Shown here: positions 1-30,580 of the stretch, one piece after another | How the letters are laid out: each line of letters opens with the position of its first letter | How positions within the stretch are numbered: the first letter of the stretch is position 1 | From: a virus | Length of the DNA: 30,580 bases | Reading direction: 5' to 3' (one strand) | Virus record (IMG/VR): IMGVR_UViG_3300047409_000325 | Span: 1-30,580 of that record | Program-made: the position numbers and the translations under genes | The notes under the pieces: model-generated | The model's input: the letters and a program-made list of their open reading frames with translations, nothing else | Databases searched by the model: none | Told to the model about the DNA's origin: nothing

Positions 1-4
1 GTTT

Positions 5-18
5 CCTGCAACGACTTA
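5..18. repeat. Near-direct repeat, left-end copy
   Basis: CCTGCAACGACTTA here matches CCTGCAACCGACTTA at 30546-30560 with one inserted base. If the window ends join, the two copies lie in tandem about 39 bases apart, just upstream of the large terminase start. They could be terminase or regulator binding sites. The similarity is seen directly; the function is inferred. Confidence 0.4.
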
Positions 19-67
19 CAGAACTCTCGCATATCCCCCCGGATCTCACTTACGGCCACGCTCTGCG

Positions 68-478
68 TCAGCATTGATTCTCGAATCGCCACGGTTGCGC
101 ATACGTGCCGACCAACAACAACGACCAGCAATCCGCACCGAGGAGATCGACTCGATGTTTCGTCTCGGGATCGAGCACGTTCAGATCACCAGGCCGACAC
201 TCACGCGCCACCACACCACTCGGTGTGCACCGTTCCTCTCGGTACCCACCCACCAGAATCAGGCTGACTGCGGAGGCCCACGGATGCGAGTGCACCTGTG
301 GCCCATCCGAGGCGACGAAGTGGTGGAGGAACAACGCCGGACCAGCACGACGGGTAATCGGATTCCAGCCGGCCACGTAGTACCGCTCGAGATACGGCTG
401 CTGGTCCCGCTGGATGTGTTCCACCTGGAGGGTCCGGGCGATCGCCTCGCACCAGCGACGCGCGATCGGTTCGTTCAT
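68..478 (-). CDS. Cupin-fold protein
   Basis: A 136-residue protein with a single cupin-like beta barrel. The first metal-site motif is visible as VHSHPW followed by LILVGGYREER, and a second histidine follows in PGDLNVLDPETKHRV. Small cupins with this His-x-His-Pro-Trp pattern occur in phages and prophages, but their substrate is not known to me. The ATG at 478 overlaps the HNH gene stop as ATGA, which decides the start over an ATG nine bases upstream. It is the last gene of the early operon in this window. If the ends are contiguous, the large terminase gene follows about 106 bases later. A role as a small-molecule enzyme or structural barrel is open. Confidence 0.7.
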   Translation of the reverse strand: MNEPIARRWCEAIARTLQVEHIQRDQQPYLERYYVAGWNPITRRAGPALFLHHFVASDGPQVHSHPWASAVSLILVGGYREERCTPSGVVARECRPGDLNVLDPETKHRVDLLGADCWSLLLVGTYAQPWRFENQC

Positions 479-801
479 GATCGCCACCGTTGGATGCCGC
501 GTTGCGCTTCCTGTTGCGATTTGCGCTCGTGGCAGCGGTCACAGAGGGCCTGCGTGTTCGACTCGACATCGAGGCCACCTTCCCCGAGCGGGACGATGTG
601 ATCGCGACACGTGGCGACGTTTCGTTTACAGACCGCACAAAACGGTTGCCGACGAAAGAGCTGATGCCGCAGTTGTTGCAACCGTCGGCCACGAATCCGC
701 TCGGCCGGATGATCGTGGTCGAACATCGGCTGCTGGCGGACGTGCACCGTACAGCCGGCGCGGCCACACGTCGCACACGCGCGCGGCGGGGCCATCGGCA
801 T
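475..801 (-). CDS. HNH endonuclease
   Basis: A 108-residue HNH nuclease. The core is in the C-terminal half: a CAVC zinc pair, the DHIVPLGEGG catalytic His segment, an Asn in ESNTQALC, and a second zinc pair CDRCHERK. An N-terminal CATC/C cluster and an HDH motif may form an extra zinc knuckle. In HK97-type cos phages an HNH protein sits next to the terminase and is needed for cos cleavage; its position here, one gene from the window end that would meet terL on circularisation, fits that role. The ATG at 801 shares its A with the preceding TGA (TGATG), favouring this start over one at 825. Confidence 0.85.
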   Translation of the reverse strand: MPMAPPRACATCGRAGCTVHVRQQPMFDHDHPAERIRGRRLQQLRHQLFRRQPFCAVCKRNVATCRDHIVPLGEGGLDVESNTQALCDRCHERKSQQEAQRGIQRWRS

Positions 802-917
802 CAGCGGCGCCTCCGATATTTCCACTCAATCCACGCGATAGAGCCCACGGCATACACCGTCGGTACGCCGAATCCGATCCCGGCGCAGACCCAGAACAAT
901 CGCCAACCCCAATTCAC
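801..917 (-). CDS. Tiny single-span membrane protein
   Basis: A 38-codon gene starting at GTG. It encodes an aromatic-rich hydrophobic helix (NWGWRLFWVCAG then VPTVYAVGSIAWI) followed by a basic tail KYRRRR. AAGGAG precedes the GTG, which overlaps the upstream stop as GTGA, and its own TGA overlaps the HNH start as TGATG. The overlaps on both sides and the ribosome binding site argue that it is translated. The predicted topology is N-terminus out with the basic tail in the cytoplasm. Function is unknown; it is the wrong place for a lysis gene, so exclusion or membrane tethering are guesses. Confidence 0.6.
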   Translation of the reverse strand: MNWGWRLFWVCAGIGFGVPTVYAVGSIAWIEWKYRRRR

Positions 918-1351
918 CGGTGCTCCTTAACCTCGGGCGGGGCCGGGTTCAACGCCTTCGGCATTTTCCCTGTTTTGTACGATTCGGCGATCTGCGGTTT
1001 CACGATCTCGCTGACCGTCTGATCGTTGGGCATGACGATGTTCGCGAGAAAGGCCTCCTCGAAGGTTTCGATGTGGCTTTCCACGGATTCCAGTTTCGCT
1101 TTGATCACCAGCATCAGCGCGCGCCACTTCTGCCGCTCGGCCTTCGCGAACCGGTCGCCGCGCAGTTTGTTCGCATCCGGCAGGGCCACCGTGAACCGGA
1201 TCACGCGCTCGAACAAGCGGAACTGCACGCGCGCATGCCCGAGGTCGTAATCGACGGCCGTGCCGTACTGCTTCGCCTTCGCCTTGTCGAGCATCCGCTG
1301 GATCTCGATCTGCGTTTGCTGCACCGGGACGCGGGTTTCACGCGCGAACAT
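914..1351 (-). CDS. Conserved phage protein of unknown function
   Basis: A 145-residue protein starting MFARETRVP. The N-terminal half has a mixed alpha/beta look with alternating hydrophobics (ARVQFRLFERVIRFTVALP), followed by a long helix (KAERQKWRALMLVIKAKLE) and a less ordered tail. I recognise the layout from phages of GC-rich proteobacteria, where such proteins are annotated as hypothetical and lie near replication genes. The ATG at 1351 overlaps the upstream gene by 14 bases, and a start further upstream would overlap much more. No catalytic motif is visible. Confidence 0.75.
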   Translation of the reverse strand: MFARETRVPVQQTQIEIQRMLDKAKAKQYGTAVDYDLGHARVQFRLFERVIRFTVALPDANKLRGDRFAKAERQKWRALMLVIKAKLESVESHIETFEEAFLANIVMPNDQTVSEIVKPQIAESYKTGKMPKALNPAPPEVKEHR

Positions 1352-1571
1352 CGCCGGCCTCCGGGCGTTCGCCGATGACCTCGGCGCCGACCTGCTGAAA
1401 GACCCCACCGAGGGCCACGGTTTGTTCCGCCGTCAGGAACACTTCGTAGCGCACCATTAAGGCGCCGTCGACGCCGATCGAAATTTCCATTACCCGACAA
1501 TTCGGCGGCACCAGGCCCGCGGCCTCGAGCGGTTTGTGAAATCTTCGGATGTCCACGGCGTGGAGTGCCAT
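1338..1571 (-). CDS. Hypothetical small protein
   Basis: A 77-residue protein of unknown family. It contains a beta-like stretch CRVMEISIGVDGALMVRYEV followed by an amphipathic helix. Its ATG overlaps the cold-shock gene stop as TGATG, and its end overlaps the next gene by 14 bases, so it is embedded in the operon. Nothing in it indicates a function. Confidence 0.65.
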   Translation of the reverse strand: MALHAVDIRRFHKPLEAAGLVPPNCRVMEISIGVDGALMVRYEVFLTAEQTVALGGVFQQVGAEVIGERPEAGDVRA

Positions 1572-1810
1572 CAGGCGGCCTCGTCGGGGATCACGATATC
1601 TTCGGCGCGCGGCCCTTTCGGGGCGTCGACGCTGGTGAACCGCACCAACAGGCCGACGCGCAGGATGTCGAACGACTCCCGCACGCGCAACCCGGACCGG
1701 TGAAAGAAATATTCAATCCCCTGGCTGTCGATGATGAACCCATAGCCTTTGTCCTTGTGGAGGCTTTTGATCGTGCCGGTCAGGTTGAACGTCGTGTCCG
1801 GCCGTTTCAT
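1571..1810 (-). CDS. Cold-shock domain protein
   Basis: A 79-residue protein with one cold-shock (OB-fold) domain. After a short N-terminal extension come the nucleic-acid-binding motifs KGYGFI (RNP1, about residues 21-26) and EYFFHRS (RNP2-like, about 33-39), and then VRFTSVDAPKGPRAEDI, the typical C-terminal beta strand signature. The family binds single-stranded RNA or DNA and melts structure. In this operon it may aid phage mRNA translation or replication intermediates. The ATG at 1810 overlaps the preceding stop as ATGA, ruling out longer starts. Confidence 0.9.
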   Translation of the reverse strand: MKRPDTTFNLTGTIKSLHKDKGYGFIIDSQGIEYFFHRSGLRVRESFDILRVGLLVRFTSVDAPKGPRAEDIVIPDEAA

Positions 1811-2022
1811 GGCGTCTCCGTGCTCTCGAGATAGCGGATCAGATCCGCGGCTTGTTTTCGGGTACGGTGCAACACGATCCCTTCGGCCAGCGCCGCCGCT
1901 TCGATCGCGGAGATGAGCAGGTAGAAATGGGTTCCCGCCACGGCCGGCATCCACGGTTCGGCGTGATCCGGCCGTCTCGAGGCGTCGACGCGCGCCGCCA
2001 ATTCCGTCGGTGTCGCTTTCAT
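1807..2022 (-). CDS. Hypothetical small helical protein
   Basis: A 71-residue protein, mainly helical, with segment FYLLISAIEAAALAEGIVL in the middle and a basic helix TRKQAADLIRYLES at the end. It lacks a clear membrane segment or motif. The ATG overlaps the upstream stop (ATGA) and its stop overlaps the cold-shock start (ATGA). Function unknown. Confidence 0.65.
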   Translation of the reverse strand: MKATPTELAARVDASRRPDHAEPWMPAVAGTHFYLLISAIEAAALAEGIVLHRTRKQAADLIRYLESTETP

Positions 2023-2225
2023 CGCGCCTCATGCTGATCCTTGTCGGACAGCTTGGTCCCGTGGAGCTCCAGCGCATGTTGCACCAGGACGTCGGAGAGA
2101 AACCGATCGACGTCGGCCTGCGTGTCGTCGATCAGCGACGCTTTGAAGCCGCAGACGCCGCACGTCGCCCAGCCGATGACGCGCGCGTCGCACGTGTAGT
2201 GAAACTCGATCACGTACTCGGTCAT
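2019..2225 (-). CDS. Small protein with CxxC motif
   Basis: A 68-residue protein with YTCDARVIGWATCGVCGF near the N-terminus, giving three cysteines that could bind zinc with a nearby His. The second half is helical (DVDRFLSDVLVQHALELHG). The ATG at 2225 overlaps the upstream stop as ATGA. Probably a zinc-ribbon-like accessory protein; no role can be assigned. Confidence 0.65.
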   Translation of the reverse strand: MTEYVIEFHYTCDARVIGWATCGVCGFKASLIDDTQADVDRFLSDVLVQHALELHGTKLSDKDQHEAR

Positions 2226-2581
2226 AGCCGGCCCCGTAAATGTCGGGCTTTCCAGCGTTCGCACCGGATCGCTTTCGCGACGGCGTCACTGTCGTACGGC
2301 ACGTGGTACCGCGCACACAGTTGCTTGACGTCTTCGGCGAGGTCGGCGTCGGGCCGATCGGGTGCCGAACCGATCAGGTCGCGACTCAGGCGGGCGATCA
2401 CGGGCACGATCGATCGGGTGGGTTTTAGGTTTTCCACAGGCCACCCGTGCACGCCGGTTTTTGGCGTGCACTGTTCTTTCGTACAGAGGATCGGGATAGG
2501 GATAGGGATCGCGCGCGCGCGAGTCCTAGAGTTGTCCGCGTGGACAGAACGCGGACGGCATAAGCTGTGCCACTCACGCAT
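2222..2581 (-). CDS. Replication-linked protein with Ile-Pro linker
   Basis: A 119-residue protein whose N-terminal third is low-complexity (RTRARAIPIPIPI), encoded by tandem hexamers. Its C-terminal half is a plausible helical domain (DLAEDVKQLCARYHVPYDSD). The ATG at 2581 overlaps the stop of the winged-helix gene as ATGCGTGA. Ile-Pro or Pro-rich linkers of this kind often follow the winged-helix domain in phage replication proteins, so this may be the separated second half of one initiator, produced by reinitiation. The start is the least certain part. A candidate origin lies inside it. Confidence 0.6.
   Translation of the reverse strand: MREWHSLCRPRSVHADNSRTRARAIPIPIPILCTKEQCTPKTGVHGWPVENLKPTRSIVPVIARLSRDLIGSAPDRPDADLAEDVKQLCARYHVPYDSDAVAKAIRCERWKARHLRGRL
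2430..2521. other. Candidate replication origin
   Basis: Within 92 bases there is TTTTCCACA (2430-2438, 8 of 9 to the DnaA box TTATCCACA). Next comes a perfect 9-bp inverted repeat GTGCACGCC/GGCGTGCAC (2447-2455 and 2463-2471, 7-base loop), then four tandem hexamers of the form GGATMG (2488-2511) and a CG run. Phage origins lying inside or beside the initiator gene are well known (lambda O is the model). The elements are seen; the origin role is inferred. Confidence 0.45.
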
Positions 2582-2942
2582 TCGCCCCTTTCTCTTTCCG
2601 TTCCAGTCGTTTCCGCGCTTTGTCGCGCCGCCGTTTGGCCTTGATGTCGGAGGCCAGCGGGTTGCCGAAATCGGCAAAGTCGTGGATCAAAAACCCGCTG
2701 CCGTTGCGTTCCCAGAGCCCAGCCTTAACGAGCGCGTCAGCGACGAAAGCCGGGTTATCCACATGCCGAAAACTCTTCACGATCACCAGGGGCAAATGCC
2801 CGTCCGTCAAATGCTTGTTACTCCACATGAGGCCCACGGCGTAGAACCCGAGGGCGATCGCCGCGCCGTTTTTCCCGATCAGTTCGCCAGCCGCGAACAC
2901 TTTGCAATGGTCGATCAGTTCGTCGTCGAGACGTGCCCACAC
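2574..2942 (-). CDS. Winged-helix replication-type phage protein
   Basis: A 122-residue protein beginning MWARLDDELIDHCKV from a GTG at 2942, six bases past the previous gene's stop. The opening, the central GFYAVGLMWSNKHLTDGHLP segment and AFVADALVKAGLWER follow the pattern of N-terminal winged-helix domains of phage replisome-organiser or DnaD-like proteins, which bind DNA and help load the helicase. The C-terminus is strongly basic (KAKRRRDKARKRLERKEK). A perfect DnaA box lies inside the gene and the candidate origin just after it. In length this looks like only the first domain, with the next gene possibly carrying the rest. Confidence 0.7.
   Translation of the reverse strand: MWARLDDELIDHCKVFAAGELIGKNGAAIALGFYAVGLMWSNKHLTDGHLPLVIVKSFRHVDNPAFVADALVKAGLWERNGSGFLIHDFADFGNPLASDIKAKRRRDKARKRLERKEKGANA
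2755..2763 (+). promoter_or_regulatory. DnaA box (perfect consensus)
   Basis: TTATCCACA on the plus strand matches the bacterial DnaA box exactly. It lies inside the winged-helix gene, about 320 bases from the hairpin and hexamer cluster. A single 9-mer can occur by chance, so its weight comes from the company it keeps. Confidence 0.45.
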
Positions 2943-2946
2943 GTCG

Positions 2947-3171
2947 TCAGCTCCCTCTGACCTGGCGTTCGCAGCCCGCCGGGACGCCGAACAGATCCCA
3001 CCCGGGCGACTCGTTCCCGCACACCTCGCACCGCAAAAAGATCCGCGTCGGCCGGTCCACGCGTCGCCAGGCGTGCCCGCGCCGGCAGGGCCGCCACGTC
3101 CACACGTCATGCAGGCAGATCCCGCCGACGAGCATCAGCCACGTCACCACCTCGGCGGCAATCAGCCTCAT
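2947..3171 (-). CDS. Membrane-anchored zinc-ribbon-like protein
   Basis: A 74-residue protein. An N-terminal hydrophobic helix (EVVTWLMLVGGICL) is followed by a Cys/His-rich part: CRRGH, then CEVC about 25 residues later, giving a plausible zinc ribbon. The ATG at 3171 overlaps the upstream stop as ATGA. Topology and partners cannot be told; it belongs to a run of small overlapping genes between the Cas4-like nuclease and the replication protein. Confidence 0.6.
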   Translation of the reverse strand: MRLIAAEVVTWLMLVGGICLHDVWTWRPCRRGHAWRRVDRPTRIFLRCEVCGNESPGWDLFGVPAGCERQVRGS

Positions 3172-3416
3172 CGGTCCCCCGTCGGCGGCGGATCGAACCA
3201 GCGCCAGCACCAGCGGCAGCGCCACCGGGGATCGTCGGCCTCGCGCAGGTTGCGCGGCAGGCGTTCATGGTGGCCACCCACCCAGCCCGCACACCAGCTG
3301 CCCCACGACTGCGGATCGGGATCGAGCCGCGGCGCCGGTTCGCCAGGCCGGGCGTGCCGCTGCCGGTCGCGCTCGAGCGCGTCCTGGGCGCGGATCCGGT
3401 CGTCGCGCTGGCTCAT
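3168..3416 (-). CDS. Trp/Cys-rich small protein
   Basis: An 82-residue protein with a charged N-terminus (RIRAQDALERDRQRHARPGE) and a tryptophan-rich C-terminus (WGSWCAGWVGGHHE, then RWRCRWCWRWFDPPP). The CxxC with surrounding aromatics may bind zinc. The ATG at 3416 overlaps the stop of the tiny membrane gene upstream as ATGA, which selects it over an in-frame start 51 bases earlier. Unknown function. Confidence 0.6.
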   Translation of the reverse strand: MSQRDDRIRAQDALERDRQRHARPGEPAPRLDPDPQSWGSWCAGWVGGHHERLPRNLREADDPRWRCRWCWRWFDPPPTGDR

Positions 3417-3511
3417 ACCTTCGACCTCGGCGCCACCAGCAGGACGATCAGCATCACCAGCGAGCATCCGGCCAAGAACACCAGCACGCCGAGGTCGGGC
3501 AGATCGTTCAC
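3413..3511 (-). CDS. 32-residue single-span membrane peptide
   Basis: A very short gene from GTG at 3511 to TGA at 3413. The product is almost entirely one transmembrane helix (LGVLVFLAGCSLVMLIVLLV) with an acidic N-terminus and basic C-terminus (APRSKV). The GTG overlaps the upstream stop (GTGA) and the TGA overlaps the downstream ATG (ATGA). Overlaps at both ends, a perfect helix and a correct charge bias support a real gene. No function can be given. Confidence 0.6.
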   Translation of the reverse strand: MNDLPDLGVLVFLAGCSLVMLIVLLVAPRSKV

Positions 3512-3633
3512 GATTGCTTCTCCCCGGTCCCGTTTTTCTGGGCGATCAGTTCCTCGCGCGCGGCCATCAGCGCGAGGATCTTGTTGTCGATCGCCTTGAT
3601 CGCTTTGTCGAGGACGGTCAGGCGTTTACTCAT
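3508..3633 (-). CDS. Small coiled-coil protein
   Basis: A 41-residue protein starting MSKRLTVLDKAIKAID, essentially one amphipathic or coiled-coil helix with a polar tail ending GTGEKQS. The ATG at 3633 overlaps the Cas4-like gene stop (ATGA), so translation is probably coupled to the nuclease. It could be a small partner of it, but that rests only on position. Confidence 0.6.
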   Translation of the reverse strand: MSKRLTVLDKAIKAIDNKILALMAAREELIAQKNGTGEKQS

Positions 3634-4622
3634 AGCCGCGTGATCTCCAGGGTGAACCGGCCTTTCGGATCGGTGACGGTGTACTGCTTCTTGAGGTCGG
3701 CCGGCAGATCGAGCCGCGACTGCTTGCCCCACTTCCCGAGGATTTGAAACGGCCCGGCGATCCCGGATTCGACGCCGCGGAGGCGCGCCTTGACGTCGCG
3801 ATCGATCGCGTCGTATTCGTCGGCCGCGGCCTTCAGCGTCTCGCGCTTCTCGAGGGCGGCCTCGAGCTCGGGGTCCGTCAGCACGGCGGCGCCGACGTGG
3901 ACGAGCGGCGGATTGCACGTATGGCCGTACCACGCGCAGCGCCGGCATTCGCCGGGGTCGTCGGCCAGGAAGTCCGGCAGGGTGCCGGCGGCGACGTGGT
4001 CGAGGACGCGTTCGGCCCGCGCGAGAAAGTCTTCCATGCGGTCCAGGTGCCGCTCGAGCTCCACGGGCAGTAGCCGCGGAATGCCCGAGCGGTCGAGCAG
4101 CAGGAACCCGTACGGCTGGCCGGCGCCGTAGAGATACGCCAGCAGTTGATACCCGCCGCCGCGCGTCCACGGGTTGCCGAACAGATCCTCGAACGTCTCG
4201 ATCCGGTCCGTCATCAGCGGCGACCACGCCTTGACCTCGAGCGGCGCGTTGACGCCGTCGACGGCCAGGCGGGCGTCGACTTTCCCGACGATCGCCGTGC
4301 GGCCTTTGTGATCCTTCAGCGTGAACCGCTCCTGCTGGCCGATGACGAGAAACGGCGGCTGCGCGTCGCGGCCGATCCGCGTCAGGTCAGCGAGGAGATC
4401 GCGTTCCCGATCGTCGCCGCGGCGGAACTTCGCCAGCACTTCCGGTTCCCAGGGCGGCAGGCGTTCCGGTTGCGTGAGCTCGTACACCATGCGGCGTTCG
4501 CAGAGGCGCCAGGCCGAGGCGTAGACGTAATCGTGCGGCGTCTGCGGCCGGCTCGAGGTCCGCAGGAACCGCGTCCAGGAGGCGGTGACCGTGTCGGCGA
4601 TGGCAGCCGGGGTGAGGCTCAT
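3630..4622 (-). CDS. Cas4/RecB-like Fe-S nuclease
   Basis: A 330-residue PD-(D/E)XK nuclease. An isolated Cys at residue 41 (WRLCERRM) and a C-terminal cluster C226, C229, C236 (CRRCAWYGHTC) form the four ligands typical of the 4Fe-4S cluster in Cas4 and AddB-type exonucleases. The nuclease core shows GKVDARL (Asp116), LEVKAW (Glu129, Lys131) and YQLLAYLYG (the QxxxY motif, Gln159-Tyr163). A helical C-terminal extension follows. Such enzymes resect DNA ends; with an annealing-type protein encoded upstream this makes a plausible phage recombination pair. The ATG at 4622 overlaps the upstream stop as ATGA, so an upstream in-frame ATG at 4664 is rejected. No Cas genes are present. Confidence 0.85.
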   Translation of the reverse strand: MSLTPAAIADTVTASWTRFLRTSSRPQTPHDYVYASAWRLCERRMVYELTQPERLPPWEPEVLAKFRRGDDRERDLLADLTRIGRDAQPPFLVIGQQERFTLKDHKGRTAIVGKVDARLAVDGVNAPLEVKAWSPLMTDRIETFEDLFGNPWTRGGGYQLLAYLYGAGQPYGFLLLDRSGIPRLLPVELERHLDRMEDFLARAERVLDHVAAGTLPDFLADDPGECRRCAWYGHTCNPPLVHVGAAVLTDPELEAALEKRETLKAAADEYDAIDRDVKARLRGVESGIAGPFQILGKWGKQSRLDLPADLKKQYTVTDPKGRFTLEITRL

Positions 4623-5110
4623 GGCCGGCTCCGCTTGCGTGCGGCGTCCTGGGCGAGAATCCATCGGTCGTCGTTGTCGTCAACAGGTAGCGCCGCCGTC
4701 GCCTGTTCCCGCTTGCGAAATTCGTAGAGCATCGCGGCGAGGTTGATCAGTTTGCCGCGCGTCGGACAGCTGCCCTCGTTACAGGCGCGGTCTTTCGTCG
4801 TGACGTGCTCGAGCATGGAACGGAGATGCTCCGTCGGAACGATCAGCGAAATATCGGATCCGGCGATGACAAAGGCCCACGCGTGGGCCGTCGTGATCGA
4901 AATCCCGGAGGGTTGATAGACGCCGGCGCGGCCTTTGTCGCAATGCGTCTCGACATAGAACGCGAGGTCGTAGTAGCCCTTGCGTTTGACTTCCACGCGG
5001 CCATTCCCGGCCGCGATCCAGTCGAGATAGGTGCCGATCAACAGTTCGCCCTGTTCGCCCTTCTTGACGTCCAGGTCGAAGCGCGGCTCGGCCTTGCGTG
5101 CGCGGTTCAC
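4619..5110 (-). CDS. PD-(D/E)XK endonuclease-like protein
   Basis: A 163-residue protein. A helix with Glu19/Glu22 (KKGEQGELLIGTYLDW) precedes VEVKRKGYYD (Glu40-Val-Lys42), followed by a strand and SGISITTAHAWAFVI. This order of acidic helix, ExK strand and alpha/beta core resembles small PD-(D/E)XK nucleases, including Holliday-junction-resolvase-like and restriction-type enzymes. The C-terminal part has CNEGSC and a helical tail. It starts at GTG 5110, overlapping the methyltransferase stop as GTGA. The tight coupling to an adenine methyltransferase raises a restriction-modification possibility; a recombination nuclease is equally possible. Confidence 0.6.
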   Translation of the reverse strand: MNRARKAEPRFDLDVKKGEQGELLIGTYLDWIAAGNGRVEVKRKGYYDLAFYVETHCDKGRAGVYQPSGISITTAHAWAFVIAGSDISLIVPTEHLRSMLEHVTTKDRACNEGSCPTRGKLINLAAMLYEFRKREQATAALPVDDNDDRWILAQDAARKRSRP

Positions 5111-6105
5111 GACGCCACCGCCGAATCGGGTTCGTTGCTGTCGTGCGTCCAGCCTGGCCGATCGCCGCGGCTGAACATCTCGAGGCGTTCACGTTCGCCG
5201 AACGTCGGGTACATGGCCTCGAGGAGGTCGTAGACGATGGCGGGCTTTTCGCTATGGCCGGATCGTTTGGCCCGAATGACGGACGAGACGCGCGCGCTCG
5301 GCGCCGGCACGGGGAGCGCCCCACGGGCGCCGACCAGGAGCAGTTCGTGCTGCTGCCGAAAGTAGTAGCCCATGCCGATCGTTTCCTTGTCCCAGACGGC
5401 GCACGTCCGATAGAGAAAGCCCCAGTCCTCGAGGACGTGCATCGCCTCGGCGAGCTTCGGACTGGTGGCCCAGAGAAACAGCACGGCGTCCTCGGCCGCC
5501 GGCGGCACCCGGGCGCAGATGTCCTCGAGCGCCATCGTCGGGTACTGGTTCTCGATCGCGCGGTTCTCGGTTTCGATGTGCTCGTACTGCCACGGCGGAT
5601 CGGCGTAGATCAGCCGGAACACACCAGGCGGCAGGGCGCGCGGCGGCCGCGCCGCGCGCGTGATCACGCGGTCGCCTTCGCGCAGGAGATTGGTCGTCAC
5701 GCGGTCGTGTTCGCTGAGAATCCGGCCGCGCCATTGTTCGATCAGGTCGTCGAATTCGGCGGCCGGGAGTTTCGCAAGGCGGCGCGCGTGATTGGCTAGG
5801 TGTTTGTCGATTCCGGCGTCATCGAGCGTCGGCCGATCTACTTGGGTCCGCTCGGGACCTAAGTCCGTACGCTTGCCCTGCGCAAGGCCGACGGTGTCTT
5901 TTTGTTTTTTGATCAGTTCGCCGATCCGGCGTTCGGCACGGAGGCGAATTTCTGCGGCGTCGAGCTCGAGCTCTTTGTTTTTCGCTTGGCGCGCGAAGGC
6001 GCGCATCGCCTCGGCGGTGTTGCGGATCTTCGTCGCCTCGTTGACGCGCGTCGCCTTCGCCAGGGCGCGGCACAGGGCGTCGTACTGTGCGAGCTGGACG
6101 GCCAT
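5107..6105 (-). CDS. MT-A70 family N6-adenine methyltransferase
   Basis: A 332-residue protein. The first 150 residues are helical and charged (a ParB-N or DNA-binding-like region with KATKIRN-type repeats of basic helices). The catalytic domain follows with the DPPW motif at residues 169-172 (LIYADPPWQYEH), then AVLFLWATSPKLAEA and RSGHSEKPAIVYDLLEAMYP, the MT-A70 pattern for S-adenosylmethionine binding and target adenine. Phage MT-A70 enzymes methylate phage DNA, commonly to evade restriction. The gene starts directly after the previous TAG (TAGATG). The recognition site cannot be read from the protein. Confidence 0.9.
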   Translation of the reverse strand: MAVQLAQYDALCRALAKATRVNEATKIRNTAEAMRAFARQAKNKELELDAAEIRLRAERRIGELIKKQKDTVGLAQGKRTDLGPERTQVDRPTLDDAGIDKHLANHARRLAKLPAAEFDDLIEQWRGRILSEHDRVTTNLLREGDRVITRAARPPRALPPGVFRLIYADPPWQYEHIETENRAIENQYPTMALEDICARVPPAAEDAVLFLWATSPKLAEAMHVLEDWGFLYRTCAVWDKETIGMGYYFRQQHELLLVGARGALPVPAPSARVSSVIRAKRSGHSEKPAIVYDLLEAMYPTFGERERLEMFSRGDRPGWTHDSNEPDSAVAS

Positions 6106-7020
6106 CTAGCCCTCGGCGCCGGGTTCGCGCTCGCCGTTCTTCTTGCCGAATACCTCGTCAGCCGTCAGGGGCGCGCTCGTCGTCGCCGGCACGGGCGCGG
6201 CCTTCTGCTGCTGCTCGGCGATCCACTTGGCGGCATCGACGATGAATTTCTTGTCCGCATGTTTGGCGTAATTTGGGCAGCCGTAGAACGCGGCGCGGCC
6301 ATCTTTCGCCGGCCGATAGACGCCCTTGGCCTGGCAGTGCGGACAGACCGGCGGATCGACGGCCGGCGCTTTGCTCGAGGCGCCGCCGAGGCGTTCATCG
6401 CGAGTGCCGAAGCCGCGGCCGCGGCGACAGTCCTCGAGGCGTTTCGGCGTGCCCTCCCAGGCGCGGACGAGATCGTCGGCCGGGACGGACTTCATGCCGG
6501 CGAGTTCGCGGGTGATGTTGCCGTCCAGATTCGCGCGGGCCGCCTTCCGCACGGCGAGGTCGAGATCGAGGCCGTGCTTGTCGCGGCAGAAATCATCCGT
6601 CGAACTTCGCCCGCCTTCGACGGCCTCGAGCGTCTGCCCCGTCAGCTTGCAGCGGCCCGAGCCGCCGATGATGTAGTGGAACACCGCCGGATCGTTGCCG
6701 GTGACTTTCTCAGGCGGCGACACGCCGAACACTTCGATGCCCCACAAATCTCTGACGCGGTCGGCGCCGCAGTCCTGCAGATAGCCGACGATCTGGCCGC
6801 CCTGCTCGTCGGGCGATTTGAACAGCAGCCAGTCCGGCGGGCTCGTCGCGCGGATCGCCGCGGACCGGAGCGTCGTGATCACCTGGACGCGGGCGTCGAT
6901 GATCTCGAGCGCCGCGCCTTTCATGGCGGCGAGCTCGCCGACGGTGACCGGGATCGCCGGCTGGCGCAGCGCGAGGGCCTTGGTGTCGTCCGCTTCCACG
7001 TCGATCGTGTTGGTATCCAT
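6106..7020 (-). CDS. Putative single-strand annealing-type protein with zinc finger
   Basis: A 304-residue protein. Segments ATSPPDWLLFK, VRDLWGIEVFG, FHYIIGGSGRCKLTG, EGGRSSTDDFC and VRKAARANLDGNITRELAG follow the layout of a phage family I know from recombination modules, where the gene accompanies Cas4/RecB-like nucleases and is thought to bind or anneal single strands. A C-terminal CPHC...C (226, 229, 248) zinc-finger-like part resembles topoisomerase zinc fingers, then a disordered Ala/Pro linker. AAAGGAA sits seven bases before the ATG. Its place as first metabolic gene of the early operon fits. The family link is by remembered pattern, not by search. Confidence 0.6.
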   Translation of the reverse strand: MDTNTIDVEADDTKALALRQPAIPVTVGELAAMKGAALEIIDARVQVITTLRSAAIRATSPPDWLLFKSPDEQGGQIVGYLQDCGADRVRDLWGIEVFGVSPPEKVTGNDPAVFHYIIGGSGRCKLTGQTLEAVEGGRSSTDDFCRDKHGLDLDLAVRKAARANLDGNITRELAGMKSVPADDLVRAWEGTPKRLEDCRRGRGFGTRDERLGGASSKAPAVDPPVCPHCQAKGVYRPAKDGRAAFYGCPNYAKHADKKFIVDAAKWIAEQQQKAAPVPATTSAPLTADEVFGKKNGEREPGAEG

Positions 7021-7063
7021 GACGGGTTCCTTTGCTAGTCGATCCCGAGCTCGGTAAGCCGGT

Positions 7064-7279
7064 TTAGGCGCGTTTCCGTTCGACGCGGGACCGTTCGATC
7101 GCAGACCCGTGGCCGCGCAGCCAGGCGTCGAGCTCGCGGGTGTCGAACCGGTAGTGCCGGCCGAGCCGGCAGAACGGCAGGTGGTGCTCGGCGATCATCC
7201 AGCGCAGCGCCCGGGTGGACCCCAGGCGCAGGTACTCGGTGGCTTCCTTCGTCGTGAGGTACGGACTCGTCAGGCTCAT
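7064..7279 (-). CDS. Excisionase/MerR-type helix-turn-helix protein
   Basis: A 71-residue protein of the HTH_17 (DNA-binding, excisionase-like) family: YLTTKEATEYLRLGS gives the helix-turn-helix, followed by LPFCRLGRHYRFDTRELDAWL, a near-textbook wing. Members act as recombination directionality factors or regulators. Being second gene of the early operon, it would be made on induction, when excision is needed. The ATG overlaps the Cro-like gene stop (ATGA). The 43 bases before the next gene hold its ribosome binding site only. Confidence 0.85.
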   Translation of the reverse strand: MSLTSPYLTTKEATEYLRLGSTRALRWMIAEHHLPFCRLGRHYRFDTRELDAWLRGHGSAIERSRVERKRA

Positions 7280-7485
7280 GCCGCATCCCCTTCCACAGGA
7301 TCGACCGGGAATAGCTCCTCTGCTGTCACGTTGAGCGCCCGCGCGATGCGGACCGCGGAGTCATGCCGCAGGCCGCTGCGTTCCCCATGTTCCAGGCGAG
7401 AAATCAGCGAATCGTCGACCCCTGCGCGTTTGGCGAGTTCGTGTTGCGTGATTCGCGCAATCTTCCGGGCGGTCTTGAGATTCAT
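7276..7485 (-). CDS. Cro-like HTH regulator
   Basis: A 69-residue HTH_3/XRE-type protein. The HTH lies at about residues 11-32 (ITQHELAKRAGVDDSLISRLEHG), with a helical remainder and no dimerisation or protease domain. As the first gene of the lytic (minus) operon, divergent from a larger repressor, it is placed like Cro. Its promoter leaves a leader of only about 11 bases without a clear Shine-Dalgarno sequence. Confidence 0.85.
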   Translation of the reverse strand: MNLKTARKIARITQHELAKRAGVDDSLISRLEHGERSGLRHDSAVRIARALNVTAEELFPVDPVEGDAA

Positions 7486-7490
7486 GGTTA

Positions 7491-7516
7491 CTGTTTCTGC
7501 GCACTATAGAAAACAG
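7491..7516. promoter_or_regulatory. Candidate operator in immunity region
   Basis: CTGTTT (7491-7496) and AAACAG (7511-7516) form a perfect 6-bp inverted repeat with 14 bases between. It straddles the -10 box and likely start point of the early promoter, where repressor binding would block the lytic operon. The repeat is visible; which HTH protein binds is inferred. Confidence 0.5.
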
Positions 7517-7531
7517 ATTGCGCTTTGTCAA
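7503..7531 (-). promoter_or_regulatory. Early lytic promoter
   Basis: On the minus strand TTGACA (7526-7531, perfect) is followed after 17 bases by TATAGT (7503-7508, 5 of 6), a near-consensus sigma-70 promoter. The start point falls near 7496, about 11 bases before the Cro-like ATG. It should drive the whole early operon down to 68. Confidence 0.8.
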
Positions 7532-7547
7532 TCCAATATGCGATACT
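7518..7547 (+). promoter_or_regulatory. Possible repressor promoter
   Basis: TTGCGC (7518-7523) and GATACT (7542-7547) at 18-base spacing lie 29 bases before the repressor ATG. Both boxes are weak, and the -35 overlaps the divergent early promoter, as expected for a maintenance promoter that needs activation or exclusion. Confidence 0.35.
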
Positions 7548-7575
7548 CTTTTCGCTTTAACGGCAACTCATTGCG

Positions 7576-8169
7576 ATGAAACTGGTTAGCCTTGACGCCG
7601 CGCGACTCACTCTGAAGAATCGGAGTGTGAACAAGCCGAACTTGGCCGAGACGATCCGCACCGCGCGCGCCAAACAGCGCTTAACGCGCAAAGCGTTTGC
7701 GGCGCACGCCGGCATCACGACCAACACGTTGCGCGCGCTCGAAAACGGCACGCACGCACGCCTGCCCGACGTGCTGACGTTGCAGAAAGTCGCCGAGGCG
7801 CTCGAGCTCTCAGTCGACCAGTTGCTCGCGGGCGAGTCGCAACCGCAGGAACAGGCGGGCTTGCACAAGGAAGACTGGCGGATTGCGCGGGCCTATCACG
7901 ACTCGATCGCCGACGTGAAGGCGGCCGTGAAAGCGCTATTGACTGGCGACCATCAGGAAGACGCGCTCGAGCAGATCGCCGCCGTGCTCCAGCACCTCTT
8001 GCGCTTGGATCCGCAGCTGCGCGCGGACGTCGTCGCGATGACCACGATCGCCGCGACCGACGCACCGGGGATGGCGCTGCTGCACGATTGGATGCGGGAA
8101 AAACTGCAGCCGGCGCAAGAGACGCCGCAGCCGCGGCGGAATCTCAAGCGCCGTCGTGGGACTGAATGA
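7576..8169 (+). CDS. CI-like phage repressor (HTH, no protease domain)
   Basis: A 197-residue protein with an XRE-type HTH domain at about residues 23-85 (the turn spans KAFAAHAGITTNTLRALENG), then an acidic linker and a helical C-terminal domain rich in Leu/Ala (EQIAAVLQHLLRLDPQLRADVVAM), ending in a basic tail. There is no LexA-type serine protease domain, so induction is probably not by RecA-stimulated self-cleavage. It diverges from the Cro-like gene and is the natural lysogeny repressor. An in-frame GTG at 7627 is an alternative start because no strong Shine-Dalgarno precedes the ATG. Confidence 0.8.
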   Translation: MKLVSLDAARLTLKNRSVNKPNLAETIRTARAKQRLTRKAFAAHAGITTNTLRALENGTHARLPDVLTLQKVAEALELSVDQLLAGESQPQEQAGLHKEDWRIARAYHDSIADVKAAVKALLTGDHQEDALEQIAAVLQHLLRLDPQLRADVVAMTTIAATDAPGMALLHDWMREKLQPAQETPQPRRNLKRRRGTE

Positions 8170-8178
8170 ACGAATGCT

Positions 8179-8370
8179 ATGGCCAGGGTCATTCGCTTCG
8201 GCCCCGATCCCGCCACAAAGCGGGAAAAGGCCTGGCGAAAACTGATGACCTTCGAGGCGAAATATCGCTACCTCCGCAAACACGCGCCCGCTAAAGCCAA
8301 ATTGGTCGACCGCACGCTCGACAACTTTCTCGAGCAAGTCCTTGCGCCGCACCATAAGGGGCGGGCCTGA
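8179..8370 (+). CDS. Hypothetical basic helical protein
   Basis: A 63-residue, lysine/arginine-rich, helical protein (KREKAWRKLMTFEAKYRYLRKH) nine bases after the repressor stop. No clear Shine-Dalgarno or family match is seen. It may be co-transcribed with the repressor. Confidence 0.5.
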   Translation: MARVIRFGPDPATKREKAWRKLMTFEAKYRYLRKHAPAKAKLVDRTLDNFLEQVLAPHHKGRA

Positions 8371-8403
8371 AAACATGGCGATAGGCCTGTAAATACAAAA
8401 AGC

Positions 8404-8432
8404 TTGCTATCCACGGTCGTTGTATATACAAT
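8404..8432 (+). promoter_or_regulatory. brnT promoter
   Basis: TTGCTA (8404-8409), 17 bases, TACAAT (8427-8432). The expected start point is 8439-8440, essentially the GTG of brnT at 8440, so the message would be leaderless. Confidence 0.6.
8420..8431. promoter_or_regulatory. Candidate BrnA operator
   Basis: TTGTATATACAA is a perfect 12-bp palindrome covering most of the -10 box of the brnT promoter. Toxin-antitoxin operons of this family are autorepressed by the ribbon-helix-helix antitoxin, so this is its likely operator. Confidence 0.55.
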
Positions 8433-8439
8433 TATCTGA

Positions 8440-8694
8440 GTGCGTATCCAGTTCGACCCGGCGAAGGACGCGAGCAACCGAGCCAAGCACGGCGTGTCGC
8501 TCGCGTTGGCCGAACAGTTTGATTGGGCGGGCCCGATCCAGCCCGCGCGCACCGTCGGCGGGGAATTACGGTGGAAGCTGCTCGCGGTGCTCGCGGGCGT
8601 CGTCTATGCCGTGATCTTCACACGCCGCGCCGACGACGTGTTTTGGATTATCAGCCTGCGGCGGGCCAGCCGCAGAGAGAGGCGGGCGCTATGA
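8440..8694 (+). CDS. brnT: BrnT-family toxin
   Basis: An 84-residue protein with the BrnT signature: RIQFDPAKDASNRAKHGVSL at the N-terminus, then VVYAVIFTRRADDVFWIISLRRASRRER, the conserved beta strands and the catalytic-type Arg-rich ISxRxAxxxE ending. BrnT toxins are RelE-like ribonucleases that stop translation. The start is GTG, supported by the family N-terminus and the promoter position. Its TGA overlaps the antitoxin ATG (ATGA), the usual toxin-first BrnTA order. Placed between repressor and integrase, it would be expressed in the lysogen. Confidence 0.85.
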   Translation: MRIQFDPAKDASNRAKHGVSLALAEQFDWAGPIQPARTVGGELRWKLLAVLAGVVYAVIFTRRADDVFWIISLRRASRRERRAL

Positions 8695-9005
8695 AAGGAC
8701 AGCAGGAATACGGCGTACCTGACGCCGAGAACCCGGAATGGACGGCCGAGGAAATTCGCACGGCGAAAACGTTCGAGGACGTATTCCCCGACGTGGTGCG
8801 CCGCGGCCGCGGGCCGCAGAAGGCCCCGACGAAACAGATCATCAGTATTCGGCTCGATGTCGACGTGCTCGAGAAGTTCCGCGCGACGGGCAAGGGCTGG
8901 CAGAGCCGGATCAACGACGTCCTCACCAAGCACGCGCCGCGCCGCGGCCGCCGGGCGACGAAGGCGACACGCACGCGCGCGAAGCGCCAGGGAGCTCGGT
9001 CATGA
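8691..9005 (+). CDS. brnA: BrnA-family antitoxin (RHH)
   Basis: A 104-residue protein. The N-terminal half carries the toxin-neutralising region (EWTAEEIRTAKTFEDVFPDV), followed by a ribbon-helix-helix DNA-binding domain at about residues 48-80 (KQIISIRLDVDVLEKFRATG then GWQSRINDVLTK), the BrnA layout. The C-terminal tail is unusually basic (RRGRRATKATRTRAKRQ). It overlaps brnT and the next gene by four bases each. It should bind BrnT and repress the shared promoter. Confidence 0.85.
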   Translation: MKGQQEYGVPDAENPEWTAEEIRTAKTFEDVFPDVVRRGRGPQKAPTKQIISIRLDVDVLEKFRATGKGWQSRINDVLTKHAPRRGRRATKATRTRAKRQGARS

Positions 9006-9469
9006 CGTGGTCCATCCCCCACACCCTCGGCGGCAAGCTGCTGCTCGGCGTCGCCGCCGCGGCCGCCGCCACCGCCTTCTGGACCGGCGTCTGGGGCGTC
9101 TGGGTCCTGACCGGGCCGCATCCCGTCCTCCGCGCCTGGGCGCCGTCGGGGTATTTCGCCTCCCCCGAGCCGGCGCCCGTCCTCCGCACGCTAAATGTGA
9201 CGGTCGGCTGGAATGCCGCGATCGTCCGCATCACCAACAACAGCCCCAACGCCGTCGGCCAGCCGATGGAAATCTACCTGAACGGGCAGCCGCCGTCCGC
9301 GTTCCGGGCCGACACGACGGTGCCGCCGCAGGGGCAGGCCGTCGTGCTGCCGTTGAGCCAGTTTGTGAATCGGGACGGCGAACGCTTTAACCCGGTCACG
9401 CGCGGCGTCACGGTGGTGTGGGTCGGCGGCGGGAGCTACGACTTCCAAAGCTTCGGGCGAAGGAACTGA
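9002..9469 (+). CDS. Membrane-anchored protein coupled to the toxin-antitoxin pair
   Basis: A 155-residue protein. Residues 10-36 form one transmembrane helix (GKLLLGVAAAAAATAFW then GVWGVWVL). The rest looks like a beta-sandwich outside the membrane (LNVTVGWNAAIVRITNNSPN, then PMEIYLNGQPPSAF). It has no family I recognise. Its ATG overlaps the brnA stop (ATGA) and its own stop lies three bases before the integrase ATG, so it sits in one operon with brnTA and int. Expression from the lysogen and an anchored exported domain suggest superinfection exclusion or host envelope modification; this is inference. Confidence 0.75.
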   Translation: MTWSIPHTLGGKLLLGVAAAAAATAFWTGVWGVWVLTGPHPVLRAWAPSGYFASPEPAPVLRTLNVTVGWNAAIVRITNNSPNAVGQPMEIYLNGQPPSAFRADTTVPPQGQAVVLPLSQFVNRDGERFNPVTRGVTVVWVGGGSYDFQSFGRRN

Positions 9470-9471
9470 TT

Positions 9472-10533
9472 ATGGGCGTCTACGCACGGAAAGACTCACC
9501 GTTCTGGTGGTATCAGGTCGAGGGGACGAAACAACGCACGAAGACCGAGTTTCGCGTCGGCTCGACCAGCACCGAGCGGAAGGACAGTAAGAAACTCGCC
9601 GAGGCCGTGTATCTGCGCGCGCAAACGGCGCACGCCACGCGCCGGCACCGGCTCCCGATGCCGCTGCAGGAGAGCCTGTTCAAGGCGTACGCGAAAGCCT
9701 ACGAGCCCACCCTCGCGGGCCATCGCGGCGCCGATCGCGAGCGCGAGCTGCTCAAGCCCCTGCTCGCCTTCTTCGGCACGATCCCGTTGACCGCGATCGA
9801 CCGGGACTTCGTCAGTCGCTACCTACAGCATCGCCTCAAGGCCGGCGTCGCGGCGAGCACCGCGAACCGGGAAGTCGATCTGCTCAAGATCATGCTGCGC
9901 GATGCGGCCCCGAAGTATCTGGACGTGTCGCCGCTGGTCGGCATGAAGCGCCTGAAGAGCGCGGCCCGGCGGCGCCGCACGTTGAGCCACGCCGAAGAGA
10001 CGCGCCTCCTGACGGTCGCCACGGACCCGCAGGACCACGCGCTGCTCGTGCTGGGGATTGACACCCTCGTCCGCCTCGGCGACCTCCTGGACGTCCAGCG
10101 GGGCGACCGGGAAGGCATCTGGCTCGACATCCGCCACACCAAGAACGGCGAGGCCCTCCGCGTGCCGCTGACCGCGCGGGCCGAACAGGCCCTCGACGCG
10201 ATCCCGGACACCGGCCCGTACTACTTCGCGAAGTTCCGCCGCGCCGAAAACCCGCGCGACTGGCGGAGCTCCGTGAATCAGCGGCTGCAGTACCTCTGTG
10301 CCCGCTGCACCCCGCCGGTCCCGTTCGGGCTCAAGGCCGGGGTGACGTTCCACGGCGCCACCCGGAAGACGGGCGCCACCCGCCTGGCCGTCGAGCAGCG
10401 CCAGCCGCTGTCGGCCGTGCAGCGCCTGGGCGGCTGGAAGGATCCGACGATGCTCATCAGCATCTACAACGAGGCCGACGAACACGCCCTCCTGAAGCTC
10501 GTCGGGCGCACGCCCAAACGTAAACGCGCCTGA
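9472..10533 (+). CDS. int: Tyrosine-family phage integrase
   Basis: A 353-residue integrase. It has an N-terminal arm-binding part (MGVYARKDSPFWWYQVEG), a core-binding SAM-like domain at about residues 65-160, and a catalytic domain from 165. Catalytic residues seen: Arg201 (TLVRLGDLL), Lys224 (HTKNG), His294/Arg298 (TFHGATRKTGATR), Trp322 (GGWKDPT, Trp where most have His, as in Cre), Tyr332 (ISIYNEA). The HxxR box has one extra residue and Lys where the usual second His stands. GAAGGAA precedes the ATG at 9472; an upstream in-frame start would run into the previous gene. attP follows directly. Confidence 0.93.
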   Translation: MGVYARKDSPFWWYQVEGTKQRTKTEFRVGSTSTERKDSKKLAEAVYLRAQTAHATRRHRLPMPLQESLFKAYAKAYEPTLAGHRGADRERELLKPLLAFFGTIPLTAIDRDFVSRYLQHRLKAGVAASTANREVDLLKIMLRDAAPKYLDVSPLVGMKRLKSAARRRRTLSHAEETRLLTVATDPQDHALLVLGIDTLVRLGDLLDVQRGDREGIWLDIRHTKNGEALRVPLTARAEQALDAIPDTGPYYFAKFRRAENPRDWRSSVNQRLQYLCARCTPPVPFGLKAGVTFHGATRKTGATRLAVEQRQPLSAVQRLGGWKDPTMLISIYNEADEHALLKLVGRTPKRKRA

Positions 10534-10537
10534 AAAA

Positions 10538-10577
10538 ATTGGGAGCCCGGTCCCGGCCAAAGTGTCGGGTTCCCAAT
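10538..10577 (-). terminator. Rho-independent terminator of the late operon
   Basis: ATTGGGAGCCCG (10538-10549) pairs with CGGGTTCCCAAT (10566-10577) over 12 bp with one G-U pair. On the minus strand the stem is followed by TTTTTT. It therefore stops transcription coming from the late genes before it runs antisense into int. It has no T run in the plus direction. Confidence 0.75.
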
Positions 10578-10592
10578 CACGCTGCAATCACG
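10570..10592. repeat. Arm-type integrase site, copy 1
   Basis: TTCCCAATCACGCTGCAATCACG matches 10801-10823 at 21 of 23 bases. It contains CAATCACG twice, 11 bp apart (10574-10581, 10585-10592), about one helical turn. Its first bases are shared with the terminator stem. Confidence 0.6.
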
Positions 10593-10644
10593 ATCGCCTC
10601 GGAAATCGCGAAAATCCCTGAGCAAACCCGGCGGCAGGTTCGCC

Positions 10645-10689
10645 TTCGCAACGCGGAGGTCAGGAGTTCGATCCTCCTGTCGTCCACCA
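10645..10689 (+). other. attP core: 3' half of a tRNA-Ala(CGC)-like gene
   Basis: From the anticodon loop TTCGCAA (10645-10651, anticodon CGC, U33, A37) through the 3' anticodon strand CGCGG, variable loop AGGTC, T arm AGGAG-TTCGATC-CTCCT, acceptor strand GTCGTCC, A73 and CCA (10687-10689). No 5' half exists upstream: the matching acceptor and D arm are absent and the 5' anticodon strand pairs imperfectly. U70 and A73 suit tRNA-Ala. Phages carry such 3' halves so that the tRNA is rebuilt on integration. Confidence 0.75.
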
Positions 10690-10800
10690 ACAAAAACACT
10701 GAGAAAACTCAATAAAATAGGCCGAAAACGCGAGAACTGGACCATTTCATGGCGCGAGCTCAAGCGACGCTAAGTGACGCCTAAAGGGACGAAAAGGGGA

Positions 10801-10823
10801 TTCTCAATCACGCTCCAATCACG
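10801..10823. repeat. Arm-type integrase site, copy 2
   Basis: TTCTCAATCACGCTCCAATCACG, again with two CAATCACG units 11 bp apart (10805-10812, 10816-10823). It lies on the opposite side of the tRNA core from copy 1 and in the same orientation. Confidence 0.6.
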
Positions 10824-10853
10824 GCAGGTTAACCATAATGGCGGAGGGGTCCG

Positions 10854-11135
10854 ATGAAGGTGCCACCCAAAAAAGAAGTGAAAGCCGCGTTCCTGAAATT
10901 GGAGCGCGAGGACCCGGCCATGTTCGACGTGTTCGCGCTGATGATCGGCACGATGGCGGGTTTGACCAAACAGGGATTGGCTCCCCACGGACTACAAGAA
11001 AATTGGCCGATGATGAAGCGGATCCTGCAACAAATGCGGGCCGATGCGCCGAAACGGTTGCGGCCGAGTATCGACCGGCTCCTGAAAGTCGTGCACAGCC
11101 AGATGCCCCCTACGCGCCGAAAATCGGTCCAGTGA
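10854..11135 (+). CDS. Hypothetical helical protein next to attP
   Basis: A 93-residue, all-helical, basic protein (PKKEVKAAFLKLEREDPAMF, later MKRILQQMRADAPKRL). GGAGGGG lies just before the ATG, a strong ribosome binding site. It is the last plus-strand gene, convergent with the late operon. Family and role are unknown; its position beyond attP means it would sit at the prophage end, where cargo genes often lie. Confidence 0.65.
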   Translation: MKVPPKKEVKAAFLKLEREDPAMFDVFALMIGTMAGLTKQGLAPHGLQENWPMMKRILQQMRADAPKRLRPSIDRLLKVVHSQMPPTRRKSVQ

Positions 11136-11173
11136 GGTCCCCCGCTTAGGAGGGCAGTCGCCGGTCGTATAAC

Positions 11174-11193
11174 TAGCCTGTTTGCTATATTTT
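11174..11193 (+). terminator. Weak possible terminator
   Basis: TAGC/GCTA stem (11174-11177, 11184-11187) followed by TATTTT in the 76-base gap between convergent genes. A 4-bp stem is marginal. Confidence 0.25.
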
Positions 11194-11211
11194 GCCACCT
11201 GTTCCAACCAC

Positions 11212-11391
11212 TTATCCCAACCACCCCACCCGTTTCAGGGCCGCGACGAGCACCAACAGCAACACCGGCACCCATACGGAGCACCCGCCCACCGCGAAAT
11301 CGTGCCCGTTCGTCTGAGCTCGATGCGTGGCCGCCATCGTCAACGCCAAGGCCGCCACGCTGCACGCGAGCGTGAGATTGATGAGCGTCAC
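11212..11391 (-). CDS. Two-span membrane protein, holin candidate
   Basis: A 59-residue protein from GTG 11391 with GAGAGGAGAG in front. It has two predicted membrane helices (INLTLACSVAALALTMAA and VWVPVLLLVLVAALK) joined by a polar turn, and a short basic end. Size and topology fit a class II holin, and it is the last gene of the late operon. Another two-span candidate lies three genes upstream. Confidence 0.55.
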   Translation of the reverse strand: MTLINLTLACSVAALALTMAATHRAQTNGHDFAVGGCSVWVPVLLLVLVAALKRVGWLG

Positions 11392-11422
11392 GGGTTCTCT
11401 CCTCTCGGGTGGCGGCGGCGCC

Positions 11423-11782
11423 TTACAAGCCGGCCAGCTTTTTGGCGATCTGGATCGCGAGCTCCTGCACCAACGCAAACGGGAGCGACAGGCCCTTGTC
11501 CTTCAACACGGTCCGCACCTGGCGCCAGACCTTGTCGTTGCGCGTGGCATCGAGAAACTCATGGCCCTTCCACGTGATACTGCCCGGGGCCGCGGTCGGC
11601 GACTCCCCGAACGCCGAGAAGGTGGCGGCCGTCAGGAGCTCGCCCTGGGCCATCAGGTACACGTGATGGCCGATCACCTCCTGGTCGTAGCCGGCGATCG
11701 TGAAGGGCGCGGGCGCCGCGCCGGAGGCGTGCGCCTCGAGCGCGAGGAGAATCTGGCGCACGAGCTCCATGTCGCGTTTCAT
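11423..11782 (-). CDS. DUF2513 family protein
   Basis: A 119-residue protein matching the DUF2513 pattern: MKRDMELVRQILLALEAH at the start, YDQEVIGHHVYLMAQGELL in the middle, ITWKGHEFLDATRND, and a helical end LVQELAIQIAKKLAGL. The family is a winged-helix-like protein frequent in phages and mobile elements, without a firm function. Its presence among small lysis-type genes is unusual; it may be a late-expressed accessory gene. Confidence 0.85.
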   Translation of the reverse strand: MKRDMELVRQILLALEAHASGAAPAPFTIAGYDQEVIGHHVYLMAQGELLTAATFSAFGESPTAAPGSITWKGHEFLDATRNDKVWRQVRTVLKDKGLSLPFALVQELAIQIAKKLAGL

Positions 11783-11791
11783 CAGCAGAGT

Positions 11792-11995
11792 CTACCGCGC
11801 GCCTAAATCCCAGCGTCCCGGCACGCAGGAGTACCCGCAGACGCCGTTGGTGCAGTCGGGGTGTTGCAGGATGAGGACCGGCTTGCCGTCGCGACAGAGG
11901 AGCGGCGTCGGCGGCCGCAGGAACTGCGCCTCGACCGACACGCAGCCCATCCCCAGCGCCGCCAGGACGAGCGCGGCGGCCAGAACGACACGCAT
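11792..11995 (-). CDS. Small exported Cys-rich protein
   Basis: A 67-residue protein with a signal peptide (MRVVLAAALVLAALGMGC) and a mature part with four further cysteines (LLCRDGK, PDCTNGVCGYSC). Cleavage after VEA or lipidation at the first Cys are both possible; the lipobox is imperfect. The ATG at 11995 shares its A with the upstream TGA. An outer-membrane spanin or lysis accessory role is suggested by position only. Confidence 0.55.
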   Translation of the reverse strand: MRVVLAAALVLAALGMGCVSVEAQFLRPPTPLLCRDGKPVLILQHPDCTNGVCGYSCVPGRWDLGAR

Positions 11996-12138
11996 CACCG
12001 GCCGGGCAACGATCGCGTCAGGGCGAGCACACAGAGCAGGAGGACGGCCACCCAGATCGGCGCCCGGCCGACGCCGGCCGCGATCGTCAGCAGCAGCGCC
12101 AGGACCGCGAGGACGAGCTCGACGTTCAACAAGTTCAT
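11995..12138 (-). CDS. Two-span membrane protein, holin candidate
   Basis: A 47-residue protein with two hydrophobic helices (VELVLAVLALLLTIAAGV and IWVAVLLLCVLALT) and basic ends (GRAP between, RSLPGR at the end). GGAGGGAC precedes the ATG. Size and hairpin topology suit a small holin or antiholin. Confidence 0.55.
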   Translation of the reverse strand: MNLLNVELVLAVLALLLTIAAGVGRAPIWVAVLLLCVLALTRSLPGR

Positions 12139-12140
12139 GG

Positions 12141-12242
12141 TCAGTCCCTCCAGGAACGCACGAGGAGCGCCGCGAGCACCCAGATCACCGCGACGGTCAC
12201 GACGGCCGCCAGGCCGAGGCCGAGGCGCAGGACGAACGGCAT
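12141..12242 (-). CDS. 33-residue single-span membrane protein
   Basis: One transmembrane helix (LAAVVTVAVIWVLAALLV) flanked by Arg residues on both sides. It starts one base after the stop of the tail protein gene and ends two bases before the next ATG. It could act with the neighbouring hairpin proteins in lysis. Confidence 0.5.
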   Translation of the reverse strand: MPFVLRLGLGLAAVVTVAVIWVLAALLVRSWRD

Positions 12243-12243
12243 G

Positions 12244-13731
12244 TCAGGCCGCCACCGCGAAACAATGAATCGTCGGCCGCCATTCGCCGAGCCACTCGCC
12301 GTGGATGTCGGAGAGGAACAACAGGCCGTGCTCTTTGTTCCAGTAGGCGCCGCCGTAGCACCCCATCGCCGAGGCGAGCGCGGGAAACGGGGTGCCGTCG
12401 TGCGCGACCGCCCCGAGGTTGGCCGCATCGACGACGGGCGGCAGGAGGATTGGGTCCTTCTCACCACGCGCCGCCGCCGCGAGGTCCTCGAGGCTGTAGA
12501 CGAACAACGACGACTGCATCGTCGTGACGCCCGGCCCCGTCGCGGTCGCGCCGTACCGCGTATCGTTCTGCCCAAACGGCGACAGCTTCTTGACCCCGTA
12601 TTCTTGCGCCGGGCCGTACCAGGTTTCACACCGGGCCCGGGCGCCGTACTCCGCCAGGTGCGCCGCCATCGTGCGCGCCATCTGGCCGATCAGCACGACG
12701 CCACGCTTCGTCGGCGTCTCCACGTAGGCCGCCGCCGAGATCACATCGACGGCGCTGAACTGCGTCAACCGCCCGCAGGTCGCGCCACAGAGTTCGCCGT
12801 TGACGGTGCACCCGCGCCCATCCTGCACGGGATTGAACTGTGGCTGCGCGCCCTTGGAATCCGACTCGCCGTAGTGCGTCCAGCCGCAATCGTCCGCGTC
12901 CGGCTCACGCGGTTGCCGGTGATCGATGTCGCTGTAGATCAGGCGCGTCGCCGGAATCGTGACATGGGTATCGTTCGTCGTATCGGGCGGCGTGCTCGCC
13001 GGCGGGAGCGCGAACGCCGCGAGGAACGCGCCGAATGGCGCGTTGGCGTTCCCCGATCCAATCGGGGCCCCCGCGGCGAACTGGCCGTCCGGCAAGGCGA
13101 CGAGATACCCGCCCATCTGATGCGACCGCTCGCCCGTGCGCCACGGGCCGGACGCCACGACGCCGTTCGGGCCGAGCGCCGAGAACCCGAGGCACGGGTC
13201 CCACACGCCGCCGACGTTGTACGAATCCATGTACGTCCACACCCACCCCTGCAGACGCTCGTCCCAGAGCAGCCCGTGGATCGGTTTCGGGTTCCCCGCC
13301 GCCGAGACGCGTTTGCCTTGCGTGATGTCACCGTGGTTCGCGACCAGCACGCCGCGCTGGCCCACGCCTTCGTACGTGAATTCATAGACGGGATCGGGCC
13401 AGCCCGTTTCCATCGTCGCGCCGCACATCATCAGGTGGATCTTTTTGGTCACCGGATCGATGCGGCCGGTCAGCGCGCCACGCGACCAGCCGAACCGCAC
13501 CTCGTTGGGGACGTCCTCCGGCACAAACATCTTGCCGAGATAGTGGAAGTCGTGCAGCCCCACGACCTCCCCCGGCGGCGACGGCGTCGTCGTCGGGGGA
13601 ATCACAATCGGGTGCGTCGGTTCGACCGGGATGTAGATCGGGTGCGTCGGATGCTCGCCACCGCCGGGCGGCGTCGGTGCGTCGTCCTCCCACGTCACGA
13701 TGCCCCTGAACGTCACGCGCTTACTCGGCAT
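12244..13731 (-). CDS. Tail-spike-like protein with propeller-type body
   Basis: A 495-residue protein. The first 70 residues include a Pro/Gly linker with repeated PTHPI(Y/V)IP. The body has repeating beta segments with G-W and aromatic motifs (KIHLMMCGATMETGWPDP, GWVWTYMDSYNVGG, GLLFLSDIHGEWLGEWRP), which suggests a beta-propeller such as in tail spikes or sialidase-like folds. No catalytic residues can be assigned. AAAGGGGA precedes the ATG. As the last large gene of the tail module it is a candidate receptor-binding or surface-degrading protein. Confidence 0.6.
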   Translation of the reverse strand: MPSKRVTFRGIVTWEDDAPTPPGGGEHPTHPIYIPVEPTHPIVIPPTTTPSPPGEVVGLHDFHYLGKMFVPEDVPNEVRFGWSRGALTGRIDPVTKKIHLMMCGATMETGWPDPVYEFTYEGVGQRGVLVANHGDITQGKRVSAAGNPKPIHGLLWDERLQGWVWTYMDSYNVGGVWDPCLGFSALGPNGVVASGPWRTGERSHQMGGYLVALPDGQFAAGAPIGSGNANAPFGAFLAAFALPPASTPPDTTNDTHVTIPATRLIYSDIDHRQPREPDADDCGWTHYGESDSKGAQPQFNPVQDGRGCTVNGELCGATCGRLTQFSAVDVISAAAYVETPTKRGVVLIGQMARTMAAHLAEYGARARCETWYGPAQEYGVKKLSPFGQNDTRYGATATGPGVTTMQSSLFVYSLEDLAAAARGEKDPILLPPVVDAANLGAVAHDGTPFPALASAMGCYGGAYWNKEHGLLFLSDIHGEWLGEWRPTIHCFAVAA

Positions 13732-13743
13732 GATGCGTCCCCT

Positions 13744-15222
13744 TTACAACCGGCTGCCATCGGGCATCCGGCCACCATTGCCGTAGCCCCACACTTTCGC
13801 GTCACTGCCCTTCACGTTGTCGATCGTGCAGGCGCCAATGTAGCCGCGCTGGTTCGCGTAGTCCGGGGTCACGTTGACGGTCTGCGTGGTCGTCGTGTCG
13901 TGCGGCGTCGGCGTCGGACCTTTCGGTTGGCGGCGCCGGAAGATCGGCGGGACGCCCCACCGCGGCGACTCAATCACGTCGTACTCCATCAGGGCGCCGG
14001 TCGCCGAGACGTCCTCGACGGGGACGGTGACTTCGTCGTTGTCCCACATCCACGCGGCGTAATCTTCCTCCATGCGGAATTTGAAATCGTTCCCGCGCTG
14101 GCCGAACAACCAGAGGGTATCGACGATCCGCGCCTGCAAACTGGCCGGGCTCCAGTACGGTCCCATCGTTTGATAGTTGAGGCCGTCGACCGCGCCCGCC
14201 AAATCGTCGTACCACCCGAAGCGGCCGCGGTCGTCATCGTTGGCCTGCCACGAGGTGTAGTGCGGGGAAAAGTGCTGCCAGGACGTGAGGCCGGCGGCGT
14301 GGGCTTTGTCGCCACAATGCCGGAGAGCCTTGATTAATTCCTGGCCGGGTTGGTTCCAGAGGTTCATTTCCCAGGCGAGGCTGAATTCGTCGACGGCCTT
14401 GGCCGCGATGAGCGCGTCCATGATCGGATCGGCGAAATCGGCCCACTGCTGCGCCGACATCATCGCCGGCTGAAAGTATTTCGAGCCGATGCGGACGTGG
14501 CAGTACGGGACGTATTTTTTGACGAGCAAACATGTCTCGATAAATTGCTCGAGGGTCCGGCCGGCGCCCGGCGGTTTGTCGGAGGGCTGATCCTTGGCGG
14601 CCGTGCTGTCGGCGTAGGACAGGAGGAGGTGCGTGTAGCCGTAGCCGGCGTATTCGCTGAGGTACCGCTTCTGAAAATCCTTGTCGTAGCGGTCGACGAA
14701 CCACGACAGGATGCGTTGCGCCTCGCGGGTCGACCCGCCGGGGACCACGGGCGCGCCAGGAATTTCCACGCCCCAGAAATCGGCGCGGAGGTAATCGCGC
14801 TCGGCCGGCGGCGTCCACGGCAGATCGACGCGATAGTTGATCGGTTCGCTGAACGGCGGCAGAGGCCCGCGCGCGATTGGCGCGGGCCGCCTAAAATTTG
14901 CCGGTACCAGCGTGGCGATGATGTTGATGGTCTGGTCCGCGAAGGTGACTTGCGGATTCGCGCCGGTCGTCCAGGGCGCGTAGCCGTCGGCGGTGACTTC
15001 GACATCCCCGATCCACGCGGGATCCTTTTTCGGGCCGTTGTAGAAGTTGGCCGGGTTCGTCGCGCGGACCGTCCCGCTCAGGCCGGCATCGATCCGAATG
15101 ACCAGTGGCGCCGTGATGAGTTTGCCGGACCCATCGACGGCGGTGACGTTGAATTCGATCAGGTCGCCGGACTGCGGGGTCGGCGTGTCCCCGCCGTACG
15201 GTTTGGCTTTGTGGACGGTCAT
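13744..15222 (-). CDS. Glycoside-hydrolase-like tail protein
   Basis: A 492-residue protein. Residues 1-110 look like an Ig or carboxypeptidase-regulatory-like beta domain (VIRIDAGLSGTVRATNP, GDVEVTADGYAPW). Residues 125-430 have the alternating helix and strand pattern of a TIM barrel, with GYTHLLLSYADS, CHVRIGSKYF, FSLAWEMNLWN (Glu285, candidate acid/base) and LNYQTMGPYW. I infer a glycosidase acting on host surface sugars. Overlap with the next upstream gene is ATGA. No other endolysin is recognised, so a muralytic role cannot be excluded. Confidence 0.6.
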   Translation of the reverse strand: MTVHKAKPYGGDTPTPQSGDLIEFNVTAVDGSGKLITAPLVIRIDAGLSGTVRATNPANFYNGPKKDPAWIGDVEVTADGYAPWTTGANPQVTFADQTINIIATLVPANFRRPAPIARGPLPPFSEPINYRVDLPWTPPAERDYLRADFWGVEIPGAPVVPGGSTREAQRILSWFVDRYDKDFQKRYLSEYAGYGYTHLLLSYADSTAAKDQPSDKPPGAGRTLEQFIETCLLVKKYVPYCHVRIGSKYFQPAMMSAQQWADFADPIMDALIAAKAVDEFSLAWEMNLWNQPGQELIKALRHCGDKAHAAGLTSWQHFSPHYTSWQANDDDRGRFGWYDDLAGAVDGLNYQTMGPYWSPASLQARIVDTLWLFGQRGNDFKFRMEEDYAAWMWDNDEVTVPVEDVSATGALMEYDVIESPRWGVPPIFRRRQPKGPTPTPHDTTTTQTVNVTPDYANQRGYIGACTIDNVKGSDAKVWGYGNGGRMPDGSRL

Positions 15223-15512
15223 GGTTGTTCTCCTTCAGGTGCGGGTGGCGGAACAAGTGAGGCGGCCACGGCCTCGCGGCGGGCCTCGGCGGCCTTGATG
15301 ACGTCCGGCGTCCAGACGAGGCCGGCGATCGCTTTCACGATCGCGGGCGCGGGGTCGAGGAGGGTGCCCGGTTCATAGCTGGTCCGGTGATAGGCCTTCA
15401 CGCCGGGGATCGGCGTGCCGTCGCGCGCGATCGTCGTGGCTTCGCGAACGAGGATCGCGCCGGTGTCGGTGACGGTGATCTGGTCGACGACGGTGTCTTC
15501 GGTCAGGGGCAT
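15219..15512 (-). CDS. Small tail-region protein
   Basis: A 97-residue protein with beta-rich N-terminus (VVDQITVTDTGAILVREATT), the motif YHRTSYEPG, and a helix AEARREAVAASLVPPP. The YHRxxYxPG segment is common in small proteins beside phage tail-fibre genes, of unknown role. Confidence 0.65.
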   Translation of the reverse strand: MPLTEDTVVDQITVTDTGAILVREATTIARDGTPIPGVKAYHRTSYEPGTLLDPAPAIVKAIAGLVWTPDVIKAAEARREAVAASLVPPPAPEGEQP

Positions 15513-15526
15513 AGCCAGGCCTCGGG

Positions 15527-16267
15527 TTAGGTCGTTCGGTAGCTCAGCGAAAAACTCAGGGATTTGCCGGAATACAAATTATTGGGGGCGCCGGCGCCGG
15601 CCAGTGTGAACACGAGGCACGTCGTCGTGTTCTGCGACGCAAAGATGGTATGGGGGGCGTTGACGGACGTATAGCCGATCGATCCGGCGAAGAGGTTCGC
15701 GCTGGCGTTCGCCGGGAATGGTAATCCCCCGATTGTGACTTGTCCCGCGTTGGCGGTACTGGGAAACGTGAGCGTACAGCCTATGAGGACCTGGCTGCCG
15801 ACTTTGACATACAGGCCTGACGCGCCGGTCAACACCAGGCCGGCGCCGCTCCCGTCGATCGGCGTCCACGTCCCTTCTTCGTAGTCGTCGAGGCAGTTCG
15901 GATCGGTCGTCGGGTTTTGCGTGGTGGGGTAGAGCAGTTGGCCGGATTGGAGGCCGAGGAAGGTATTACGAACAAAGGTGCCGCCGTCCAGATAGGCGGG
16001 GCCGGCGGCCTGTAGGACGCCGGAGAAAATCTGTTGCGTGGAAAAGATTTGGCTGGCGCGGTTTAAGAGGGCGATGTTGGTCGAGAGCGCCGAATCGGGG
16101 ATCTTGCCGGTGGCGGCGTCGACGGGCACCTTCGCGAGGGCGACGTCGATCGGGTCGAGGAGGACGACCTTGATCCCGTTCTTGTCCCAGAGCGAGCCAT
16201 CGAGGTTGTTTCCACTGTCGTCGATGAGGGCGTTAAACGGCGTCCGGTTGATCGTAATAGGGGGCAT
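15527..16267 (-). CDS. Tail fibre protein
   Basis: A 246-residue protein. Residues 1-110 carry the attachment part (FNALIDDSGNNLDGSLWDK). The C-terminal domain contains the frequent tail-fibre motif DYEEGTWTP followed by GLYVKVGSQVLIGCTLTFP and beta strands rich in Ser/Thr/Asn. This domain trimerises at the tip of fibres. The ATG at 16267 lies just after the hub gene; any longer start would overlap it. Confidence 0.75.
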   Translation of the reverse strand: MPPITINRTPFNALIDDSGNNLDGSLWDKNGIKVVLLDPIDVALAKVPVDAATGKIPDSALSTNIALLNRASQIFSTQQIFSGVLQAAGPAYLDGGTFVRNTFLGLQSGQLLYPTTQNPTTDPNCLDDYEEGTWTPIDGSGAGLVLTGASGLYVKVGSQVLIGCTLTFPSTANAGQVTIGGLPFPANASANLFAGSIGYTSVNAPHTIFASQNTTTCLVFTLAGAGAPNNLYSGKSLSFSLSYRTT

Positions 16268-16275
16268 AGCGATCC

Positions 16276-18555
16276 TTAGGTCGTCACGTCGAGGGCGGCG
16301 CCCAGACGCCGCAGCATGTCTTCCAGCGAGAACCGGACCGAGCTCGCGCTCACGGTAAATTTCGGCGGCGTCCGCGGATAGACGTTGATCTCGGTAATCG
16401 TGACTTCCTGAATCGTCAGCGTCGTATGGATCGCGGGCGTGTCGAGGTTGATGGCGACCGGTTTGCCGCTTTTGGTTTTCGGATCGCGGGTCGCGTACGG
16501 GACCGTATAAATCGGCTGCGCGAACTGCGCGAGATCGGCATCGCACAACTGGGTCAGCGAGGCCTCGCCGCGGCGTTCGTCGGTAATCAGGTGTTCGATG
16601 ATGCCGTCCGTGTGATCGGCGGCCGCGAGCGAGGCCTGCGCGGCGATGTCGTCGCGTTGCACCCAGAGATTGATCGGGGCGCCTTTGATCAAGGCGCGCA
16701 GCAGGCCCGTGACGCCGAGCAGCGCGGCGGCCGCCGTGATCGTCGAGTTATACGAGACGGTCGCCACGATGGCGCCCGGGCCGATGGCGGGGATGCCGGT
16801 CAACGTGTTGCCGCTGATGCCGGTGTACCGGATCGTCTGCTCGCCGTTGCCGATGATGGCCCACCCGCCGCCCGGCCGCGCCCAGCCGATGCCGGCGACA
16901 ACAATCGAGGGCGCCCCGGCCAGGACGACACCGTCCGGTTGTTTGAGGCCGGACGTATCGGCCGTCGGGGCGTTGGCGCCGAGGCTCGCGTCCGACAGGA
17001 CATCGAGATACGTGGTGGTGGTGTTATCCGCGATCGTCGCCAACAGTTTGAGTTGCGGCGCGTTGGCGGCCGTGCGGTAGAGTTTCCGGCCCGTGACGGT
17101 CGCCGCGCCCAGCGGAATCGCCGTGATGTTCACTTGCCCGGCCGGGGACGTGCCGGCGGTGTTGGTCGGCGGGCCCACCTGGCCGGTCATGCTGAACGTC
17201 GGCGCGGTGTTCGGAAAGAGCGCCGAGGTAGTGACATTGTCGTTCACGGCTTGCCACAGGATTTGATTGGGGTTCCACCCGCCGCCCTGCCCCCCTAAAT
17301 ACATCGTGCGTTTCGTCGTGCCGGCTGGGCCGATCCCGAGATTGCTGACGCGGATCTGTTGCGCGCCGTGGAGGAGCACCAACACCACGGATCCCATCGG
17401 TCCCGCGGTCGTCTCACCGCTCGCGGTGCTGTAGGTGACCCACACTTTGATGGTCGTCCCGGGGCCGCCGAAGCCCTGGCTGCCGGGTTCTTCGGTGACG
17501 GTCGGCGCCGGCGGCGCCGGGATCTGCGAGGCGCCGACCGCGATCGAGGGGTACGGACTAATGAGCGATTCGCCGGCCGCCGTCAGGAACGTCACCGCGT
17601 AGTAGTGCAGGCCCGACGGGACACCGGCGCCGAAGCCGAGCGCGAGATTCGGCGCGGCGGCGGGGCCGACGCCGGAGCCGACGACGGTGCCGCCCCCGCC
17701 GGCCGCGGTGCCGGTATAGCCCAGGCGTTGCGTCTCGGTGACCGCCAGGCCGCCAGCCGGATTGAACATCACCGCATTGCTGACCGGAATGATCGTGTCG
17801 TTCGCCGCGACATCGGCCACGACCTCTTCCCCATGCCCCTTGCCATAGGTCCGTGTGCGGACTTGCGACGTATCGACGGACATCCCGATGGCCGGGTCGA
17901 GCAGGAACGGATGGACGTCGTCGATGGGATCGGGCGCGTCGGCCGGTTCCTCGAGGAACAAATGGAGCACCCGATCTTCCCAGTAGAAGTACCCGCCGAT
18001 CAGTTTGGCGAGCTGGCGCAGACAGCCGTCCATGCCTTCGGTCGAATCGAAGTTCACAGACACGGGCGGTAGGTTCGGCTGGACGCCGGCATCGGAAAAG
18101 CCCGCCGGGCAAAACGTGACCACGAGGTAGGTCGCGATTTGGTTCGCGGGGGTGTTTACCCATTGGCCGTACGGCAGCTTGCGATTCGCCAGGGGCGTGT
18201 CATCGATCGCCTGGCACGGATACACGGTCTGATGCGGCTGGAGCTCGAACGTCAAGTCGACGGTCTGTAGCGGCCCGGCGAACAGCGTCCGCGGCGCGTT
18301 GCTGTTGATGCGGACCGTGAGCCGCTGGCCGACATGCGGCGGCGTGGCCGCGTCGATCGTCAGCGCGCACGTGTTCGGCGTGTCGTTGATGACATCGTGA
18401 ATCGTGGCGGATTTGTACCGGACCTTGACGGGTTGGTCGTCGAGCCGGAAGATGCCCCACGTCTCGCGGTCCTCGCGCAGATCGTCGATGTAGGCCAGGC
18501 GGAACCCGAGCCGCTTGCCGACGAGCGCATAGTGATCATTCGGGGGCGACGGCAC
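16276..18555 (-). CDS. Tail hub / baseplate protein
   Basis: A 759-residue protein following the tape measure. The N-terminal 250 residues resemble a tail hub (ATIHDVINDTPNTCALTID, RLTVRINSNAPRTLFAGPL, LAKLIGGYFYWEDRVLHLF). The middle carries Gly/Pro-rich insertions with two fibronectin-type-III-like beta segments (VWVTYSTASGETTAGP; ITAIPLGAATVTGRKLYRT). A final part returns to hub-like strands. It starts at GTG 18555 overlapping the tape-measure stop (TAGTG). Adsorption-related insertions in a hub protein are common. Confidence 0.75.
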   Translation of the reverse strand: MPSPPNDHYALVGKRLGFRLAYIDDLREDRETWGIFRLDDQPVKVRYKSATIHDVINDTPNTCALTIDAATPPHVGQRLTVRINSNAPRTLFAGPLQTVDLTFELQPHQTVYPCQAIDDTPLANRKLPYGQWVNTPANQIATYLVVTFCPAGFSDAGVQPNLPPVSVNFDSTEGMDGCLRQLAKLIGGYFYWEDRVLHLFLEEPADAPDPIDDVHPFLLDPAIGMSVDTSQVRTRTYGKGHGEEVVADVAANDTIIPVSNAVMFNPAGGLAVTETQRLGYTGTAAGGGGTVVGSGVGPAAAPNLALGFGAGVPSGLHYYAVTFLTAAGESLISPYPSIAVGASQIPAPPAPTVTEEPGSQGFGGPGTTIKVWVTYSTASGETTAGPMGSVVLVLLHGAQQIRVSNLGIGPAGTTKRTMYLGGQGGGWNPNQILWQAVNDNVTTSALFPNTAPTFSMTGQVGPPTNTAGTSPAGQVNITAIPLGAATVTGRKLYRTAANAPQLKLLATIADNTTTTYLDVLSDASLGANAPTADTSGLKQPDGVVLAGAPSIVVAGIGWARPGGGWAIIGNGEQTIRYTGISGNTLTGIPAIGPGAIVATVSYNSTITAAAALLGVTGLLRALIKGAPINLWVQRDDIAAQASLAAADHTDGIIEHLITDERRGEASLTQLCDADLAQFAQPIYTVPYATRDPKTKSGKPVAINLDTPAIHTTLTIQEVTITEINVYPRTPPKFTVSASSVRFSLEDMLRRLGAALDVTT

Positions 18556-20876
18556 TACGACAACCTCGTCGAGCGCATGACGGAGCGCGTGATGTGGTCG
18601 GCGACCCGGCGGGCGATGTTGCTTTCGGTGTCCACGATGTTGAACGTGTTGTGGACCGTGACGCCGGCCCCGTTCGGCACGATGCTGCCGGATTGCGACG
18701 GGACGAACAGTTCCGGTCCGTGTTCGCCGACGGTGTAGGACGTCCCGGCCTCCACCGGCCCCCCTGCCGCACGCCCCCCGCCCGCCGAATAGCCGAACCC
18801 CACGGACTGGCCCAGCATCGTGACTTTGCCTTCCAGGTCGATATACCCCGCGAGCCGTTTCGCTTCGGTCGACATGCTCGCGAACTTCGGATCCAGCTGC
18901 GAGCCGCCGGCGAAGCTGAACGTATTCATCGCGGCGGCGGCTCGCTTTTGTTCGACGGTGATTTCCTCCTCGGTCGCCTGGTTCTTCCGTTTTTTGGCCG
19001 CGGTTCCTTTATCGAGCGCGTCGGTCTCGGCGTCCTGATCCTTCAGGAACTGATCCATCAGCACTTGTTCCTGCTGGTACTGGCTGATGCCTTCCTGCTT
19101 TTTCTGGTGCAGGGCATCGAGGGCGATCTGGAGTTTCGTCTGCGCGTTTTCGACCTTGATCGTCCCGTCGACGTTGCGGCCGTACGCGGCCTCGATTTTC
19201 CCCTGGGCGTCGAGTTCGGCGACGACCTGATCGTTGACGAGGCCGGCGTGCTTCTGCTCGAGCGCCATCATCTGGTTCGCGATCGCCGTGCGTTTGGTGG
19301 CGAGGTCCTCGATGACCTTCATCCGGTCTTTTTCGGAGTTCAGTTGGTCGTAGACGGCGCGGGCCGTCGCCTCTTCGGCCGCGATCAGGAGGTTCAACTG
19401 CGCAATCTGCCCGTCGTAGCTGTAGGCCTTCAGGTTCGCCTGCGTGATCGATTCGAGTTGTTTGATCCGTTTGTTGTACTGGTCGAGCGCGATCGCGTCG
19501 GCGTCGGCCTGTTGTTTCGCGAGGTCCGCCGACGCCTTCTTCGCCGCCTCGAGGCCGGCCTTGTACTTCTCCAACTGCTGCACGGTGACACCGATGCCGG
19601 TCGCGTGCAGCGCGTCCAGCTGATTCATCGTCGCGAGCTGTTCCAGATAGGTGACCTGCCAGTCCGTCAACGCTTTGCCGGACTGTCCCGCCAACGTGTA
19701 CATGTACGTCGCGGCGTCGGCTTCCGTGACGAGCGCCTCGCCGGCGGCCTTATGCGCGTTGGCGCCTTCGTTGGTCAGCTGGATATCGGTGGCCTGCTTC
19801 CGGTTCAGTTCATCGAACACGGTGGCGAGATGTTCCGCGTGCGGCGTCCCGGTCACGAGCGTCTGGAACCAGTCCTGCCACCCGGCGGCGAAGACTTTCA
19901 GTTGATTCCCGCCCTGCACGTCGAGGGCTTTGTGGAGGTTCTCCAGGCCGACCAAGGCCCCGCCGATGCCCTCCGAGACCCAATGCATGAACGACGTTTT
20001 GTTCCGTTCGGCGGCGTCGCCCAGGTCGGCCAGGGCTTTGTTGGCCTCGTTCGACACCTTCGGAATCTTGCTCACCGAGTCCATAGCCGTATCGACGTCC
20101 TTGGAGAACGCGATCATCGACATGCCGAGTTTCCCGTACAGGTTTTTCGCGACCGCATCCTGGCCGGACCCCGTCAACGTACCGAGCGCCCGTTCCGTGG
20201 TGAGGAACAGTTCCTCCGCATTCTTGCCACGCAAGTCGTCGAGACTGATCCCCATCCGCGCGTACGCGTGCACGACGCTCTGATCCCCGCCGGCAATGCG
20301 TTCTTGCAGGGTGAACAGCGCCCGACTCAGGTCGTCGCCCGTCACGCCGTACGCCGCGGTCGCCGCGGTCAGCGTCTGGAGCGCATCGATGCTGATGCCG
20401 GTCTGCAAACTGAGGTTCTGGAGGGATTGCGCGCCCGCCACGATGGCCTCGAAGAACTTGACGACGGCGTCCACGCTGAACGCGATGCCGAAGGCGCCGG
20501 CCAGGCTCTCGAGCGTGCCGATCCAGTCCTTCGTGTTGGTGTTGGCCTGCTTCGTCTGGTCGGCCAGCTTCTGCATATCGGCCGGCACGGTCTCGCCGAT
20601 CGCGTGGTACTTCGCGATGGCCTCGGTCAGCGTCGCGTTGAGTTTCGTTTGCTCGGTCGTCGTGAGCGCCGTCACGCCGCCGACCTTGTCGATCGCGACG
20701 ACGAGTTCGTTGGCCTGCTGGATCAGCGCCCGGCCGCTGAACTTGTCGACCATGTTGTTGAGTTTCGTCCCGACCGTGTCCGCGCCCTTGCCGAAATCCG
20801 CCAGCGCGACGTCGGCGGCCTGGATGGCCGACAGGAACGTCGAGAAGTCCGCGACGAAGTTGGCGTTGACGCCCAT
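18555..20876 (-). CDS. Tail tape measure protein
   Basis: A 773-residue protein, mostly helical with long Gln/Ala/Lys-rich coiled-coil stretches (residues about 430-690) and a hydrophobic segment FGIAFSVDAVVKFFEAIVAG near residue 140. The C-terminus shows the classic YTVGEHGPELFVPSQSG motif of tape measures. At about 0.15 nm per residue this predicts a tail of roughly 115 nm. It begins immediately after the chaperone TAG. Confidence 0.93.
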   Translation of the reverse strand: MGVNANFVADFSTFLSAIQAADVALADFGKGADTVGTKLNNMVDKFSGRALIQQANELVVAIDKVGGVTALTTTEQTKLNATLTEAIAKYHAIGETVPADMQKLADQTKQANTNTKDWIGTLESLAGAFGIAFSVDAVVKFFEAIVAGAQSLQNLSLQTGISIDALQTLTAATAAYGVTGDDLSRALFTLQERIAGGDQSVVHAYARMGISLDDLRGKNAEELFLTTERALGTLTGSGQDAVAKNLYGKLGMSMIAFSKDVDTAMDSVSKIPKVSNEANKALADLGDAAERNKTSFMHWVSEGIGGALVGLENLHKALDVQGGNQLKVFAAGWQDWFQTLVTGTPHAEHLATVFDELNRKQATDIQLTNEGANAHKAAGEALVTEADAATYMYTLAGQSGKALTDWQVTYLEQLATMNQLDALHATGIGVTVQQLEKYKAGLEAAKKASADLAKQQADADAIALDQYNKRIKQLESITQANLKAYSYDGQIAQLNLLIAAEEATARAVYDQLNSEKDRMKVIEDLATKRTAIANQMMALEQKHAGLVNDQVVAELDAQGKIEAAYGRNVDGTIKVENAQTKLQIALDALHQKKQEGISQYQQEQVLMDQFLKDQDAETDALDKGTAAKKRKNQATEEEITVEQKRAAAAMNTFSFAGGSQLDPKFASMSTEAKRLAGYIDLEGKVTMLGQSVGFGYSAGGGRAAGGPVEAGTSYTVGEHGPELFVPSQSGSIVPNGAGVTVHNTFNIVDTESNIARRVADHITRSVMRSTRLS

Positions 20877-20990
20877 CTAGTACGCGTCGGCGCGGGCCTG
20901 CGCCGCCTCCTGTTGTTCGGTCAACCACTGCACGAGCGCCGCGTGCTGACTCGGCGTCAAAGCGCGCAGCTGCGGCAGGGTCCAGTGCAT
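20877..20990 (-). CDS. Tail assembly chaperone, frameshift extension
   Basis: The stretch from ATG 20990 gives 37 residues (MHWTLPQLRALTPSQHAAL...). In the -1 frame of the upstream gene, entered at the slippery site, it is the end of a longer 54-residue extension (RPGWRERLQSDFAICQLMHW before the rest). This is the T part of a lambda G/GT-type pair. The total fusion product would be 170 residues. It is probably made by frameshift rather than from its own start. Confidence 0.8.
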   Translation of the reverse strand: MHWTLPQLRALTPSQHAALVQWLTEQQEAAQARADAY

Positions 20991-21388
20991 TAGCTGACAG
21001 ATGGCGAAATCGGACTGGAGACGTTCGCGCCATCCGGGTCGTTTTTTTCCGCCTCCACAGCGCGCGCGACTTGGTCCTCGTGCGCCTCGAGCGCGTCACG
21101 AATTTCGCCGGCGACCGGGCCTTTCAGGTTCTCGAGCGCCGACGGCGTCATCGGGACGGGCCGGCCCTGCGGATCGGTGAACGACCAGGCCACGATGTAC
21201 GCGACCATCCGCGCACGGCCGATTTTGGTCGGGTCTAATTTCGGCGCCTCGCCCGGGCCGTACTGCGTCTGCATCCGCGCGTACATCTCTTGCAATTCGC
21301 CGTACGTCAATTCACGTTTTACGTCGAGCCACTGGCCGTGCGTCAACGTCAGCCGCACGACCTCCGGTTCGACAAACGGACTCCACAT
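20990..21388 (-). CDS. Tail assembly chaperone (G-like)
   Basis: A 132-residue protein starting MWSPFVEPEVVRLTL. Segments QWLDVKRELTYGELQEMYARM, VAYIVAWSFTDPQGRPVPM and ALENLKGPVAGEIRDAL fit the N-terminal domain of tail chaperones located before the tape measure. The stop TAA overlaps the following ATG as TAATG. Residue 116 (Asn in AEKN) is encoded by the last codon of the slippery heptamer, where a fraction of ribosomes should shift. Confidence 0.85.
   Translation of the reverse strand: MWSPFVEPEVVRLTLTHGQWLDVKRELTYGELQEMYARMQTQYGPGEAPKLDPTKIGRARMVAYIVAWSFTDPQGRPVPMTPSALENLKGPVAGEIRDALEAHEDQVARAVEAEKNDPDGANVSSPISPSVS
21041..21047 (-). promoter_or_regulatory. -1 programmed frameshift site A AAA AAC
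   Basis: Read on the minus strand the zero frame is GAA AAA AAC, so the heptamer A-AAA-AAC is exactly in phase for a tandem -1 slip. After the slip the frame stays open for 54 codons into the chaperone extension. The in-phase canonical heptamer at the right gene junction is strong evidence. Confidence 0.85.
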
Positions 21389-21390
21389 AG

Positions 21391-21690
21391 TCACGCCTTC
21401 CTCGGTGTCGCGAGCGGCGCGCCCAGGTGCGCGAGGAGCGCGTGCTCGACAAATGACAGGACTTGCACGACGGGCCATTTCCACTCGCCGCCCTTGACCG
21501 TCACGATGAAGGTCAAGGGCGCCTGCGCTAATCGATATTCGCTGAACTGCGACACGGCCGCCCGCAGGAACAACTGGCCGCGTTCGTCCCGTTCGACGGT
21601 GAAGCCCTGGACGTCGGCCGCGACGTGGTAGTGCCACTGCAGGCGGCCGACCAGGCCACTGCAGACCGTCCCGGCTTTCTTCACCGGCAT
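21391..21690 (-). CDS. Hypothetical tail-region protein
   Basis: A 99-residue protein between tail tube and chaperone. Beta-rich middle (GFTVERDERGQLFLRAAVSQ, PLTFIVTVKGGEWKWPVVQV) and a helical C-terminus. Its place in the tail module suggests a small structural role; no family recognised. Confidence 0.65.
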   Translation of the reverse strand: MPVKKAGTVCSGLVGRLQWHYHVAADVQGFTVERDERGQLFLRAAVSQFSEYRLAQAPLTFIVTVKGGEWKWPVVQVLSFVEHALLAHLGAPLATPRKA

Positions 21691-21696
21691 CGGGGG

Positions 21697-22170
21697 TTAC
21701 GCCGCCCGGCGTTCCATCTCCGGCGCCCCCGGCGTCCCCCGCGTTAACAGGGTCGTGCCCCCACCCGTCCGGGTCCAGTTGTCGGCCGCGACGAAGTTGC
21801 CGGCGACGCTGACGGCACCCGTCGCTTTGACGTCGATTGAGGCATCGAGCCAGGCTTTGCCGGACCACATGATCGGCGTCGGCGTGACGATCGTGCTCGG
21901 AATGAGTTCGAGGAAGCACGCGACGTCGCCCATCGCGATATCGAAGATCGTGAGTTCGTCCGAGTCGAACCAGCCGCCCAGGGTCCCCTTGATATCAGGC
22001 AAACCCTGCACATACGTGAGGTTTGCATCTCCGAACGAGGTCACGTCCGCCTTGTTTCTCGCCATGTTGAGCGTGAACGAGGCCATGCTCGCGACCTCGA
22101 CGGCGGTCGGCCCGCCCACGCCGGTCGGGTCGGCTTTGATCGACCCTTTCGATCCATACATTCGATTCAC
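21697..22170 (-). CDS. Major tail tube protein
   Basis: A 157-residue protein. Features of the TP901-1/lambda-V-like tube family are ADVTSFGDANLTYVQGLPDI followed by GTLGGWFDSDEL and a beta-rich C-terminal half. AGGTAGGTG stands before GTG 22170, making it the likely start (next in-frame ATG at 22161). It assembles the tail tube around the tape measure. Confidence 0.88.
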   Translation of the reverse strand: MNRMYGSKGSIKADPTGVGGPTAVEVASMASFTLNMARNKADVTSFGDANLTYVQGLPDIKGTLGGWFDSDELTIFDIAMGDVACFLELIPSTIVTPTPIMWSGKAWLDASIDVKATGAVSVAGNFVAADNWTRTGGGTTLLTRGTPGAPEMERRAA

Positions 22171-22191
22171 GGGACACCTACCTTTGAACGA

Positions 22192-22620
22192 TTAGCCGGC
22201 GGTCGTCGGGATGACGTCCAGTTCGTAATTGCCGCCCCAGTGTTGCCAGTGCTGCGACGGGTCGATGTCCGGTTCGGCGGTGCGGATATCGCCGACCCGT
22301 TCGGCGCGCACGACCTTGTACCCGGTCGGCGCCAGCGCCCACCCGTCGACACTCAGCAGCGCGTCGATTTGCGTCGCCGCCTTGCGCGCATCGCTCGCGC
22401 TGTTGCTCAGGATCACGGCCTTGATCAGATACTCGAAATGCTCGAACGCCTTCGTCTGAAACTGGTATTCGTCGCTGTGATCCGCGCGCGACACGATCGC
22501 GAAGCGTTGCGAGCCTTGCGGCGCGACCTCGAAGTACACGCCGTCCGGCAGCAAGCCGTGCAGGGTCGCGTCGTTCTGCAGGAGGCCAATCACCGCGCTG
22601 TCGACGGCGCCGCTGTCCAC
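22192..22620 (-). CDS. Tail terminator (DUF3168)
   Basis: A 142-residue protein with the DUF3168 pattern: AVIGLLQNDATLHGLLPDGVYFE at the start, FEHFEYLIKAV, ARKAATQIDALLS, and a late Trp-rich strand HWGGNYELDVI. These cap the growing tail tube. GTG start one base after the previous stop. Confidence 0.85.
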   Translation of the reverse strand: MDSGAVDSAVIGLLQNDATLHGLLPDGVYFEVAPQGSQRFAIVSRADHSDEYQFQTKAFEHFEYLIKAVILSNSASDARKAATQIDALLSVDGWALAPTGYKVVRAERVGDIRTAEPDIDPSQHWQHWGGNYELDVIPTTAG

Positions 22621-22621
22621 G

Positions 22622-23035
22622 TCAGGTCTCCGTGACCATGAACCCGGCCGACTGGACGAGCGCGATGAGCGCGGCCTTCATCGCGGCGCGATGCCGTTTC
22701 GCGATGCCGCCCAGACTCTTGTCCTTGTGCGCAGGTTCGGCGCCACGGTTCCAGCCCTGTTGCGTGTGCCGGTTCTGCGTGCCGTACTCCCACCACCCCG
22801 CTTCCTTCGTCGGACTCTGCACGACGAAGCGCGCCTGGTACTGGTGACTGCGATCCGCGACCTTGACGGCGTCGGCCATCGGTCCATCGGGATAGACGCC
22901 GCGGAGCTCGCTCGCCGTGTCCTCGGCCGCCGTCGCGACGATCGCAATCGCGTCGTTGGTCAGCTCGTCGGGCATGTCCCGCAGCGCCTTCCGCAGCTCG
23001 TCGAGGCCGTCGAGGAACACGTTCACGCTGCTCAT
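22622..23035 (-). CDS. HK97 gp10-like head-tail joining protein
   Basis: A 137-residue protein: NVFLDGLDELRKALRDMPDE, TAAEDTASELRGVYP, then WWEYGTQNRHTQQGW and HRAAMKAALIALVQ, matching the HK97 gp10 (minor tail/neck) family with its E-x-GT motif. ATG 23035 overlaps the upstream stop as ATGA. Confidence 0.85.
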   Translation of the reverse strand: MSSVNVFLDGLDELRKALRDMPDELTNDAIAIVATAAEDTASELRGVYPDGPMADAVKVADRSHQYQARFVVQSPTKEAGWWEYGTQNRHTQQGWNRGAEPAHKDKSLGGIAKRHRAAMKAALIALVQSAGFMVTET

Positions 23036-23436
23036 ACGGCCGCTCCCGCCGAGAGCACGCTCGACCCGGCCGCCCCGCCGCTCACCCGTTCCTCGCAGAC
23101 GATCTCGAGCTGGATGTTCCGCTCGTCGACGTTCCGTACGGCCTGAATCGCGAAGGTCCGGCCGTCGAACGTCACGCGCGTCTGCGTCGTCACGCCCGGC
23201 ACGTACGGGACGACCATCAGGTACGGCAGCAGCGCCGTGACGGTCCCGGCGACGACGCGGCGCAAGTCGGCGGCCGATGCCGGCGCGACGCTGCCCCAGA
23301 CGGTTTGCAGCAGCACCCAGCCCTCGATAAACCCGCCATCCCCATCGGGTACCGATCCGCCGGGATTCTCGAGGGTGACGGGATGCTGGCGCCGGCCGGC
23401 GGGCATCCACGCGTGGTCGGGCGCGGCGGGACTCAT
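23032..23436 (-). CDS. Head closure protein (SPP1 gp16-like)
   Basis: A 134-residue beta-rich protein: RQHPVTLENPGG, WGSVAPASAADLRRVVAG, RVTFDGRTFAIQAVRNVDER. This is the phage head-tail joining barrel (stopper) layout, and position after gp6-like connector fits. It plugs the portal after packaging. Confidence 0.85.
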   Translation of the reverse strand: MSPAAPDHAWMPAGRRQHPVTLENPGGSVPDGDGGFIEGWVLLQTVWGSVAPASAADLRRVVAGTVTALLPYLMVVPYVPGVTTQTRVTFDGRTFAIQAVRNVDERNIQLEIVCEERVSGGAAGSSVLSAGAAV

Positions 23437-23765
23437 GCGATCCCCGGGTCGTGATACGCGCGCAGGAGTTCGCGGACGGTGACGTTCAGATCGTCGCCGT
23501 CCGGTGTACGGACCGGCCCGTCCGTGTCATCGCCGCGGAAGCGATACAGTTCGCCCGTTTGCACGAGGATGGCCGCGACGACGACCGGCGGGACGGAGGT
23601 CGCGTCCCAGGCATCGGCGACCGCTTTGGCGCGCGGCGTCGTACTGCACCAGCCGCGGATATGCGCCTCGGCCTGGTCCGCGAGCAGCTGGACGTCGGCA
23701 TCTTCCGCGGTCGACGTGATCCGCAGGCGCGCTTTGACCTGGGCGAGCGTCACAAACGTCGACAT
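23433..23765 (-). CDS. Head-tail connector, gp6-like
   Basis: A 110-residue helical protein: LAQVKARLRITSTAEDADVQLLADQAEAHI, then VVVAAILVQTGELYRFR. This is the gp6/gp15-like adaptor that forms a ring below the portal. Its ATG overlaps the upstream TGA (TGATG). Confidence 0.88.
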   Translation of the reverse strand: MSTFVTLAQVKARLRITSTAEDADVQLLADQAEAHIRGWCSTTPRAKAVADAWDATSVPPVVVAAILVQTGELYRFRGDDTDGPVRTPDGDDLNVTVRELLRAYHDPGIA

Positions 23766-24379
23766 CACCGCCGCCTCGTGTCGTCGTAGACCTGTTGCCA
23801 GTCTTTGCCGGCCGGCCCGGGCGGACCCTGGACGCCATGCTTGCCGTCGACGCCGCGTTTGCCGTCCCGGAGCAACAGCATCCAGCAGTCTTTGCCCTGC
23901 GGCCCGGCGGCGCGGCCGTGCTCGAACGTCCCGCCGTCCGGCGCCAGGGCCGTCGCCGTCTGGCAATGCCAGAGCGCGCTCTTGTACCGGACGATATTGC
24001 CGGGCGTGTACCCGCGGCCGGCGTCGAAATCCCCGACGAACGTCCCGACCGGGAACGTCACCGTCCCGATCGTTTTGATCACGTCGCCGCGGATGGCCTT
24101 GAGCGTCACGGTCGTCGCGTCGAGTTGCTCGAGCGCGAGGTCGTCGAACCCGACGCCGTCGACGCCGTCGCGGCCGGCGGGACCGGTTGGACCGGGGACG
24201 GGCGCGCGCGTTTCCAGCACGGCCAGGCGTTCCCGCATCGTGCCGAGGTCGGTCACGGCGCCCGCGAGGCCCTCGAGCCGGGTATCGGTGACCGCCAGAC
24301 GCGCCAGGACCGGCGCCAGGGCGGTCTGCATCGAGTCCAGGACGAGATCGGCGAGGGCGTCGGCGTCAGGCGGCGGCAT
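23765..24379 (-). CDS. Collagen-like virion protein with sugar-binding-type module
   Basis: A 204-residue protein. A helical N-terminus (residues 8-58) leads to collagen-like Gly-x-y (GPTGPAGRDGVDGVG, 63-77). A module at 110-160 (YTPGNIVRYKSALWHCQT, then DGGTFEHG) resembles the small carbohydrate-binding modules common beside portal genes. A second Gly-x-y run follows (GKRGVDGKHGVQGPPGPAGK, 173-192). It overlaps the portal gene by 14 bases. Likely a trimeric surface decoration; the sugar-binding reading rests on pattern. Confidence 0.7.
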   Translation of the reverse strand: MPPPDADALADLVLDSMQTALAPVLARLAVTDTRLEGLAGAVTDLGTMRERLAVLETRAPVPGPTGPAGRDGVDGVGFDDLALEQLDATTVTLKAIRGDVIKTIGTVTFPVGTFVGDFDAGRGYTPGNIVRYKSALWHCQTATALAPDGGTFEHGRAAGPQGKDCWMLLLRDGKRGVDGKHGVQGPPGPAGKDWQQVYDDTRRR

Positions 24380-25799
24380 GGGTCCACCGTTCACGCGCCT
24401 TGCGGCGAAGGGCCAGACCGAACGCGGCGAGGAAGTCCGGCTCGATCGATTGACTGATGGCCGGGGCGGCGACCGGCGCCGGCCGCGGTTTGGCAAACGG
24501 ATCGTTGGCGTCGCGGGTCGCCAGGGCCTCGAGGCTGAACATCTGCTGCTGCATGTACGGCGTATTGCCGCCTTTTACCCGGCCGAGGCCGAAGTACTTC
24601 CGGCGCGCTTCATCGGGCGACATGCCGCCGCCGCCGATGCCGTCCTTCGCCGCGGCGGTCTTCGTCGCCGTGTCCATCCAGATGAGATCGTCGATGTCGA
24701 ATTCCGTGCCGTACTGCCGGCCGTCCGGCAACGGATCGAGAATGCCGAGGCCGTCGTCGAGGCTGGTTTCGAAATTCGTCATCAGCGACTGCAGGCATTG
24801 CGCGAGGTACTGCTGGAGCATTGGTTCGACGTTGGCGTACGGCGGCGGCGGCCCGACGCCAATCATGTACGGCTGGACGTGGTAACAGCTGCAAACCGTT
24901 TCGGCCGTCCATTTCAGTTGGTCAATCAACTGTGCGTCAACGGCATTCATCGTCAGCGGTTGGTATTTCAGGTCGCCCGTGATCGCCGCGATCTTGCCGG
25001 CATTTTCGACGCCGTTGCTGGCGTCCCAGTTCGTTTTGACGTCGGCGAGCTGTTCCTTGGTCATGCCGACCGGCCCGATGAGGAGCGCGCTCGGCCGGCT
25101 GCCGTTGGCGAAGAACTGGCCCGAGGCGTTCTGGATCGCCAGGCCCTGCATCGCGGCGAGGCCGCACGCGAAGATCGGGGACACGCCCACGAGCGGATGG
25201 AACAGGCAAATCATTTTGTCGTGGATGATTTCCCGCGCCGGGACGATGATCGCATCGGTCGGCAAACCGGCGAGGTCGCCCGACAAATCATCCCGCCGCA
25301 ATTCGTAGTACACGCCACCATCCGGCGCGACCAGCGGTTTGACGCGCGACGGATCGAGCACATACAACGCCACGACGACGCCGCGCGCGTCGCGCTGCTT
25401 CAGGACGTACGTGTTGCCCCAAATCAATTTGGAACTGATCCAGTGCTCGACGAATTTATTGATCGTCTGGTAGCGGTTCGGTTTGCGGAGGACGGGCGAG
25501 AACGCCGGCGATGACGTCGGCTGCCAGATGTCCTCGTCGGTCCGTTCGACAAGTTGCAGACACAGCTTGCCGATATCCGAGGCGATGAGCGTCACGCAGG
25601 AAAAGACCGCCGAGTACGCGAGCGCCAGGTCGCGCCGGCCTTCGACGTTGACCTGCCACGCGCCGGCATACGGTTCGCGGACGACGAGCGGAAACCAGCC
25701 GCCGCGCGTGCTGTCGAGGCCATTGGGCGCCGTCAGCGGCGCGGCTTTCGCGCTCAACTCGAGCGATCGCCCGAACAGGTGCACTCGGACCGCCGCCAT
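24366..25799 (-). CDS. Portal protein (HK97 family)
   Basis: A 477-residue protein. It has the phage portal (HK97) pattern: AYSAVFSCVTLIASDIGKL, WISSKLIWGNTYVLKQRD, VVALYVLDPSRVKPL, IIHDKMICLFHPLVGVSPI, FFANGSRPSALLI and AETVCSCYHVQPYMIG. It forms the dodecameric DNA channel. It lies downstream of the capsid gene, unlike the usual order. Confidence 0.93.
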   Translation of the reverse strand: MAAVRVHLFGRSLELSAKAAPLTAPNGLDSTRGGWFPLVVREPYAGAWQVNVEGRRDLALAYSAVFSCVTLIASDIGKLCLQLVERTDEDIWQPTSSPAFSPVLRKPNRYQTINKFVEHWISSKLIWGNTYVLKQRDARGVVVALYVLDPSRVKPLVAPDGGVYYELRRDDLSGDLAGLPTDAIIVPAREIIHDKMICLFHPLVGVSPIFACGLAAMQGLAIQNASGQFFANGSRPSALLIGPVGMTKEQLADVKTNWDASNGVENAGKIAAITGDLKYQPLTMNAVDAQLIDQLKWTAETVCSCYHVQPYMIGVGPPPPYANVEPMLQQYLAQCLQSLMTNFETSLDDGLGILDPLPDGRQYGTEFDIDDLIWMDTATKTAAAKDGIGGGGMSPDEARRKYFGLGRVKGGNTPYMQQQMFSLEALATRDANDPFAKPRPAPVAAPAISQSIEPDFLAAFGLALRRKARERWTHAAA

Positions 25800-25800
25800 A

Positions 25801-26385
25801 TCAGCTGCGGCGGTCGTCGTGGATGATTTCGCTGCGAGCCGGCGGCCGCCCGCCAGGCGTCTGGCCGTACGCGGGACCGCGGCTGCCCTCGCGGGCGGTT
25901 TCCGTAAACGTGAACGGGACCGGATTCGACAGGTTGCCGCCCGCGCGCACCTGGACGGGGACGGTCGCCGCCGCCTGCCAGACGGCCATGTTCACGCCGG
26001 TCGTGAGTTCCGTGTCATCGACGACGGTCGTCGGTTCGTCGTAGCCGTTCCAGACGATGACGCTGTCCGGCGTGAACCCGGTCCCGCGTACATGCACGGT
26101 GAAATCCGGCGCGCCGATCGCCACGGTGGCCGGCGTCAGCGCCGTAATCTCGGGCGCGACGATCGCGCCGTCCGTCCACCCTTCGATCGACACGAACCCG
26201 ATGCCGCGGAGCGTTTCGGCGAGCGCGCGATTGCTCACGGCGTACGTCTCGCCTTCAGCATGGGCGACGCCGTTTTCGGTGTGATACGTCCGGGCGGTCA
26301 CGTCAATCGAATCGCCGGCCGCCGCCTCGCGCCCCGCGCCGACCCGGTCCGGTTTGCGCGTTTCCTGCCGTGCGTTACCGGCCAT
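25801..26385 (-). CDS. IPT/TIG-domain virion protein
   Basis: A 194-residue protein. Residues 80-160 form an IPT/TIG immunoglobulin-like domain (ITALTPATVAIGAPDFTVHV, then GTGFTPDSVIVWNGYDEPTT). The N-terminal 80 residues have a separate alpha/beta look and the C-terminus is disordered. Such domains decorate phage capsids and bind cell surfaces. It overlaps the preceding small gene by 11 bases. Likely a capsid decoration or head-associated protein. Confidence 0.75.
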   Translation of the reverse strand: MAGNARQETRKPDRVGAGREAAAGDSIDVTARTYHTENGVAHAEGETYAVSNRALAETLRGIGFVSIEGWTDGAIVAPEITALTPATVAIGAPDFTVHVRGTGFTPDSVIVWNGYDEPTTVVDDTELTTGVNMAVWQAAATVPVQVRAGGNLSNPVPFTFTETAREGSRGPAYGQTPGGRPPARSEIIHDDRRS

Positions 26386-26560
26386 GTTTTTTCTCCTTCA
26401 GGGTCCGCGGCGCATCGCTGGCGGACGGCACGACGACGGCGAACTTCGCGAGTTCGAGCGTCGGGACGTGTTCCGGCTCGACGAGGATGATGTCGCCCGC
26501 GCGCGGGTACTGGCCGTCCCAGTACCCGTCACGCTGCACGGTCATCGCGATCCGATCCAT
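26375..26560 (-). CDS. Small head-region protein
   Basis: A 61-residue protein between capsid and IPT genes (VQRDGYWDGQYPRAGDIILV). Beta-strand-rich with a basic tail. No family recognised; a head minor protein is plausible from position. Confidence 0.6.
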   Translation of the reverse strand: MDRIAMTVQRDGYWDGQYPRAGDIILVEPEHVPTLELAKFAVVVPSASDAPRTLKEKKHGR

Positions 26561-26566
26561 GTCGGA

Positions 26567-28462
26567 TCAGGCCGCGTACGTCGCTACGGTGTACTGGACG
26601 ACGCCCGCGCGGGCCTTCTTCCAGTTGATAAAGCGTTCGGCGCGGAGGCCGACGAGGTTGTTCTGCCAGAGGGACGTCAGGATGGACGTCGCGACCAGCG
26701 GATTGTCGAGGACCGTGTCCATCTGGAGCGACGCTTCCCGGCTGACGTCGATCGTCACGCCGCCGTCATCGGCGTAGAGGACCTGGCCCGGCTGCACCAG
26801 CGCGACCGTCGTCCCGGCGGCCTGCGAGGTCACCGCCTTGTAGCCCATGATCGTGCCGCCGTCCTGCGCCATCCCGGGGAACAACGGTTGGCCGAGCGGA
26901 TTCAGCGCGTTGACAAACGCCAGCGCGTTGGTCTCGGACAGGATCAGCACGGCGCCGGCCGTCGAGATGTTGAGCGCCGTCATCGCGTTCGCCATCGCCT
27001 GAATGTCCGTCCGCGCATTCGCGGGCGTCGGACCGGCGGACGTGATCGGCGCCACGCCGTTGGTCACTGACCCGGGCGATACGCCCGCTACCGCGGCGGC
27101 GGCCGGATCGATGAACTGCTGATCGAGGAATTGCGCGATGCCGGCGATCATGTCGCGCCGGATGACGTCTTCCGCGGAGGGCGTCGACGTCCGCGCGAGC
27201 TCCTCGGTGATGACGATGATGCCCGCCGCCTTCGTAATGCCGAGCGTAATGGTCGCGAACGCGAGCTTGCCCACCGGTTTGGGCGCGCCCTGGCCGACCC
27301 ACTGGTACGTGCCGCCGCCGGTCTGCGACGCGACCGACACGTTGAACGGGACCGGGATGAACCCCGGGACCTTGCCGAGAATCGTCGCCGGCCGCAGTAA
27401 GGCGATGAATTCGTTGGTCATCGGTTTCATCGGCGCGAGCGGACCGGCCCACGTGGCATCGGTCGTCGTGCCGGCCGCGACGGCGGCCTTGAGCAGCAGT
27501 TCGACTTCCGGCGTCGAATCCTGCCAGCGTTTCGCGTACTCGACCGCCTGGAGCGTCGACCCCTTCGACACGGCGAGCGCCTGGCAATACCGGATAAACG
27601 CCGTCGCGGGCGGGACGTTGGCTTTGACCGTGATGATCGGAAGGCCGCCCCGCTGTTTGCTGGCGTCGTCCGCAGTGGCCGCGACGATCGGCGTCGCCTT
27701 CGCGACATTCGTCGCCTCGAGGGCGTGGAGGCGCACGAGATGCGCGTCGGTCGCCTTCAATTTGGTATCGAGGCCGTCGTATTCGTCGGTCTCGGCCTGA
27801 TCGAGCGACTCGCCGGCTTCGGCGGCCTTCGTCATCAGCGCCATCATTCGCGCGTGCGTCGCGGCGCGGCTGTTCTCGAAATTCGTGATCTGCTCGTTGA
27901 TGGTTTTCTGTTCCATGTGCGGCGCGCCCTTATCGACGCGCACGATCGGAAGGGTGTCCCTGTCGCGGGACGGATGACGGCCAGGCGCGGCCAGGTCGAG
28001 CGCTTTGATCGTGTGAATGGTCGCGCCGGCATTGGCCGGAATCGCGACGAGCGAGAGTTCGAGGATTTCCGTTTTCAGGAACCGGAACCCGCCGGTCTCT
28101 TTGCTGAAGGCCTCCTCGAGCGACCGGAAGCCGATCGAGACGCCGGCCAGGAGGCCGGCCTTGATGCTCTGCCAGGCCTCCTCGATGCGGTCGCGCAGCG
28201 GCCCCGGCTCCGCGAGCGTCGGCAGGCTGGCGGTAAATTCCAGGCCGTCCGCGGTCGGTTTCTTGAACGTGACCGTCCCGACCGGTTTTTTCGTGTCGTG
28301 GTACAGCAGCAGCGGGAGCGGATTCTTGTAGGTAATACCCAGCGGTTCGACGACGTCGCCCATGCGATCGGGTTCCGGCGTCGTCGCGATGCCGGCGATC
28401 GTCCGTTGATGGGTATCAACGGCCTTGATGGTCAGCAGGGCGTACGCGCGCGTCAAGGGCAC
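26567..28462 (-). CDS. Fused prohead protease - major capsid protein
   Basis: One 631-residue frame. Residues 1-160 are an HK97-type serine protease: LLLYHDTKKPVG (His55), LAGVSIGFRS (Ser109), LELSLVAIPAN. Residues 183-260 are a coiled-coil scaffold-like delta region beginning MEQKTINEQITNFE. From about 300 follow HK97-fold capsid features (WAGPLAPMKPMTNEFIALLR, GGTYQWVGQGAPKP, ITEELARTSTPSAEDVIRRD). An ATG at 27916 could start a separate capsid product, but its ribosome site is weak. GTG start at 28462. Fusion and autocleavage are known in some phages. Confidence 0.88.
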   Translation of the reverse strand: MPLTRAYALLTIKAVDTHQRTIAGIATTPEPDRMGDVVEPLGITYKNPLPLLLYHDTKKPVGTVTFKKPTADGLEFTASLPTLAEPGPLRDRIEEAWQSIKAGLLAGVSIGFRSLEEAFSKETGGFRFLKTEILELSLVAIPANAGATIHTIKALDLAAPGRHPSRDRDTLPIVRVDKGAPHMEQKTINEQITNFENSRAATHARMMALMTKAAEAGESLDQAETDEYDGLDTKLKATDAHLVRLHALEATNVAKATPIVAATADDASKQRGGLPIITVKANVPPATAFIRYCQALAVSKGSTLQAVEYAKRWQDSTPEVELLLKAAVAAGTTTDATWAGPLAPMKPMTNEFIALLRPATILGKVPGFIPVPFNVSVASQTGGGTYQWVGQGAPKPVGKLAFATITLGITKAAGIIVITEELARTSTPSAEDVIRRDMIAGIAQFLDQQFIDPAAAAVAGVSPGSVTNGVAPITSAGPTPANARTDIQAMANAMTALNISTAGAVLILSETNALAFVNALNPLGQPLFPGMAQDGGTIMGYKAVTSQAAGTTVALVQPGQVLYADDGGVTIDVSREASLQMDTVLDNPLVATSILTSLWQNNLVGLRAERFINWKKARAGVVQYTVATYAA

Positions 28463-28483
28463 GCGCCCTAGCCTACGGTCGGG

Positions 28484-28690
28484 TCAGACTTTTGGGCGTC
28501 CAAAAAGCCGTCGCTCGTGGTAGTCGGCGACGTATTCGTTGACAGCCTCCCGCAGAATCCCGGCGACTCCGGTCCGGTTCTCGCTGGCGACGCGACGGAG
28601 TTCGAGCCGTTGTGCGGGCGTCACGCGCAACGAGACCCGCTCGGTCGCGGATGTGTCGGCGATCGGCGGACGCCCGGTACGTTTGCTCAT
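28484..28690 (-). CDS. Ribbon-helix-helix protein
   Basis: A 68-residue Arc/MetJ-type protein: TERVSLRVTPAQRLELRRVA then GVAGILREAVNEYVADYH. It sits between terL and the capsid fusion; GAAGGGAG before the ATG is within the end of terL. A DNA-binding regulator here is out of place and could control late genes. Confidence 0.8.
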   Translation of the reverse strand: MSKRTGRPPIADTSATERVSLRVTPAQRLELRRVASENRTGVAGILREAVNEYVADYHERRLFGRPKV

Positions 28691-28702
28691 GGCGGTCTCC
28701 CT

Positions 28703-30541
28703 TCAGCCCAGGACCATCATCGAATACGTCGGCGGCGCCGCGACCGGCGTCAGCATGGCACTCATCGCTTGCAGAATCGCGTCGATCCCGTCGATCTTGT
28801 TCGGCGATTCCGGGCCCTCTTTCTTCGGCAGGATCGAATCATCCACGCCACGCGTGACGACGACGTTACTCGCCATCCACTTGAGGCACGGGTTCCCGTC
28901 GTGCCGGAACCGGTGATGCTTCACGCGCGCCTCGAGCTCGCGTGCCGGCGGCGTAAACGACTTGCGCGACTTGTCGAGAATCGCCGCCGGGAATCCATCA
29001 CCGGCCAGGCTCGAGACGATGCCGGCCGAGCCGTACTGGTCGAACCGCAGGGCCGCGACACTGAACTGCCGACACCAGGCGCGCACGTCGGCCTCGATCC
29101 GCCCGTAGTCGATCATCGTGCCGTCGGTCATCTCGAGGATTCCAGCCTTCACCCAACCCAGATACGCGGGCACCGTGCGCGCGCGTTCGGCGACGACGTC
29201 CCGCGGCAGATAGCACTTCACGAACGCCACGATGTCGCCGGCCCGCTCGAACAACAACGCGACGGCCGCGAGGTCGTCGGTCTGCGCCAGGTCGCCCCCG
29301 AGCCAGCACCGCTGCCCGGCGAAGTCCTCGAGGCGCAGCGTCTCGTCCGCGCACGCATCCCACCGCGCCATCGACAGCCACGCTTTGGCGCTCTGCAACC
29401 ATTCCGAACAGACCTTGACGCGGAATTCCCCCTCGAGGCCGGGCGTCAACTGCGCGTCCGCGCAATACGCCTGCACCCACTCGCGCGTCGGCGTCACGCC
29501 GATCATCGGGTTCGCCTTCTCCCAGACCCGCGCGTCGCGCCAGTCGTCGCCGTCATCGAGCGTGTAGATCAGCCCGAAGAAATGCTCGGCGTCGAACACC
29601 TGTTGCAGCACTTTCGTGAGCGTCGTGCGCAAGGCGTAGCCGACCGACAGCAGGTCGTACCCGGCCGTCGTCGGACAGAGCATCAGCGGATTGATGCGCG
29701 CGCCCTGCGCGGATTTCAACACGTCATGCAACGCGAACTTCTGGGCGTGACTCTCGTCGAGCACGATGCAGCTCGGGTTCAGCCCGTCCTGCGTCGACGC
29801 CTTCGCATTGACGGGCTTGATCGAGCCGTCCACGGTCACGATGGCGTTGGCGAGCGCCTGCAAGCCCTGCCCGCGCAACCAGGGGGACCGGGCGACCATC
29901 CGCTGGGCAATGCCGAACACAATCCGCGCCTGGCTGCCCGTCGTCGCCCCGCAGACGACCGAGGCGCCAGGCTCGTGTTCCTTCAGCACGTGAAACAGCG
30001 CGATGCCCGCCATCAGCGTCGACTTCGCCGCCTTGCGCCCGATCTCCAGATACCAGGTCGTGAACCGCCGACGCGCCAGGTGCGCCCGATGCCGCCACCC
30101 GAATAGGCACGAGACCCAGAACACCTGGCACGGCGCGAGCCCGATCGTCTCGGTCGCCCAGCGCCCCTCGACGTGCGGCAGGCGCTCGAGGAACGCGCAG
30201 GCCTCCATCGCGTGCGCGTCGCTCCACACATACGGCCAGGTCGGATCCGTCGCCGCCCGCATCGCGTCCCGGTCCTGCCGTTCACAGGCGAGCTTCACCC
30301 ACTGACACGCAGGAATTTTGCCGCTGAGGACATCGGCCCGGTACTGCTGCGCGACCTGCCCGTAATCCTGTCCGGATGTCCCCGGCACCGGGATCGGACG
30401 CTTGCGCGACCGTCGGCCGACCCGTTGCTTTCCCGCCTGGAAGGTCCCGCGCCGCGCCTTCTCGGCGTCGCTCACCCGCGGGCGCCCGACGCGCCGCTTC
30501 GTGCGCTTCGTTTGCTTCTTCCGCCGCGCCTTCACGGGCAT
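28703..30541 (-). CDS. terL: Terminase large subunit
   Basis: A 612-residue protein. Walker A at 168-175 (GRKAAKST), Walker B at 258-263 (CIVLDE), nuclease acidic residues in WLGGDLAQTDDLAAV and NKIDGIDAIL. It packages DNA into proheads with the portal. The first 60 residues are very basic with a GRPRVSDAEKAR segment resembling the start of P27-type small terminases. No separate small subunit precedes it in the window. It is the first gene of the late operon. Confidence 0.93.
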   Translation of the reverse strand: MPVKARRKKQTKRTKRRVGRPRVSDAEKARRGTFQAGKQRVGRRSRKRPIPVPGTSGQDYGQVAQQYRADVLSGKIPACQWVKLACERQDRDAMRAATDPTWPYVWSDAHAMEACAFLERLPHVEGRWATETIGLAPCQVFWVSCLFGWRHRAHLARRRFTTWYLEIGRKAAKSTLMAGIALFHVLKEHEPGASVVCGATTGSQARIVFGIAQRMVARSPWLRGQGLQALANAIVTVDGSIKPVNAKASTQDGLNPSCIVLDESHAQKFALHDVLKSAQGARINPLMLCPTTAGYDLLSVGYALRTTLTKVLQQVFDAEHFFGLIYTLDDGDDWRDARVWEKANPMIGVTPTREWVQAYCADAQLTPGLEGEFRVKVCSEWLQSAKAWLSMARWDACADETLRLEDFAGQRCWLGGDLAQTDDLAAVALLFERAGDIVAFVKCYLPRDVVAERARTVPAYLGWVKAGILEMTDGTMIDYGRIEADVRAWCRQFSVAALRFDQYGSAGIVSSLAGDGFPAAILDKSRKSFTPPARELEARVKHHRFRHDGNPCLKWMASNVVVTRGVDDSILPKKEGPESPNKIDGIDAILQAMSAMLTPVAAPPTYSMMVLG

Positions 30542-30545
30542 ATTG

Positions 30546-30560
30546 CCTGCAACCGACTTA
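30546..30560. repeat. Near-direct repeat, right-end copy
   Basis: CCTGCAACCGACTTA, partner of 5-18. On the minus strand it reads TAAGTCGGTTGCAGG immediately before the terL start and includes its ribosome binding region. Confidence 0.4.
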
Positions 30561-30580
30561 ATCCTCTGTGAAAAACTGCC

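Follow-up and report, generated by a model that had tools for sequence, protein, structure and literature searches.

A predicted attP with paired, directly repeated arm sites beside a tRNA-Ala(CGC) half in a likely Acidobacteriota phage

What does the 3' half of a tRNA gene signify when it lies beside an integrase gene, between short repeats, in the middle of a phage map? The window analyzed here is the whole of an IMG/VR virus record of 30,580 bp (65.9% G+C), in which the tRNA half (the core) sits between int and the structural genes: int, the repressor, and early genes are to its left, and genes running from tail to terminase are to its right (Table 1). The first-pass annotation had described a single tRNA 3' half beside int with phage genes on both sides, and the positions agree, int ending at 10533 and the half spanning 10645-10689. 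Very probably, the stretch serves a temperate tailed soil phage of Acidobacteriota as its attP, present here in non-integrated DNA, and is where the integrase would bridge the core and helically phased arm sites. Megablast against phage GenBank records returned no match to the window, and an Rfam search gave no matches.

Table 1. Features of the attachment locus and of the surrounding phage genome (window coordinates)
Feature	Coordinates	Strand	Basis or remarks
Excisionase-family HTH protein, RDF candidate	7064..7279	-	TIGR01764, 49.1 bits (cut-off 28.8); phrog_66
Small HTH protein	7276-7485	-	PHROG repressors
Cro/CI-type repressor	7576..8169	+	Pfam HTH_3; divergent from small HTH gene
int, tyrosine integrase, ~353 aa	9472..10533	+	Pfam PF00589; PHROG phrog_1 integrase, E 2.8e-33
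Predicted left arm pair (P'-like), CAATCACG x2	10574..10592	+	11-bp spacing; -71/-60 from anticodon-loop base; placed alike in most relatives
Predicted attP core: 3' half of tRNA-Ala(CGC), anticodon loop to CCA	10645..10689	+	45-nt identity to MAG tRNA
Presumed 7-bp overlap, TTCGCAA	10645-10651	+	Inferred crossover position
CTCAATAAAATAGGCCGAAA element, AATCAATnAAAnnGGGCCGAAA-like	10708..10727	+	Right-arm alignment; present in part of relatives
Degenerate tandem 10-bp repeats, candidate excisionase (RDF) array	10763..10802	+	Beside right arm; window copy weak
Predicted right arm pair (P-like), CAATCACG x2	10805..10823	+	11-bp spacing; +160/+171
Terminase large subunit	28703..30541	-	TerL ATPase plus nuclease; at one end of linear contig

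The core has an exact bacterial counterpart. A scan of 84,980 species in a genome collection, with 43 bases of the tRNA half as the pattern, gave a single exactly matching contig, JAUSDY010000176.1 from an Acidobacteriota metagenome-assembled genome (MAG); a complete tRNA-Ala(CGC) is predicted on it by ARAGORN. Phage and host sequences are identical over exactly 45 nt, from the first anticodon-loop base to the CCA, and ends at both borders; the bacterial tRNA-Ala(CGC) with the same 45 bases that the first-pass annotation had proposed to look for is thus at hand (45/45 nt). Similar tRNA ends with no more than three mismatches at the specified positions occur in 90 of 193 genomes of the host class, a count for which several pattern positions were left free. 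The window's exact tRNA sequence is confined among these 193 to the JAUSDY010000176.1 MAG, which points to a relative of that bacterium as the likely host. The exact 36-mer core is absent from the viral contigs, and 11 of 26 Ala-type cores exactly match a tRNA found in this same class of bacteria. The companion expectation, a prophage of this family at that tRNA, was not borne out: no integrated copy was found in the 193 host-class genomes, where the best integrase is 33% identical, and attL and attR were accordingly not seen. Host-class integrases at tRNA-Ala(CGC), such as those in G488 and G555, were considered as integrated copies and rejected, being distant (31-37%) and without such arm pairs. 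We note that seven host-class genomes (G356, G460, G480, G497, G534, G535, and G310) each have two tRNA-Ala(CGC) 3' ends 1 to 11 kb apart on a contig; these are probably small integrated elements at the same hotspot.

The integrase has the domain plan expected of an arm-binding recombinase, with a predicted arm-binding domain at about residues 1-58, a core-binding domain at 69-144, and a catalytic domain at 172-342. In an AF2 model (pLDDT 89), residues 1-58 form three strands and a helix, followed by a helical core-binding domain and the catalytic domain; the best Foldseek match of the model is full-length lambda Int (1z1b). The two proteins share the overall fold and three-domain plan at about 20% identity in the structural alignment, but the domain arrangement differs, with an rmsd of >13 Å over the whole chain and 3.3 Å over lambda residues 75-356. 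The predicted structure thus suggests a lambda-type (heterobivalent) integrase with an N-terminal arm-binding domain. Catalytic residues R200, K223, H293, R297, and W321 are invariant or nearly so, and Y331 is present. The spacing of Box II is unusual, reading H-x-x-x-R: HGATR in the window (10351-10365, residues 293-297 numbered from 9475; alignment A3) and HWATR or HWGTR in relatives. Most integrases of the tRNA-Ala clade have H-x-x-x-R instead of H-x-x-R, plus one extra residue before the tyrosine, whereas other integrases in the same alignment have the canonical HxxR; L177 reads HGTR.

The motif CAATCACG occurs at 10574, 10585, 10805, and 10816, all four copies on the plus strand. The resulting 19-bp pairs, CAATCACGCTGCAATCACG and CAATCACGCTCCAATCACG, differ by one base, and each lies within one copy of a direct repeat 26 bp long (88% identity). 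A doubled 8-mer, its copies 11 bp apart, that recurs within 400 bp is seen once in the window and in none of 60 dinucleotide-model simulations. The first-pass annotation was correct in placing flanking repeats around the tRNA half, each with the motif twice at 11-bp spacing, but its description of the arms as mirrored is ruled out by the common strand of all four units, which are direct repeats.

A search of viral contigs with the single integrase sequence gave no confirmed relative, and alignment-based searches returned 31 loci with a two-row alignment and 69 with a 14-row alignment. Recognition of the tRNA 3' half through its T-arm and anticodon loop, independently of the arm motif, yielded 29 loci, and arm pairs were scored with a weight matrix free of positional information; the right pair is present at 28 of the 29. 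There are about 36 attP cassettes with paired arms of the form CAnTCmCG-N3-CAnTCmCG around a tRNA 3' half, and their integrases are 33-56% identical to that of the window. The arms themselves led to six cassettes inverted relative to int (L154, L156, L179, L182, L185, and L197), in which the inversion means that the int-bearing prophage end would differ among relatives, and to two more in the usual orientation (L195 and L201). In several relatives the cassette is 0.5-1.6 kb from int, and the arms are still at set distances from the core. Four loci (L147, L149, L151, and L157) have 0.5-1.4 kb between int and core, leaving room for cargo genes. The arm-pair motif has one background match in 738 kb of portal-bearing contigs from other phages of the group. 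No recognizable arms were found at L210, and no left pair at L190 or L200.

The arms do not depend on the identity of the tRNA. Loci L161 and L162/L163 use tRNAs other than tRNA-Ala with the same arm motif, and L162/L163, at a tRNA with a TCT anticodon, have CAATCACG-TGA-CAATCACG on both sides. As the same pairs are kept at a different target, the arm motif, judged from these sequences, goes with the integrase and not with the target. Within a genome, the left and right units match at 14.5 of 16 positions; shuffling of genomes lowers this to 12.4, and none of 20,000 shuffles reaches the observed value. This agreement fits a single protein reading both arms, with kinship contributing. The 45-nt tRNA identity, the layout shared beside related integrases, and the arms that travel with inverted or distant cores together support the first-pass reading of the stretch as the attP of a tyrosine integrase.

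The distances between core and arms fall into discrete classes. Measured from the anticodon loop, the right pair lies at 117, 127-129, 137-139, 147-150, or 158-161, with nothing between (cluster means of 117, 128, 138, 148.5, and 159.5, and differences of 11, 10, 10.5, and 11 bp). With the later-found cassettes included, the classes are at about 107, 117, 128, 138, 148, and 160, in steps of ~10.6 bp. The vector strength is 0.853 at a 10.5-bp period (n = 26), which corresponds to a scatter of about 1 bp, and none of 20,000 uniform draws, which ignore kinship, reaches the highest value obtained for periods of 10 to 11.5 bp. The integrase tree requires at least seven changes of turn class, and the sister integrases L186 and L191 have right-arm distances that differ by 11 bp. 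Five non-overlapping tree contrasts leave residuals from whole turns of 0.4, 2.4, 0.4, -1.6, and -0.2 bp, and with residuals of up to 2.4 bp the whole-turn rule appears good, not perfect. The later-found cassettes have the right arm at 160, 160, 160, 147, and 107, and in seven of seven, L185 left out, the arm-to-arm separation deviates from the earlier lattice by no more than 2 bp. Locus L185 (1242-1916) departs from the lattice: its core and right arm are separated by ~427 bp more than in its near relatives, perhaps an insertion element or an assembly error. For the left pair, most relatives have a distance of -68 to -72, L162 one of -82, and L196 one of -59.

The 50 bp before the right pair have a periodicity of their own, with a lag-10 self-identity of 0.489 versus 0.275 in shuffled sequence (26 attPs) and a lag-20 self-identity of 0.440. 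Many relatives have a clear 10-bp array of this kind, the window a weak one; it is possibly an excisionase site, for which the window encodes a candidate protein. The MerR-like protein BldC, which resembles Xis in structure, binds head-to-tail on 9-bp direct repeats, and on longer sites its subunits are about one turn apart (PMC5859096, PMC11963761). The CTCAATAAAATAGGCCGAAA element is a possible candidate site for a host bending protein. Elsewhere in the window, a BrnT-type toxin gene (8440-8694, plus strand) and an antitoxin-family (BrnA-like) gene (8691-9005, plus strand) lie between the repressor and int, and a protein encoded at 478-825 (minus strand), upstream of the terminase and with a weak match to the IscB nuclease part, is most likely an ordinary phage HNH protein.

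In which form was the DNA sequenced? The window has no terminal repeat; the counterparts of its two ends are close together in the circular relatives G404 and G409, so that the window apparently represents nearly a whole genome. An ARAGORN search of the window detects no complete tRNA. Relative G398 (IMGVR_UViG_3300045303_000166; 30,112 bp) was assembled as a circle, as its 127-bp terminal repeat indicates; its integrase shares 51% identity with that of the window, and a tRNA-Ala(CGC) half lies inside its map, with the left pair at -71/-60 as in the window and the right pair at +148/+159. Arms on both sides of the core, the absence of an intact tRNA, and the circular G398 with a matching internal site support non-integrated phage DNA, as the first-pass annotation had argued from the internal position of the site; virions, excised circles, or replicating concatemers all fit as the source. 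That the contig is instead a prophage end or part of a tandem prophage array, with the core as attL or attR, might be entertained since a tRNA 3' half also marks attR and the window is without a terminal repeat, but we give this hardly any credence: the core is flanked on both sides by phage genes as well as phage arms, and, while the internal junction of a tandem array can look like attP, nothing points to such an array. Very improbable too is that the CAATCACG pairs are operators for the repressor or for int autoregulation whose closeness to the core merely reflects that of int. They are just downstream of int and near the lysogeny module, and regulation of int by arm sites occurs in known systems, but the six inverted cassettes, and several others 0.5-1.6 kb from int, keep their arms at set core distances, and arm spacing tracks the core in helical steps. 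We also note that the portal (24366-25799) has 393 relatives in viral contigs, most of them without the window's integrase type, and that several full-size (~30 kb) contigs among these are circular.

The lattice could also arise by gain and loss of 10-bp tandem repeats beside the right arm, with no phasing constraint, and slippage in the array that exists there would indeed shift the length in 10-bp steps. We regard this as unlikely, given that the alignment places most length differences by the CCA end, outside the array, and that the left pair, which has no such array, also steps by about 11-12 bp (-59, -70, and -82). We think it probable, with some reserve, that the spacer between core and arms evolves almost exclusively by whole turns, giving five or six length classes, and that the same cassettes have a 10-bp array for an excisionase binding head-to-tail. 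Integration by lambda depends on helical phase, as phasing experiments established; no account of natural helical phasing of attP arms was found in the literature searched.

From the direct results (sequence, conservation, the spacing lattice, arm co-variation, and the predicted fold), we infer protein binding, the crossover position, and the roles of excisionase and helical phase as follows. The integrase from the adjacent upstream gene would bind inverted core sites around the anticodon loop through its core-binding and catalytic domains, and its N-terminal domain would bind the two direct CAATCACG pairs, bridging arms and core. Strand exchange within the TTCGCAA loop would join the phage 3' tRNA half to the host 5' half, rebuilding tRNA-Ala(CGC) at attL, and the displaced host 3' half would end up at attR beside int. 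The arms would need a set helix face toward the core, such that spacers change almost only by whole turns, and binding of a small excisionase-type protein to the 10-bp repeats by the right arm may permit excision.

The attP architecture itself is already known. In lambda, attP has a short arm on the int side and a long arm with excisionase sites opposite, and the window resembles this layout, with its short arm on the int side and candidate excisionase sites in the long arm opposite; the lambda arm sites are, however, not two direct pairs, and its target is not a tRNA. Arm-type repeat pairs flank a tRNA or tmRNA core in mycobacteriophages CrimD, L5, and Giles (PMC3203893); set beside the window by layout, the pairs are direct in L5 and Giles, as here, those of CrimD are mutually inverted, and L5 has extra sites (PMC3203893). 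The helper-embedded phage-inducible chromosomal islands (PICIs) have a doubled motif in attP, in two co-oriented copies 81 bp upstream and 132 bp downstream of the crossover center, for which four integrase arm sites were suggested (PMC10111431). Co-oriented doubled motifs flanking the crossover are thus shared, but the PICIs have the motif TGTATTGC, fixed distances, and prophage late-gene targets, whereas the window's phage family has tRNA-Ala and five or six one-turn spacing classes. In Islander class A, a 3' tRNA fragment in attP restores the gene, with anticodon-centered sites in about half of the islands (PMC4383910); the window differs in being a free phage genome, and its int would fall on the attR side. 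The literature searched contained no account of the Acidobacteriota host group, the arm motif, or the whole-turn spacing classes.

The feature is ordinary in kind and well supported in detail, and the regularity at the level of the family is of interest to recombination specialists. Acidobacteriota are common in soil and difficult to manipulate; for phages of this phylum, the locus supplies an insertion site, a minimal attP-int cassette, and a likely host group, and thereby a route to integration vectors. Some thirty natural attPs keep the helix face of the arms while the length changes by whole turns, and models of the integration complex can be tested directly against them. If the whole-turn reading is true, nature has already run the helical-phasing experiment.

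Follow-up and report, generated by a model that had tools for sequence, protein, structure and literature searches.

The 631-codon frame that joins a prohead protease to a major capsid protein in the window (the whole 30,580-nucleotide stretch analyzed here) probably encodes two nested products with a common C-terminus – the complete fusion and a free capsid that still carries its delta (scaffold) domain. Judging from sequence comparisons, it is very likely that the capsid is also initiated separately within the fused frame, at an in-frame ATG (Met183; 27914..27916; all features described below lie on the minus strand). The computed features that bear on this reading are the fused frame itself, a constant gene order, a conserved internal start, a Shine-Dalgarno (SD) peak before it, relaxed mRNA structure around it, and its homology to the start of separately encoded capsids. 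Support for the internal start is strong at the level of the family and suggestive for the window by itself.

The fused frame (26567..28462) opens with a GTG and has a TTG at codon 3. The preliminary description placed protease, scaffold, and capsid in a single 631-residue frame, and this is borne out: Peptidase_S78, the delta helices, and Phage_capsid all fall within one ORF. Pfam identifies an S78 protease at residues 47–152 (41.4 bits, cut-off 21) and Phage_capsid at residues 375–577 (55.2 bits, cut-off 24.2), and the capsid part also matches TIGR01554 (57.5 bits, cut-off 27.5) and has an HK97 fold by Foldseek (9d9w, E 2e-14; HK97 1ohg, E 5.7e-11). The phrog_617 profile covers residues 1–624 of 631 (E 1e-133), and this full-length match, together with the gene order, assigns the locus to the phrog_617/PAJU2-type head modules. 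Scores fell below the curated cut-offs for the NCBIfam HK97 prohead protease TIGR01543 (40 bits, cut-off 59) and for the protease/capsid fusion family NF045541, where the shortfall (41.6 bits against 525) led us to drop the assignment.

Within the frame, a putative protease domain spans about residues 5–144 (28031..28450). Its H55, S109, and E135 are invariant in an alignment of 50 sequences, and we take H55 and S109 to be the conserved histidine and serine of S78 proteases, with a putative catalytic role. A linker (residues 145–182; 27917..28030) that carries the proposed internal ribosome-binding signal is modeled with low confidence (pLDDT <50 at residues 145–184) and is followed by the delta helices (residues 188–255; 27698..27901), with Met183 at the junction of the two. 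A low-confidence segment of the model after the delta helices (residues 273–280; 27623..27646) is a candidate cleavage region, compatible with the cleavage near residues 270–300 proposed in the preliminary description.

To place the window in its family we used 239 sequences – 194 fused (the window included), 42 with split genes, and 3 lacking a protease or capsid. Some loci come from one contig (e.g., L016 and L168), and counts out of 239 or 194, like a 93-row conservation set, are unclustered; the non-redundant set was clustered at 80% identity. Because protease and capsid remain in a single open frame in 194 of 239 sequences, the fused frame is not a chance occurrence. Internal methionines were located in all 194 fused sequences with a delta-domain profile from which the methionine itself was left out, though the profile was built from non-redundant rows preselected for a methionine near the delta domain and so carries a mild circularity. 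It replaced a regular-expression placement that left 7 of 194 sequences unplaced, found the methionine in 170 of 187, and made visible mis-placements.

At the homologous position, 193 of 194 fused sequences have a start codon (189 ATG, 4 GTG), L018 being the sole exception. The non-redundant fused set has 104 ATG and 4 GTG among 108 rows, and ATG occurs in 22.4% of 12-codon control windows. The window's clade (support 97 on the capsid tree, from which L005 and L134 were left off as too short) comprises 63 non-redundant rows, every one of them fused. The ATG is kept in 63 of 63 across branches that sum to 20.7 changes per column; at the 27 positions read from −16 to +11 around the methionine, the commonest residue never exceeds 57%. 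In the split relatives the capsid is homologous to the proposed nested product (26567..27916, delta plus capsid, 449 residues), and 39 of 42 have a methionine at the homologous place. The other three are L134, L138, and L139, the last two with GTG.

Signals expected of a translation start accompany this codon. SD core matches of at least 5 nt precede 41 of 108 internal starts and 37 of 1416 other in-frame ATGs (p 9e-30), and they fall in all three codon phases, 5–13 nt from the start. The anti-SD energy peaks 4–8 nt before the start (−4.97 against a baseline of −0.47). Synonymous shuffling reached the observed mean anti-SD energy in 0 of 200 sets (8 of 200 for the clade alone), though the encoded peptide explains part of the signal (shuffled mean −4.47, observed −5.58) and, row by row, just 11 of 108 reach p 0.05. 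The 40-nt folding energy is −5.6 at internal starts and −10.9 at 1413 other in-frame ATGs (p 7e-44), and 39 split capsid starts give similar values (dG −5.93, MFE −4.21). Since the rows are related, these p-values are too small. Outside the clade, the comparison of structure with shuffles was non-significant for the 45 non-redundant members (27 of 45 weaker, p 0.24). The internal SD outscores every outer candidate in 67 of 106 rows, and in 39 an outer one is equal or better; the other two of the 108 have too little upstream sequence or no outer candidate. Forty portal starts, taken as a positive control, showed neither a strong SD nor open structure (dG −4.12, MFE −10.09), and SD and open structure are thus not universal marks of real starts in these genomes.

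In the window, an SD-like AAGGG (27927..27931; anti-SD dG −5.0) lies 10 nt before the internal ATG, moderate in strength and non-significant alone (shuffle p 0.32). The ATG is the least structured of the eight starts scored (MFE −3.1; GTG −15.4, TTG −18.0), though synonymous shuffles of the region around it are no more structured (−4.7, observed −5.3). The conserved internal start with ribosome-binding signals that marks a nested protease/structural gene is thus found for the family and is non-significant for the window alone. A separately initiated capsid, which the preliminary description had named as grounds against its view of the fusion, is in this way strongly indicated for the family by start codon, SD, structure, and split-gene homology, and is only suggested by the window taken alone.

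We infer from these patterns that both products would be made from one mRNA, initiation at the GTG or TTG yielding the 631-residue protease-delta-capsid and initiation at Met183 the 449-residue delta-capsid. In the window we predict more initiation at the internal start than at the outer one, so most capsid subunits would be free of protease and a minority would have it covalently attached. If the two products co-assemble through the delta and capsid domains they have in common, the protease would enter the prohead with them and there cut away the delta domains and itself. HK97-type heads contain hundreds of capsid subunits, and a covalent fusion poses a problem of stoichiometry if each of them brings a protease; a conserved internal start would let a single gene overcome it and would alter how such genes are annotated.

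The plainest alternative is a polyprotein, in which all capsid subunits are translated as the 631-residue fusion, protease and delta are cut off after assembly, and Met183 is a relic. We consider this unlikely. The open frame in 194 of 239 sequences fits it, as does Pseudomonas phage MD8, whose authors assign protease, scaffold, and capsid to a single gene and note no internal start in the available parts of the paper (PMC8508860). Yet each subunit would then carry a protease into the prohead, and the polyprotein does not account for a start codon, an SD, and relaxed mRNA structure coinciding at one site; retention of the ATG in every non-redundant member of the all-fused clade disfavors a relic of gene fusion.

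It is more improbable still that a structural role in the protein preserves the methionine where the delta domain begins, with SD-like purines that merely encode the linker peptide. The peptide does account for much of the SD energy, but synonymous choice adds to it, the matches are spread over three codon phases, and the same methionine is the likely initiator in 39 of 42 split relatives. Four of the five non-ATG cases among the 194 have GTG, which is also a start codon, although this argument is weak because GTG is a common valine codon. A contig mis-join or assembly artefact, which the preliminary description had named as a way in which its account could fail, found nothing in its favor and can be set aside with near certainty: the order TerL-protease-capsid-portal is identical in all 198 family sequences with all four genes (of 239 sampled, the remaining 41 being incomplete for this count), drawn from metagenome contigs, named phages, and bacterial genomes, and a separate contig of 90% identity (L008) has, among the matches listed, the same neighbors as the window.

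Returning to the two-product reading, nested in-frame products that share a C-terminus with a protease fusion are known from lambda C/Nu3 and herpesvirus UL26/UL26.5. Those two systems encode a scaffold as the nested product, and UL26.5 is made from its own transcript. By Pfam and the structure model, the nested product here would instead be a delta-capsid. Protease and capsid also share one gene in Lactococcus phage c2 (l5) and phage MD8 (gp5), according to the available parts of both reports (PMC6536676, PMC8508860). Both belong to families other than the window's, and MD8, unlike the window, has its portal ahead of the fusion. The c2 gene has an internal ATG preceded by AAAGGAG, and in these two phages, the only ones compared, a strong SD precedes the outer start (c2 TTG −11.6, against −8.7 inside; MD8 ATG −9.3). 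None of the titles and abstract openings we searched mentioned a start for the capsid inside a fusion of this kind, though subscription journals were poorly covered and this does not prove absence.

The preliminary description viewed the head module as rearranged and as the mark of a distinct lineage. Its order – TerL, RHH-like gene, fusion, two small genes, portal – is present as described on the minus strand (ORFs, Pfam), and with the portal after the capsid it departs from the canonical HK97 order, in which the portal precedes protease and capsid. Neither the order nor the fusion is new, however: both occur in PAJU2, JLK-2012, FSL SP-016, and RHph_X2_26. Pseudomonas phage PAJU2 has TerL, fusion, two small genes, and portal (then one gene and a head-tail adaptor), with no annotated gene between TerL and fusion. 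Its "prohead protease fused capsid protein" is 42% identical over 99% of the window's and also has an internal ATG, preceded by CAGGAGGG, though the record annotates the fusion only and no nested capsid. The JLK-2012 and FSL SP-016 fusions (39.7% and 41.1% identity) are followed by one small gene before the portal, where the window has two.

Nor does the fusion mark a lineage, because the capsid tree requires at least 14 switches between the fused and split states, and well-supported branches force at least 10 of them. The split relatives (e.g., Moraxella Mcat1 and Acinetobacter, Caballeronia, and Sphingomonas prophages) share the order but have protease and capsid as separate genes, with a 4-nt overlap in at least 13 of 42. 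Protease and delta domains have also been exchanged inside the frame. An internal start would help explain both patterns. We suggest, tentatively and at somewhat below even likelihood, that fused protease-capsid genes encode two products in several unrelated phage families, the fusion serving as the subunit that takes a covalently attached protease into the prohead; an internal start that keeps the capsid expressible alone would then permit domain swaps and repeated splitting and fusing without loss of function.

The remaining genes surround the fusion. TerL (28703..30541; TerL_nuclease 105.5 bits, TerL_ATPase 79.1; phrog_9, E 2.5e-135) lies 39 bases from the end of the record, which lacks TerS, and no sigma-70-type promoter match was found within 23000–30580. 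The 68-residue RHH-like ORF (28484..28690) is weakly labeled (PF12651 14.4 bits, cut-off 21.6; phrog_876, E 0.003); among the matches listed, it has 52–81% matches adjoining the fusion in many relatives and none in others (e.g., L052, L065, L071, and L076). Downstream of the fusion are a 61-residue ORF with matches in relatives (26375..26560), a 194-residue TIG/choice-of-anchor Z (CoaZ) protein (25801..26385; NF058597 73.4 bits, cut-off 30; Pfam TIG), and the portal (24366..25799; Phage_portal 252.2 bits). The TIG/CoaZ protein is possibly a head decoration.

The minus strand of the window encodes, in order, TerL (30541-28703), a small RHH-like gene (28690-28484), a 631-amino-acid frame (28462-26567), a 61-amino-acid gene, a 194-amino-acid TIG/CoaZ protein (25801-26385) and the portal (25799-24366). 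Within the long frame, S78 prohead protease and HK97 capsid domains both score above their Pfam cut-offs. The open reading frames bear out the head order proposed in the preliminary description, including the single protease-capsid frame and the two small genes ahead of the portal. In an AlphaFold2 model of the frame, the protease domain is followed by a low-confidence linker (145-184), two delta helices (188-216 and 222-255), another low-confidence stretch at 273-280 and then the capsid domain; the model's mean pLDDT of 76.6 and pTM of 0.51 make domain placement uninformative. Foldseek matched the model to the Bxb1 and HK97 capsids. Residues 23-71 of the TIG/CoaZ protein are up to 88% matched in relatives whose TIG part goes unmatched, a pattern that would fit a capsid anchor whose outer domain can be exchanged. 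The gene following the portal (23765-24496) contains a collagen-like stretch and a weak carbohydrate-binding-module match below cut-offs. It also resembles two families labelled portal, phrog_1289 and, in that family's C-terminal part, phrog_2271, and may be fused to the portal in some phages.

Neither the gene order nor the fusion is new. Residues 1-624 of the frame align with phrog_617; phage PAJU2 has the same gene order and an annotated prohead protease fused capsid protein; and JLK-2012, FSL SP-016 and RHph_X2_26 have both order and fusion in common with the window. Fusions involving a protease of another type have been published for MD8 (PMC8508860) and for Paracoccus prophages (PMC6536676). 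A phage collection searched with the fusion yielded 861 matching records, of which 26 span 80% or more of the query.

We compared the window with 238 loci, drawn from IMG/VR, GTDB genomes and phage records, using the best match per gene. The order TerL, protease, capsid, portal was found in all 198 sequences that show the four genes, and none of the remaining 41, which lack one or more of them in the stretch compared, contradicts it. Protease and capsid occupy one frame in 194 sequences and are split in 42 (three are incomplete) – counts that should not be read as natural frequencies, as relatives were chosen by similarity to the fusion (at most 80 per list). A quick capsid tree with 148 rows, 108 of them fused and 40 split, requires at least 14 fused/split changes, at least 10 of which are forced by well-supported branches, versus an average of 35.5 with shuffled labels; the direction of change is not readable from the tree. 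The window falls within an all-fused clade of 63 rows (support 97). In relatives with capsid identities of about 70-88%, the matches listed show TerL identities to the window between 28% and 89% (92% over one short piece), suggesting that terminase exchange is independent of the head module.

In split relatives, the capsid gene has a methionine where the delta domain starts in 39 of 42 cases, and a 4-nt overlap with the protease gene was counted in at least 13 of the 42. We observed that the homologous codon in fused sequences is ATG in 189, GTG in four and neither in one (n = 194). In the non-redundant set, the counts are 104 ATG and four GTG (n = 108), versus 22.4% ATG in control windows, and the clade has ATG in 63/63. 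The four GTG cases weigh little because GTG is a common valine codon. L018 is the only fused sequence without a start codon at this site; three loci with similar matches (L015, L022 and L028) have ATG there.

Across the fused sequences, this internal codon is preceded by a putative ribosome-binding signal. Mean anti-Shine-Dalgarno (anti-SD) energy is -5.58 ahead of it versus -2.60 ahead of 1416 other in-frame ATGs. The signal peaks 4-8 nt upstream (-4.97 at 6 nt, baseline -0.47; -3.79 in the clade, -6.64 in the other 45 fused rows), with a minor bump of -1.5 at 34-40 nt within the range profiled. Synonymous shuffles attained the observed mean in 0/200 sets overall, 8/200 for the clade and 0/200 for the others, and single rows reached p 0.05 in 11/108 cases; the window's own signal, taken alone, was not significant. 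SD matches of at least 5 nt precede 41/108 internal starts versus 37/1416 other ATGs, spread over the three codon phases (15, 17 and 9). The best outer candidate is weaker on average (-4.30 versus -5.62), with the internal signal stronger in 67/106 relatives. Outer starts – assigned by a rule favouring ATG – are ATG in 76, GTG in 26 and TTG in four of 106 fused relatives; the protease start in split relatives is ATG in 42/42.

Folding energy over 40 nt relaxes from about -10 upstream to -5.6 at the internal start and -4.3 at +12, versus a mean of -10.9 at 1413 other in-frame ATGs. Relative to synonymous shuffles, the relaxation was significant across all 108 rows (p 5e-11) and in the clade (58/63, p 3e-11) but not outside it (27/45, p 0.24), kinship among rows making these and the other p-values too small; the window alone showed none. 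Third-position G+C in codons 2-12 is 0.65 versus 0.82 frame-wide (lower in 100/108), and is likewise somewhat reduced in the upstream linker. As controls, the 39 split capsid starts average -5.93 for anti-SD energy (-4 or better in 90%) and -4.21 for folding, and 40 portal starts -4.12 and -10.09, indicating that a genuine start in these phages can lack such signals. Eight starts were scored in the window, and the internal ATG (anti-SD -5.0, folding -3.1) is the one with the least structure; the outer candidates are a GTG (-3.9, -15.4) and a TTG (-5.0, -18.0). These values predict more initiation at the internal than at the outer start.

The best reading of these sequence features is that the head gene would have two in-frame products: a free delta-capsid of 449 amino acids from the internal start (Met183, 27916-27914) and, from the outer start, the full fusion, which would bring the protease into the prohead. 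Nested in-frame products alongside a protease fusion are known from lambda C/Nu3 and herpesvirus UL26/UL26.5; the arrangement here would work alike, except that the capsid protein itself would be the nested product. In another family, the l5 gene of Lactococcus phage c2 has AAAGGAG ahead of an internal ATG at codon 131 (anti-SD -8.7, folding -0.4), but its outer TTG has a still stronger SD (-11.6). The c2 record places the start of the mature protein at codon 206. In MD8 gp5 the outer start is strong (-9.3), and codons 146, 162, 185 and 220 are candidate internal starts. Fused protease-capsid genes of several unrelated phage families might all be two-product genes using an internal start, a generalization toward which we are slightly more doubtful than inclined: c2 and MD8 are two single cases rather than a test of it, and their strong outer SDs speak against any rule of strong inside and weak outside starts in those families, which lowers the probability of the generalization.

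Parts of the frame also appear to have separate histories. Among the window and 37 of 93 near relatives, we identified two protease types. Type B (15 rows) forms one clade on the protease tree (support 97), but the capsid tree needs 10 changes to accommodate it (at least four forced; about 12 with shuffled labels), and the capsid data reject a single type B clade (p-AU 0.0009). Six rows with a foreign delta domain group together on the delta tree and are scattered on the capsid (five changes) and protease (four changes) trees. Both sets were defined after identities were seen, making the p-value indicative only. These conflicts imply that recombination exchanged protease and delta parts within the frame.

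Elsewhere in the window, matches to an integrase (9418-10533), a repressor-like regulator (7576-8169), a replication initiation protein (2574-3110) and a DNA methyltransferase (5107-6105) suggest a temperate phage.
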